DNA of 41,752 nucleotides, taken from IMG/VR virus record IMGVR_UViG_3300042391_000254, positions 1-41,752 of that record, one strand, 5' to 3'. This DNA is from a virus. The notes under the pieces are model-generated. The model searched no databases. It was not told the DNA's origin and saw only the letters and a program-made list of their open reading frames with translations. Made by a program: the position numbers and the translations under genes. How positions within the stretch are numbered: the stretch's first letter is position 1; each line of letters opens with the position of its first letter. Below, one piece after another: positions 1 to 41,752 of the stretch.

Positions 1-652
1 GATGGCAACATTGTCTTTGAAGGTGCTACTGCCGATGCCTTTGAGACAACACTTACAGTTGCTGACCCTACAGCAGATAGAACAGTAACTATTCCAGATG
101 CAACCACAACATTGGTTGGAACTGATACTACTCAGACATTGACTAATAAAACCCTAACTAGCCCAACCATTACTGGTACTGGTGCTATTGCAGGTACCTT
201 TACAGGTAACCTAACAGGTAACGTAACTGGTTCCTCTGGTAGCACAACAGGTAATGCTGCAACAGCAACTGCTCTGGCTACTGCCCGTGACTTCCAATTA
301 GTTGGAGATGTAGAAGCATCAGCCGTATCTTTTGATGGTTCTGGCAATGTAAGTTTAACAACTGTTATTGGTACTGGCGTAATTGTTAACGCTGACGTTA
401 ATGCTTCTGCTGCTATTGCTAAGACTAAGTTAAATCTTGGTGGAACTATTACCTCTGCTGACTTAGTTGATGGAACTATCGTAGCCACAGATATTGCAGA
501 TGGAACTATTACTGCAGCCAAGTTAGTCTCTGACCCATATGCCCGTGCTAACCACACTGGTACACAGTTGGCAGCAACTGTCTCAGATTTTGATACACAG
601 GTACGCACATCTCGCTTAGACCAGATGGCTGCGCCTACTGGCTCAGTATCTG
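1..652. repeat. Left copy of imperfect terminal repeat
   Basis: Matches 41101-41752 without gaps, with 38 mismatches by my count (about 94% identity). 529-652 is exact. Only two amino acids differ (Val-Thr against Ala-Ser in GN[VA][TS]GSSG). Confidence 0.95.
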
Positions 653-1686
653 TTAATAGCCAGAAGGTAACATCTCTTGCTACACCTACAGTTGATACCG
701 ATGCTGCAACTAAACTTTACGTAGATACAAAAGTAGCCGACCTTGTTAACTCAGCCCCTGGCACACTAGATACCCTTGGTGAGATTGCAACAGCAATCCA
801 AGCAGGTGGAACTGTCTATGATTCCTTTGTACTAAAGGCAGGAAGCACAATGACTGGTGCACTTACCTTGTCAGGTGCTCCTTCATCTAACCTACACGCT
901 GCTACAAAGGCGTATGTAGATACTGTGGCTGGTTCTGCTACTGCCGCTGCAGCAAGTGCTGCTGACGCTGCTACAACTTATGACAACTTTGATGACAGAT
1001 ACTTAGGTGCTAAGTCAACTGCTCCATCAGTAGACAATGATGGTAATGCTCTTATCGTTGGTGCTATCTACTGGAATACTCCTGGCGCTGTGATGTATGC
1101 TTGGACAGGTTCTGCTTGGGGTTCTATCTCATCTACTGCAGACATCTACCGCTATCGCTATACAGCATCAGGTGGAGAAACATCTAAGTCAGGTGCTGAT
1201 GATAACGGACTTACAATGTCTTACATTGTTGGTAAAGAACAGGTATACCTAAATGGTGTACTTCTTGTTCGCTCAACAGATTATGTAGCAACTAACGGAA
1301 CAAGCATTGCCTCTCTTGCAGCCTTGGCTTCTGGAGATATTCTTGAGATTATTACCTTCACAGCATTTGACCTAGCCAATGTAATTAGCCCAACAGTAAT
1401 TGATGCTAAGGGTGACTTAATTGCAGGTACATCTGCAGACACTATAGGCAAGTTATCTGTTGGAACAAATGGATATTTCCTCAAGGCTGACTCATCTACA
1501 GCAACAGGTTTAGCCTGGGGTGCGGTAGTAACTAATCCTTTAACTGGAACTGGTGGAGATGCTGGTGACACTATATTTACAGGAACAACAACTCCATCTT
1601 CTCCAACAACTGGAGATATTTGGTTTGATGCAGTTCCTTCAACTCAACCAGACTTAACAATTATGACAATAATGGGAGCGTACTAA
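1..1686 (+). CDS. Tail fibre protein, C-terminal part (5' end outside window)
   Basis: The reading frame is open from base 1, so this is the 3' part of a gene whose start is missing; the first ATG at 112 is internal. The protein is rich in Thr, Ala and Gly and carries repeated TLTNKTLTSP-type elements, typical of trimeric beta-structured phage fibres. Near its end a segment around LSVGTNGYF and TADSSTATGL resembles one in the fibre at 3786-4622. The first 217 codons match the gene that runs off the right edge (40597-41752) in the same frame, so the intact gene is probably 40597 onward joined to this one, about 729 residues. It is followed after one base by the next tail gene. The role as a receptor-binding or shaft fibre is inferred from composition and position, not from a catalytic motif. 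Confidence 0.8.
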   Translation, partial: DGNIVFEGATADAFETTLTVADPTADRTVTIPDATTTLVGTDTTQTLTNKTLTSPTITGTGAIAGTFTGNLTGNVTGSSGSTTGNAATATALATARDFQLVGDVEASAVSFDGSGNVSLTTVIGTGVIVNADVNASAAIAKTKLNLGGTITSADLVDGTIVATDIADGTITAAKLVSDPYARANHTGTQLAATVSDFDTQVRTSRLDQMAAPTGSVSVNSQKVTSLATPTVDTDAATKLYVDTKVADLVNSAPGTLDTLGEIATAIQAGGTVYDSFVLKAGSTMTGALTLSGAPSSNLHAATKAYVDTVAGSATAAAASAADAATTYDNFDDRYLGAKSTAPSVDNDGNALIVGAIYWNTPGAVMYAWTGSAWGSISSTADIYRYRYTASGGETSKSGADDNGLTMSYIVGKEQVYLNGVLLVRSTDYVATNGTSIASLAALASGDILEIITFTAFDLANVISPTVIDAKGDLIAGTSADTIGKLSVGTNGYFLKADSSTATGLAWGAVVTNPLTGTGGDAGDTIFTGTTTPSSPTTGDIWFDAVPSTQPDLTIMTIMGAY

Positions 1687-1687
1687 T

Positions 1688-2281
1688 ATGCCAGTAAAAA
1701 GATATAATGGAACAGACTGGGAAGTAATTGCTGGTGATGGAGTAGTCGGAGCACAAGGTCCCGCTGGTACCAATGGTACTAATGGCACTAATGCTGGTAT
1801 GGAACTATTGTCAACGACAACTTTATCAGGTGCAACAACTACAATAAGTTCAATCAGCACATCATATAAACATTTAATGATACTAATTGAAAATGCTTAC
1901 GCTGGTGGAAACATAGATTTAGGTATTCAATTTAATTCTGATACTGGTTCTAATTACGCTTTCTGGGGTGTAGATACTATCAATGGAAGTTTGAATGGTC
2001 GTGGAAGTTTAAACACAACTGAAATAATTTTAAACAACTCTAACCCTTCAGGTAACCAAGGTAAAAATAATGGTTACGCTATAATTCATCTACCACGATA
2101 TGCAGTCACAAGCGGAAATCAACTTATGACTGCTCAATATATTGGTCGCTATGCTTCAGGTTATTCAGGTGGTAATTTTACTGCTACTTACGCTAAGTCA
2201 GCAGCCATAACATCAATCAGTCTGGATGCTGGTAACAATACCTGGACTGCTGGAACCGTCTATATCTACGGAGTAAACTAA
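1688..2281 (+). CDS. Fibre tip protein with collagen-like stretch (copy 1 of a paralogous pair)
   Basis: This 197-residue protein starts with a short module containing YNGTDWEV, then a collagen-like run (GAQGPAGTNGTNGTN), then a beta-rich domain of about 150 residues ending in TVYIYGVN. The C-terminal domain aligns by eye with that of the protein at 3786-4622: both have the pattern STSYKHLMI or PATYKDLRV near the start and end in a GT-x-x-x-x-GV motif. A collagen triplex followed by a beta-sandwich suggests a trimeric adhesin tip. The stop codon overlaps the start of the small gene at 2281, so the two are probably translationally coupled. The receptor is unknown. Confidence 0.7.
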   Translation: MPVKRYNGTDWEVIAGDGVVGAQGPAGTNGTNGTNAGMELLSTTTLSGATTTISSISTSYKHLMILIENAYAGGNIDLGIQFNSDTGSNYAFWGVDTINGSLNGRGSLNTTEIILNNSNPSGNQGKNNGYAIIHLPRYAVTSGNQLMTAQYIGRYASGYSGGNFTATYAKSAAITSISLDAGNNTWTAGTVYIYGVN

Positions 2282-2487
2282 TGACTAAACCAATGATAAG
2301 AATACACAACTCTGAAACTAACGAAATAATTGACCGTGAAATGACGGATGTTGAGTTTGATATTTATGAAGCAAGACAAGCATCGGCAACTGCGCGAGCA
2401 GAAGCAGAAGCAACAAAAGCAACATCAAAGGCTGCCCTTTTATCACAACTCGGCATCACTGAAGAACAAGCAAGACTTTTATCCTAA
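2281..2487 (+). CDS. Small helical tail protein, possible fibre chaperone (copy 1)
   Basis: The 68-residue protein begins with a short beta-like segment (MIRIHNSETNEII), continues into a charged Ala/Glu-rich helix, and ends in LLSQLGITEEQARLLS. Its C-terminus is nearly identical to that of the protein at 4622-4831 (LLTQLGITEEQAKLLLG). Both genes start on the stop codon of an adhesin-tip gene. That repeated gene order suggests a fibre-assembly chaperone or a small partner of the tip; this is inference from context. Confidence 0.65.
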   Translation: MTKPMIRIHNSETNEIIDREMTDVEFDIYEARQASATARAEAEATKATSKAALLSQLGITEEQARLLS

Positions 2488-2510
2488 CTAACAACGAAAG
2501 GTAGTAACTA

Positions 2511-2813
2511 ATGGCTACAGTATCAAAGGCTCTGGTAAGAGCGTCAGCAGCAACATCAAGTGCAACACTATACACAGTCCCATCAGCAACAACTACAGTA
2601 ATTACTAACATAGCAGTGGCTAATACCGCTTCTTCTGCTGGTACATTTACTCTACTTCTTGATGATGTTGACCTACATACAACTACTGCAATTGCAGCAA
2701 ACTCAACTATATACATTGACTTAAAACAAGTTCTTGCAACAACAAAGACTATTAAAGGGTTTGCATCAGCAGTAACAATTGACTTTCATATCAGTGGAGT
2801 GGAGATAGCGTAA
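2511..2813 (+). CDS. Small beta-rich tail protein, unknown function
   Basis: The 100-residue product is rich in Thr, Ala, Ser and Val with alternating hydrophobic residues, consistent with a small beta-sandwich. There is no Cys and no catalytic motif. A ribosome-binding site (GAAAGG) lies about 8 bases before the ATG. The stop codon overlaps the start of the Gly-rich gene at 2813 (TAATG), so the two are likely coupled. Similar small proteins accompany fibre genes in environmental phages; a structural or accessory tail role is inferred. Confidence 0.6.
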   Translation: MATVSKALVRASAATSSATLYTVPSATTTVITNIAVANTASSAGTFTLLLDDVDLHTTTAIAANSTIYIDLKQVLATTKTIKGFASAVTIDFHISGVEIA

Positions 2814-3532
2814 TGGGTATAGCAGTAATTCCAGCCGCTGGTGGCGGCGTAACTCAAAAGGTTCAAGAATTTACTTCCTCTGGGACATTCACTGTTCCAT
2901 CTAATGTTTCAGCAGTTGAAGTATTTTTAGTTGCTGGCGGTGGTTCTGGAGGCTCACTTGCAACGTCAAGCACTAGCACTCAAGGCGCACAAAATGGTGG
3001 TTGTGGTGGTGGTGGTAACGATATAACAAACTTTGGCATCGGCACTCAAGGAGGGTCTGGTGGTGGGCAATCAACACTTGCACTTGGAGAATCAAGTGCT
3101 GGTGGACAAGGTATTGATGGATACGGCTGGGGCGGGGCAGGTGTACAAAACAATAGCGGTTTTAGTGGTACAGGCGGTGGCGCTGGCGGTAATGGTGCTT
3201 CAAGTAATAAAGCACCTAATAGAAATAGTAATTCACCAGCAAACACTGGCAACGGTGGTTCTGGAGTTAGAGATTCTAATATTTCAAGCGCGGGTGGCGG
3301 TGGAGGTATGGTTAAAAAACAAACAGTATCCGTTACGCCTGGTTCTTCGGTAACGGTAACTATTGGTGCAGGTGGAACTGGAATTATAAATGGTACTGCA
3401 AGTGGTGGAAATTCATCTTTTGGTGCACTTTCTTGTTCTGGCGGCGGTGGCGGTGCTTACGTTACAGGCAATAGCACAACTGCTGGTTTTAACGGTGGTT
3501 CAGGTTATTGCCGTGTTACTTACTGGTCTTAA
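2813..3532 (+). CDS. Glycine-rich tail adhesin
   Basis: This 239-residue protein has an N-terminal beta segment (QEFTSSGTFTVPSNVSAVEVFLVAGGG) typical of the phage glycine-rich tail domain. A long region of Gly-rich loops follows (GGSGGG, GGGGNDI, GGAGVQ, GGGAGGNG, GGGGG), and the protein ends in a beta segment finishing with YCRVTYWS. Such Gly-rich modules are known from phage adhesins, where poly-Gly strands pack side by side and surface loops bind receptors. It lies between the two paralogous tip cassettes. Receptor-binding is inferred from domain type and position. Confidence 0.7.
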   Translation: MGIAVIPAAGGGVTQKVQEFTSSGTFTVPSNVSAVEVFLVAGGGSGGSLATSSTSTQGAQNGGCGGGGNDITNFGIGTQGGSGGGQSTLALGESSAGGQGIDGYGWGGAGVQNNSGFSGTGGGAGGNGASSNKAPNRNSNSPANTGNGGSGVRDSNISSAGGGGGMVKKQTVSVTPGSSVTVTIGAGGTGIINGTASGGNSSFGALSCSGGGGGAYVTGNSTTAGFNGGSGYCRVTYWS

Positions 3533-3544
3533 GGAGAATATATA

Positions 3545-3793
3545 ATGGAACAACATTACGCATTTCTTAAAAATAATCGTGTAGAAAACATTGCAGTCTT
3601 TGCTTCACAAGATGAAGAACTTGCTGACCGTGTAGCACAAGAACAAGGCTACGACGATGCGGTATGGGTAGGAGAAACTATTCCTACTAAATGGTCAACC
3701 TATAATGGAACAACTTTTACTCTACCAACAGATGAGTATTTAATATCTATTGGCATAGTTAACCCACCAATAGAGGAGACTCCAAGTGAGTAA
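3545..3793 (+). CDS. Small tail-associated protein, unknown
   Basis: The 82-residue protein begins MEQHYAFLKNNRVENIAVF and has a later W-S-T-Y-N-G-T-T-F element. This resembles small phage proteins that start with a beta hairpin followed by a G-W-x-Y-[DN]-G-x-x-F module and often sit beside fibres. A strong ribosome-binding site (AAGGAG) is about 8 bases upstream. The last bases overlap the GTG start of the fibre at 3786, so translation is probably coupled. Confidence 0.6.
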   Translation: MEQHYAFLKNNRVENIAVFASQDEELADRVAQEQGYDDAVWVGETIPTKWSTYNGTTFTLPTDEYLISIGIVNPPIEETPSE

Positions 3794-4622
3794 AGCAAGA
3801 GACCTAGCAAACGCAGGTACAGCCCTAACTACAGTATCAGCAACAGAGTTAGGCTACCTAGATGGCGTGACTTCTGCTGTTCAAACACAGATAGATGCAA
3901 AACAGGCTGTTGTATCTGGAGTTAATGATACAGAGATTGGATACCTGGATGGAGTAACATCTGCTGTTCAGACACAGTTAGATGCTAAGACTGCAAAGTC
4001 TACTCTTACAACTAAGGGTGATGTGTATGCAGCAACGGCTGCTTCTACCCCTGCACGCCTAGCCGTTGGTGCAAATGACACAGTTTTAACGGCTGACTCA
4101 TCAACTGCAACTGGATTAAAGTGGTCTGAACCTGCAAGTGGCGGAATGACTTTAATTGCAACTGGAACTGCAAGTGCTTCGGCATCAGTCGTTTTAGGTT
4201 CTATTCCAGCAACATATAAAGATTTACGGGTAATAGTTAGAAACTTTAGACCCGATACCGACGGCGCAAACTTTTATGCTCGCTTCAATGGTGTAACGGG
4301 TGAAAATTATCGCAGCGTTGATTTTTCTACTACACAAGGCAACCTGGGTTTTACCACTAATTATTTCAATTTAATGAACGGTATTGATAACGGCGCTCAA
4401 TCATCGTTAGCATGGTGGGAAATTCCAGACTACACAAATAGTACAACTTGGAAAATGTTAAGGTCGTCAATGCTTTGCAATAATTTTACAACACCAGCAA
4501 ACATTCAATGGGCAAATGTTCATGGATATACTAACCAAACTGCCGCAGTAAATTCAATTACTTTTTTCATGAATAGTGGAAACATAACATCGGGTACATT
4601 CGAAGTGTGGGGAGTTAAATAA
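3786..4622 (+). CDS. Fibre/tip protein with duplicated GYLDGVTSAVQTQ repeat (copy 2)
   Basis: The start is a GTG inside the end of the preceding gene. Residues about 20-70 contain two copies of a repeat around GYLDGVTSAVQTQ[IL]DAK, a trimeric fibre element widespread in aquatic phages. A linker with TADSSTATGL, shared with the fibre ending at 1686, follows. The C-terminal beta domain of about 150 residues is paralogous to the tip at 1688-2281 and ends in GTFEVWGVK. It is a receptor-binding candidate, coupled to the small gene at 4622 by a TAATG overlap. Confidence 0.75.
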   Translation: MSKARDLANAGTALTTVSATELGYLDGVTSAVQTQIDAKQAVVSGVNDTEIGYLDGVTSAVQTQLDAKTAKSTLTTKGDVYAATAASTPARLAVGANDTVLTADSSTATGLKWSEPASGGMTLIATGTASASASVVLGSIPATYKDLRVIVRNFRPDTDGANFYARFNGVTGENYRSVDFSTTQGNLGFTTNYFNLMNGIDNGAQSSLAWWEIPDYTNSTTWKMLRSSMLCNNFTTPANIQWANVHGYTNQTAAVNSITFFMNSGNITSGTFEVWGVK

Positions 4623-4831
4623 TGACTAAGTTAAAGATTACAGAAATCAATTGCACAACTGGCGAGACAATTGTTAGAGACGCAACAGTTGAAGAAATTG
4701 CCCAACGTGAGGCAGACATAGCAGCAGAAACAGTAAAGCAAGCCGAAGCACAAGCAAAAACAACTGCACGCGCAGCACTCCTAACACAGTTAGGTATTAC
4801 AGAAGAGCAAGCAAAACTTCTTCTTGGCTAA
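4622..4831 (+). CDS. Small helical tail protein, possible fibre chaperone (copy 2)
   Basis: The 69-residue paralogue of the protein at 2281-2487 has a short N-terminal beta segment, an Ala/Glu/Gln-rich helix, and the C-terminus ARAALLTQLGITEEQAKLLLG. As in copy 1, it begins on the stop codon of the tip gene. The conserved pairing argues for a functional partnership with the adhesin domain; which step it serves is not visible. Confidence 0.65.
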   Translation: MTKLKITEINCTTGETIVRDATVEEIAQREADIAAETVKQAEAQAKTTARAALLTQLGITEEQAKLLLG

Positions 4832-4920
4832 TGTGTAAAGAATGTGGCAACTGTGCCAAAGAGCATCGTTATGATGCGTTAGAACAAGTAGATTTCATAG
4901 AGTCAAGTATAATTATCTAA
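4831..4920 (+). CDS. 29-residue cysteine microprotein
   Basis: A short frame starts in a TAATG overlap with the preceding gene. It encodes a product beginning MCKECGNCAKEHRYD and stops just before the ribosome-binding site of the gene at 4930. C2, C5, C8 and H12 could bind a metal ion. The exact fit between its neighbours supports it as real. The CxxCxxC arrangement recurs in the 46-residue protein at 37146. Function unknown. Confidence 0.5.
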   Translation: MCKECGNCAKEHRYDALEQVDFIESSIII

Positions 4921-4929
4921 GGAGATACG

Positions 4930-6942
4930 GTGGCTGGTAGAGATATAACCGAAGGTCGTGCTAATCGGGCTATTGCTGTAGACGTTGGTGTAGTCTCTGA
5001 TGCATCTGTCTGGCAAAATACTGACATTGCCTACGATGTAGCAGTTGGTGGCATGCCATTTATCTATGCAATCAATGATGCTCGTCCTTACATTCGCCAG
5101 ACTGCACCATTCCGCAAGGAACAGTTTGACAATGGTAATGAGCCAGGAGAGCAATCTCTAACTGGTTGGTGGATTCGCTCACAGTCATCATTCCACAGTG
5201 GAACAGGTATTAAGTTCTATGACCCATCTGCTGGTGAAATAGTAGCACATCGTTTTGCTGATAGTAAGGGCATAGATGTCTGGACTAAAGGACAAGTAAC
5301 TCTACTTAAAGATGTGGTTGACACACACGAAACTACTGGTGCCGTTGTGGGTACTGACCATCAACATCCTCAACAAATCCTACGTTCTATACAATGGTCT
5401 AACACAGAAGGTGTATTACTCCACGACGAGTTTGACGTAGATAAGATTTCAGCAAATGGAACAGTTACTCACTTTATTGATTACATTTCTGGAACTGACC
5501 GTAAAGTATTTGCTATCTGTGATGACGGAGTTAATGCTTACTGGGTAACCAATAAAACAGTAGGTGGTAATCAACGCCTTACTATGTTCAAGAAGCCGTT
5601 AAGTGGTGACTCAACTACTGGGTCATCTAATCCATCCGCATCTGGTGACGTTACTCAGATGTTTCAAAGTGGCAACATTGAAATTCAGTATGCAACTATG
5701 GAGTTTATTAAAGACCGTATAGTTCTTTGTGTAAATAATTCTGTATACGAATTAGCAACTAATGCAACAACGCTACCAACAGCAATCTTTACTAACCCCA
5801 ACACAAACTATCATTACACAAGCGTAGCCGCCTCTGGTCCTGCTATCTACACAGCGGGTCACTCAGGCATCTACTCAACCATTCAGAAGTACACACTAAA
5901 CACCTCTGGTGTTATGCCAACCCTGACATCTGCAGTAGTTGCAGCAGAAATGCCTGCTGGTGAAATAGTTGAGAAGTTGTATTACTACTTAGGTTATATA
6001 ATGATTGGCACCAACAAGGGTGTGCGTGTTGCTGATATTAACGACCAAGATGGCTCACTTAAATATGGCCCACTTATTGTAGAAACATCACAGCCAGTAT
6101 ACGACTTTGCTGCACGTGACCACTACGTCTGGGCATCTACTGGAATTGGCGCACTTGATGGTGGGCTTACTCGTATTGACCTTAACAATCAACTAGAGAC
6201 GCTTCGCTTTGCATACGCAAATGATTTGCAAGTAACTCAAGATGCAGAACACTACACAACTGGTGTTGCATTTCTTGGAACAACTAATAGACTTGCTTTC
6301 TGCACAGCGCATGAAACTACAGATGGAGCAATCTACCTAGAGTCAGCAACTGAATTAGTACCTAGTGGTTACATTACAACAGGAAACATTCGCTACAATA
6401 CACTTGAGCCAAAGAACTTCAAGCGCCTACTTGGTCGTGGTGAGTTTACATATGGTTCTATGACACTTGAGACTGTAGATAAAAATGGAGTTGAGTACGA
6501 CCACATCTCTTACGATGCTAACATCTCACCAGTAGAGGTTACTACATCAAGTCCAGCAACTGCTCAAGAGTATGTAGCCTATAAGTTTATCATGTATCGT
6601 GATGCTACAGACAGCACCGAAGGACCAATCTTCAAGGGTTACCAAGCAAAGGCAACAATTGCAACCCCACGTCAGCGTGTTGTGCGATTCCCTGTTTATT
6701 GCTTTGATGTTGAAACAGATAAGTACAACACTATATTTGGGTATGAAGGCAGAGCCTTTGACCGCATCCAGTTACTGGAAGACATAGAGGAAAGTGGCGA
6801 TGTAATAATTTGGCAAGATTTATCAACTGGTGAATCTCGTCAGGCAATCATCGAGCAAGTAACCTTTACTCGTATGACACCACCTGATAAACGCTTTGAT
6901 GGATTTGGTGGCGCTCTAGAGATAACGATTAGGACCGTATAA
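4930..6942 (+). CDS. Large tail protein, candidate tail nozzle with beta-propeller-like repeats
   Basis: The 670-residue protein starts at GTG with GGAGA 5 bases upstream. It is nearly all beta, and its middle shows recurring segments such as KVFAICDDGVNAYW, DRIVLCVNNSVYEL, YIMIGTNKGVRV and HYVWASTGIG, spaced like blades of a propeller. Short-tailed phages carry a propeller-containing nozzle of similar size (T7 gp12 class) near their fibre genes, so a nozzle or tail-hub role is plausible. No enzyme motif is visible. It overlaps the next gene by its stop codon. Confidence 0.6.
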   Translation: MAGRDITEGRANRAIAVDVGVVSDASVWQNTDIAYDVAVGGMPFIYAINDARPYIRQTAPFRKEQFDNGNEPGEQSLTGWWIRSQSSFHSGTGIKFYDPSAGEIVAHRFADSKGIDVWTKGQVTLLKDVVDTHETTGAVVGTDHQHPQQILRSIQWSNTEGVLLHDEFDVDKISANGTVTHFIDYISGTDRKVFAICDDGVNAYWVTNKTVGGNQRLTMFKKPLSGDSTTGSSNPSASGDVTQMFQSGNIEIQYATMEFIKDRIVLCVNNSVYELATNATTLPTAIFTNPNTNYHYTSVAASGPAIYTAGHSGIYSTIQKYTLNTSGVMPTLTSAVVAAEMPAGEIVEKLYYYLGYIMIGTNKGVRVADINDQDGSLKYGPLIVETSQPVYDFAARDHYVWASTGIGALDGGLTRIDLNNQLETLRFAYANDLQVTQDAEHYTTGVAFLGTTNRLAFCTAHETTDGAIYLESATELVPSGYITTGNIRYNTLEPKNFKRLLGRGEFTYGSMTLETVDKNGVEYDHISYDANISPVEVTTSSPATAQEYVAYKFIMYRDATDSTEGPIFKGYQAKATIATPRQRVVRFPVYCFDVETDKYNTIFGYEGRAFDRIQLLEDIEESGDVIIWQDLSTGESRQAIIEQVTFTRMTPPDKRFDGFGGALEITIRTV

Positions 6943-7163
6943 TGTCAGCAGCAGATTGGGCTGGACTTATAGTCTCAGTCGTTACGATTTTAGTTAGTTT
7001 TGGGGCAGGAACTCGATGGTTAGTTAAACACTATCTTGAAGAGTTAAAGCCTAATGGGGGCAATAGTATGAGGGACTCCGTGAACACCAACACCGAGAGG
7101 CTTAACCGAGTTGAACAAAGAGTCGACCAAATATACGTCCTACTATGCGAGAGTAAGAAATAG
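6942..7163 (+). CDS. Membrane-anchored coiled-coil protein, lysis-region
   Basis: The 73-residue protein has one N-terminal transmembrane segment (residues about 5-24, [18 protein letters not shown]), then [14 protein letters not shown], then a heptad-like helix ending in [18 protein letters not shown]. Small proteins of this plan sit upstream of holin and endolysin genes in actinophages. A holin-accessory or spanin-like role is possible but unproven. It starts on the stop of the nozzle candidate. Confidence 0.6.
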
Positions 7164-8295
7164 TTTAGCAATTTGTTTTATAGCATTTAATTTTTTGTTT
7201 TTAGTTCCACCAGCATACGGTGAGGAATCACTACCAGAAGTAACAACTATAGTTACCAATGGTGGAGATGATGTCTCTTATCAGATACCGCTGACGGTAT
7301 CAGTTGTCTACGATGGCGTTACCTATGAGAACGTCTATGCAACAACTAACTCAGTCATCACCTTTGGTAGACCAGATGGTACATATTGGACATATCCAAC
7401 AACTCCATCTATTTCTATTGAGTCTAAAGACTGGTGGGTACTGCCTCAGCAAATGCCAGACACTCACTTTATTATCAATGTAAGTGAAGGTGGTTTCCAA
7501 GTAGATGGTTCATACCGTCCATACGGTACATTTACTGGAGATACAACTAGCATTGTTATTACTGCACAGATTCAAACAGATGGAACAGTTGCTTACACAT
7601 ACAATGTAGTTGGACCACTTGATGGTAACGAACGAACAGGTGCAGTGCTTACTGATGGAACTGTTGTTCCTTTAGAAGAAGCAAACATTATTGAAGTAGA
7701 AGAAGTTCCTGTATTGGAACCAGAACCTGTAGAACCAGAACCTACACCCGAAGAACCAGTTATAGTTCCAGAACCTCAACCAGTTCCTCAACCACAACCA
7801 GAAGTATTGTCAGAGCCACTACCAGTAGAAGAGCCTGAGACAGTAGAGCCTGAGCCTGAAGTATTACCTACTCCAGAACCTGAACCAGAGCCAGAACTTG
7901 AACCTGTACCACTTGAGCCTGAGCCGTTGCCAGAACCTATTCAACCTGAACCTCCTATAGAAGAAACTGAAGAACCAATAATACAAGTAGATGATGTTGA
8001 TTTAGAAACACTGGCACCTGACACGCCAGTTGAATTATCTAATGGTGTAGTAGTCACAGCAGAACAAGCAATAGCAGTTCAGTTACTACAAGACCCAGCA
8101 GCATTGCTTCAAGAATTATTTACAGACCCTGGCGCAGCATTAGCAGCACTTGGTTCAGTAGGGGCGGACATGACAGATGAAGTGCGAGAAGAATCTGAAA
8201 AGGTAATTATCGCAGCAGTCATTGCAGGAAACATAGCCACAACCGCATCTATCTCAGCAGCATCAGCAGGTGCTGCAATCAGGAGGAAACCATAA
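7111..8295 (+). CDS. Secreted Pro/Glu-rich stalk protein with C-terminal membrane anchor
   Basis: The 394-residue protein starts at TTG 7111, overlapping the previous gene by 53 bases; GAGAGG lies 11 bases upstream and no ATG is available before the signal region. Residues about 17-37 form a signal peptide (hydrophobic core, likely cut after PPAYG). Residues about 40-200 are a beta-rich domain. Residues about 205-300 are a Pro/Glu repeat region ([19 protein letters not shown]). A helical region follows, then a hydrophobic C-terminus (about 365-390) with a RRKP tail. This plan resembles cell-surface proteins rather than virion parts. It could act in the host envelope, for example in superinfection exclusion or lysis; both are inferences. 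Confidence 0.65.
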
Positions 8296-8468
8296 TGAAG
8301 AAGTTCTTTTCAGATATTGCCAACCAACTCTGGACTCTACTAGGTATGTTTATTGCCTGGGTAGTTCTTGAGGGGTCAGCCAAGACGGTGGTTGGTTATG
8401 CAATAGGTCTATCCCTAATCGTATGGGGTATTACCTTCCCTCTAAGAAACCCTAAGGATGAAGAATAA
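8295..8468 (+). CDS. 57-residue two-helix membrane protein, holin candidate
   Basis: The frame begins in a TAATG overlap with the preceding gene, has AGGAGG 6-12 bases before its ATG, and ends in a TAATG overlap with the next. The product starts [13 protein letters not shown] and has two hydrophobic segments (about 13-25 and 34-47) with a charged end (RNPKDEE). Two-helix topology, size and position three genes upstream of the endolysin suit a small holin or antiholin. Confidence 0.65.
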   Translation: MKKFFSDIANQLWTLLGMFIAWVVLEGSAKTVVGYAIGLSLIVWGITFPLRNPKDEE

Positions 8469-8713
8469 TGGATACATTAAAAAGTGTAATGATGCGAATT
8501 CTTGCAGTCATTGCAGCAGAATCACTAGGCGTAATTGGCGCTGGTTCCCTCGTAGGTATTGAAGTGTGGCAAGCAGGAGTTCTTGCTGGCGCACTCGGTG
8601 CCATGAAGGTAATCGAAGCACTAGCACGCTTCTACCTAGCAGACGGAAAACTATCTGCAGAAGAAATCAACGAGGCGTTTGCCAAGGTTGATAAGAAAAA
8701 GGTTACTGAATAA
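8468..8713 (+). CDS. Holin-like membrane protein
   Basis: The 81-residue protein has hydrophobic segments at about 8-30 and 33-48 (IGAGSLVGIEVWQAGVLAGALGA is in two parts) and a C-terminal motif ADGKLSAEEINEAF followed by a Lys-rich tail. This matches small membrane proteins often annotated as holins next to actinophage endolysins. It overlaps both neighbours by TAATG, so the lysis genes form one coupled unit. Confidence 0.65.
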   Translation: MDTLKSVMMRILAVIAAESLGVIGAGSLVGIEVWQAGVLAGALGAMKVIEALARFYLADGKLSAEEINEAFAKVDKKKVTE

Positions 8714-8925
8714 TGACAATTGTAATCATAAGCGTTGCAGTCATCATCGCCACCATCATTGCAGTTGGATACACTCTAGACCTCAAAAGGGCTGGCTTTA
8801 AGTTCAAGTCCAAAGATGCAGACGGCGATGGATGGGTTCAAGAAGGAACCAAGTTTGAGCGTCGAGTAAATCCAGTAAAGAAGACAGCGAAGAAAGCAAC
8901 ACCTCGCAAGAAGGCAGGAAAATAA
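8713..8925 (+). CDS. Membrane protein with EF-hand-like loop and basic tail
   Basis: The 70-residue protein has an N-terminal transmembrane helix (about 2-22), then DADGDGWVQEGT, which has the D-x-D-x-D/G-G spacing of a calcium-binding loop, and a Lys/Arg/Ala-rich C-terminus. It lies directly before the endolysin with a start/stop overlap. A role in lysis control or in binding the cell wall through the basic tail is possible; the sequence does not settle it. Confidence 0.55.
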   Translation: MTIVIISVAVIIATIIAVGYTLDLKRAGFKFKSKDADGDGWVQEGTKFERRVNPVKKTAKKATPRKKAGK

Positions 8926-9437
8926 TGGGTCAAAGAGCAGACTTTATTGCAGTAGCACAAGGTGAACTTGGCGTCATTGAAGGACCTAAAGACAACGAGA
9001 CAAAGTATGGTGCTTTTACTAAGGCTAACTTCCAGCCTTGGTGTGGGTCATTTGTAAACTGGTGTGCTAACCAAATTGGATTAAAGATTCCTAACTGCGT
9101 ATATACACCAGCAGGAGCAAATGCATTTATGAAGAAAGACCAATGGGAGAAGGCGAGTGATGTAGCAACACCATTCCCAGGAGACATTGCGTTCTTCGAC
9201 TTCCCAGGAGATGGCGTAGACCGTATCTCACATATTGGTATTGTAGTAAAGGACAACGGAGACGGAACAGTTACCTGTATCGAAGGCAATACTGCCCCAG
9301 ATAAGAAGGGTGACCAACGCAACGGAGGGCAAGTTTGCCGTAAAGTGCGTGCGTTCAAAAAGAAGAACGGCTCCAAATTGAGAAGGTCTCAGACTGTATC
9401 CATTGTTGGGTTCGGAAAGCCAGCCTTCAAATCATAA
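8925..9437 (+). CDS. CHAP-domain endolysin (peptidoglycan hydrolase)
   Basis: The 170-residue enzyme has the N-terminal pattern QGELGVIEGPKDNETKYG seen in actinophage lysins. The nucleophile follows in PWCGSFVNWCAN (Cys about 40), and the general-base His in DRISHIGIVVKD (about 103), followed by IEGNT. CHAP domains cleave peptide cross-links or the amide bond of peptidoglycan. There is no separate wall-binding domain, but the C-terminal third is basic. It is the last gene of the rightward tail/lysis operon and is followed by a strong terminator. Confidence 0.9.
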   Translation: MGQRADFIAVAQGELGVIEGPKDNETKYGAFTKANFQPWCGSFVNWCANQIGLKIPNCVYTPAGANAFMKKDQWEKASDVATPFPGDIAFFDFPGDGVDRISHIGIVVKDNGDGTVTCIEGNTAPDKKGDQRNGGQVCRKVRAFKKKNGSKLRRSQTVSIVGFGKPAFKS

Positions 9438-9453
9438 TTTAAACCCTCATACA

Positions 9454-9528
9454 GGCCCCTAGCGGGCCCGTAGAGACAAGAAACCCCCTTACCTTAGTGA
9501 TTATACTAGGGCGAGGGGGTCTTTTGTC
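9454..9528 (+). terminator. Tandem hairpins ending the tail/lysis operon
   Basis: A small hairpin (9454-9468, GGCCC/GGGCC) is followed by a long one. Its outer arm is 9483-9490 with 9513-9520 and its inner arm is 9492-9498 with 9505-9511, with a six-base loop. It is followed by CTTTTGTCGTTTT. The flanks GACAA and TTGTC extend the stem, so it may work in both directions. It separates the rightward operon from the leftward gene at 9609-9761. Confidence 0.85.
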
Positions 9529-9608
9529 GTTTTAGGGGCAGTTCTAAACAGTCATACCCAGGACCTCCGACTTTTACCCCAGCCTGATAGGGGTTTGCCT
9601 AGGCAAGG

Positions 9609-9761
9609 TTAGTTTTGCAGTTCCTCTTCGATATTGTCCCAGAAATTCTCATACTGCCTACCACGGATACGAGCCCGTATGTCGTAGTATATTGCTTCTA
9701 ATAGGTAGAACGTTGTGATACCTGCTATTGACGCTAAAAACGTTTCTAGAAAATTTGACAT
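9609..9761 (-). CDS. 50-residue single-pass membrane protein
   Basis: An ATG at 9761 is preceded by a perfect AAGGAG ribosome-binding site (9771-9766). The product begins MSNFLETFLASIAGITTFYL, with one membrane helix (about 4-26), followed by a basic stretch (RARIRGRQY) and an acidic C-terminus (IEEELQN). It is the only leftward gene between two rightward operons, bounded by the lysis terminator on one side and an AT-rich region on the other. Function unknown. The length and plan resemble the protein at 20619-20771, though the sequences do not obviously match. Confidence 0.65.
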   Translation of the reverse strand: MSNFLETFLASIAGITTFYLLEAIYYDIRARIRGRQYENFWDNIEEELQN

Positions 9762-9771
9762 AGTACTCCTT

Positions 9772-9907
9772 AGATATAATATATTATATATAAATAATAT
9801 ATAAGGCCGAAGGCCTTTATATAATTACTTATATAACTAAGTATACACAGGCATTACCCCATCGTTGGAAAGCAACGCTTGGGATACCCACATGTATAGT
9901 TCTACCT
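9772..9907. promoter_or_regulatory. AT-rich divergent intergenic region with GC hairpin
   Basis: This stretch separates the leftward gene at 9609-9761 from the rightward replication operon. 9773-9840 is almost pure A/T, with TATAAT-like words on both strands. It is interrupted by one hairpin, AAGGCC-GAA-GGCCTT (9803-9817). It probably holds divergent promoters; I could not fix -35/-10 pairs with confidence. Confidence 0.45.
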
Positions 9908-10099
9908 ATGTCAATCAAACTAGAAGAATATACACTACCAGAGCATATGTCCTACTCTGCGTTTACAACCTACCTAACCTGTGGGTATCAGTACTATCTC
10001 GGCAGACTCCTCAACAAGGAAGAAGCCCCATCCGTCTGGTCCGTTGGCGGTTCAGCGTTCCACTTAGCGTGTGAAAACTACGATAAGGAGAACATGTGA
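9908..10099 (+). CDS. Cas4/RecB-like nuclease, N-terminal part (split gene)
   Basis: The 63-residue product begins with the family's opening helices (MSYSAFTTYLTCGYQYYLGR), carrying the first Fe-S cysteine (C25), and continues to VGGSAFHLACENYD, where H52 is the first active-site residue of RecB/Cas4 PD-(D/E)xK nucleases. The frame then stops at 10097-10099, and the rest of the enzyme lies one frame back from 10096. The active site and cluster are completed only by the second frame. The options are programmed -1 frameshifting, assembly of two chains, or a sequence error. Confidence 0.75.
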   Translation: MSIKLEEYTLPEHMSYSAFTTYLTCGYQYYLGRLLNKEEAPSVWSVGGSAFHLACENYDKENM

Positions 10100-10725
10100 C
10101 TATAGCAAATTCATTATGGTCAACCGCTTGGGACCTATCTAAAGGTGATACCGACTTAACCAATGCACGTGTTGGTGGTCGTGCAACCAAGGCTAACCCT
10201 AACAAGGAAGACGTAACCTTCTGGCAAACAGCAGGACCTCGTTGGGTGGAAGGCTACATTGCATGGCGCAAGACTAACCCTGACTGGAAAATTTGGACAA
10301 CACCAGATGGTAATCCAGCAATCGAACTTGCACTAACCCCTATCGTCAACGACGTACCCGTCAAGATGATTATCGACCGTGTGTTTGAGGTTAATGGGGA
10401 ACTGGTCATCGTCGACCTTAAGACATCACAGAATACACCAACAAGCAGTCTGCAACTTGGTTTCTATAAACTAGGACTTGAAAGTACGTTTGGTACTGAT
10501 GCTCTAGGTGGAGAAATCAAGTGGGGTACCTACTACATGTCACGTGGTAATAACGTGTCAGATATGGTAGACCTGTCTGAGTACACTTATGACAAAATGG
10601 AATATCTAATTATGCAATTCGACGCTGCTCGCAAGAACGCTATATTCTTGCCCAACACAAACAGTTGTCAGTACATGTGTGGTTTAACTGAGTACTGCCA
10701 ATTCTCGATTAAGAAGGATAAATAA
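10096..10725 (+). CDS. Cas4/RecB-like PD-(D/E)xK nuclease, C-terminal part (split gene)
   Basis: The 209-residue frame starts at GTG 10096, overlapping the stop of the first part by GTGA. AAGGAG (10085-10090) lies 5 bases upstream, so independent initiation is well supported. D94 (MIIDRVF), D107-x-K109 (VIVDLKTS) and Q120-x3-Y124 are the nuclease core. C191, C195 and C201 are three of four Fe-S ligands; the fourth (C25) is in the upstream frame. Cas4/AddB-type enzymes degrade or trim DNA ends, and in actinophages the gene lies beside replication genes as here. Confidence 0.85.
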   Translation: MTIANSLWSTAWDLSKGDTDLTNARVGGRATKANPNKEDVTFWQTAGPRWVEGYIAWRKTNPDWKIWTTPDGNPAIELALTPIVNDVPVKMIIDRVFEVNGELVIVDLKTSQNTPTSSLQLGFYKLGLESTFGTDALGGEIKWGTYYMSRGNNVSDMVDLSEYTYDKMEYLIMQFDAARKNAIFLPNTNSCQYMCGLTEYCQFSIKKDK

Positions 10726-11130
10726 ATGGCCGAAGATTGGAAACTACAAGTATCATATAAGACCCCTGCTGGGGATATGATTAACATCAGAGCCCAAACC
10801 AATGACGAACTCAGTGTTCTGTTAGAGGGTATTGGGGATTATTCAAATCAGATTGCTGCAGTGCAGCGTTTGGTAGTCGGTGCTTACGGGGTTGCCCCTT
10901 TAGCGACATCGGCTTCAACGCCAAACACTCCGCCAACAACCTCATCCGTTCCGCCCCAGGCGCAGGCTCCGTCCGCTACGGCTCCTCAAACCCAACAACA
11001 GGGTGGACCGACATGTCAACACGGACCTCGCAAGTACAAGTCGGGAATCTCAAGCAAGACGGGAAATCCATACGCGATGTGGGTCTGTCCGATGCCTCAG
11101 GGCGCGGACCAGTGCAAGCCAGTCAACTAA
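10726..11130 (+). CDS. Zinc-ribbon protein with Pro/Thr-rich linker
   Basis: The 134-residue protein follows the nuclease directly. Its N-terminal half is a small alpha/beta domain (MAEDWKLQVSYKTPAGDMIN), the middle is a Pro/Thr/Gln-rich linker (about 65-95), and the C-terminus has C-x-H-G-x-R-K-Y-K-S-G then WVCPMPQGADQC, giving a likely zinc site. Proteins of this plan next to Cas4-like nucleases in actinophages may be ssDNA-binding or recombination accessories; that is inference. Confidence 0.6.
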   Translation: MAEDWKLQVSYKTPAGDMINIRAQTNDELSVLLEGIGDYSNQIAAVQRLVVGAYGVAPLATSASTPNTPPTTSSVPPQAQAPSATAPQTQQQGGPTCQHGPRKYKSGISSKTGNPYAMWVCPMPQGADQCKPVN

Positions 11131-11173
11131 TACCAGAACAATTTCCATTTTAAATTAACTAGGAAGGGTACCA

Positions 11174-11956
11174 ATGAGAACTCTAGTACGTTCAGTAGGA
11201 CGAGCCTCTATTGGGGGGGAACCCCTTCCTAGTTCGTTTAAAGCATTCGAAGCGAACAAGATTATTATTCGTCGTTCAGAAGTTTCTATGTTTGCAGGAG
11301 CACCTGGAGCAGGAAAGTCTACGCTAGCCTTAGCGCTAGCACTTAAGACTAATGTTCCAACTCTATACATATCTGCGGATACTAATGCACACACCATGGC
11401 AATGCGTTTGGCATCTATGATTTCGGGGAAGAGTCAGTCAGACGTAGAGCAGAAACTTAATACTGATATTGGTTGGACTAAAGCAGTTCTCCAAAAAGGA
11501 AGTCACATAGTCTGGTCATTCGAATCATCACCAACCTTAGAAGACATCGATGAGGAAGTCCAAGCATTCGAAGAGTTGTGGGGCTGTAGCCCATCTCTCA
11601 TTGTATTGGACAACCTTATGGATGTAGCAACAGATGGAGGCGAAGAGTTCGCTTCTATGCGTGCAATTATGAAGGAGTTGAAGTTCCTTGCGAGAGACAC
11701 TAACGCTGCGATTGTGGTACTACATCACACTTCGGAAGCAGTTCCTGGAAATCCTTGTCAACCAAGAAGCGCTATCCAAGGAAAAGTTTCCCAACTACCT
11801 GCGCTTATATGTACGCTTGGTACCGTTGGCACATCAATGGGCGTGGCATCAGTCAAAAATCGCTACGGAAGAGCAGATGCAAACGGAACGCTAATGACTT
11901 GGTTGGCATTCAACCCAGAGTACATGTACATCGATGACATCCCAGAGAACGTCTAA
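11174..11956 (+). CDS. RecA-fold ATPase, DnaB/RepA-type helicase candidate
   Basis: The 260-residue protein has Walker A GAPGAGKST (42-50), a sensor-like YISADT, Walker B LIVLDN (142-147) and a later AAIVVLHHTSE. This is the order found in RepA/DnaB-type and AAA_25 ATPases. It lacks the DnaB N-terminal domain and is shorter than a full replicative helicase. It lies between the nuclease and primase genes, so a helicase or loader role at the fork fits. The ATG is preceded by AGGAAGGG. Confidence 0.8.
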   Translation: MRTLVRSVGRASIGGEPLPSSFKAFEANKIIIRRSEVSMFAGAPGAGKSTLALALALKTNVPTLYISADTNAHTMAMRLASMISGKSQSDVEQKLNTDIGWTKAVLQKGSHIVWSFESSPTLEDIDEEVQAFEELWGCSPSLIVLDNLMDVATDGGEEFASMRAIMKELKFLARDTNAAIVVLHHTSEAVPGNPCQPRSAIQGKVSQLPALICTLGTVGTSMGVASVKNRYGRADANGTLMTWLAFNPEYMYIDDIPENV

Positions 11957-12516
11957 TGGAATTCCCTAACTGGTTTGATGGCCAGAGATATAATTTTGAA
12001 GATAACTTACTACACCTAAAAGGTAAACCTAACCTGCAATTTTTGCAAATAGGTGCATACACAGGAGATGCCAGCATCTGGTTGCTTGAAAATATATTAA
12101 CAGATACAACATCTGGTCTTATGGATGTGGATACCTGGAAGGGTTCAAATGAGTCTGAGCATAAACATATATCTTTTGATGATGTTCGGGGAGAATACTT
12201 AAGGCGTATAAATAAATACGATAATATAGTTTCAATTAAATCTAAATCAGAACATGTACTTCCTAACTTAAATAATACATTTGATTTTATATATATAGAT
12301 GGAGACCATACAGCCAAAGTTGTTAGTAGTGATGCCGAAGGTGCATGGAAATTGCTCAAGTCTGGTGGCATACTAGCCTTTGATGATTACCTATGGGGTC
12401 CTGACTTAAAGCCAGAAGATACACCTAAACCAGCAATTGATAAGTTTTTAAAAGAACATGAGGGTGAGTACGTTCAGTTAGTTGACAGTTACCAAGTTTG
12501 GATACGAAAGTTATGA
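11956..12516 (+). CDS. SAM-dependent methyltransferase (class I fold)
   Basis: The 186-residue protein has motif I FLQIGAYTGDASIWLL (about 29-44), an acidic LMDVDTW after strand 2, the FDFIYIDGDH motif (about 110-119) and LLKSGGILAFDDY. These match the small Methyltransf_24-type Rossmann enzymes. The substrate cannot be read from sequence; sugars, small molecules or nucleic acids are possible. It overlaps the ATPase stop by TAATG. The 12000-12300 stretch is more AT-rich than its neighbours, which may mark recent acquisition. Confidence 0.75.
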   Translation: MEFPNWFDGQRYNFEDNLLHLKGKPNLQFLQIGAYTGDASIWLLENILTDTTSGLMDVDTWKGSNESEHKHISFDDVRGEYLRRINKYDNIVSIKSKSEHVLPNLNNTFDFIYIDGDHTAKVVSSDAEGAWKLLKSGGILAFDDYLWGPDLKPEDTPKPAIDKFLKEHEGEYVQLVDSYQVWIRKL

Positions 12517-12881
12517 CAACTAGGAAGTCACACAAGGCCAGAGGAGCAACATATGAAACCGACATACGAGACTGGTTTCGAGCAAATGGATACGATTCTG
12601 AGCGACTTGCTAGAACAGGTGCAAGAGATGAGGGCGACGTTGTTGTCCGCTCAGACTTCCTTGGTAGCATTGGCGTTATCGAATGTAAAGCGCCAGGAGC
12701 AGGCAATGCCATTGACCTTAGTGGATGGACAAGAGAAGCACAACTTGAATCCTTACACTATGCAGAAGCAAGAGGTCTTGCCCGAGAGAAGGTAATGCCA
12801 GCAGTTTTAATTAAAGCAAGAGGCAAATCAATAGCAGATTCCTATTTAGTATTAAGGTTGGGCGATGTATTTGGTGGATGA
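12513..12881 (+). CDS. Holliday-junction-resolvase-like PD-(D/E)xK nuclease
   Basis: The ATG at 12513 overlaps the methyltransferase stop (ATGA), which fixes the start; the product is 122 residues. E15 (ATYETDIRDW), D42 (DEGDVVV) and E57-x-K59 (GVIECKA) give the PD-(D/E)xK set of Hjc/VRR-NUC-type nucleases, and the N-terminus is basic (TTRKSHKARG). It probably resolves branched replication intermediates before packaging. Confidence 0.75.
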   Translation: MTTRKSHKARGATYETDIRDWFRANGYDSERLARTGARDEGDVVVRSDFLGSIGVIECKAPGAGNAIDLSGWTREAQLESLHYAEARGLAREKVMPAVLIKARGKSIADSYLVLRLGDVFGG

Positions 12882-13239
12882 GTTACCAGACATAGTAGCA
12901 GTGTTGAAGCACTACGGTGCAACTATCAATCGTGCATCTGGTCAAGTAAATATCAAGTGTCCATTTCATAATGATAGCCACGCAAGTGCAAGTTTCAATA
13001 CCAGACAGAATATTTTTAACTGCTTTGCATGTGGTATGCAAGGTAACAGTATCCAGATAATTGCTAGGAAAGAAGGGTGTGATATACGTGAAGCAAAGTC
13101 TATCGCAGAAGGAATTACTGGGGAGAGCCACCAGCAAGTACGCGGGAAGCATCTCTCTGGCGGAAGATTACCTAGCAAGTCGGGGAATAACAAGGGAAGC
13201 AGCACGTCTGGCGCGATTAGGCGTAGTCGAGGAGCCTGA
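12865..13239 (+). CDS. DnaG-type primase, zinc-binding domain (split primase part 1)
   Basis: The 124-residue product carries the CHC2 zinc finger C32-x2-H35, C53-x2-C56 in the context CPFHNDSHASASF and FNCFACGMQGN, as in bacterial and phage DnaG N-terminal domains. After residue about 85 it becomes a basic Gly/Ser/Arg-rich tail that overlaps the catalytic frame. It starts inside the end of the resolvase gene. The zinc domain recognises priming sites on ssDNA. Confidence 0.85.
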   Translation: MYLVDELPDIVAVLKHYGATINRASGQVNIKCPFHNDSHASASFNTRQNIFNCFACGMQGNSIQIIARKEGCDIREAKSIAEGITGESHQQVRGKHLSGGRLPSKSGNNKGSSTSGAIRRSRGA

Positions 13240-13714
13240 ACCTGGACATGAACAATACGCTGGTCGCCTTAGCATACCGTATATCACAAAGACTGGCGTT
13301 GTTGATTTGCGCTTTCGCTCTCTTAACCCTGCCGTTGAACCGAAGTATATGGGTATGGTTGGCGTTGATACTCGCATGTACAATGTACTTGACATTGAGA
13401 CTGCTGGAGATTGGATTGGCGTCTGTGAAGGAGAGTTGGACACGCTTACTATGTCACGTTTGGTTGGCATTCCCTGCGTTGGCGTTCCTGGAGCAAACTC
13501 TTGGAAGAAACACTATACGAGATTACTTGCAGACTTTGAACGCATCTTCGTCTTTGCCGACGGTGATGCCCCAGGAAGAGAATTCTCAGCCAGTCTTGCG
13601 AGAGAACTCCCAGTCACCACGATTACCTTCGGAGACGGAGAAGATGTTAACAGCGCTTATACTAGACACGGAGCACAGTTCATCAGAGAAAAGATGGGGT
13701 TGAACATTGATTGA
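13088..13714 (+). CDS. DnaG-type primase, TOPRIM catalytic domain (split primase part 2)
   Basis: The frame is +1 relative to part 1 and overlaps its last 150 bases. I prefer GTG 13088, with AGAAGGG at 13071-13077; TTG 13061 is possible but lacks a ribosome-binding site. The product has AEDYLASRGIT, YAGRLSIPYIT, and the TOPRIM acidic residues in GVCEGELD (E114, E116) and FVFADGD (D158, D160), which bind Mg. Splitting of primase into zinc and TOPRIM frames is known in other actinophages. Whether a frameshifted fusion is also made is open. Confidence 0.85.
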   Translation: MKQSLSQKELLGRATSKYAGSISLAEDYLASRGITREAARLARLGVVEEPEPGHEQYAGRLSIPYITKTGVVDLRFRSLNPAVEPKYMGMVGVDTRMYNVLDIETAGDWIGVCEGELDTLTMSRLVGIPCVGVPGANSWKKHYTRLLADFERIFVFADGDAPGREFSASLARELPVTTITFGDGEDVNSAYTRHGAQFIREKMGLNID

Positions 13715-14048
13715 GATTCCGCAGTGCAAGGTATGTGGTACAGAGTTTGATAATATCTTTGATGCTATCAATCATTTAATGGATGATGAAGGAGATATCT
13801 TTGACCCAGTACTCAAACTACCCAATGGTTACTCGTTACTTCTCGGGTCTTTATTAGAGGAACTTTATCGTAATGCAGACGACCCAGGAATGATTAAAGA
13901 TATAACTGAAATGACATACGCTACGCTCTATGCAGCGCAGACAGATATCGACCAGATGAAAGAGTTAGTTGAAGAAGCAATCATAAAGCAACACATGGTA
14001 GATATAGATGAAGAATTAAAGGAACTACTAGAGGAGGAGGATGAATGA
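13707..14048 (+). CDS. Acidic protein with N-terminal zinc-finger-like motif
   Basis: The start is TTG 13707, overlapping the primase stop. The 113-residue protein begins with CKVCGTEF-x6-AINHLMDDE, a C-x2-C...H arrangement that may bind zinc. The rest is helical and very acidic, ending EELKELLEEEDE. It is coupled to the next gene (ATGA). Unknown function; a protein-protein adaptor in the replication operon is possible. Confidence 0.6.
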   Translation: MIEIPQCKVCGTEFDNIFDAINHLMDDEGDIFDPVLKLPNGYSLLLGSLLEELYRNADDPGMIKDITEMTYATLYAAQTDIDQMKELVEEAIIKQHMVDIDEELKELLEEEDE

Positions 14049-14338
14049 GCATAGCAAGAGAGTTACATCTAGAGACTTACCTTGGTGATACAACCACTGA
14101 GTTGAGTGACCTATTGCTTAGTAAGCATAAGGACTACGGCCCTAAGAATATATCTCAGGCACCTGGCGGTCCAATCAACGGACTACGAGTGCGTATGCAT
14201 GATAAGTTAGCACGCATCAATAACTTAGTTGATAGTGGTGCAGACCCAGAGCATGAGAGTTTAGAGGATTCATTTAAAGACATGGCAAACTATGCAATAA
14301 TCGGATTGCTAGTACTGAGAGGACAGTGGGATAACTAA
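14045..14338 (+). CDS. NMAD1/DUF1599-like phage protein
   Basis: The 97-residue all-helical protein has LLLSKHKDYGPKNIS, RVRMHDKLARINNLV, and ESLEDSFKDMANYAIIGLL. This is the signature of the DUF1599 family, named nucleotide-modification-associated because it often neighbours nucleotide enzymes. The conserved K-x-D-Y-G and D-x-x-N-Y residues resemble all-alpha NTP-pyrophosphohydrolase sites. A role in nucleotide handling is inferred from the family. Confidence 0.7.
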   Translation: MSIARELHLETYLGDTTTELSDLLLSKHKDYGPKNISQAPGGPINGLRVRMHDKLARINNLVDSGADPEHESLEDSFKDMANYAIIGLLVLRGQWDN

Positions 14339-14649
14339 TGAAAATCTTTGGACCATATAAAGGTAGCAAGCAAAACGGTGGACGACCAATCTATGTCATC
14401 AAACGCAAGAAGAAAGATGGCTCCACTGAGACTACATCTACGAATAAGGCTCGTCATGACTATGAAGAAGCAACTGGTAAGAAGTTACCAAAAGATTCAG
14501 AAGTAGACCATAAGAATAACAAGGGCAGAGCAGGCGATGACCGCCTATCTAACCTGCGAGTGCTAAAGAAAAAAGACAATGTAGGATTAGAGAATAAGCG
14601 CCGCGCAGGAAAGAAGACTACTAAGAAAGCGGTTAAAAAGAAGCCATGA
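14338..14649 (+). CDS. HNH-endonuclease-like basic protein
   Basis: The 103-residue protein has VDHKNNKGRAGDDRLSNLRV, the first His and the N-x-L motif of an HNH nuclease, preceded by a beta region (YVIKRKKKDGSTET) and followed by a Lys-rich tail. The finger is short and lacks Cys pairs, so activity is uncertain. It starts on the preceding stop codon. It may nick DNA in replication or packaging, or be a domesticated homing nuclease. Confidence 0.65.
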   Translation: MKIFGPYKGSKQNGGRPIYVIKRKKKDGSTETTSTNKARHDYEEATGKKLPKDSEVDHKNNKGRAGDDRLSNLRVLKKKDNVGLENKRRAGKKTTKKAVKKKP

Positions 14650-15386
14650 AAACTATAGTCTGTATATCTGATTTACAAGTACCGTACCACGATGTAGAAG
14701 CAACCAAGGCTGTGGCTAGATTCATTAGAGACTACCAACCAGATACTGTTGTGTCCTGTGGTGACGAAATGGATATGCAGACTATCAGTAAGTGGTCAAA
14801 GGGTACTGAACTAGAGTATGAACGTTCTATTGGACGGGATAGAGACATGACTCGTCAAGTACTGTATGACTTAACTATCGAGCATATGATTCGTAGTAAT
14901 CATACAGATAGATTATTTAATACAGTTGCAATGCGAGCACCAGGATTACTTGGTCTACCAGAATTACAACTTGAAAACTTTCTTGGGTTAAAAGAACTAG
15001 GTATCCAATACCACACTGACCCTTATGAACTAGCCCCTGGCTGGTTACTCATGCATGGTGATGAAGGTAACGTACAACCTACCGCTGGCGCTACTGCATT
15101 AGGTTTAGCAAAACGCTCAGGCATGTCCGTAGTGTGTGGTCACACGCATCGAATGGGCTTGACTCATCATACTCAAAGTTATCGTGGTGGTAAACCTAAG
15201 ACTATCTGGGGATTAGAACTTGGTAACCTAATGGATTATCGCAATGCAAAATATATCAAGGCAGGGTTGTTCACATGGCAACAAGGCTTTGGTATCTTGC
15301 ATGTTGATGGCAAGACAGTTGTTCCACAACTTGTACCAATCGTAAACAATTCATTTACAGTAGAAGGAAAAACCTGGAGATGGTAG
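14646..15386 (+). CDS. Calcineurin-like metallophosphoesterase
   Basis: The 246-residue enzyme has the metal-binding motifs in order: SDLQVPYH (D9, H15; the canonical D-x-H has Gln in the His position), SCGDE (D40), a GNH-like RSNHTDR, MHGDEG, and CGHTHR. Phages carry such enzymes next to replication genes. Substrates may be nucleotides, nucleic-acid ends or phosphoproteins; sequence alone does not say. The changed first motif may alter metal preference. Confidence 0.75.
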   Translation: MKTIVCISDLQVPYHDVEATKAVARFIRDYQPDTVVSCGDEMDMQTISKWSKGTELEYERSIGRDRDMTRQVLYDLTIEHMIRSNHTDRLFNTVAMRAPGLLGLPELQLENFLGLKELGIQYHTDPYELAPGWLLMHGDEGNVQPTAGATALGLAKRSGMSVVCGHTHRMGLTHHTQSYRGGKPKTIWGLELGNLMDYRNAKYIKAGLFTWQQGFGILHVDGKTVVPQLVPIVNNSFTVEGKTWRW

Positions 15387-16069
15387 TCAGTTGGGACCGT
15401 ATTGAACCGTGGGATTACATCGTTTCACATGTTGCTGATGAATACAGCAAGAAGTATACAATGGTTGCCCGCGAAGATATCAAGCAGTCGCTCTATGAAT
15501 GGTTTGTGTCGCATCCTAAGAAGTTAGCAGAGTGGGAAGCATTCAGCAAAAAGTCTGCTCAGAACTTATTGTATCGTTCACTACGTAACCAAGCGCTGGA
15601 CTATTGCCAGTACTGGAAGGCTAAGTCATTAGGCTATGAGCCTTCTGATTTGTATTTCTATGAGCCAGAGATTGTTGAAGCCTTACTTCCTTCGATACTA
15701 CGCGGAGATGTAACAGATGCACCAGTGCTTAACTTAGGCATGCCTAGTAAGCCTTCTGCGCCAGCAGAGGGTGGTAATATGATGGCTATGATGGCTGAGA
15801 TTAAGGCTGCATATCTGAAATTAAATACAGAGGATAAACATATTCTTTACCACAAGTATGCAAACTCTTTGTCGTATGCTGGTATTGCAGAAGAACTCGC
15901 CTTACCTAGTGATGATGCTGCACGCATGAGACATAATCGTGCAATTAAAAAACTCATCACTAGGCTTGGCGGTTTTCGTTCTTATCTAGATAAAGACGAA
16001 ACAGAACAAGTAGGGCAAGACGAACCCGAACATAATGAAGATAGAGAACAAGGACAAGAATCCGATTAA
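15380..16069 (+). CDS. Sigma-factor-like protein
   Basis: In this 229-residue protein, residues about 30-85 (DIKQSLYEWF to RSLRNQALDYCQYW) resemble sigma region 2. Residues about 150-200 (DKHILYHKYANSLSYAGIAEEL, then RMRHNRAIKKLITRLGG) form a region-4-type helix-turn-helix. The C-terminus is acidic and low-complexity. Similar actinophage proteins are annotated as sigma-like. It may direct late transcription or adapt host RNA polymerase. It ends 7 bases before the convergent leftward block, with no terminator seen between them. Confidence 0.65.
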   Translation: MVVSWDRIEPWDYIVSHVADEYSKKYTMVAREDIKQSLYEWFVSHPKKLAEWEAFSKKSAQNLLYRSLRNQALDYCQYWKAKSLGYEPSDLYFYEPEIVEALLPSILRGDVTDAPVLNLGMPSKPSAPAEGGNMMAMMAEIKAAYLKLNTEDKHILYHKYANSLSYAGIAEELALPSDDAARMRHNRAIKKLITRLGGFRSYLDKDETEQVGQDEPEHNEDREQGQESD

Positions 16070-16076
16070 CGTCTCC

Positions 16077-16502
16077 TTATCCAAATCTCACCCATCTCTC
16101 ATGTTCTTCATGTTCTGCAATCTCGTTAGCGCGAGCATATTTTATATACTCTATTAAGCCACTAGCCTTGATTAGATAACCCCTTGATGGGTTGGGTGGT
16201 ATGTCACAGGTAATTGCTTTACCAGAACTGTATACATACTCCGAAAGCCTATGCAAGGGTACAATAAGTGCTGCATCTTCTAGCATGAAAGCCCAGTGTG
16301 TAGCCTTGCTAACTCTAATGCCTGATGGTTTCCAAGCACTATCGTTTTGATAGTAACACTCTGTCTCTATGTATAGATTGCCAGTATCTACCCATCTCCT
16401 ATCTGTCTTAACTTCTACTGTATCTAAGTGTAGTAAGTCTGCAAGCCTACTCTCACCTTCCATGCCTGACCTAAGGTCTAGGTCCCAGTTACTATCTTTC
16501 AT
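16077..16502 (-). CDS. Putative PD-(D/E)xK-type nuclease, last gene of the leftward block
   Basis: In this 141-residue protein the first 50 residues hold GMEGESRLADLL (E17), then TVEVKTDRRW (E30-x-K32) and LYIETEC. This spacing is typical of small endonuclease-fold proteins. The remainder is alpha/beta with LEDAALIVPLHRL. It overlaps the small gene at 16499 by ATGA. Assignment is by motif only; it could be an inactive relative. Confidence 0.5.
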   Translation of the reverse strand: MKDSNWDLDLRSGMEGESRLADLLHLDTVEVKTDRRWVDTGNLYIETECYYQNDSAWKPSGIRVSKATHWAFMLEDAALIVPLHRLSEYVYSSGKAITCDIPPNPSRGYLIKASGLIEYIKYARANEIAEHEEHERWVRFG

Positions 16503-16612
16503 TGCTCCTCCAAGTATTGTTTGAACTTGCTATCCCAATCATACGCCTCAAAGTATTCTTCGATGCCTTGCTTAATGCTTTCTTGTAAATCTTGCATCTC
16601 ATCTTCTGTCAC
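16499..16612 (-). CDS. 37-residue acidic helical protein
   Basis: A short frame starts at GTG 16612 inside the stop of the preceding gene (GTGA) and ends in an ATGA overlap with the next. The product begins MTEDEMQDLQESIKQGIEE and is predicted to be a single acidic helix rich in Asp, Glu and aromatics. The double overlap is the evidence that it is translated. Function unknown. Confidence 0.6.
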   Translation of the reverse strand: MTEDEMQDLQESIKQGIEEYFEAYDWDSKFKQYLEEQ

Positions 16613-16839
16613 TTATCCTCCTGTATGTAATCTAGGTCAACGGACGTAACTATAACTATTTCATTATAACCTCCCTGCCCTCTGGCTAATTGTAGTACCA
16701 CTTCACTACCTTCTCCATTGAGCGTACCTAGATATGTAGACTCAGCAATAGTACTAGAGTCTAAATAACCCCCGTCTTGGTATAGACACGGTATGAGAAT
16801 TCCTTCTTCGGCTAAATCTTTACGCATTGCTACTTTCAT
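16609..16839 (-). CDS. Unknown 76-residue protein
   Basis: This small alpha/beta protein (MKVAMRKDLAEEGILIPCLY) has a beta-rich C-terminal half ending in DLDYIQEDK. I do not recognise it. It lies 1 base after the stop of the zinc-ribbon gene and overlaps the 37-residue gene, as expected in the tightly packed leftward operon. A half copy of the block's palindrome (TTCGGCTAA, about 16807-16815) falls in its 5' coding part. Confidence 0.55.
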   Translation of the reverse strand: MKVAMRKDLAEEGILIPCLYQDGGYLDSSTIAESTYLGTLNGEGSEVVLQLARGQGGYNEIVIVTSVDLDYIQEDK

Positions 16840-17019
16840 CTATCCTCCTGTCGAGTAGAACCCTGAGCCATTGAACTTGATTGCTGGTGCTGAGAATACG
16901 CGCTCCATGGGTTTGTAATCCACTTCACACCTTACGATATACTTTTCATACTCTTTATGATGGATGAATACTTCTCTCGTCGCACCACAAGTAGTACATT
17001 TGAAATCATATGTTGGCAT
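16840..17019 (-). CDS. FmdB-type zinc-ribbon protein
   Basis: The start is ATG 17019, giving MPTYDFKCTTCG, the standard opening of FmdB-family ribbons; the product is 59 residues. C8-x2-C11 is the first knuckle. In the second only C31 remains, with Asp at position 34 where Cys is usual. The tail MERVFSAPAIKFNGSGFY matches the family closely. These proteins are proposed regulators, but their biochemistry is poorly known. Confidence 0.75.
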   Translation of the reverse strand: MPTYDFKCTTCGATREVFIHHKEYEKYIVRCEVDYKPMERVFSAPAIKFNGSGFYSTGG

Positions 17020-17020
17020 A

Positions 17021-17413
17021 TTAGTACCAGTTATTCTTTTGATGGAACTTCCATGCCATACAAGGCGTGCCATATCTGTGCATGATATATGCAAAGCCTC
17101 TGTCAATTTGTAATGGTGCTGGTGTCTTCGGGTCCATCCCTAATACCTGAGGTATACCTCCAGCATTCTTCCCCATTACTTTTATCTTGTTGTATGCCTG
17201 ATGCCTCCAGTTGGACTCCTTTGTCCATAACTTGTGAAGACATCTGTACTGATTCTGTGACCACGCTAATACAACATCCTGAGCATAAGCCTTGCTATCT
17301 GCAATCTCCCATGCCCGTTCTGTTGTTGCTTTCTGCTCCATTCGGTTAGCCGAACGACTCATGAAACTTACCACCAGAATGATGACAAGTAAGAGTGCTA
17401 TCTTTTTGTACAT
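17021..17413 (-). CDS. Membrane-anchored lysozyme-like (transglycosylase-type) protein
   Basis: In this 130-residue protein, residues 4-18 are a hydrophobic signal-anchor and 25-55 a linker. Residues 56-130 match the actinobacterial lysozyme-like/SLT domain: QYRCLHKLWTKESNW with catalytic Glu66, GIPQVLGM, LQIDRGFAYIMHRYGTPCMAW, ending NNWY. C58 and C118 could form a disulfide outside the membrane. It is far from the lysis genes and is co-transcribed with WhiB. A role in local wall opening, or in altering the wall of the infected cell, is inferred. One palindrome copy lies in its 5' coding part. Confidence 0.75.
   Translation of the reverse strand: MYKKIALLLVIILVVSFMSRSANRMEQKATTERAWEIADSKAYAQDVVLAWSQNQYRCLHKLWTKESNWRHQAYNKIKVMGKNAGGIPQVLGMDPKTPAPLQIDRGFAYIMHRYGTPCMAWKFHQKNNWY
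17340..17355 (-). promoter_or_regulatory. 16-bp palindrome, copy 1
   Basis: ATTCGGTTAGCCGAAC on the plus strand, one arm base changed. It lies inside the 5' coding part of the lysozyme-like gene, just after the signal-anchor codons. Confidence 0.6.
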
Positions 17414-17414
17414 A

Positions 17415-17822
17415 CTACACCTCCAAGTAAGGTCTAACCCTGTTCAAGAATATCATTGCTGCTTCTTCTTCGTCAGCGGTTACCTTGTTACTAGGCCCCA
17501 CTTCATTTGTATATCTAGGTCCAACCTTCCTTCCTGTATTGTAAGGGTCAACACGATAGTCAAGACCCTGTTCCTTAGCGATTGCTATTCTCTGTCCAGA
17601 TAGTAAGCCACCCCAAATGCCATGGGCAAGGTTCTCGGGCTTCATACCTTCTTCCAAACACTTCTCACTGATGGGGCATCTATTGCATATGTCAATAGCA
17701 TACTTAATCATTGGAAGTGCTCGCTGTGTCATTGTAGGAACATTGCCGTTACCTATTGTAGGAAACCACGCATCAGGATTGTCATCTTGAGTACATAAGC
17801 CTCCAGTTAGTTGACTAATCAT
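17415..17822 (-). CDS. whiB: WhiB-family Fe-S transcription regulator
   Basis: The 135-residue protein has C10, then C46-x2-C49-x5-C55 (DICNRCPISEKCLEEGM), the four ligands of the WhiB [4Fe-4S] cluster, followed by the GIWGG turn (68-72) that contacts sigma region 4. A C-terminal segment with LSGQRIAIAKEQ and basic residues follows. WhiB proteins occur only in Actinobacteria and their phages and act on the host sigma factor SigA. Phage copies are known to alter host transcription, septation or superinfection. It overlaps the upstream small gene by 8 bases. Confidence 0.9.
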   Translation of the reverse strand: MISQLTGGLCTQDDNPDAWFPTIGNGNVPTMTQRALPMIKYAIDICNRCPISEKCLEEGMKPENLAHGIWGGLLSGQRIAIAKEQGLDYRVDPYNTGRKVGPRYTNEVGPSNKVTADEEEAAMIFLNRVRPYLEV

Positions 17823-17919
17823 CCCCCCACATCCTATCTGGTTCTCCTGTATCGTCTTCTTCTTCTTCTAACTCGATACCTAGTGCTATGTCATCATCTA
17901 ATCGTGGCTCGTAACTCAT
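17815..17919 (-). CDS. 34-residue acidic protein
   Basis: The ATG at 17919 overlaps the stop of the preceding gene (ATGA) and is preceded by AGGGAGG. The product starts MSYEPRLDDDIALGIELEEE and is almost wholly acidic. Its end overlaps the WhiB start by 8 bases, so it may couple WhiB translation. A longer in-frame version from 18081 is less likely because it would overlap the 50-residue gene in full. Confidence 0.55.
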   Translation of the reverse strand: MSYEPRLDDDIALGIELEEEEDDTGEPDRMWGDD

Positions 17920-18068
17920 ACTACCTCCCTTAGTAGTAATCGGACTTGTGCTATGCGTGCATTTTGTATCTTTTCGTATTCGGATTTGTATAGTCCCGTT
18001 GTGCTTGTAAGTACTTGTAGATAGTCTATAAGTACTTCTCGTAATTGTTCTTTCTGTTCCGTAGTCAT
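17916..18068 (-). CDS. 50-residue helical protein
   Basis: ATG 18068 has GAGAGGAAG 3-6 bases upstream. The product starts MTTEQKEQLREVLIDYLQVL and ends AQVRLLLREVV, probably a helical hairpin. Its stop overlaps the start of the 34-residue gene. Unknown function; a palindrome copy lies 35 bases upstream of the start. Confidence 0.55.
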   Translation of the reverse strand: MTTEQKEQLREVLIDYLQVLTSTTGLYKSEYEKIQNARIAQVRLLLREVV

Positions 18069-18103
18069 GGCTTCCTCTCATAAGTTTGTGTCGGATTTTT
18101 CTT

Positions 18104-18119
18104 GTTCGGTTAACCGAAT
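18104..18119 (-). promoter_or_regulatory. 16-bp palindrome, copy 2
   Basis: GTTCGGTTAACCGAAT. It lies directly after the amidotransferase stop codon and 35 bases before the 50-residue gene. Confidence 0.65.
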
Positions 18120-18120
18120 A

Positions 18121-18954
18121 CTACCACCCGAATGAACCGTCATAGTACCCTACCTTACCCTTTCTAGAGTTGTATGAGTACCTATCTGTCTCTGGTGTCC
18201 AGCATAGGCAAGTGTCATTGTATTGACCACTGCAATCATAGCAAGCCATACACATCTCACAGTAGTAAGGATTGGAATCCTCGAATGGTATAGACTTACA
18301 GTTGATACATTCTTCTTGCATGTAGTATGTTGAATCATCACTGAAGGCTGATGCAATAGCAGGTGTGCCTAAGTAAGTACTCCATGATGATTGCTTGTAG
18401 GTAGAGTTAGACCACCACATGCCATCATCATCCCAATGACCAGCATCTTCGTTGATGATGTAGCATGTCTCCTTAGCCTTAGGGTCTAGGGTGAAGATAA
18501 CAATCTTGCTACCTAGTGACCACTTGCTAACCATAGCCCACACATGGTCATCATCTAGCGCAGTAACTCCACCCATAGCAGGCAAAGTATCCTCTGCAAA
18601 GATACGCGTGTCACTACGACGGTCACCTGCACTGATGTTGATGTCTAGGACACCATTGTGTGCAAGATAGGTATCTCCACCAGAGTAAGGCACCGCGAAT
18701 GGGTGACAGTTCTCCTCATTCTTGACACCATGCGTAGCATAGCGAGCATGGAACATGGCATAACTATCTGGAAACTCCTTGCGTACTTCTAGGAATCTCT
18801 TGATTACTTTCTTGCTTGACATACCACGACCAGTGACAATGCCATTGGGCGTGATTACTGCAAAGCCGAAGCCATGCGGATTGTTACATGATGCACACTC
18901 CAAGTCTTTTCTCTTGGGTGTTGAGTTAGGTGATGCTACTACTAGTAAACACAT
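18121..18954 (-). CDS. Class II glutamine amidotransferase (Ntn hydrolase) with C-terminal Cys-rich domain
   Basis: In this 277-residue protein Cys2 becomes the N-terminal nucleophile after Met removal (MCLLVVAS). FHARYATHG (R71), LAHNGVLD (N100, G101) and SDTRIF (D115) are the glutaminase pocket of GATase II, which releases ammonia from glutamine. Residues 216-251 hold eight Cys in CxxC-type pairs (C216, 219, 232, 235, 238, 241, 249, 251), a likely zinc-binding module absent from metabolic amidotransferases. It starts in a TAATG overlap with the amidoligase stop, so ammonia is probably handed to that enzyme. The target is unknown. Confidence 0.85.
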   Translation of the reverse strand: MCLLVVASPNSTPKRKDLECASCNNPHGFGFAVITPNGIVTGRGMSSKKVIKRFLEVRKEFPDSYAMFHARYATHGVKNEENCHPFAVPYSGGDTYLAHNGVLDINISAGDRRSDTRIFAEDTLPAMGGVTALDDDHVWAMVSKWSLGSKIVIFTLDPKAKETCYIINEDAGHWDDDGMWWSNSTYKQSSWSTYLGTPAIASAFSDDSTYYMQEECINCKSIPFEDSNPYYCEMCMACYDCSGQYNDTCLCWTPETDRYSYNSRKGKVGYYDGSFGW

Positions 18955-20201
18955 TATGCACTCACATTCTGTTCGGCTAACCGAACGACTAGTCTATCTA
19001 TACGGGCTGAAAGTTCTGGGTATAGTGTCTCATTCTGAAATACATACCACATGAAGTTGTCTGCACTAAGCGCACCTTGTTGGATGTCTTGAACAGTAAG
19101 GGTTCGGGTGTACTCAACACTGGCATGTGCTAAGTCTAAATGGGCTTTGATAGTGTTACCGTTGACGCTACCTCGGAAGATACGCATCTCTAGTGTTGCT
19201 GCATTGTTGGTATTGACTGCTGAATAGCGGTCTGAATTATCTCTAGTGCTTAACTTGTGCTTGAAGGTACGCTTGCGGTCAATGATGAATCCGTCTCCGT
19301 CCCATACGCGGTCACCTTCACTATTGCGCCTGTAATCAGACTGAAAGATGTCAGTGAACTTAGCCCATTGGTCAGATGTCCGACCTGCTAGGGTTGAGTA
19401 GAAGTCAGGATTAGAATAGACAAGATTCAAGAAGCGGTGCATGTGTGCGCCACCAGTGAATCCTGTGCGTGAGATGTGAATGTGTAAGCCACAGGTACGA
19501 GTATTCCATGACTTAACTCTCATGCCATTTTTAGTGCGTAAGTCTTCTAGTATTGCCCAGAAGTCTCCAGCCTCATTCTTGAAGAAGTCATGGGACATAG
19601 GGTGTGTGACTATCTCGAAACCATCACTGAGAGAGCCGTCATTCTTTAGATAGGCTAAGTCCATGTTCTCTAGTTGATAGGCGTGCATGGCTGAGTCAGA
19701 TTTACTATCCCAGCCTTCTACTTCTATCTCTATACCAAAGAATAGGCGCTCATCCTTGCTAGTGCTATGGAAGATAGCATCAGGTCGGTAGTTATAGTCA
19801 TGAATAATACGATTACCATTGTAAGTATTCTCTGAGCATGAATCACATCCTTCTGCATTCCATTCATCACAGTCCTCACAATAGTAAGCATTATCTAGGC
19901 AACCGTTGCACCAGTCCTCACCTCTGTCACTTACATAGGACGAGCCATCAGAGTTATGCTCCTCACAGGAGTCGCACCAACATGCAGCCCTTTCAATGCA
20001 ACTCTCACACCATGTGTAGAAGCCATCTACCATGTTGAATGAATCATTGACTGAACCTATCGTATCGCAACGCTGGCAAACTTGAATGCAATCGTTGCAT
20101 ACTATGTCATTCCATTCTGTGATGACTAAGTTTTCTTCTTCAGTTTCGTATGAACATACTGAACAACTGCTTTGAACAACATCATCAACATTATCTGTCA
20201 T
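18954..20201 (-). CDS. Amidoligase (COOH-NH2 ligase) with N-terminal array of CxxC zinc motifs
   Basis: In this 415-residue protein, residues 1-122 hold 17 Cys, including eight CxxC pairs (13/16, 35/38, 42/45, 65/68, 76/79, 98/101, 108/111, 119/122). Residues about 150-400 are an amidoligase domain of the glutamine-synthetase/GCS fold: FFGIEIEVEG (154-163), KNDGSLSDGFEIVTHP (186-201), CGLHIHIS (237-244) and a late TLEMRIFRGS. These carry the acidic and His/Arg residues for Mg-ATP. The family joins a carboxyl to an amine or ammonia. It is coupled to the amidotransferase. A palindrome and a promoter lie upstream, and a second palindrome lies in its last codons. Confidence 0.85.
   Translation of the reverse strand: MTDNVDDVVQSSCSVCSYETEEENLVITEWNDIVCNDCIQVCQRCDTIGSVNDSFNMVDGFYTWCESCIERAACWCDSCEEHNSDGSSYVSDRGEDWCNGCLDNAYYCEDCDEWNAEGCDSCSENTYNGNRIIHDYNYRPDAIFHSTSKDERLFFGIEIEVEGWDSKSDSAMHAYQLENMDLAYLKNDGSLSDGFEIVTHPMSHDFFKNEAGDFWAILEDLRTKNGMRVKSWNTRTCGLHIHISRTGFTGGAHMHRFLNLVYSNPDFYSTLAGRTSDQWAKFTDIFQSDYRRNSEGDRVWDGDGFIIDRKRTFKHKLSTRDNSDRYSAVNTNNAATLEMRIFRGSVNGNTIKAHLDLAHASVEYTRTLTVQDIQQGALSADNFMWYVFQNETLYPELSARIDRLVVRLAEQNVSA
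18971..18986 (-). promoter_or_regulatory. 16-bp palindrome, copy 3
   Basis: GTTCGGCTAACCGAAC on the plus strand, with both arms perfect. It lies in the last codons of the amidoligase gene and 16 bases before the amidotransferase start. Confidence 0.7.
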
Positions 20202-20216
20202 TGCCTTACCCTTCTC

Positions 20217-20232
20217 ATTCGGTTAGCCGAAT
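20217..20232 (-). promoter_or_regulatory. 16-bp palindrome, copy 4
   Basis: ATTCGGTTAGCCGAAT, both outer bases changed but still symmetric. It is 15 bases before the amidoligase start, with the ribosome-binding site (AAGGG) between. Confidence 0.75.
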
Positions 20233-20263
20233 AATCAAACTCATTGCGATTTGCAATAAGCCT

Positions 20264-20292
20264 AGTCTACTTTGTAACTAAGTTTTTGTCAA
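20264..20292 (-). promoter_or_regulatory. Promoter for the amidoligase/WhiB operon
   Basis: On the minus strand there is TTGACA (20292-20287), a 17-base spacer starting AAAACTTA, and TAGACT (20269-20264). The spacer start and both hexamers match the promoter at 21266-21294. The predicted start near 20257 puts the palindrome 20217-20232 in the leader. Confidence 0.7.
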
Positions 20293-20437
20293 TCATGGCA
20301 TTTGATAGGGTATCTCTGGCACTATCCACGACTTTGGCCAATCCTGCATACCCTTGCTTCACCATTCGGTCATGCTCAGCCCTCAGCGCTTGTCGCACTA
20401 GGTTTACCTCAGCATCGCTAAATGTGACGGTAATCAT
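20267..20437 (-). CDS. 56-residue helical protein
   Basis: The ATG at 20437 overlaps the preceding stop (ATGA). The product begins MITVTFSDAEVNLVRQALRA and continues EHDRMVKQGYAGLAKVVD, a helical pattern common in short actinophage accessory proteins. Its 3' end contains the -35 and -10 of the promoter for the amidoligase operon, so coding and promoter functions overlap. Function unknown. Confidence 0.6.
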   Translation of the reverse strand: MITVTFSDAEVNLVRQALRAEHDRMVKQGYAGLAKVVDSARDTLSNAMIDKNLVTK

Positions 20438-20622
20438 CTCTGAAAACTCATCACTGTCTGAAATACGACATCATCTAAGGCATCCATAAGTTCTACCCAC
20501 TCATCTTCCGAGAGGTTATGGCCTAGGATTTCTTGGACTAGTTGATAGTCGAGACGGGATTCCCATAAGTTTGTGTCGGAAATTCCGTTGGTCAAGAGTT
20601 CATCTGCCGTTGGGTACATCAT
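20434..20622 (-). CDS. 62-residue acidic helical protein
   Basis: The product starts MMYPTADELLTNGISDTNLW and has a helix ending in VELMDALDDVVFQTV. Both ends overlap neighbouring starts or stops, which supports translation. I do not recognise a family. Within it is a 17-base stretch (TTCCGACACAAACTTATG on the minus strand, about 20566-20583) that recurs upstream of 18068. Confidence 0.55.
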   Translation of the reverse strand: MMYPTADELLTNGISDTNLWESRLDYQLVQEILGHNLSEDEWVELMDALDDVVFQTVMSFQR

Positions 20623-20771
20623 CCCACCGCCTTGCGGATTAACTTAGCCCCACGAAGTATGACTACAACGGCAAGGACAATAATCCATGTTCGGTGCATC
20701 AAGTACAAGTCACCGAAATAGGTCTCGATGTTGATGCTCCACTTGCTTATCTCTAGGTTGAACAGTTCCAT
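20619..20771 (-). CDS. 50-residue membrane protein
   Basis: ATG 20771 has AAAGG 9 bases upstream and the 16-bp palindrome 18 bases upstream. The product starts MELFNLEISKWSIN and has one membrane helix at about 29-39 plus flanks (WIIVLAVVVILRG) and a basic end. It is the first gene after the structured RNA at 20829-20910. It may act in the host membrane during early infection; this is inference. Confidence 0.6.
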   Translation of the reverse strand: MELFNLEISKWSINIETYFGDLYLMHRTWIIVLAVVVILRGAKLIRKAVG

Positions 20772-20789
20772 TTACTTACCTTTCAGTTC

Positions 20790-20805
20790 GTTCGGTTAGC
20801 CGAAC
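20790..20805 (-). promoter_or_regulatory. 16-bp palindrome, copy 5
   Basis: GTTCGGTTAGCCGAAC, perfect arms. It is 18 bases before the 50-residue membrane protein and 2 bases from a different palindrome (20808-20824). Confidence 0.75.
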
Positions 20806-20807
20806 AG

Positions 20808-20824
20808 GATAACAATTTGTTATC
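20808..20824. promoter_or_regulatory. 17-bp palindrome GATAACAA-T-TTGTTATC
   Basis: Perfect 8-bp arms around one base. It is a single copy in the window, between the minihelix RNA and palindrome copy 5. It could be a repressor operator or, as RNA, a hairpin that marks the end of the upstream transcript. Confidence 0.55.
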
Positions 20825-20828
20825 ACGC

Positions 20829-20910
20829 GCTCACTGCAAGAATCGAACTTGCATCCACAATCACCAGAGTGAGCCACCAGCCTAACACCTGCCCAAATTC
20901 AGGGTAGGCT
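20829..20910 (-). ncRNA. Structured RNA with tRNA acceptor/T-arm-like minihelix
   Basis: In the leftward direction, 20874-20868 (GCTCACT) pairs with 20835-20829 (AGTGAGC) in a 7-bp stem. It encloses a 5-bp hairpin, GCAAG-TTCGATT-CTTGC (20852-20836), whose loop fits the tRNA T-loop consensus. Together they mimic the 12-bp acceptor/T-arm stack. Only 15 bases remain between them, too few for D and anticodon arms, so this is not a normal tRNA. A second stem-loop (20910-20905 with 20884-20879) lies 5'. There is no CCA. It may be a tRNA remnant or a functional RNA. Confidence 0.5.
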
Positions 20911-20932
20911 ATTCGCTAAGGTCTTAATTCTA

Positions 20933-21061
20933 TCATGCGTATAACATTGGGTCAAGCATGTCATTTTCTGCTCGGTCTATGTAGCAAGCATGACATAGGG
21001 GAATGTCATCATCTATTGGGTATTCCAACCACATAGGCGTTGAGCAATCTAGGCAATTCAC
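20933..21061 (-). CDS. 42-residue zinc-finger protein
   Basis: The GTG at 21061 overlaps the preceding stop (GTGA). The product starts MNCLDCSTPMWLEY and later has PLCHACYIDRAEND. The two C-x2-C pairs, 16 residues apart, should bind one zinc ion. Small zinc ribbons of this kind are often phage regulators or anti-host factors; no specific target is evident. The structured RNA region follows its stop. Confidence 0.6.
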   Translation of the reverse strand: MNCLDCSTPMWLEYPIDDDIPLCHACYIDRAENDMLDPMLYA

Positions 21062-21189
21062 ATTGACTCCTTATTGGAAGCCTCAGCCATAGCCTTAACT
21101 CCACGCTCATACTTCTCACGCTCTGCACGCTTCTCATTCAGAATGTTGGTCTGAACTTCAAGGTGTGCAATTAGTTCTAGGTCAATCAT
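21058..21189 (-). CDS. 43-residue charged coiled-coil protein
   Basis: I prefer ATG 21189 because GGAG lies 6 bases upstream and the palindrome is then 15 bases away, as for other genes of the block; ATG 21201 would leave no ribosome-binding site. The product starts MIDLELIAHLEVQTNILNEK and is a Glu/Arg/Lys-rich helix. It is the first gene after the promoter at 21266-21294 and overlaps the next by GTGA. Confidence 0.55.
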   Translation of the reverse strand: MIDLELIAHLEVQTNILNEKRAEREKYERGVKAMAEASNKESM

Positions 21190-21204
21190 GTCCAACTCCA
21201 TTCT

Positions 21205-21220
21205 GTTCGGTTAGCCGAAC
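21205..21220 (-). promoter_or_regulatory. 16-bp palindrome, copy 6
   Basis: GTTCGGTTAGCCGAAC, perfect arms. It is 15 bases before the preferred start at 21189, in the leader of the promoter at 21266-21294. Confidence 0.75.
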
Positions 21221-21265
21221 GATTTATAGGTTTTCAATAAGGCAGAAGCCTTGCTGATAGGCATA

Positions 21266-21294
21266 AGTCTAGCATCTAAATAAGTTTTTGTCTA
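21266..21294 (-). promoter_or_regulatory. Promoter for the small-gene operon
   Basis: On the minus strand there is TAGACA (21294-21289), a 17-base spacer starting AAAACTTA, and TAGACT (21271-21266). Palindromes flank it: one 4 bases upstream of the -35 (21299-21314) and one in the leader (21205-21220). Confidence 0.7.
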
Positions 21295-21298
21295 TCAT

Positions 21299-21314
21299 GT
21301 TCGGTTAGCCGAAC
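21299..21314 (-). promoter_or_regulatory. 16-bp palindrome, copy 7
   Basis: GTTCGGTTAGCCGAAC, perfect arms. It is 4 bases upstream of the -35 of the promoter at 21266-21294, an activator-type position. Confidence 0.75.
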
Positions 21315-21407
21315 GCTACATAGTTCGGTGGCACTCATCATTCGTAGGTCGGCGCCAGCCATCGTTCGTTCAAAAGTTTGTGTTGGTTTGTGTTGGATTT
21401 TTTGGGC

Positions 21408-21439
21408 AAAAAAATAACCCCGCTCCCGTAGGAGCGAGG
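21408..21439 (-). terminator. Rho-independent terminator of the 200-aa gene
   Basis: Read leftward, a 9-bp stem (21439-21431 with 21426-21418) closes a TACG loop and is followed by TTATTTTTTT. It begins 14 bases after the stop at 21453, so the upstream gene is a single-gene transcription unit. Confidence 0.9.
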
Positions 21440-21452
21440 CTATTCTTTACGC

Positions 21453-22055
21453 TTACGCGCTTGCCATCTTGTAACTTATAGTTGATTCGATTTCGGCAAT
21501 GTAGCCTTCTTCGATTTCGGTAAGGCTTGCCATGTCTAGCGCGGTGATGTAGGCGAGGATAGATTTCAAGGTTTCCTCGTTAGACTTTGGCGCTTTGGCT
21601 TGCTTGGATGATGTCTCACCCTTTGACCCTTTATCATTCTTGGCTTTGCGGATAGTTGCGATTTCCTTTTGGAGCGCATCTAGGGTTTTGATTTGCTCAC
21701 CATTTCCCGCACCTAAAAGGTCATAGGAAGCGGAAGCGGTGGATAGTTGCTTGGCGATAGGTAGGGCGCGAAAGTCAGCGTGTAGGGCGCGTAACTTTGA
21801 CCATGTTGGGAGCGCGGGAGCGTGACTAGACTTAATGAATGATGACACCTTGCCACCATCCTCTAGGCCTTTGATAAATCGCTTTTGGTCACTTACCGAT
21901 AAGCGAGATTCAAGAACCATGACGGCTGAAAGATTTTCAATCGCTTTCACGATTTCGTTCTCACTCTTTGCTGATGTTGAACATACGCCATTCCATGCTG
22001 TTGCAATCTTTGGCGCTGATAGTACTGGTTTTACTGTCTTTGCTGTTGTTGCCAT
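21453..22055 (-). CDS. Unknown 200-residue Ala/Lys/Ser-rich protein, monocistronic
   Basis: The protein starts MATTAKTVKPVLSAPKIATAW. The first 110 residues are helical with SDQKRFIKGLEDGGKVSSFI, followed by a basic low-complexity linker (KAKNDKGSKGETSSKQAKAPKS is in this region) and a C-terminal helix pair ending ISYKMASA. I recognise no domain and no helix-turn-helix. It has its own palindrome 18 bases upstream, a good ribosome-binding site and its own strong terminator. This separate control suggests an abundant early or regulatory protein. Its G+C-rich codons differ from neighbouring genes. Confidence 0.65.
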   Translation of the reverse strand: MATTAKTVKPVLSAPKIATAWNGVCSTSAKSENEIVKAIENLSAVMVLESRLSVSDQKRFIKGLEDGGKVSSFIKSSHAPALPTWSKLRALHADFRALPIAKQLSTASASYDLLGAGNGEQIKTLDALQKEIATIRKAKNDKGSKGETSSKQAKAPKSNEETLKSILAYITALDMASLTEIEEGYIAEIESTISYKMASA

Positions 22056-22073
22056 TTGGGTATTTCCTTTTCT

Positions 22074-22089
22074 GTTCGGTTAGCCGAAT
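22074..22089 (-). promoter_or_regulatory. 16-bp palindrome, copy 8
   Basis: GTTCGGTTAGCCGAAT. It is 18 bases before the start at 22055, directly before the ribosome-binding site (AGGAAA). Confidence 0.75.
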
Positions 22090-22489
22090 AAGCGGTATTG
22101 CTGATTCGTTAGGAAAATTTTACCATAGATTTCAATTTTGCAACACCATTACAAGGGTTAAGCGGGGGCGGGTTTTATGGCGCGGGGCGGGGCAGACATG
22201 AGCGCGTGAGCGTAGGCGGGAGCATGGCGATAGGCGCGGGAGATTTAGCAGCGCTTGGCCTTGCCGATTCATTTCTAAAGCTTCTTTTATTTATTTTATT
22301 TATTCCCCCCTAATTCATTTATTAAATCTCTTGGGAGATAGTTGCTCATTAACAATTAAGCCAAACAATAAATAAAGCCATAATAAGCGCTGCAAGCGCA
22401 TCATTTGACCCGAGGTTTATTAAAACCGCGAGGTATTATGTATATATACTCCCATAATTATTTTCTGTTATATTTAATTACCCCCCTCA

Positions 22490-22506
22490 GAGTACTATAA
22501 GTACTC
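22490..22506. promoter_or_regulatory. 17-bp palindrome GAGTACT-ATA-AGTACTC
   Basis: Perfect 7-bp arms around ATA. It is a single copy, 9 bases from the CRP-like site. Likely a protein-binding operator; the binder is unknown. Confidence 0.55.
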
Positions 22507-22515
22507 CTCGGACAG

Positions 22516-22531
22516 TGTGACTTGCGTCACA
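22516..22531. promoter_or_regulatory. CRP/GlxR-type binding site
   Basis: TGTGA-CTTGCG-TCACA is an exact match to the TGTGA-N6-TCACA consensus used by cAMP-binding CRP/GlxR regulators, which are widespread in Actinobacteria. A TATAAG -10-like word lies 13 bases downstream. Binding by the host regulator is inferred. Confidence 0.6.
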
Positions 22532-22585
22532 TCGTACGCTTAAGATATAAGGGTTCGGGAAAATACTTTCCCAACCCACTCGGAA

Positions 22586-22607
22586 AAGGCCCGTTTGAAC
22601 GGGTCTT
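22586..22607 (-). terminator. Hairpin, terminator-like in the leftward direction
   Basis: A 10-bp stem (22586-22595 with 22598-22607, one G-T pair) has a 2-base top, so the real loop is larger. Read leftward it is followed by TTTTCC. It may stop transcripts entering the control region from the right. Confidence 0.5.
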
Positions 22608-22630
22608 CTATAGTATATATATAAATATAT

Positions 22631-22658
22631 ACGGAGTCGCTCCGTTTAAGACTCCGCT
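22631..22658 (+). promoter_or_regulatory. Mutually exclusive hairpins upstream of terminase
   Basis: ACGGAG-TCG-CTCCGT (22631-22645) and CGGAGTC paired with GACTCCG (22632-22638 with 22650-22656) use the same bases, so only one can form. This is the layout of an attenuator. It lies about 90 bases before the terminase start. Confidence 0.45.
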
Positions 22659-22744
22659 CCTATATATAATATAATTTTTAAAATTTTTTTATCAAAATGC
22701 CCCCCTTATGCCGTTTAAAGGGTACGTTAAATCGGCGTTATTAG

Positions 22745-24622
22745 ATGGGACATAACATGGGTCGAAAAGCAGGTAAACAGAGTTATTCTAAGGATGATGC
22801 CCAGGCTAAAGTACTGGCTCTTCTAGAACAGGGTGCGACAATCACAGCCGCTATGGCCGCCGTTGACCGTCAAGACACCGCCTTTCGCCAATGGACAATG
22901 GCAGATGCCGACTTCAAAGAAGCATCAGATAAAGCCCGCCTTGCGGGTAAAGGCATTAAACAGGACTTATCCGAACTTAAGGATATGCCCTTTGCTGAGT
23001 TCTCAGAGACCTTCCTAGGTTCTAAACTTTTTAATCACCAGTTAAACTGGATTGATTTAATTGAGGGTAAAGAGCCACGATGGCTACCTTCTGGTATGAC
23101 TTATGACCAGGGCGACCCTAACCGCGTTCTAATTAACGTGCCACCCGAGCATGCTAAGTCAACCACCATCACGACTAACTACGTGACCTACAAGATTGTG
23201 ACCAACCCTAACACGCGAGTGATTATCGTGTCCAAAACTCAGGGTATGGCTCGCAAGTTCCTAGGCGCTATTAAGACGCGTCTTTCCCACCCTGGTTATA
23301 TGAAACTGCAAACGGCCTTTGGTCCTAACGGTGGGTATAAGGCGGATGCAACACAATGGTCCGCCGACATGATTTATCTAGGTACAGGTCGAGACTCTGG
23401 AGAGAAAGACCCAACAGTTCAAGCATTGGGCTTTGGTTCTCAGATTTACGGTGCTCGCGCCGACTTGATTATCCTAGATGACGTGGTGATGGGCTCCAAC
23501 GCTCATGAGTGGGAAAAGCAAATTGAGTGGCTTCAGAAAGAAGTTATTACCCGTCTGGGACGACACGGTAAACTCATTATTGTAGGAACCCGCGTTTCAT
23601 CTGTAGACCTTTATAAGATGATTCGAGACGGTGGACAATGGACGGGTGGAAAGAGCCCATTTACCTATTGCGCTATGCCAGCAGTTTTACAGTTTGATGA
23701 TAAACCAACCAACTGGAAAACACTATGGCCTGAGACAGACCAACAAGAAAACGATTTAGATGAGGTTTTAGAAAATGGCTTATATCCAAAATGGGACGGA
23801 CCTTCGCTCTTTAAGCGTCGCTCTGAGGTCGCTCCATCTGTATGGGCTATGGTCTACCAACAAGAAGACGTCCAAGAAGACTCAATATTCTCTCCAACCT
23901 GTGTGGCTGGCTCAGTCAACGGAATGCGAAAAAGAGGACCGCTAAAAGCAGGTACTCCAGGACATCCTCAGCATGTTGAAGGTTATACCATTATCGGTCT
24001 TGACCCTGCTATGGCAGGTGCTACAGGAGCAGTGGTTGCAACTTACAACAGAGCAGATGGACGTATCTACATTCTAGATTGCATTAATATGACTGACCCA
24101 AGTCCAGCAAAGATTCAGGCTTTGATTGAAGAGTGGGTTGAGAAGTATCGACCACAAGAACTACGTATTGAAATTAACGCCCACCAGAAGGCTTACGCCC
24201 TGGATGATGACTTGAGAGCATACCTTGCATCCTATGGATGTCAACTTAACTCTCACTTTACGGGCAAAAATAAATGGGACACATCATTTGGTGTAGCCTC
24301 TATGTCTATGTTGTTCGGTAATACTCGTGATGGGCGTTTCCAGGACAACAACATTATAGAACTACCCAGCAACGAAGGCTCTGAGGGTCTAAAGACTCTT
24401 GTACAGGAACTTATTACCTGGAAGCCAGATACAAAGAACCCAACGGACTGCGTCATGGCGCTATGGTTTGCCATTATCCGCATACGTGAGATGATGCAAC
24501 AGAGTAGCAATGCATCTAAGTGGATGCAGAACAGATGGACAACTCAAGCGCAAGCATCAAGACGACAAGCAGTCAATTTAGACGAGGCCTTTGCAGAGCA
24601 ATGGTCACACACTTACGGTTAG
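22745..24622 (+). CDS. Terminase large subunit with fused N-terminal helix-turn-helix domain
   Basis: In this 625-residue protein, residues about 14-65 look like a small-terminase or homeodomain-type helix-turn-helix (VLALLEQGATITAAMAAVDR), unusual in a large subunit. The ATPase has a variant Walker A, VPPEHAKST (132-140; usual G-x-GKS is E-H-A-K-S), and Walker B LIILDD (241-246). The nuclease has D420 (IIGLDPA), E476 (LRIEINA) and D568 (PTDCVMA). It packages DNA into proheads. No separate small subunit is seen nearby. ATG 22757 is an alternative start. Confidence 0.92.
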   Translation: MGHNMGRKAGKQSYSKDDAQAKVLALLEQGATITAAMAAVDRQDTAFRQWTMADADFKEASDKARLAGKGIKQDLSELKDMPFAEFSETFLGSKLFNHQLNWIDLIEGKEPRWLPSGMTYDQGDPNRVLINVPPEHAKSTTITTNYVTYKIVTNPNTRVIIVSKTQGMARKFLGAIKTRLSHPGYMKLQTAFGPNGGYKADATQWSADMIYLGTGRDSGEKDPTVQALGFGSQIYGARADLIILDDVVMGSNAHEWEKQIEWLQKEVITRLGRHGKLIIVGTRVSSVDLYKMIRDGGQWTGGKSPFTYCAMPAVLQFDDKPTNWKTLWPETDQQENDLDEVLENGLYPKWDGPSLFKRRSEVAPSVWAMVYQQEDVQEDSIFSPTCVAGSVNGMRKRGPLKAGTPGHPQHVEGYTIIGLDPAMAGATGAVVATYNRADGRIYILDCINMTDPSPAKIQALIEEWVEKYRPQELRIEINAHQKAYALDDDLRAYLASYGCQLNSHFTGKNKWDTSFGVASMSMLFGNTRDGRFQDNNIIELPSNEGSEGLKTLVQELITWKPDTKNPTDCVMALWFAIIRIREMMQQSSNASKWMQNRWTTQAQASRRQAVNLDEAFAEQWSHTYG

Positions 24623-24629
24623 GATACCA

Positions 24630-26402
24630 ATGGCATTATCAATGGAACAGGTTGCAGCACGCGTCGAAGCGTTGCGCTACCGTAATCATGAACGCGATGC
24701 TCGTAATCTAAGCGTACTTGCAGTTCGTAAGGGACAAATCGCATCTGTATACCCTGAGTTCTTCCCAGAGGGTGTAGATGCTAACGTAGTTGCTAACTTT
24801 ATTGACGTAGTGGCACGCGACCTCTCTGAGGTAATGGCTCCACTGCCAGCAATCAACTGTTCTGCTGCTAACTCTGTTAGCGACAAGGCACGTAACTTCG
24901 CTGATAAGCGTACACGTATTGCCGCTAACTACTTCTCCCACTCTGACCTATCAGTACAGATGTACTCAGGTGCAGACTGGTATCTAACCTATGGTTTCGT
25001 TCCTTTCATGATTGAATTGGACGAAGAAAGCAAGTTGCCGCGTATCCGCGTAGAAAATCCAATCGGGGCTTACCCAGAATTTGACCGCTACGGACGCTGT
25101 GTGGCATTTGCAAAGCGCTACATGTTGACTCTTGGAGAACTGGTCGCACAGTTCCCAGAGTATGAAACTCAAATCCTTGGTCGTGACGGATATCAGCAAG
25201 ATTTGCATGCTCAGGTTGAGATGGTTCGTTACTACGACAAGGACCAATCTGTCATTTATTTGCCCAAGAAGGGTAATTTAGTTTTATCTCGCGCATTGAA
25301 TCCAATGGGCAAGATGATGGTTGTCGTGGCTCGTAAGCCGTCTATTGATGGCGAGATGCGTGGACAATTCGACGACGTATTAGGTATTCAACTTCTCCGC
25401 AACCGTTTCGCCTTGTTGGCAATGGAAGCAGCAGAGAAAAGTGTTCAAGCACCAATTGTACTACCACAAGACGTTCAAGAACTCCAGTTGGGTGGAGATG
25501 CGGTTATCCGTACCTCTAACCCTGCTGGCGTTCGTCGTGTCGAATTAAATATTCCACAAGGCGCATTCACAGAGGCACAACTACTTAACCAGGAACTTCG
25601 CGCTGGTACTCGTTATCCAGAAGGTCGTTCTGGTAACATTGATGCAAGCATCGTTACTGGCCAAGGTGTACAGGCTCTCATGGGAGCATTTGATACACAG
25701 GTTAAGTCAGCCCAAGCAATCTTTGCATCTGCTCTACGCGATGTTGTTTCTCTTTGCTTTGAAGTAGATGAAAAAATCTTCTCAGAGGAAAAGACAATCC
25801 GCGGTGTAGATTCTGGCTCACCATATGAAATTACATACAAGCCATCAAAGGACATCAAGGGTGATTACTCTGCGGATGTTCGTTATGGTATGTTGGCTGG
25901 TCTTAACCCAGCACAGGGACTTATCTTTATGCTCCAGGCTCTTGGTGGAGGATTAATCTCCAAGGACATGGCAATGCGTGAACTTCCATTCACAGTAAAC
26001 GTCACACAAGAACTTGAAAAAATCGAAATCGAAAACATGCGTTCATCACTACTTAGCGGTATTACTGCAATGGCTCAGGCTATTCCAGCAATGGCAACTC
26101 AAGGCGGAGACCCAGCATCTATCGTAACTAAGATTGCAGGAGTAATCAGTGCTCGTCAAAAGGGTCAATCCTTAGAAGAGGCTATCACTGAGGCATTTGC
26201 TCCACAGCAACCAGTTCCTTCTGCTGGGGTTGCAACGCCAAATGTTGAGCAGCCGTCCCCTGCTCCAGGTAGCGCCCCAGCAGGAGGCTCTCCAGAAGGA
26301 ATGGGAATGGCTCCACCAGCGGCAGCACCAGACCTACAAACAATTTTATCCACATTAAGTGGTAGTGGTAAAGCAACAGGACGAGTAACAACTAGGGGAT
26401 AA
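24630..26402 (+). CDS. Portal protein
   Basis: The ATG at 24630 with AGGA upstream gives a 590-residue product starting MALSMEQVAARVEALRY. It has the portal pattern of a mixed alpha/beta wing (FVPFMIELDEESKLPRI, ENPIGAYPEFDRYG), a long stem/clip helical region and a Pro/Ala/Gly-rich C-terminus (PSPAPGSAPAGG). It directly follows the terminase and precedes the protease, as portals do. An upstream in-frame start (24591) would overlap the terminase. The dodecameric ring forms the DNA entry vertex. Confidence 0.85.
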   Translation: MALSMEQVAARVEALRYRNHERDARNLSVLAVRKGQIASVYPEFFPEGVDANVVANFIDVVARDLSEVMAPLPAINCSAANSVSDKARNFADKRTRIAANYFSHSDLSVQMYSGADWYLTYGFVPFMIELDEESKLPRIRVENPIGAYPEFDRYGRCVAFAKRYMLTLGELVAQFPEYETQILGRDGYQQDLHAQVEMVRYYDKDQSVIYLPKKGNLVLSRALNPMGKMMVVVARKPSIDGEMRGQFDDVLGIQLLRNRFALLAMEAAEKSVQAPIVLPQDVQELQLGGDAVIRTSNPAGVRRVELNIPQGAFTEAQLLNQELRAGTRYPEGRSGNIDASIVTGQGVQALMGAFDTQVKSAQAIFASALRDVVSLCFEVDEKIFSEEKTIRGVDSGSPYEITYKPSKDIKGDYSADVRYGMLAGLNPAQGLIFMLQALGGGLISKDMAMRELPFTVNVTQELEKIEIENMRSSLLSGITAMAQAIPAMATQGGDPASIVTKIAGVISARQKGQSLEEAITEAFAPQQPVPSAGVATPNVEQPSPAPGSAPAGGSPEGMGMAPPAAAPDLQTILSTLSGSGKATGRVTTRG

Positions 26403-26403
26403 A

Positions 26404-26970
26404 ATGACAACGCTGGTAGCGATACAAGGTGACGGTTGGTCGGTACTAGGGTGCGATTCACGTTTAAGTGATGACAATGGTCGATTCCAAATTAGTAAGA
26501 CTCCAAAGATTGTTGAAAACAATAGTGTATTAATTGCTGGATGCGGTTCTTCTCGCGCCAGTAACATATTACATTATGGATACATTCAGCCTAAGCCAAC
26601 TGCAAAAGAAGATTTAAATGCCTACATGACGCAAAAGTTCATTCCAGAAATGCGAAAGAACTTTATAGATGCTGGTATTGACATGAAAGAGGACGGCGAT
26701 GTTGCACAAATTGATGGGGGATTCCTCGTCTCAGTCAAAGGTCAAGTATTCTCGGTTTCTGAAGATTACTCTTGGGATACCGATATTCGTAATGTATATG
26801 TTATGGGTAGTGGCGGCGATGTTGCCCTCGGTGCATTGGCAGCGTTGGGTGTGGAAAAAGTAAAGACAATTAATCAAGCAGAGACAATGATTCGTAAGGC
26901 AATTGCTATTGCAATTCGATACGACAATATGTGCTCTGAACCAATTCATATTTTTAGACAATTTAAGTAG
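26404..26970 (+). CDS. Proteasome beta/HslV-like Ntn hydrolase, likely head maturation protease
   Basis: The 188-residue protein starts MTTLVAIQGDG. After Met removal Thr1 is the proteasome-type nucleophile, with Asp17 and Arg19 (LGCDSR) and Lys34 in SKTPKIVEN, close to the catalytic Lys33, then the AG turn (VLIAGCGSS) and a C-terminal GGDVALGALAAL plus helices. Its position between portal and the scaffold/capsid genes is that of a prohead protease. A threonine-type protease in that slot would differ from the usual serine (ClpP/S78-like) enzymes. It could instead target host proteins. Confidence 0.8.
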   Translation: MTTLVAIQGDGWSVLGCDSRLSDDNGRFQISKTPKIVENNSVLIAGCGSSRASNILHYGYIQPKPTAKEDLNAYMTQKFIPEMRKNFIDAGIDMKEDGDVAQIDGGFLVSVKGQVFSVSEDYSWDTDIRNVYVMGSGGDVALGALAALGVEKVKTINQAETMIRKAIAIAIRYDNMCSEPIHIFRQFK

Positions 26971-26978
26971 GAGGCATA

Positions 26979-27470
26979 ATGGCAGGAAATCAGAACAGCG
27001 GCGGAATGCGCCCAACTGCTCCTCAGAATAATCCAGCCAATGTTTCAGGTACTGGTGGTGCAGGTCAAAGCGGCAACTACACAGGCTTTGCATACGGAGA
27101 GAATCAAGCATTGAATAATCAACGCATGGAAGGTAACCAAGCAGTGGCGACAACTCAAGCAGCAACACCATCTGCATCTTCAAGCCCTTATGAGGGTATT
27201 AACATGCCACAACTAGGGACACTCTTTGACCCAACAACTCGACCAGATGAACCAATTACAGCAGGTGTTGACTTTGGTCCTGGTCCAGGAAGTGAAGTCC
27301 TTTCAAAAGGCTTAATGAACAATGCACGTGCTGATGAAAATGCAAGAATTGCAGCACAGTACTTGCCAGACTTGGCATTTGCTGCACGTTCACCAGATGC
27401 TCCAGATTCATTTAAGCGCTTTGTAAATTACCTTATTGAGAATAGCGAAGGGGTAAACCCTAATGGCTGA
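26979..27470 (+). CDS. Unknown head-region protein with disordered N-terminus
   Basis: In this 163-residue protein, residues 1-75 are Asn/Gly/Gln/Ser-rich and probably disordered. The rest includes LGTLFDPTTRPDEPITAG and a helical C-terminus (DSFKRFVNYLIENSEG). AGGAGG lies 6 bases before the ATG. Position suggests a minor head or connector protein. It overlaps the next gene by 8 bases. Confidence 0.6.
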   Translation: MAGNQNSGGMRPTAPQNNPANVSGTGGAGQSGNYTGFAYGENQALNNQRMEGNQAVATTQAATPSASSSPYEGINMPQLGTLFDPTTRPDEPITAGVDFGPGPGSEVLSKGLMNNARADENARIAAQYLPDLAFAARSPDAPDSFKRFVNYLIENSEGVNPNG

Positions 27471-27672
27471 TGTTGCATGGATGCCAGGTAGCCTCTTTGA
27501 CAACATCGACAAGTTTGCAAATTCACTTGGATATCAAAATGCAGGAATTGCTATGGAACTTGCAATGATGTCATGGAAGTCTACAGAAGATAGAGATGCT
27601 TTTATTACAAGCATTACAGGGCAAGACCCACAAGGTGGGACAGAGAAAAATTATATTAAACGAAATTACTAG
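27463..27672 (+). CDS. Small unknown head-region protein
   Basis: The 69-residue protein starts MADVAWMPGSLFDNIDKFAN and has a helical middle (AMELAMMSWKSTEDRDAF) and polar end. It is overlapped by the preceding gene and lies 9 bases before the giant protein. No family recognised. Confidence 0.55.
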   Translation: MADVAWMPGSLFDNIDKFANSLGYQNAGIAMELAMMSWKSTEDRDAFITSITGQDPQGGTEKNYIKRNY

Positions 27673-27681
27673 GGGGTAAGA

Positions 27682-30600
27682 ATGTCTTTATGGGATTCAT
27701 TCCGTTCAACCCTAGGTGTCGGTATAAAGAAGGTTACTGGCGGCGGTTCTTATCTTAATCCAGAAGAGCAGAAAAAAGAAGAAGAACTTACTTCGACAAT
27801 TAGAAATGCTCTTAATGATGTAAATAAGTCAATTGAGTCAACCGCTCCAGGACGTGTTGCTAAGGCTGCAACTAAGTCTTCAGCGGATTTTCTTCTTAAG
27901 GCTGCAATTCAATTTAATAACAAGATTTACTCACCTCTTATTTCGCGCCCAATTTCAACATTAGGTTTAGTAACTGACTTAGACTCTCCCCTTTATAAAA
28001 AGGGTCAGTACGAAGAAGGTTTCCAATTCTCTGACATTACTGCTGCCTATAATCGTAGCAAAAAAGTTTCTGCAATGCAGGCTCTTACAAAGTCAAGTCT
28101 TATCCCACTCATTAACCCAGTCTCTCAACTAGTTCTTTCTACTGGTAAGATTGACCTCAAGACTGTTGATTTGTGGAATGATGAAAGCATCAAGCAAAAC
28201 TTTGTCGACAACGCAGTTGGTCGCTGGTACACTGGTATTGGTGACTTTGTTGTTGGAAATAAAGGTATTGGTGCCGCTGGCAAGATTGTTGGAACTGGTG
28301 TAAAGGCTGCTGCAAAGCCAGCAGGTTTGTACACTAAAGGCAAGACCGTTGATGAGTTAGCCGCAGACATGGAGAATGGCATTTTACATGCCTCTACCAA
28401 TGGCGCAGCAGGTGCTCAGACCGTCTCAGGAAGCCATGCATTAGTACTTGCCGAGAGCAAGGACTGGGGAATCATTGAAGACTTAGTTATGAAGTACAGT
28501 ACCAATGAGAAGTTAATTCCAATCATTCGTGATACAACGGATGCAAGTACTGTTAAAGATATTCTTCTTGCTGACAAGGGTAACCTTGATGCGCTAGCAC
28601 GACTAGCAGGAACAGCAAACCATAAACTATTTGACATGGGTGATGTTAAGTCACAGATACGTACTAAGGCTCTTCAAGATGGCCAAGTGCCTATGCCAAC
28701 AGGTGTATCTGCTGAGCGTATCAGAAAAGCATTTAATGATGCAATTGATGCAGACCCACAGTTTACAAAAATTAGAGATGCATTCTTTGACGAAAAAGGT
28801 GACTTCACCTATGGTGCAAAAGAGTTCATGCCTATCGAGCCTGCAATTGGTGCTGCTGCACTAATCAAAGGACAAGAAGCAATTCGTAAAACCAAGTCAG
28901 CAATCCGTGGTCGTGAATATGAAAAGATTTCAGGATTCCTTGAGACTACTATTGGTGAGACCGCTGGTGGTTGGGTAATGAAAGCAGTGCGTCTTGCTGG
29001 TCGCGGAACAGAGGTATTGCCTGCAGGATTTGTATCCCTATCAGGAATGCGTCCAATGCAAGCACGTGTAGAACTTACAGGATTTCTCAACAACATGAAA
29101 ATGTTCAGAGATGGTACTGCTAAAGTTGAAATACAACCTGGATTATTTGAGAAGGTTTCAGTTGTTCGTGCTCGCCTAGAAGACGAATACATGCAAACAC
29201 TTGGAAAGAGTCCAGTTGAGCAAGTTGAGGCACTTAAGTCAATTGACGCTAAGGTTGGCCGCATGCTTGCATACAAGGCTGGATTATATGACGAAACTGC
29301 AATCAACTCATATGTAGCACGTTTCCAAATGAATGTTAGTAAGGGAATGCAATCTGTTAAAGAAAACGGATATGGCATTGGCTACGACGGAAACGTCACA
29401 CTTGTTGACCCTCAGACTGTTCGCCAGTTTGCAGAATCATACCGCTTTACACCATGGGATGACATTGAGACCCAACTTGATATTGAAGCAGCAAAAGGGC
29501 TTAGCGCACTAGGACAACGCGGAAGTCGTGCTGGAAGAGACATCTTTGGTGAATTAAACAAGGTATGGACATTCGACGTTCTTGCTCGTCCTTCATACGC
29601 ATTTAAGCAGTCATTATTTGAGCCAATCATTAGCGTTGGCTTATCACAAGGTATTAACTTTGTAAGAAATGAAATCGTAGCACAAGGTGCTTTGCGAGCA
29701 TCAAAGAACTTTTACAATTGGTCTAATGATTTGCTTAAGAAAAAAGTAATTAATAGAGCAGAATACAAGGCTGTTGCTGATAACGTAAACGCTAAGGCTA
29801 CAATGCTACAGCAGGCTATTGCAGCAAAGAATGCTGCAGAAGCATCTGTAAATGACTTACTTACTAATGCATCTCCTGCTACGAAGTCACAGCACTTGGC
29901 TGCTGCCCAGAAAGAATTAAAGGCAATTGACAAAATTGTTGACAATATAGAACTAGAAATACGTGCTGCCGTAGTTCCTTATGGAATTACAGAAGCAATC
30001 CCAAGCATGGCAACACTTGAGCGTCGCGTTAAGTATCTTTCTCAGTATGAAGATGTTGATTTGGTTGCACTCAACGAAGCACAGGATGCAATTGATAATT
30101 ACAAAACAATCATCAATAAGATGGCTACTAACAAAAAAGTAATCATGGATGCTGATGATGCTGTGCAAAAAGCGTATAACAAAATTGATGCTACTCTAAA
30201 GGAACTTGGCGAAGCCAGAGTTCAACAGGCAAACGTATTTGGCAAGAGCGCAAAGTTCAAAGAGCGCTACTATTCAAAAGAAAAGAACACAGTTGTCATC
30301 AATGGAACGCAGCATGAGATTGATTCTTTTATTCAAGAGCAGGCTGAAGGAAGTGCAAACAACTTTACAGCAGCAGTTCGTGCAGAAACACAGAACGCTA
30401 GAACCCAGCAGATTAACTTTTTTGGTGAAATGGCTGTTGCATCTAACGTTTCTGCAATTAAGCGCAAGATTCCTATGTCAAAGATTGGCGTTAGCGAACC
30501 TCTATACTTTGAAGAGTTAGCAGACATCGCTAACCGTCAATACCGTGGCGATACTTTGATGGACTTAATATTTGCTGAGACTCCAGTAGAAGAGATTCTA

Positions 30601-32724
30601 CGTTGGGGTAATTCTTCAGCAGGAAAAAACTACCTAAAGCCATTTGGTGTTGTAGATGACAAGCAGATTCAAGGCTACCTCCTAGAAAAAGTACAACTTG
30701 TCAAGCGCATGTTCCCATCTTATGAGGCACGTTCTGCAATCCTTAAGGGTGAAGTAACATCTCAGAAATTAGAACAATTACTTGCTCCGTATATTGATGA
30801 ATTGTATGATATCATACCATCAAACCATAACTACGAAGCATTGACATTTGGTGTAAGCGGAGTTGCTAGCGCAGCCCAGGGTTACAACAAGATGATGAAC
30901 AAGGTTATGACCAAACTGGCAAGCGTTGAAAATCCTATTCGTGGTTCTTTGTTTGATAAGATAGCAACTGAGAAGGTTGCACGACGAGCACAGTACTTAA
31001 TCGACCAGGGTGTTGAGATGACAACTACTCAGTACAATGCATTACGTCAGGGAGCGGGCCGTGAGGCTCTACAGGAGATGGAAAAGACTCTTTATACCAT
31101 CAATAACCCTAACCGCCTAATCAACTCTCTACGTGCCGTTATGGCCTTCCCAGGGGCAAATGCTAACGCATTCATGCGCTATGGTCGCCTTGCCGCTCAG
31201 AACCCAACACGTGCAGCGACTTTAGTATCTAACTACGGACGTACATACACCACATTTGGTGTTGATGAGTTTGGTAACCCAACCGATGATATCAACAAGA
31301 TGTCTCACTTGGTTATACCTGGCACTAACGAACTAGGCATGGGCTCAAGAGGTGAAGGAATTAAACTTAGTGCTCAGTCTCTAGGTTTCTTAATTAACCG
31401 TCCAGGACCATCATTCGTTACAGGACTTTCAGTAGGCCAAGTAATGCAGAAATTCCATAAGTCAGAAGCAGAAGTTGAAGAACTAATGACATGGGGTGGA
31501 ACTAACTGGTACAAGGTTATCTTCCCTTATGGTCCACCAACATCTGTTAGAGATGCTTACACTCCTCCTTGGGTTAAGAACATCGTTAACTCTGGCCCAG
31601 ACTGGCAAAGAGAACTTGCAGCCAAGATATTTGGTCAAAGTGGACAAAGAGATTACTTAAGTTCTTGGAAGTCGGTTTACAACTACAATGCAATGTTAGT
31701 TGAAATGGGAATCCAAAAGGATATGCCATCTGATGCAGAGATAGAGAAGCAAGTAAAGGGTCTCTTCCGCGCTAAGTTTTGGTCTGTATTTGCATCACCA
31801 TATGCAGGTATTCCTTACAAGATTGACAGCACTCCAATGTCTCTTACATCAAACTTGTACTACAAGTTGATAGAAAAGAACATCGCACAGGGGATGTCTA
31901 ATCAAGATGCCCGTGATGCTGCTGGTGAAGAGATGCTTACAACACTAGGTCCAGACTTCATGCTTGACAGAGTTACATTTACTGGTTCATCAAAGAATGT
32001 AAATATTCCTGCAACAAGTCAAGCATATGCCCGTGTATTTGAAGACAATGACGACCTAGTTGGTCGACTTGTTAACATTGAACCAGGTGAGATTGGTTTA
32101 GTTGGTTTGCTAACTGCAGATTTAGAATATGACCCATCTAAGCAATCGAATAACATCCTTGCTCTTCTTGCCAACCCTGGGGCAACTTTGCCAGGGACAA
32201 GTAAGAACCTTAATGAACTAAAGATGACTCCACAAGAGATTGAAACAGAACGCCTTAAGCAGCGTACCTGGAATCAATACATGGCTGCTAAAGATGCTTT
32301 AGAGGCTAAGATTACTGATGGCAAGACATTGCGTTCTCATCCAGAACTAAAGGCAGTACTGGATAATCTTGCAGTTTCTGTATTCAAAAATCAAAGCCAA
32401 GCATGGTATGACCAATATCAACTTGCTCAGAGTGGTGATACATCCTACAAGTATGCTCGCGCATTAACTGAAATTGTTACTGACAATAATTTCATGTCAA
32501 AGAATGGCAGTAGCCAACTTTGGAAAGACACTAGAGAGTTCTTAAGAGCACGAACAATGTTTGTACAAGTTTATCAGATGCTGCCAGATTACGACCCACG
32601 TAAGGCAATACTATCCGACAATTACAATTCTTGGATAGCAGCAAACGTTGGGCAATGGGATGGTAACTTGAAGACTATTATTACACGATATTTCGACAAT
32701 GATTCCTTGAAGGCGGTTAACTAA
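27682..32724 (+). CDS. Giant 1680-residue virion protein
   Basis: This is the largest gene of the window. The N-terminus is basic and helical (MSLWDSFRSTLGVGIKKVTG). There are long helical stretches; a coiled-coil-prone part lies around residues 680-870, and a helix-rich, membrane-active-looking region around 1150-1300 with PTRAATLVSNYG. No enzyme motif was found. In short-tailed phages, very large proteins near the portal are ejected to form a conduit (T7 gp16 or N4 vRNAP class by position), while in long-tailed phages such a gene would be the tape measure. I favour an internal/ejection protein. Confidence 0.6.
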   Translation: MSLWDSFRSTLGVGIKKVTGGGSYLNPEEQKKEEELTSTIRNALNDVNKSIESTAPGRVAKAATKSSADFLLKAAIQFNNKIYSPLISRPISTLGLVTDLDSPLYKKGQYEEGFQFSDITAAYNRSKKVSAMQALTKSSLIPLINPVSQLVLSTGKIDLKTVDLWNDESIKQNFVDNAVGRWYTGIGDFVVGNKGIGAAGKIVGTGVKAAAKPAGLYTKGKTVDELAADMENGILHASTNGAAGAQTVSGSHALVLAESKDWGIIEDLVMKYSTNEKLIPIIRDTTDASTVKDILLADKGNLDALARLAGTANHKLFDMGDVKSQIRTKALQDGQVPMPTGVSAERIRKAFNDAIDADPQFTKIRDAFFDEKGDFTYGAKEFMPIEPAIGAAALIKGQEAIRKTKSAIRGREYEKISGFLETTIGETAGGWVMKAVRLAGRGTEVLPAGFVSLSGMRPMQARVELTGFLNNMKMFRDGTAKVEIQPGLFEKVSVVRARLEDEYMQTLGKSPVEQVEALKSIDAKVGRMLAYKAGLYDETAINSYVARFQMNVSKGMQSVKENGYGIGYDGNVTLVDPQTVRQFAESYRFTPWDDIETQLDIEAAKGLSALGQRGSRAGRDIFGELNKVWTFDVLARPSYAFKQSLFEPIISVGLSQGINFVRNEIVAQGALRASKNFYNWSNDLLKKKVINRAEYKAVADNVNAKATMLQQAIAAKNAAEASVNDLLTNASPATKSQHLAAAQKELKAIDKIVDNIELEIRAAVVPYGITEAIPSMATLERRVKYLSQYEDVDLVALNEAQDAIDNYKTIINKMATNKKVIMDADDAVQKAYNKIDATLKELGEARVQQANVFGKSAKFKERYYSKEKNTVVINGTQHEIDSFIQEQAEGSANNFTAAVRAETQNARTQQINFFGEMAVASNVSAIKRKIPMSKIGVSEPLYFEELADIANRQYRGDTLMDLIFAETPVEEILRWGNSSAGKNYLKPFGVVDDKQIQGYLLEKVQLVKRMFPSYEARSAILKGEVTSQKLEQLLAPYIDELYDIIPSNHNYEALTFGVSGVASAAQGYNKMMNKVMTKLASVENPIRGSLFDKIATEKVARRAQYLIDQGVEMTTTQYNALRQGAGREALQEMEKTLYTINNPNRLINSLRAVMAFPGANANAFMRYGRLAAQNPTRAATLVSNYGRTYTTFGVDEFGNPTDDINKMSHLVIPGTNELGMGSRGEGIKLSAQSLGFLINRPGPSFVTGLSVGQVMQKFHKSEAEVEELMTWGGTNWYKVIFPYGPPTSVRDAYTPPWVKNIVNSGPDWQRELAAKIFGQSGQRDYLSSWKSVYNYNAMLVEMGIQKDMPSDAEIEKQVKGLFRAKFWSVFASPYAGIPYKIDSTPMSLTSNLYYKLIEKNIAQGMSNQDARDAAGEEMLTTLGPDFMLDRVTFTGSSKNVNIPATSQAYARVFEDNDDLVGRLVNIEPGEIGLVGLLTADLEYDPSKQSNNILALLANPGATLPGTSKNLNELKMTPQEIETERLKQRTWNQYMAAKDALEAKITDGKTLRSHPELKAVLDNLAVSVFKNQSQAWYDQYQLAQSGDTSYKYARALTEIVTDNNFMSKNGSSQLWKDTREFLRARTMFVQVYQMLPDYDPRKAILSDNYNSWIAANVGQWDGNLKTIITRYFDNDSLKAVN

Positions 32725-32725
32725 T

Positions 32726-33670
32726 ATGGCTCTTACAAAAGATGAAGCGCTGTTTGATGAAAACAGCAATGGCATACTAGAGCCATCTGAAAAGCAAATG
32801 ATGGACCAAATTGGTTCATACCTTAATGTAGATGCCGTTAGCAGTAATAGCGCAAAGTCTGGTACAAGCACAACATCCCAGTTAACTAAGTTAACAACCA
32901 ATACAGCACGCGCTCTTATGGAGGCCGCTGCAGAAGCGGCTGGCTTTACTGGTAAGTTTACGAGTTTAGATATCGCAAACTTTATTAAAGAGTTTGACAA
33001 AGAACAAGCACGTCAAATTGAAAAGGTAGTTACATCTACTAGCCAAAAAAGTACTTCTGGTGGGCTTACGCAGGATGCTGCTGATAAAACAATAGAAAGC
33101 ACTGTAAGAAAAGAATTCCCATCATTCTTTAACCCAAGGGAGTTTGCATCTGACTGGGTATGGAATAAGATTAATTTCAATGAAGAGGGTTCTCTTGCTG
33201 CAAAGAATATTGCAGTATTATCAGAGGTTCGTGGTCTTGTCAAGAAGTTCCAACTTATGGGTGTTTCAGACCAAGAAGTAAGAGATGCTGCAAAGCAAAT
33301 TGCTATGGGCAAGAAGACTCTTGATAACTATTCTGTAGAACTTCAACAAAAGGCTGCAATAGAATATCCACAACTTGCAGATAGATTTAAGTTAAACCCT
33401 AAATTAACAACATATGATATTGCTTCTCCTATTATCAAAATGCTTGCAAAGGTGTGGGAAGTTGAAGAAGATAGTATTGGATTCGATAACCCAATTGTTG
33501 TGTCTTACTTAAAACCAGGTGGAGCAGATGGTAAGGGTGTAGCACCATCATACTATGACTTGCTTCTAAAGGCAAAGAATGACCCAAAGTATCAGTTGAC
33601 ACAACAAGCAAATAACGAGGCACGTGATGGAGCATCATCACTTGGTAACGCGTTAGGATTTGGACTATAA
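32726..33670 (+). CDS. Virion protein with N-terminal calcium-loop-like motif
   Basis: The 314-residue protein begins with DENSNGILEPSE (about 11-22), an EF-hand/dockerin-like loop. Helical domains follow, with a conserved stretch of type YPQLADRFKLNPKLTTYDIA and SPIIKMLAKVWEVEED, seen in minor virion proteins of other actinophages. It starts 1 base after the giant gene and shares its last base with the next gene (TAATG). Probably an internal or connector protein. Confidence 0.55.
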   Translation: MALTKDEALFDENSNGILEPSEKQMMDQIGSYLNVDAVSSNSAKSGTSTTSQLTKLTTNTARALMEAAAEAAGFTGKFTSLDIANFIKEFDKEQARQIEKVVTSTSQKSTSGGLTQDAADKTIESTVRKEFPSFFNPREFASDWVWNKINFNEEGSLAAKNIAVLSEVRGLVKKFQLMGVSDQEVRDAAKQIAMGKKTLDNYSVELQQKAAIEYPQLADRFKLNPKLTTYDIASPIIKMLAKVWEVEEDSIGFDNPIVVSYLKPGGADGKGVAPSYYDLLLKAKNDPKYQLTQQANNEARDGASSLGNALGFGL

Positions 33671-34893
33671 TGGCAACTAAAGCACAGCAGGCAGCAGCAA
33701 CGGCTGCTAAACAAGATGCAGCAATGGCTCGTAGAGCAGCAGATGCAAAAGCAGCAGCCAATAAGCCTACCAATACTCCACCTAAGGTTACTACTAAGCC
33801 TAAAGATATCCAAGCAAAAATCAAAAAACTTGAAAAATTAAAAATAAAGATTCAGAAAAAAGTAGACGCTAATGATAAGGTAGATAACTCTGCTGCAGAA
33901 AGAACAGAAACTGGGAGAACTCCAGTTTATGATTCTAAGGGAAAAATAATTGGCTATAATGTAACTTATAGCGATAAGTCAAGTGAGTTTATCCAAAACG
34001 AAAGTTACGGTCAAGAAGAAACTAGAACTCTTGCAAGAGATACTTTCAAAAACACTCTAGCATTAATTATGGGTGATACCGAAGCAGGACAGCCTTGGAT
34101 AAATGAACTATATGATTTAATGCAAGGTTTTGTAAATACAGGTTCTACTGTCGAAGAAGCGCAAAACTTGGCATTACGTGAAGCAAAGAAACTAGGCAAA
34201 GCCTCTAAGTTTGTACAACGTTTTGATGCAATTTTTAAGTTACAAGATAGACTTAATGCTGGAGAAGCAGTACAAGTTCCAACTATTGCAGAGTACGTAA
34301 GGTCAGAGCAAAAACTTGGTGATGTATTCCGCGGTGTTGGACTAGGAGAACTAGCAACTCAAGATATTGCTAAAAAGATTCTTGGCGATGCAAACAAGTC
34401 TGTTGACGAAGCAACAGCATTGATTTCAGATGTATTCAACTCAATTGACAATGCTCCAGATATGCTTAAGAATGATTTAAAAACATATTTTCCTGGAGCA
34501 GACAGAACCTCTATTGCTAAGGCAATCTTGCTTGGCAAAGAAGGTGCTGTTGAACTCACAAAGAAGGTTAGAGGCATCGAGCAGTTATCTGCCGCTAAAT
34601 CACAAGGTGTAACAATTGACTTAGCAACTGGTACCAATCTTGCATTGGGTGGGGCTGACTATGGAACATCTCTTGGTAAGTTTGGAGATGTAAAGCGTCT
34701 AGAGCGTGGACAAATGCTTGGCAGAATGAGCAACATTGACCTAACTCAACAAGAAACAATTGATGCTACATTCTCACAAAATGTAAAGGCTCAAGATAAG
34801 ATTAACAAAATTGCCGAAGAAGAAATGAATAGATTCTCTGGTAGAAGCGGAAGACTAGCCTCGCAAAATAGAAGTTCTGCAGGCTTAATCTAA
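33670..34893 (+). CDS. Unknown virion protein, helical
   Basis: The 407-residue protein has an Ala/Gln/Lys-rich N-terminus with coiled-coil potential (about 1-70), a central part with YDLMQGFVNTGSTVEEAQ and KFVQRFDAIFKLQDRL, and a Gln/Ser-rich C-terminus. It continues the series of helical proteins between portal and scaffold, likely packaged inside the head. No recognised family. Confidence 0.55.
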   Translation: MATKAQQAAATAAKQDAAMARRAADAKAAANKPTNTPPKVTTKPKDIQAKIKKLEKLKIKIQKKVDANDKVDNSAAERTETGRTPVYDSKGKIIGYNVTYSDKSSEFIQNESYGQEETRTLARDTFKNTLALIMGDTEAGQPWINELYDLMQGFVNTGSTVEEAQNLALREAKKLGKASKFVQRFDAIFKLQDRLNAGEAVQVPTIAEYVRSEQKLGDVFRGVGLGELATQDIAKKILGDANKSVDEATALISDVFNSIDNAPDMLKNDLKTYFPGADRTSIAKAILLGKEGAVELTKKVRGIEQLSAAKSQGVTIDLATGTNLALGGADYGTSLGKFGDVKRLERGQMLGRMSNIDLTQQETIDATFSQNVKAQDKINKIAEEEMNRFSGRSGRLASQNRSSAGLI

Positions 34894-35012
34894 ATAGAAT
34901 CCTGAACGGACCCATCGGCCCCGTCAGAGTAATAGACCGATAGCAAGAGCCAGCCTAGTTCCCCGACTAGCAACTGAGGCTTGCGACTACAACGAATAGA
35001 AGGGTGGTTGCT
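34894..35012 (+). promoter_or_regulatory. Structured leader of the scaffold/capsid genes
   Basis: The 119 bases have several nested stems: ATCGG (34915-34919) with CCGAT, CTAGT-TCCCCG-ACTAG (about 34956-34971), and an outer GCAAG...CTTGC. It is clearly more G/C-rich than its surroundings and has no gene. It may be a 5' leader that stabilises or controls the highly expressed capsid transcript. No promoter could be fixed. Confidence 0.5.
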
Positions 35013-35495
35013 ATGAGCAACAACTACTGGGATGACGAAGACGATGAACTAGATACCGAAACAGAAGCACCTATGGACGGAAGCGACCTCTTAAAGAAGT
35101 TGCGTAAAGCCAAGCGTGCAGATGAAAAGCGTATCAAAGACCTGACAGAGCAACTCGAGACTTTGTCCAAAGGACAGCGAGAGCGAATCGTCAAAGAAAC
35201 CCTAGAAAAGAAAGGTGTAAATCCTAAAGCAATTCGCTTAGTCCTAAAGGACTTGGATGATGTTAACGAAGAGTCAGTGAATAACTGGCTCGATGAGAAC
35301 GCAGACTTGTTCGGACTAGAAACGCCACAGGATGCACCCGAGGTAAACAGCCAAAATCGTGCGGCATTACGCCAGCAAGACTTGGTTACACAGGGTGCAA
35401 TAACACCTGATAGAGCAGAAGACATGTCAATGAGAATCCAGAATGCAGAATCTGCAGAGGAAATCATCAACATGATTTACGGCTCGCAAAACTAA
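35013..35495 (+). CDS. Scaffolding protein
   Basis: ATG 35013 has AGGGTGG 5 bases upstream, which decides the start over GTG 35004. The 160-residue product starts MSNNYWDDEDDELDTE. It has an acidic N-terminus, a long charged coiled coil (about 25-75), and a C-terminal helical region (EEIINMIYGSQN). Composition and position immediately before the capsid gene are those of phage scaffolds, which guide shell assembly and then leave. Confidence 0.75.
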   Translation: MSNNYWDDEDDELDTETEAPMDGSDLLKKLRKAKRADEKRIKDLTEQLETLSKGQRERIVKETLEKKGVNPKAIRLVLKDLDDVNEESVNNWLDENADLFGLETPQDAPEVNSQNRAALRQQDLVTQGAITPDRAEDMSMRIQNAESAEEIINMIYGSQN

Positions 35496-35533
35496 TCATA
35501 GTTTCTAACTACTAAAAAAAGGAAATAACCTAT

Positions 35534-36487
35534 ATGGCTAACGCATACGTATCCGTAGATTCCGCCTCTCTTGGCGGAACTGCAGGCGGTGCTGGTTTAG
35601 TACAGAAGGCTTATGACCGACTTCTTGAATTTGCTCTACGTTCAGAGCCATTAATTCGTTCAGTCGCAGATAAGCGTCCTGCTAAGCAAAGCATTCCAGG
35701 TTCAACAGTTGTTCTACAACGCTACGTTGACCTATCACCAACAACAACTGCTCTGACAGAAACAACTGACCCAGATGCAGTAGCAATGTCTACACCAACA
35801 TCAGTTACAATTACTCTTAATGAGTACGGTAACTCTGTTCTTGTAACACGTGCTTTGGAACTCTTCAGCCTTGCTGATGTAGACCCAGCAATTGCTAACA
35901 TCATCGCTTTCAACCTAGCAGATTCAATCGACGCAGTTGCAATGACAACATTGCGCGGCGGTTCAAACGTAATTTACTCAGGTTCAACAGCAACATCAAC
36001 TGCAACAGTTACAGCAGCAGCAACAATCTCATCAGCGAATATTCGTCGTGCGGTTGCCAAGTTGCGTGCTAACAAGGCAGTGGCTCGCAAGGGCTCACTA
36101 TACTGGGCTGGACTACACCCAGAAGTTTCACACGACCTTCGTGCTGAGACAGGTTCTGCAGGATGGCTACTTCCTAACCAGTACGGTTCAGCACAGGACC
36201 GCATCTGGGCAGGCGAGATTGGTACATACGAAGGTGCATACTTCGTAGAGTCACCACGTCTATACAACGCAACAGACGGAGCATCATCTGCTCGCGTTTA
36301 CCGTACTATCATCGCTGGACAGCAAGCAATGGCAGAAGCCGTTGCCGAAGAGCCACATGTAGTAATCGGACCAGTTGTTGACAAGTTAATGCGTCACCGC
36401 CCAATGGGTTGGTACGGCGTACTTGGCTTTGCTCGCTACCGCGAAGAAGCACTATACCGAATCGAATCAGGTTCATCAATCGCATAA
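35534..36487 (+). CDS. Major capsid protein, N4-gp56-type HK97 fold
   Basis: The 317-residue protein starts MANAYVSVDSASLGGTAGG. The segment VTITLNEYGNSVLVTRALELF (in two parts, about 91-112) and a later RRAVAKLRANKAVARKG and GSLYWAGLHPEVSHDL are typical of the N4-gp56 capsid group. The end YREEALYRIESGSSIA also fits. It has biased, fast-expression-like codon use and a strong AAGGAAA site. It is followed by a stable hairpin. Confidence 0.88.
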   Translation: MANAYVSVDSASLGGTAGGAGLVQKAYDRLLEFALRSEPLIRSVADKRPAKQSIPGSTVVLQRYVDLSPTTTALTETTDPDAVAMSTPTSVTITLNEYGNSVLVTRALELFSLADVDPAIANIIAFNLADSIDAVAMTTLRGGSNVIYSGSTATSTATVTAAATISSANIRRAVAKLRANKAVARKGSLYWAGLHPEVSHDLRAETGSAGWLLPNQYGSAQDRIWAGEIGTYEGAYFVESPRLYNATDGASSARVYRTIIAGQQAMAEAVAEEPHVVIGPVVDKLMRHRPMGWYGVLGFARYREEALYRIESGSSIA

Positions 36488-36501
36488 TTGATTGACGGTT
36501 G

Positions 36502-36525
36502 AGCAGGGGGAGCAATCCCCCTGCT
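36502..36525 (+). terminator. Stable hairpin after capsid gene
   Basis: AGCAGGGGGA-GCAA-TCCCCCTGCT has a 10-bp perfect stem and a GNRA loop. It lacks a U-tract, so it may be an RNA stabiliser, or a partial terminator that lowers expression of the genes after the capsid, more than a full terminator. Confidence 0.7.
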
Positions 36526-36553
36526 TAGCAGTAAATCCATTAGAAGGAGAATC

Positions 36554-36823
36554 ATGGCAAACTGGACGTTCACAACTCCGTATGTATTAGAAGGTCCATC
36601 TGGGGGACATAGATTGTTTTACTTTGCAAATTTGCGCAAAGGGATTACAATCGTAAAGAGTGATGGAGAGTACTATCAAACTCGCTATCCAGTAGATGAA
36701 GATTTACTTGAGTACGAAGAAGTATATCGTGGTGGGTACGAATACACGGTAGATGATGCGACTAAAGCAGCACTTATTGCTGGTGGTGTTGACATTACAG
36801 AAGATAACTTTACAGCACAGTAG
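36554..36823 (+). CDS. Small beta-rich head protein
   Basis: The 89-residue protein starts MANWTFTTPYVLEGPSGGHR and contains YYQTRYPVDEDLLEYEEVYRG, a pattern of short proteins after actinophage capsid genes. AGAAGGAGA lies upstream. Possible head decoration or connector protein; unproven. Confidence 0.6.
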   Translation: MANWTFTTPYVLEGPSGGHRLFYFANLRKGITIVKSDGEYYQTRYPVDEDLLEYEEVYRGGYEYTVDDATKAALIAGGVDITEDNFTAQ

Positions 36824-36831
36824 GAGATGAA

Positions 36832-37146
36832 ATGGGACTACATCAAATACAAAAACACCCAAAATACGTAGAGGGCTGTTTTGGATGCAAAGCATCTACT
36901 CTTGAACTTGGTACAGGAGATGCTACGAGAGACATTTCAGATAAGAAATGGAACTCAGAACTACAAGCATATCGAGATGCCAAGGCTCAAGGAATTCAAC
37001 CAGGAGGCACATCACGTGCTCACGTTGAAGCAGCCTATACTGCATCAGTAACTTTAGGTAAAGCCTACAACTCAGAGACAATGCCTAAAGCACATCAGAT
37101 TAACAAAAAAACAACCGAAGTTATGAAAGAGATTGGGCAAATATAA
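36832..37146 (+). CDS. Small protein with CxxC, unknown
   Basis: The 104-residue protein starts MGLHQIQKHPKYVEGCFGCKAS. A C-x2-C pair with nearby His could bind zinc. The remainder is a helical Lys/Ala/Glu-rich chain (NSELQAYRDAKAQG). It is overlapped by the next gene (ATG at 37146). Confidence 0.6.
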   Translation: MGLHQIQKHPKYVEGCFGCKASTLELGTGDATRDISDKKWNSELQAYRDAKAQGIQPGGTSRAHVEAAYTASVTLGKAYNSETMPKAHQINKKTTEVMKEIGQI

Positions 37147-37286
37147 TGTGTATCAAATGTGGTTGCGGTAAGAAAAAGGGACAAGCAGGTTACGGAATGG
37201 GCAAGCCAGGAGCAAGCACTCCAATGAAAAAGGCTGTTAAGCGCGTAGCAAAGAAGTCATCAATGGTGCGCAAGAAGGGCATGTAA
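37146..37286 (+). CDS. 46-residue basic Cys-knuckle protein
   Basis: The frame begins in a TAATG overlap and ends just before 37289. The product starts MCIKCGCGKKKGQAGYGMG, with C2, C5 and C7, and is very rich in Lys and Gly. It may bind nucleic acid or be packaged with DNA. Confidence 0.6.
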   Translation: MCIKCGCGKKKGQAGYGMGKPGASTPMKKAVKRVAKKSSMVRKKGM

Positions 37287-37288
37287 TC

Positions 37289-37486
37289 ATGGCTCAAAAA
37301 AGAAAAGGTTTAGAAATATCACTTCCAGGTGGTGGCTCAAAGAATAGCATTACTGGAAAGATTACCCCACCAAAGCCAAAGAAGACTCCACCAACTAAAC
37401 CTAGTGGTACAGGAGCAATGGATGGCAAGCAGTATGATGCACACTTGAAAAAGATTCTCGCAGATATGAAGAAGACAAAGCGATGA
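37289..37486 (+). CDS. 65-residue basic protein
   Basis: The product starts MAQKRKGLEISLPGGGSKNS and contains a Pro/Lys-rich segment (PPKPKKTPPTKPSG) and a Lys-rich helical end. It overlaps the next gene (ATGA). Possible DNA- or RNA-binding virion protein. Confidence 0.55.
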   Translation: MAQKRKGLEISLPGGGSKNSITGKITPPKPKKTPPTKPSGTGAMDGKQYDAHLKKILADMKKTKR

Positions 37487-37638
37487 AAAAGAAAGCATTC
37501 TGGGATACTAAGAATCCCAAAAAGAAATCAACACCCTTAACGCCAGCACAGAAGGCTAAGGCTAAGGCACGTGCTAAAGCAGCAGGTCGCCCATATCCTA
37601 ACCTAGTAGATAATGCGGCAGTAAGAAATAAAAAATGA
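37483..37638 (+). CDS. 51-residue basic protein (TPAQKAKAKARAKAAGRPYPN family)
   Basis: It has start and stop overlaps (ATGA) with both neighbours. The product starts MKKKAFWDTKNPKKKSTPL and has a Lys/Ala helix followed by GRPYPNLVDNAA, a conserved ending found in short proteins of many phages. Function unknown. Confidence 0.65.
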   Translation: MKKKAFWDTKNPKKKSTPLTPAQKAKAKARAKAAGRPYPNLVDNAAVRNKK

Positions 37639-37913
37639 AAGATTCACGTTTAACGCGGGCTGGGGTGTCAGGCTATAACAAGCCTAAGAAGACTCCAAGC
37701 CACCCTACTAAGTCACATGTTGTTGTGGCTAAGGTGGGCTCTCAAGTTAAAACCATACGCTTTGGGCAACAAGGTGTATCTGGTTCTCCAAAGAAACAAG
37801 GAGAGTCTGCATCTTATGCAGCACGTCGTAAGTCTTTTAAAGCAAGACACGCAAGTAATATATCCAAAGGTAAAATGAGTGCCGCATATTGGGCAGACAA
37901 GGTGAAATGGTAA
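37635..37913 (+). CDS. DUF6321-like basic protein
   Basis: The 92-residue protein starts MKDSRLTRAGVSGYNKPKKT. The segment HVVVAKVGSQVKTIRFGQQG, then SYAARRKSFKARHASNI and KMSAAYWADKVKW, match a conserved phage family found beside capsid or connector genes. Its function is not known; the basic charge suggests nucleic-acid contact in the virion. Confidence 0.75.
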   Translation: MKDSRLTRAGVSGYNKPKKTPSHPTKSHVVVAKVGSQVKTIRFGQQGVSGSPKKQGESASYAARRKSFKARHASNISKGKMSAAYWADKVKW

Positions 37914-38638
37914 TGGCAATAGATAAGAGCACTTGGAACAAGAATGTTAAAGTTTCCCAGTCAACGATTGATGACATAAAAAAACTAGGAATGACAAAGG
38001 CACTTAAACTTGCCAGCAAAAATGCAGGAGCCAGTCAAGGTGGACTTGTAAAAGAATACCAGGAAGCAACACGCCGTCTTTATGGAGACCGTCGTTTTAA
38101 TGCTGCAACTGGAAAGTCTTCTGCACCAGCAAAGATGTCACCTAATGCTGCCGATTATGCAGCAAGCAAGTCAAAATCTAAGTCACCAAATGCTGTTGAT
38201 AGAAAAACTAAGACACTATCAAAGCCAGCATCAAAGAGTAACACTAAGTCTAATGTTATCAAGGGAACACTTGGAGCAGCAGGCGCAATTGGTGTTCTAG
38301 CCCTATCAAAGGGTAAGGCAACAGGAGCCGCTTCTAAGATGGCTCCAGGACTAGTCAAGGGTATTTCAAAGTCACGCATTGGTAAAGCATTAATTGGAAA
38401 AGAGCCAAAGATGTCACCAGCAATGCTTGCAAAGGCAAAGGCTGCAGCAGCAAGAAAGCCAAAGCCATATGAAGCAAAAGTTACAATTGGGCCTAAGGGC
38501 TCATTTGGTAAAACTACAGCGCAACAGGCTAAGTCAGGCAAGGGTACTCCTTCAGAGTATGCATCAAAGGCTGGACAGAAATCAGCACGTGCATCAATCA
38601 AGGCTAAGCGCCCAATAACTGCAAACAAGAAGAAGTAA
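37913..38638 (+). CDS. Large Lys/Ala-rich basic protein with central hydrophobic segment
   Basis: The start is ATG 37913 (TAATG overlap). The 241-residue product begins MAIDKSTWNKNVKVSQSTID. After a helical domain (about 10-55, with KEYQEATRRLYGDRRFN), it is Lys/Ser/Ala/Pro-rich, with a hydrophobic stretch (LGAAGAIGVLALSKG, about 122-136) that could enter a membrane. It resembles DNA-condensing or ejected proteins; no close family was recognised. Confidence 0.6.
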   Translation: MAIDKSTWNKNVKVSQSTIDDIKKLGMTKALKLASKNAGASQGGLVKEYQEATRRLYGDRRFNAATGKSSAPAKMSPNAADYAASKSKSKSPNAVDRKTKTLSKPASKSNTKSNVIKGTLGAAGAIGVLALSKGKATGAASKMAPGLVKGISKSRIGKALIGKEPKMSPAMLAKAKAAAARKPKPYEAKVTIGPKGSFGKTTAQQAKSGKGTPSEYASKAGQKSARASIKAKRPITANKKK

Positions 38639-38656
38639 CTAGAAAAGGTGGGGACA

Positions 38657-39400
38657 ATGGCACAAGAAACAGTATCAATCGCATGGTGTGACAATGGAAT
38701 GGTTGATGGCAAATTTATGCAAGGCGTCTGTGACGTTATGCTTAAGTCTGGTATTGAGTTTAAATCAACACTAAGAAGCCAGGGCAATCAGATTGCTCGC
38801 CAACGCGAAACAGTAATAACTTATTGGTACGACAAAACAGACACAGAGTGGTTACTTTGGGTAGATTCAGATGTAGTTATCAGCCCAGAAAAATTTAAAT
38901 TACTGTGGGATAATAGAGATGCAAAAGAGCGTCCTATCCTCACTGGAGTTTACTTTACTACTGATACACCAGAAGAACCTTTGATGATTCCTATGCCAAC
39001 TGTATTTAATTTTACAGATGGAGAGGATGGCGGGTTTGGTTTATCCAGAGTACATCCACTTCCTAAGAATGAATTAATTAAAATTGATGCTGCTGGCATG
39101 GGCTTCGTCCTAATGCATCGCAGTGTTGTAGAACGCATTCGTGCAGTTCTCCCTGATGCTCAACTGTTTATGGAAATGGGTAGAGGAGCAAAGTTTATCG
39201 GAGAAGATATCTACTTCTTCGCACTATGCAACCAGGTAGAAATTCCATTGTATTGCCACACTGGAGCAACCGCACCACATATGAAGCGGTTCTCTTTTGA
39301 TGAGCACTACTACCAAGCATTTTTCGGTGGGGCTAAAGAAGAAAAGAAATCTAATTTAATCTTGCCAAAGCAAGGGTTAATTAAACCTAAGAAGGGTTAA
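38657..39400 (+). CDS. GT-A glycosyltransferase-like protein in the structural operon
   Basis: ATG 38657 has GGTGG 5 bases upstream. The 247-residue product has the nucleotide-sugar pattern EWLLWVDSDVVISP, with DxD at D70 and D72, RERPILTGVYFTT-like and DAAGMGFVLMHRSV segments, and a late FIGEDIYFF acidic motif, all of the GT-A fold. It lies between virion genes, so the target may be capsid or tail protein. Glycosylated virions are known for some actinophages. Confidence 0.75.
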   Translation: MAQETVSIAWCDNGMVDGKFMQGVCDVMLKSGIEFKSTLRSQGNQIARQRETVITYWYDKTDTEWLLWVDSDVVISPEKFKLLWDNRDAKERPILTGVYFTTDTPEEPLMIPMPTVFNFTDGEDGGFGLSRVHPLPKNELIKIDAAGMGFVLMHRSVVERIRAVLPDAQLFMEMGRGAKFIGEDIYFFALCNQVEIPLYCHTGATAPHMKRFSFDEHYYQAFFGGAKEEKKSNLILPKQGLIKPKKG

Positions 39401-39403
39401 ACA

Positions 39404-39670
39404 ATGGCACTAGGTAAAGCAGGCAGTAGTCTGACAGCGGAACTCAATAGGCTTGCTGGTATTACTGATATCACAAAGTTTCTAGATGAGCAAGGCGCTG
39501 CTAATGCTTGGGCTGGTACAACTGGCTTAGCAACCGTTGGCGCGCTTAACATCAAAGCGTCAGCATCACGCACACGTGACAAGTTTAAAGGTATCAATGG
39601 TATCTGTAATGAACTTGCTGGAACTACTGGACTTGCAGCACCCGCTGCCCTAAGGAGCATCAACGCATGA
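39404..39670 (+). CDS. Small Ala/Gly-rich connector-region protein
   Basis: The 88-residue protein starts MALGKAGSSLTAELNRLAGI and contains two similar segments, AGTTGLATVGALNIKA and AGTTGLAAPAALRSINA, which look like an internal repeat. It overlaps the next gene (ATGA). Unknown; small proteins of this kind precede head-tail connector genes in related phages. Confidence 0.6.
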   Translation: MALGKAGSSLTAELNRLAGITDITKFLDEQGAANAWAGTTGLATVGALNIKASASRTRDKFKGINGICNELAGTTGLAAPAALRSINA

Positions 39671-40587
39671 CAACATTAAATGAAATGATTGATGAGGTTG
39701 TTCTCAACCTTTCAGGTTATACCTTCCAACAAGACCGCTCTACCTACCTAAAAACTGCCGTTACTACAACAACCTCTTCTGTTTCTTCACCCCTTATTTT
39801 ATCTCTTGGTTCTACCGAGAATGTAGGTAAAGGTATTGTTGAGATTGGTGAAGAGTTGATGTGGGTTGACTCATTTGACCGTCTTGCAAATACTGCAACC
39901 GTTGCTCCTTATGGACGCGCATACTTAGGTTCAACTGCAACAACACACACAGCAGAATCTAAAGTAACTATCAGTCCAACCTTTCCTCGCTCATCTATTA
40001 AGCGAGCAATCAATGACACTGTTCGTTCACTAGGTTCAAGCATCTTTGCCGTTAAGTCAACATCGTTCACATTTAATGCAGCAAAAACAACATATGCTTT
40101 TAACAATCTAAATATTAAAAATATCTTAACATTGTCATGGGAATCAATTGGACCATCTAAAGAGTGGATACCAATCCGACGTTGGGACTTTGATTCAACT
40201 GCAGATACTACAGCATTTGGCGCTAACGCACAGACTGTTACACTTGGCGAGATGCCAATATCTGGACGTACAGTACGTGTAGTATACGCAACAGACCCAG
40301 AACCATTCACAACTAATGCTCAGGAATACTCAACACAAACTGGTCTTCCAGAGTCAACAAAAGATGTTGCAATTCTTGGTGCTGCTTATCGCTTACTAAC
40401 ATTCCTTGACCCAGCACGCGCCTCACAAGTTTCTCCACAAGCCGATGAAACAGATGGAAAGCGCCCATTCGGTGCGTCACAATCTGCAACAAAGCAACTG
40501 TATGCACTATACCAGCAACGTCTTAATGAAGAAACAAAATCGCAACAACAGAACTACCCACCTCGAGTTCACTTCTCCCGCCGATAG
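39667..40587 (+). CDS. Head-tail connector or tail tube-like protein
   Basis: The 306-residue protein starts MTTLNEMIDEVVLNLSGYTF. It has a beta domain with VEIGEELMWVDSFD and VAPYGRAYLGSTA, then a helical-beta part (SIKRAINDTVRSLGSSIFAV) and C-terminal helices (AAYRLLTFLDPARASQV). The helical AILGAAYRL segment and position before the fibre resemble podovirus tail-adaptor proteins. The function is inferred. Confidence 0.6.
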   Translation: MTTLNEMIDEVVLNLSGYTFQQDRSTYLKTAVTTTTSSVSSPLILSLGSTENVGKGIVEIGEELMWVDSFDRLANTATVAPYGRAYLGSTATTHTAESKVTISPTFPRSSIKRAINDTVRSLGSSIFAVKSTSFTFNAAKTTYAFNNLNIKNILTLSWESIGPSKEWIPIRRWDFDSTADTTAFGANAQTVTLGEMPISGRTVRVVYATDPEPFTTNAQEYSTQTGLPESTKDVAILGAAYRLLTFLDPARASQVSPQADETDGKRPFGASQSATKQLYALYQQRLNEETKSQQQNYPPRVHFSRR

Positions 40588-40596
40588 GAACCAGTA

Positions 40597-41752
40597 ATGA
40601 CAACTAGAAAATACTCATCCCGCTCTCAGCAAACAACGCTGTCTGGCGCCCTTACATCATCTGGAACAACAGCAAATGTTGTATCAGGTTCTGGCCTACT
40701 TGGTGGAGCAACAATCTCTTCTGGAGAAACATTTACAGTAGTAATTGACCCAGATACAGCGCTTGAAGAAATTGTTGATATTACCGCTATCAGCACCAAT
40801 ACAATAACAATTGTACGTGGCGTTGATAATAACGGAACTGGTGTTGCTCACTCAGCAGGTGCTGTAGTTCGACACATGGCAATTGGCCGTGATTATCGTG
40901 AAGCAAATGCTCATATTGAAGCAACAACTGGTCACGGCGCAACAGGTGCTGTCGTTGGTACAACCAACACTCAGACTCTTACAAATAAGACAATTAGCGC
41001 AGCAGATAATACTCTTACTGGTGTTGTTACACTTACTGGTACACAAACATTAACTAATAAGACTTTAACTAGCCCAGTCATTTCAAGCCTCACTCTTGGT
41101 GATGGCAACATTGTCTTTGAAGGTGCTACTGCCGATGCCTTTGAGACAACACTTACAGTTGCTGACCCTACAGCAGATAGAACAGTGACTATTCCAGATG
41201 CAACCACAACGTTGGTCGGAACTGATACAACACAAACATTAACCAACAAGACCTTAACTAGCCCAACCATTACTGGTACTGGCGCTATTGCAGGTACCTT
41301 TACAGGTAACTTAACTGGTAACGCATCTGGTTCTTCTGGTAGCACAACAGGTAATGCTGCAACAGCAACTGCTCTGGCTACTGCCCGTGACTTCCAATTA
41401 GTTGGAGATGTAGAAGCATCAGCAGTATCCTTTGATGGTTCTGGCAATGTAAGTCTTACAACTGTTATTGGTACTGGTGTAATTGTTAACGCTGATGTAA
41501 ATGCATCTGCTGCTATTGCCAAGACCAAGTTAAACCTTGGTGGAACTATTACTTCCGCTGACCTTGTTGACGGAACTATCGTAGCCACAGATATTGCTGA
41601 CGGTACTATTACTGCAGCCAAATTAGTTTCTGACCCATATGCCCGTGCTAACCACACTGGTACACAGTTGGCAGCAACTGTCTCAGATTTTGATACACAG
41701 GTACGCACATCTCGCTTAGACCAGATGGCTGCGCCTACTGGCTCAGTATCTG
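40597..41752 (+). CDS. Tail fibre protein, N-terminal part (3' end outside window)
   Basis: Starts at ATG 40597, 9 bases after the connector gene, and is open to the window end. The first 110 residues are a beta-rich virion-attachment domain (LSGALTSSGTTANVV, LEEIVDITAISTNT, VRHMAIGRDYREANAH). TQTLTNKT repeats of fibre shafts follow. From 41101 it matches the window start in frame. If the two ends are the same locus, the full fibre has about 729 residues. Confidence 0.8.
   Translation, partial: MTTRKYSSRSQQTTLSGALTSSGTTANVVSGSGLLGGATISSGETFTVVIDPDTALEEIVDITAISTNTITIVRGVDNNGTGVAHSAGAVVRHMAIGRDYREANAHIEATTGHGATGAVVGTTNTQTLTNKTISAADNTLTGVVTLTGTQTLTNKTLTSPVISSLTLGDGNIVFEGATADAFETTLTVADPTADRTVTIPDATTTLVGTDTTQTLTNKTLTSPTITGTGAIAGTFTGNLTGNASGSSGSTTGNAATATALATARDFQLVGDVEASAVSFDGSGNVSLTTVIGTGVIVNADVNASAAIAKTKLNLGGTITSADLVDGTIVATDIADGTITAAKLVSDPYARANHTGTQLAATVSDFDTQVRTSRLDQMAAPTGSVS
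41101..41752. repeat. Right copy of imperfect terminal repeat
   Basis: The partner of 1-652, in the same reading frame of a tail-fibre gene. Mismatches cluster in 41187-41628 and are almost all at third codon positions; the final 124 bases are identical. Confidence 0.95.

Follow-up and report, generated by a model that had tools for sequence, protein, structure and literature searches.

The locus described here raises the question of what a phage does with an amidoligase and a class-II glutamine amidotransferase (GAT) that are encoded one directly after the other, and that each carry a cysteine array. It lies within a stretch of viral DNA of 41,752 nucleotides (IMG/VR record IMGVR_UViG_3300042391_000254), which is referred to below as the window. 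Phage annotations have included amidoligase and GAT pairs for over fifteen years, with a single guess as to their function, namely wall amidation against superinfection. The clade to which this locus belongs offers the pair in a minimal form, with two genes, one putative promoter and strict pairing, and has relatives in actinobacterial phages and in clostridial elements.

The features of the locus are listed in Table 1. Both genes are on the minus strand, and the junction between them reads GCATAATGTG, in which the TAA stop codon of the amidoligase and the ATG start codon of the GAT have one base in common (TAATG). The amidoligase matches the Pfam family Amidoligase_2 (PF12224) with E=3e-8 and 34.3 bits, against a curated cut-off of 22, and belongs to PHROG 16683. 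The GAT matches GATase_4 (PF13230; E=1.1e-6, over its cut-off) and belongs to PHROG 25883 (E=2.6e-34). Both PHROG families are without an assigned function. An initial annotation, made from the sequence alone, had described these two reading frames, their TAATG coupling and a set of catalytic motifs, all of which were found.

Table 1. Positions of the amidoligase/GAT pair and associated features in the window.
Feature	Position	Strand	Details
Lysozyme/transglycosylase-like protein	17021..17413	minus	PHROG 15428 E=1.6e-23, PHROG 12661 'transglycosylase' E=1.6e-19; in 70/70 relatives
WhiB-like protein	17415..17822	minus	PF02467 E=1.5e-9; in 73/73 relatives
Palindrome directly behind GAT stop codon	18105..18118		One of eight window copies
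Class-II glutamine amidotransferase (GAT)	18121..18954	minus	277 aa; C2 nucleophile, R71, N100-G101, D115
GAT C-terminal 8-Cys array, residues 216-251	18199..18309	minus	C-x2-C-x12-C-x2-C-x2-C-x2-C-x7-C-x-C; low pLDDT
Amidoligase_2 enzyme	18954..20201	minus	415 aa; Cys array residues 13-122 and GS-fold catalytic domain ~148-415
Palindrome in amidoligase 3' end	18972..18985		~17 bp ahead of GAT start
Amidoligase N-terminal array	19836..20165	minus	Four CxxC...CxxC units of treble-clef/LIM-like type, presumably with one Zn site each
Operator-like palindrome TTCGGYTARCCGAA	20218..20231		Separates promoter-like site from amidoligase start codon; syntenic in relatives
Promoter-like TTGACA-N17-TAGACT	20264..20292	minus	Upstream of amidoligase
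Candidate regulator	21453..22055	minus	200 aa; palindrome copy directly upstream of gene

The structure of the amidoligase was predicted with AlphaFold from 57 clade sequences (mean pLDDT 86.9, pTM 0.68). The top solved structures found by Foldseek with this model were glutamine synthetases, Dop and YbdK, and structural alignment gave Z scores of 12.0 for 1tt4, 11.9 for YbdK, 11.7 for human glutamine synthetase (GS) and 11.3 for glutamate-cysteine ligase. These matches fall in residues 148-415, while the N-terminal 125 residues are barely covered by the fold search. When the model was compared with viral models, the top matches were phage amidoligases, and the match at rank 7 was annotated 'LIM domain containing'. 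The catalytic residues are invariant across the 57 aligned sequences; E158, E160, D188, E196, H240, H242, R325, E338 and R340 are 100% conserved in the deep set, in which many pairs have only 20-30% identity. The protein is thus predicted to have a glutamine-synthetase fold with the conserved acidic, HxH and Arg residues of an amidoligase, and its activity would be that of an ATP-dependent carboxylate-amine ligase. A profile search of the PDB gave no meaningful close sequence match; that search returned mainly casein kinases, with E values of 0.07 or worse, which are taken as chance.

The GAT model has a pLDDT of 69, and its tail is disordered. Residues 2-195 align with GlmS (1xff) and EgtC, both at Z 12.2, and with PurF at Z 12.0. 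The residues M1-C2, H69/R71, H99-N100-G101 and D115 are invariant in the clade (52 aligned sequences), and in the deep set R71, H99, N100 and G101 are 100% conserved and C2 94%. By its motifs (Cys after Met, HxR, HNG, Asp) and the Ntn-hydrolase glutaminase fold of the model, the protein is a class-II GAT. It would be expected to act as a glutaminase, with the reservation that the non-donor EgtC scores as well as GlmS. The predicted folds of both proteins, together with the families and the conserved catalytic residues, bear out the identities originally proposed. The GAT domain has further clade-conserved cysteines at 20, 23, 83 and 164 besides the nucleophile, and these are perhaps an additional metal site.

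The two genes are found together almost without exception. The search gave 26 amidoligase loci, of which two have no GAT, both stopping at a contig border, and 80 GAT loci, of which four have no amidoligase, on contigs that start inside the GAT. Every clade relative with a long enough contig has both genes, in the order amidoligase-GAT, with a spacing of -1 to +4 nt in most loci. Co-occurrence had been suggested at the outset as a check on the pair, and the genes are adjacent in all testable viral relatives of the clade. Both are also present in 19 cluster S mycobacteriophages, MEP401/402, ctgrD200, the fragment MT839723 and a Mycobacteroides element, with adjacency preserved in cluster S and in the Mycobacteroides element, and they lie side by side in three further viral records. 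A scan of viral sequences with Marvin gp105 as query gave two loci only. One short viral contig (L141:136-2203) has the genes in reversed order, GAT then amidoligase, and its ligase has a Cys-rich N-terminus.

No homologues were found in cellular genomes using alignment A1, and it took a search with the L115 ligase to retrieve those in Clostridia. Both genes are present at 22 of the 24 clostridial loci, and the remaining two loci end near the ligase. The clostridial ligases are 26-31% identical to the phage amidoligase, and the clostridial GATs 17-19% identical to the phage GAT. Faster evolution of the GAT in Clostridia or its replacement would account for this, and a partner was retained either way. 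That the slot is kept although its occupant is so different argues for a functional need. Many of these loci (L116-L139) have a serine resolvase-type recombinase downstream of the GAT, with relaxase, integrase and DUF3846 genes nearby, and mobile elements thus seem to carry the clostridial pair as well. Pairing has one clear exception: phage/plasmid DNA of C. difficile encodes an amidoligase without an array, and a search of the whole record gave no match to a GAT. Not all ligases of this family therefore need ammonia derived from a partner. Ligase and GAT distances are correlated, with r = 0.88 over all pairs, but r drops to 0.27 in pairs with less than 40% ligase identity, and the correlation was set aside as proof that the enzymes interact.

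The initial annotation had counted 17 cysteines at the N-terminus of the amidoligase and eight at the C-terminus of the GAT, which is correct, and they are mostly invariant. The 17 are within residues 13-122, and 16 of them belong to four CxxC...CxxC units (Cys 13/16/35/38, 42/45/65/68, 76/79/98/101 and 108/111/119/122). Among distinct relatives, conservation is about 100% for Cys 13, 16, 35, 38, 42, 45, 65, 68, 76, 98, 101, 108, 111 and 119, 88% for C79 and 72% for C122; for C74, which is outside the units, it is 2%. All eight cysteines of the GAT tail are 100% conserved in the clade. Such conservation in distinct relatives indicates that the arrays are not a matter of chance. In the deep set, C108 and C111 are 100% conserved and C45 94%, and since the first two belong to the last unit, the one adjoining the catalytic domain, this is apparently the only ancestral unit of the amidoligase array. 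Outside their cysteines the arrays are less well conserved than the domains that they are attached to: identity is 47% in the amidoligase array compared to 63% in its catalytic domain, and 64% in the GAT tail compared to 81% in its Ntn domain.

The N-terminal 125 residues of the amidoligase are predicted to form repeated hairpin-hairpin-helix units about the CxxC pairs, which fits treble-clef fingers, and the spacing of the cysteines suggests that both arrays bind zinc. A true LIM domain was considered for residues 13-68, using the pattern C-x2-C-x16-23-[CH]-x2-C-x2-C-x2-C-x16-21-C-x2-C together with a Pfam match. It was rejected, as the fingers are separated by x3 where the pattern has x2, and there is no Pfam LIM match at E up to 1. 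The array is LIM-like only, and it is a structurally similar phage protein that carries the 'LIM domain containing' annotation.

It had also been suggested that the two arrays match, and that they could join the enzymes. Both are indeed zinc-type arrays, but their likeness is weak: a profile comparison of one array with the other gave a Cys-driven match over 29 columns with a probability of 57-79%, and homology between them is not relied on here. The array of the amidoligase varies in size, from none in C. difficile and about 6-8 cysteines in Mycobacteroides and Marvin up to 13-17. The 8-Cys arrangement of the GAT tail was seen only in the clade, Marvin, L141 and the Mycobacteroides element, and the GATs of Clostridia, MEP401 and ctgrD200 have no Cys tail yet are still paired with an amidoligase. 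As a general rule, the suggestion that the arrays are the glue that defines the pair is therefore rejected. The pair can do without the GAT tail, and the role of adapters suits the arrays better.

The initial annotation drew attention to the neighbours of the pair, and both a WhiB gene and a lysozyme-like gene are present; of 75 orthologues of the lysozyme-like protein, 71 have a hydrophobic N-terminus. A sigma-factor-like protein (15380-16069; PHROG 354 'sigma-K factor', E=3.5e-16) is encoded convergent to the operon, in 65 of 65 relatives, and the terminase is likewise an invariable neighbour (39 of 39). With these four constant neighbours, the pair is located in a core syntenic block and is not a recent insertion. 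The invariable lysozyme-like neighbour with its hydrophobic N-terminus fits a role at the envelope; since this gene is part of the fixed syntenic core, its presence is weak evidence for such a role. It is distinct from the endolysin-like gene at 8925-9437, and it has a palindrome just behind the codons for the hydrophobic segment. Elsewhere in the window, an HslV-family (Ntn) peptidase-like gene directly after the portal gene (26404-26970) is probably a capsid maturation protease, and a glycosyltransferase-like gene near the right end (38648-39400, PHROG 34859) is a possible further envelope-modifying gene. The 21 clade genomes contain neither a gamma-glutamyl cyclotransferase (GGCT; PF06094), which the same profile does find in the L111 and L112 records, nor a COOH-NH2 ligase (PF14395), nor a tyrosine integrase. 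PHROG scans of the main window ORFs named no ATP-grasp enzyme.

The pair also has control sites of which the initial annotation made no mention. It is preceded by a promoter-like element, and a similar element occurs in the same place in about 25 relatives, 29-47 nt ahead of the palindrome that precedes the amidoligase start. The claim of a promoter is based on this comparison and not on a scan of the window, which found no enrichment (14 elements compared to 14.9 expected). A near-repeated promoter-like cassette (GACAAAAACTTA...TAGACT) is present at 20264-20292 and at 21266-21294, in each case before a palindrome. The palindrome has eight exact copies in the window, where 0.25 would be expected with up to two mismatches. 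All eight (14-16 bp) are between 17341 and 22088, in mostly start-associated, syntenic places. A search for RNA families gave no match.

The sequence of the palindrome differs between the genomes of relatives, and is uniform at all sites of one genome. Variants include GTTCGGYTARCCGAAC, GTCGGGTTAGCCCGAC, GGTCGGCYAGCCGACC, GTTCGTGTAAACGAAC and ATCCGTTTAAACGGAT, and there are at least seven classes. The 200-residue protein encoded behind one of the copies has no significant Pfam or PHROG match. Its identity is 0.70 within palindrome classes and 0.35 between them, which none of 1000 shuffles reached, while for nine other genes the difference is 0.08 or less. The 24 genomes compared are related to one another, and the shuffles therefore treat them as more independent than they are; moreover, the protein was chosen from these same genomes by its place behind the palindrome. 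A stronger argument is how much it differs in this respect from the other genes. It is concluded that this protein is probably the regulator that reads the palindromes, and that the two together are possibly a new system for switching repressor-operator specificity. The logic is similar to that of stoperator and repressor divergence in cluster A mycobacteriophages (PMC6550527), except that here the sites are palindromic and the protein has no family match. Palindromes that switch fast, and apparently control the pair, may also interest those who study phage immunity more widely.

The explanation that we favour, and to which we give about an even chance, is that the pair is a two-component glutamine-dependent amidotransferase with its own promoter and gated by a regulator, whose likeliest substrate is a carboxylate of the cell wall. 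The GAT would hydrolyse glutamine at Cys2 and release ammonia; the GS-fold amidoligase would spend ATP to turn a carboxylate into an activated acyl phosphate, and attack by the ammonia would give the amide. The zinc-type arrays would be adapter modules, which recognise the substrate or the partner, or hold the complex. Transcription would start at the pair's own promoter, and would be gated by the phage regulator bound to the palindrome downstream of it. With a cell-wall precursor as substrate, the effect of the pair would be to edit the envelope of the host while it is infected or carries the phage, and this may be its benefit to the phage. Wall precursors are favoured because of the lysozyme-like neighbour and the precedent of MurT/GatD, in which a glutaminase partner and an ATP-dependent ligase amidate a carboxylate of peptidoglycan.

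The initial annotation called the pair a complete ammonia-dependent ligase, which is a reasonable inference, but the same folds would suit a ligase and de-glutamylase of the EgtA/EgtC type. EgtC and glutamate-cysteine ligase match the models about as well, which makes a make-and-break gamma-glutamyl pair the main chemical rival. In such a pair, the ligase would attach glutamate or another amino acid to an amine, and a gamma-glutamyl group would be taken off by the Ntn enzyme. EgtC is level with GlmS as the best match of the GAT (Z 12.2), YbdK (Z 11.9) and glutamate-cysteine ligase (11.3) are among the best matches of the amidoligase, and fuller phage cassettes include a GGCT (PMC3890496; L111 record). 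We consider this unlikely, given that no further enzyme of such a pathway was found, with GGCT and COOH-NH2 ligase absent from 21 of 21 genomes, and that the order of motifs in the GAT is that of ordinary class-II GATs. It is also rather improbable that the arrays direct the two enzymes to a protein of the host (or phage), for example a transcription or defence factor, in which carboxylates of side chains or of the C-terminus are amidated. Treble-clef and LIM-like modules commonly bind proteins; the amidoligase array diverges faster than the catalytic domain while its cysteines stay fixed (47% compared to 63% identity), as expected of a module that faces a target; and relatives occur in plasmids, near resolvase, relaxase and integrase genes, where work on the wall is less obvious. 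However, treble clefs also bind nucleic acids or act structurally. In a more elaborate version, which is decidedly unlikely, amidation would be phage-controlled: the arrays on both enzymes would pick out a host protein, which is then inactivated by amidation of its carboxylates, and the repressor-operator gating would change its DNA specificity as one unit from one related phage to another.

Two further explanations take the pair away from both wall and protein. Class-II GAT domains function in the 7-deazaguanine DNA modification of some phages, and the pair might therefore amidate a modified nucleobase in hypermodified phage DNA, by chemistry like that of Gat-QueC. This is extremely unlikely: no base-hypermodification genes were named among the window ORFs scanned, and the ligase is of the carboxylate-amine type, without a QueC-like domain. 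Auxiliary metabolism of nitrogen or amino acids is very unlikely; it has been proposed for a Planctomycetes phage that encodes an amidoligase and a GAT along with glutathione synthase and GGCT. An effect of this phage, Phage-ZRK32, on growth with nitrate or ammonium has been published, and a role of such genes in nitrogen metabolism suggested (PMC10945688), but that work used the whole phage and not these genes, and the explanation does not account for the conserved zinc-type Cys arrays, the promoter or the operator-like site.

A cell-wall amidotransferase, the reading preferred here, resembles several known systems without being identical to any. The analogy with MurT/GatD is one of a glutaminase working with an ATP-dependent ligase; membership of that system was rejected, since MurT/GatD combines a Mur-ligase-like enzyme with a class-I-type GatD, whereas the folds here are GS and class-II Ntn. 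EgtA/EgtC, from the ergothioneine pathway, also combines a GS-fold ligase with a class-II-like Ntn enzyme, but EgtC removes a gamma-glutamyl group and there are no zinc arrays. The clostridial pair (L116-L139, L115) has a Cys-array amidoligase followed at once by a class-II GAT, usually overlapping; it differs in that the GAT is of another subfamily, has no Cys tail, and is often beside a serine recombinase and mobile-element genes.

Among phages, the peptidoglycan modification cassette of phiEco32, LUZ24, tf, UFV-P2, RIO-1 and PSA-HP1 likewise has an Amidoligase_2 and a class-II GAT among the early genes. As given by citing papers, it was described by Iyer et al. 2009 and Hardies et al. 2013, and for podoviruses it is described in PMC5498523 and PMC11945000, with a gene list in PMC3890496. 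It adds GGCT, ATP-grasp and COOH-NH2 ligase genes (PMC3890496, PMC5498523), of which GGCT and COOH-NH2 ligase are missing in the 21 clade genomes. The involvement of such genes in envelope remodelling or superinfection exclusion is a published prediction, as cited in PMC10580990, PMC5498523 and PMC11945000; as quoted in PMC10580990, the idea was put forward for the phiEco32 pair, and the Marvin pair was linked to secondary metabolites and phage-host interaction. A close parallel is Marvin gp105/gp106, with those of other cluster S mycobacteriophages, which has the same gene order, Cys arrays on both proteins and the same 8-Cys GAT tail. It differs in having 31-34% identity, about eight N-terminal cysteines in the ligase, a gap between the genes, and unannotated neighbours. 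Since relatives of Marvin can be cultivated in M. smegmatis, the question raised here is directly testable. What is new, as far as the tools used here show, is the occurrence of the two-gene form across a large phage clade, with arrays on both partners, the retention of a very divergent GAT in Clostridia, and the presence of promoter-like and operator-like sites dedicated to the pair.
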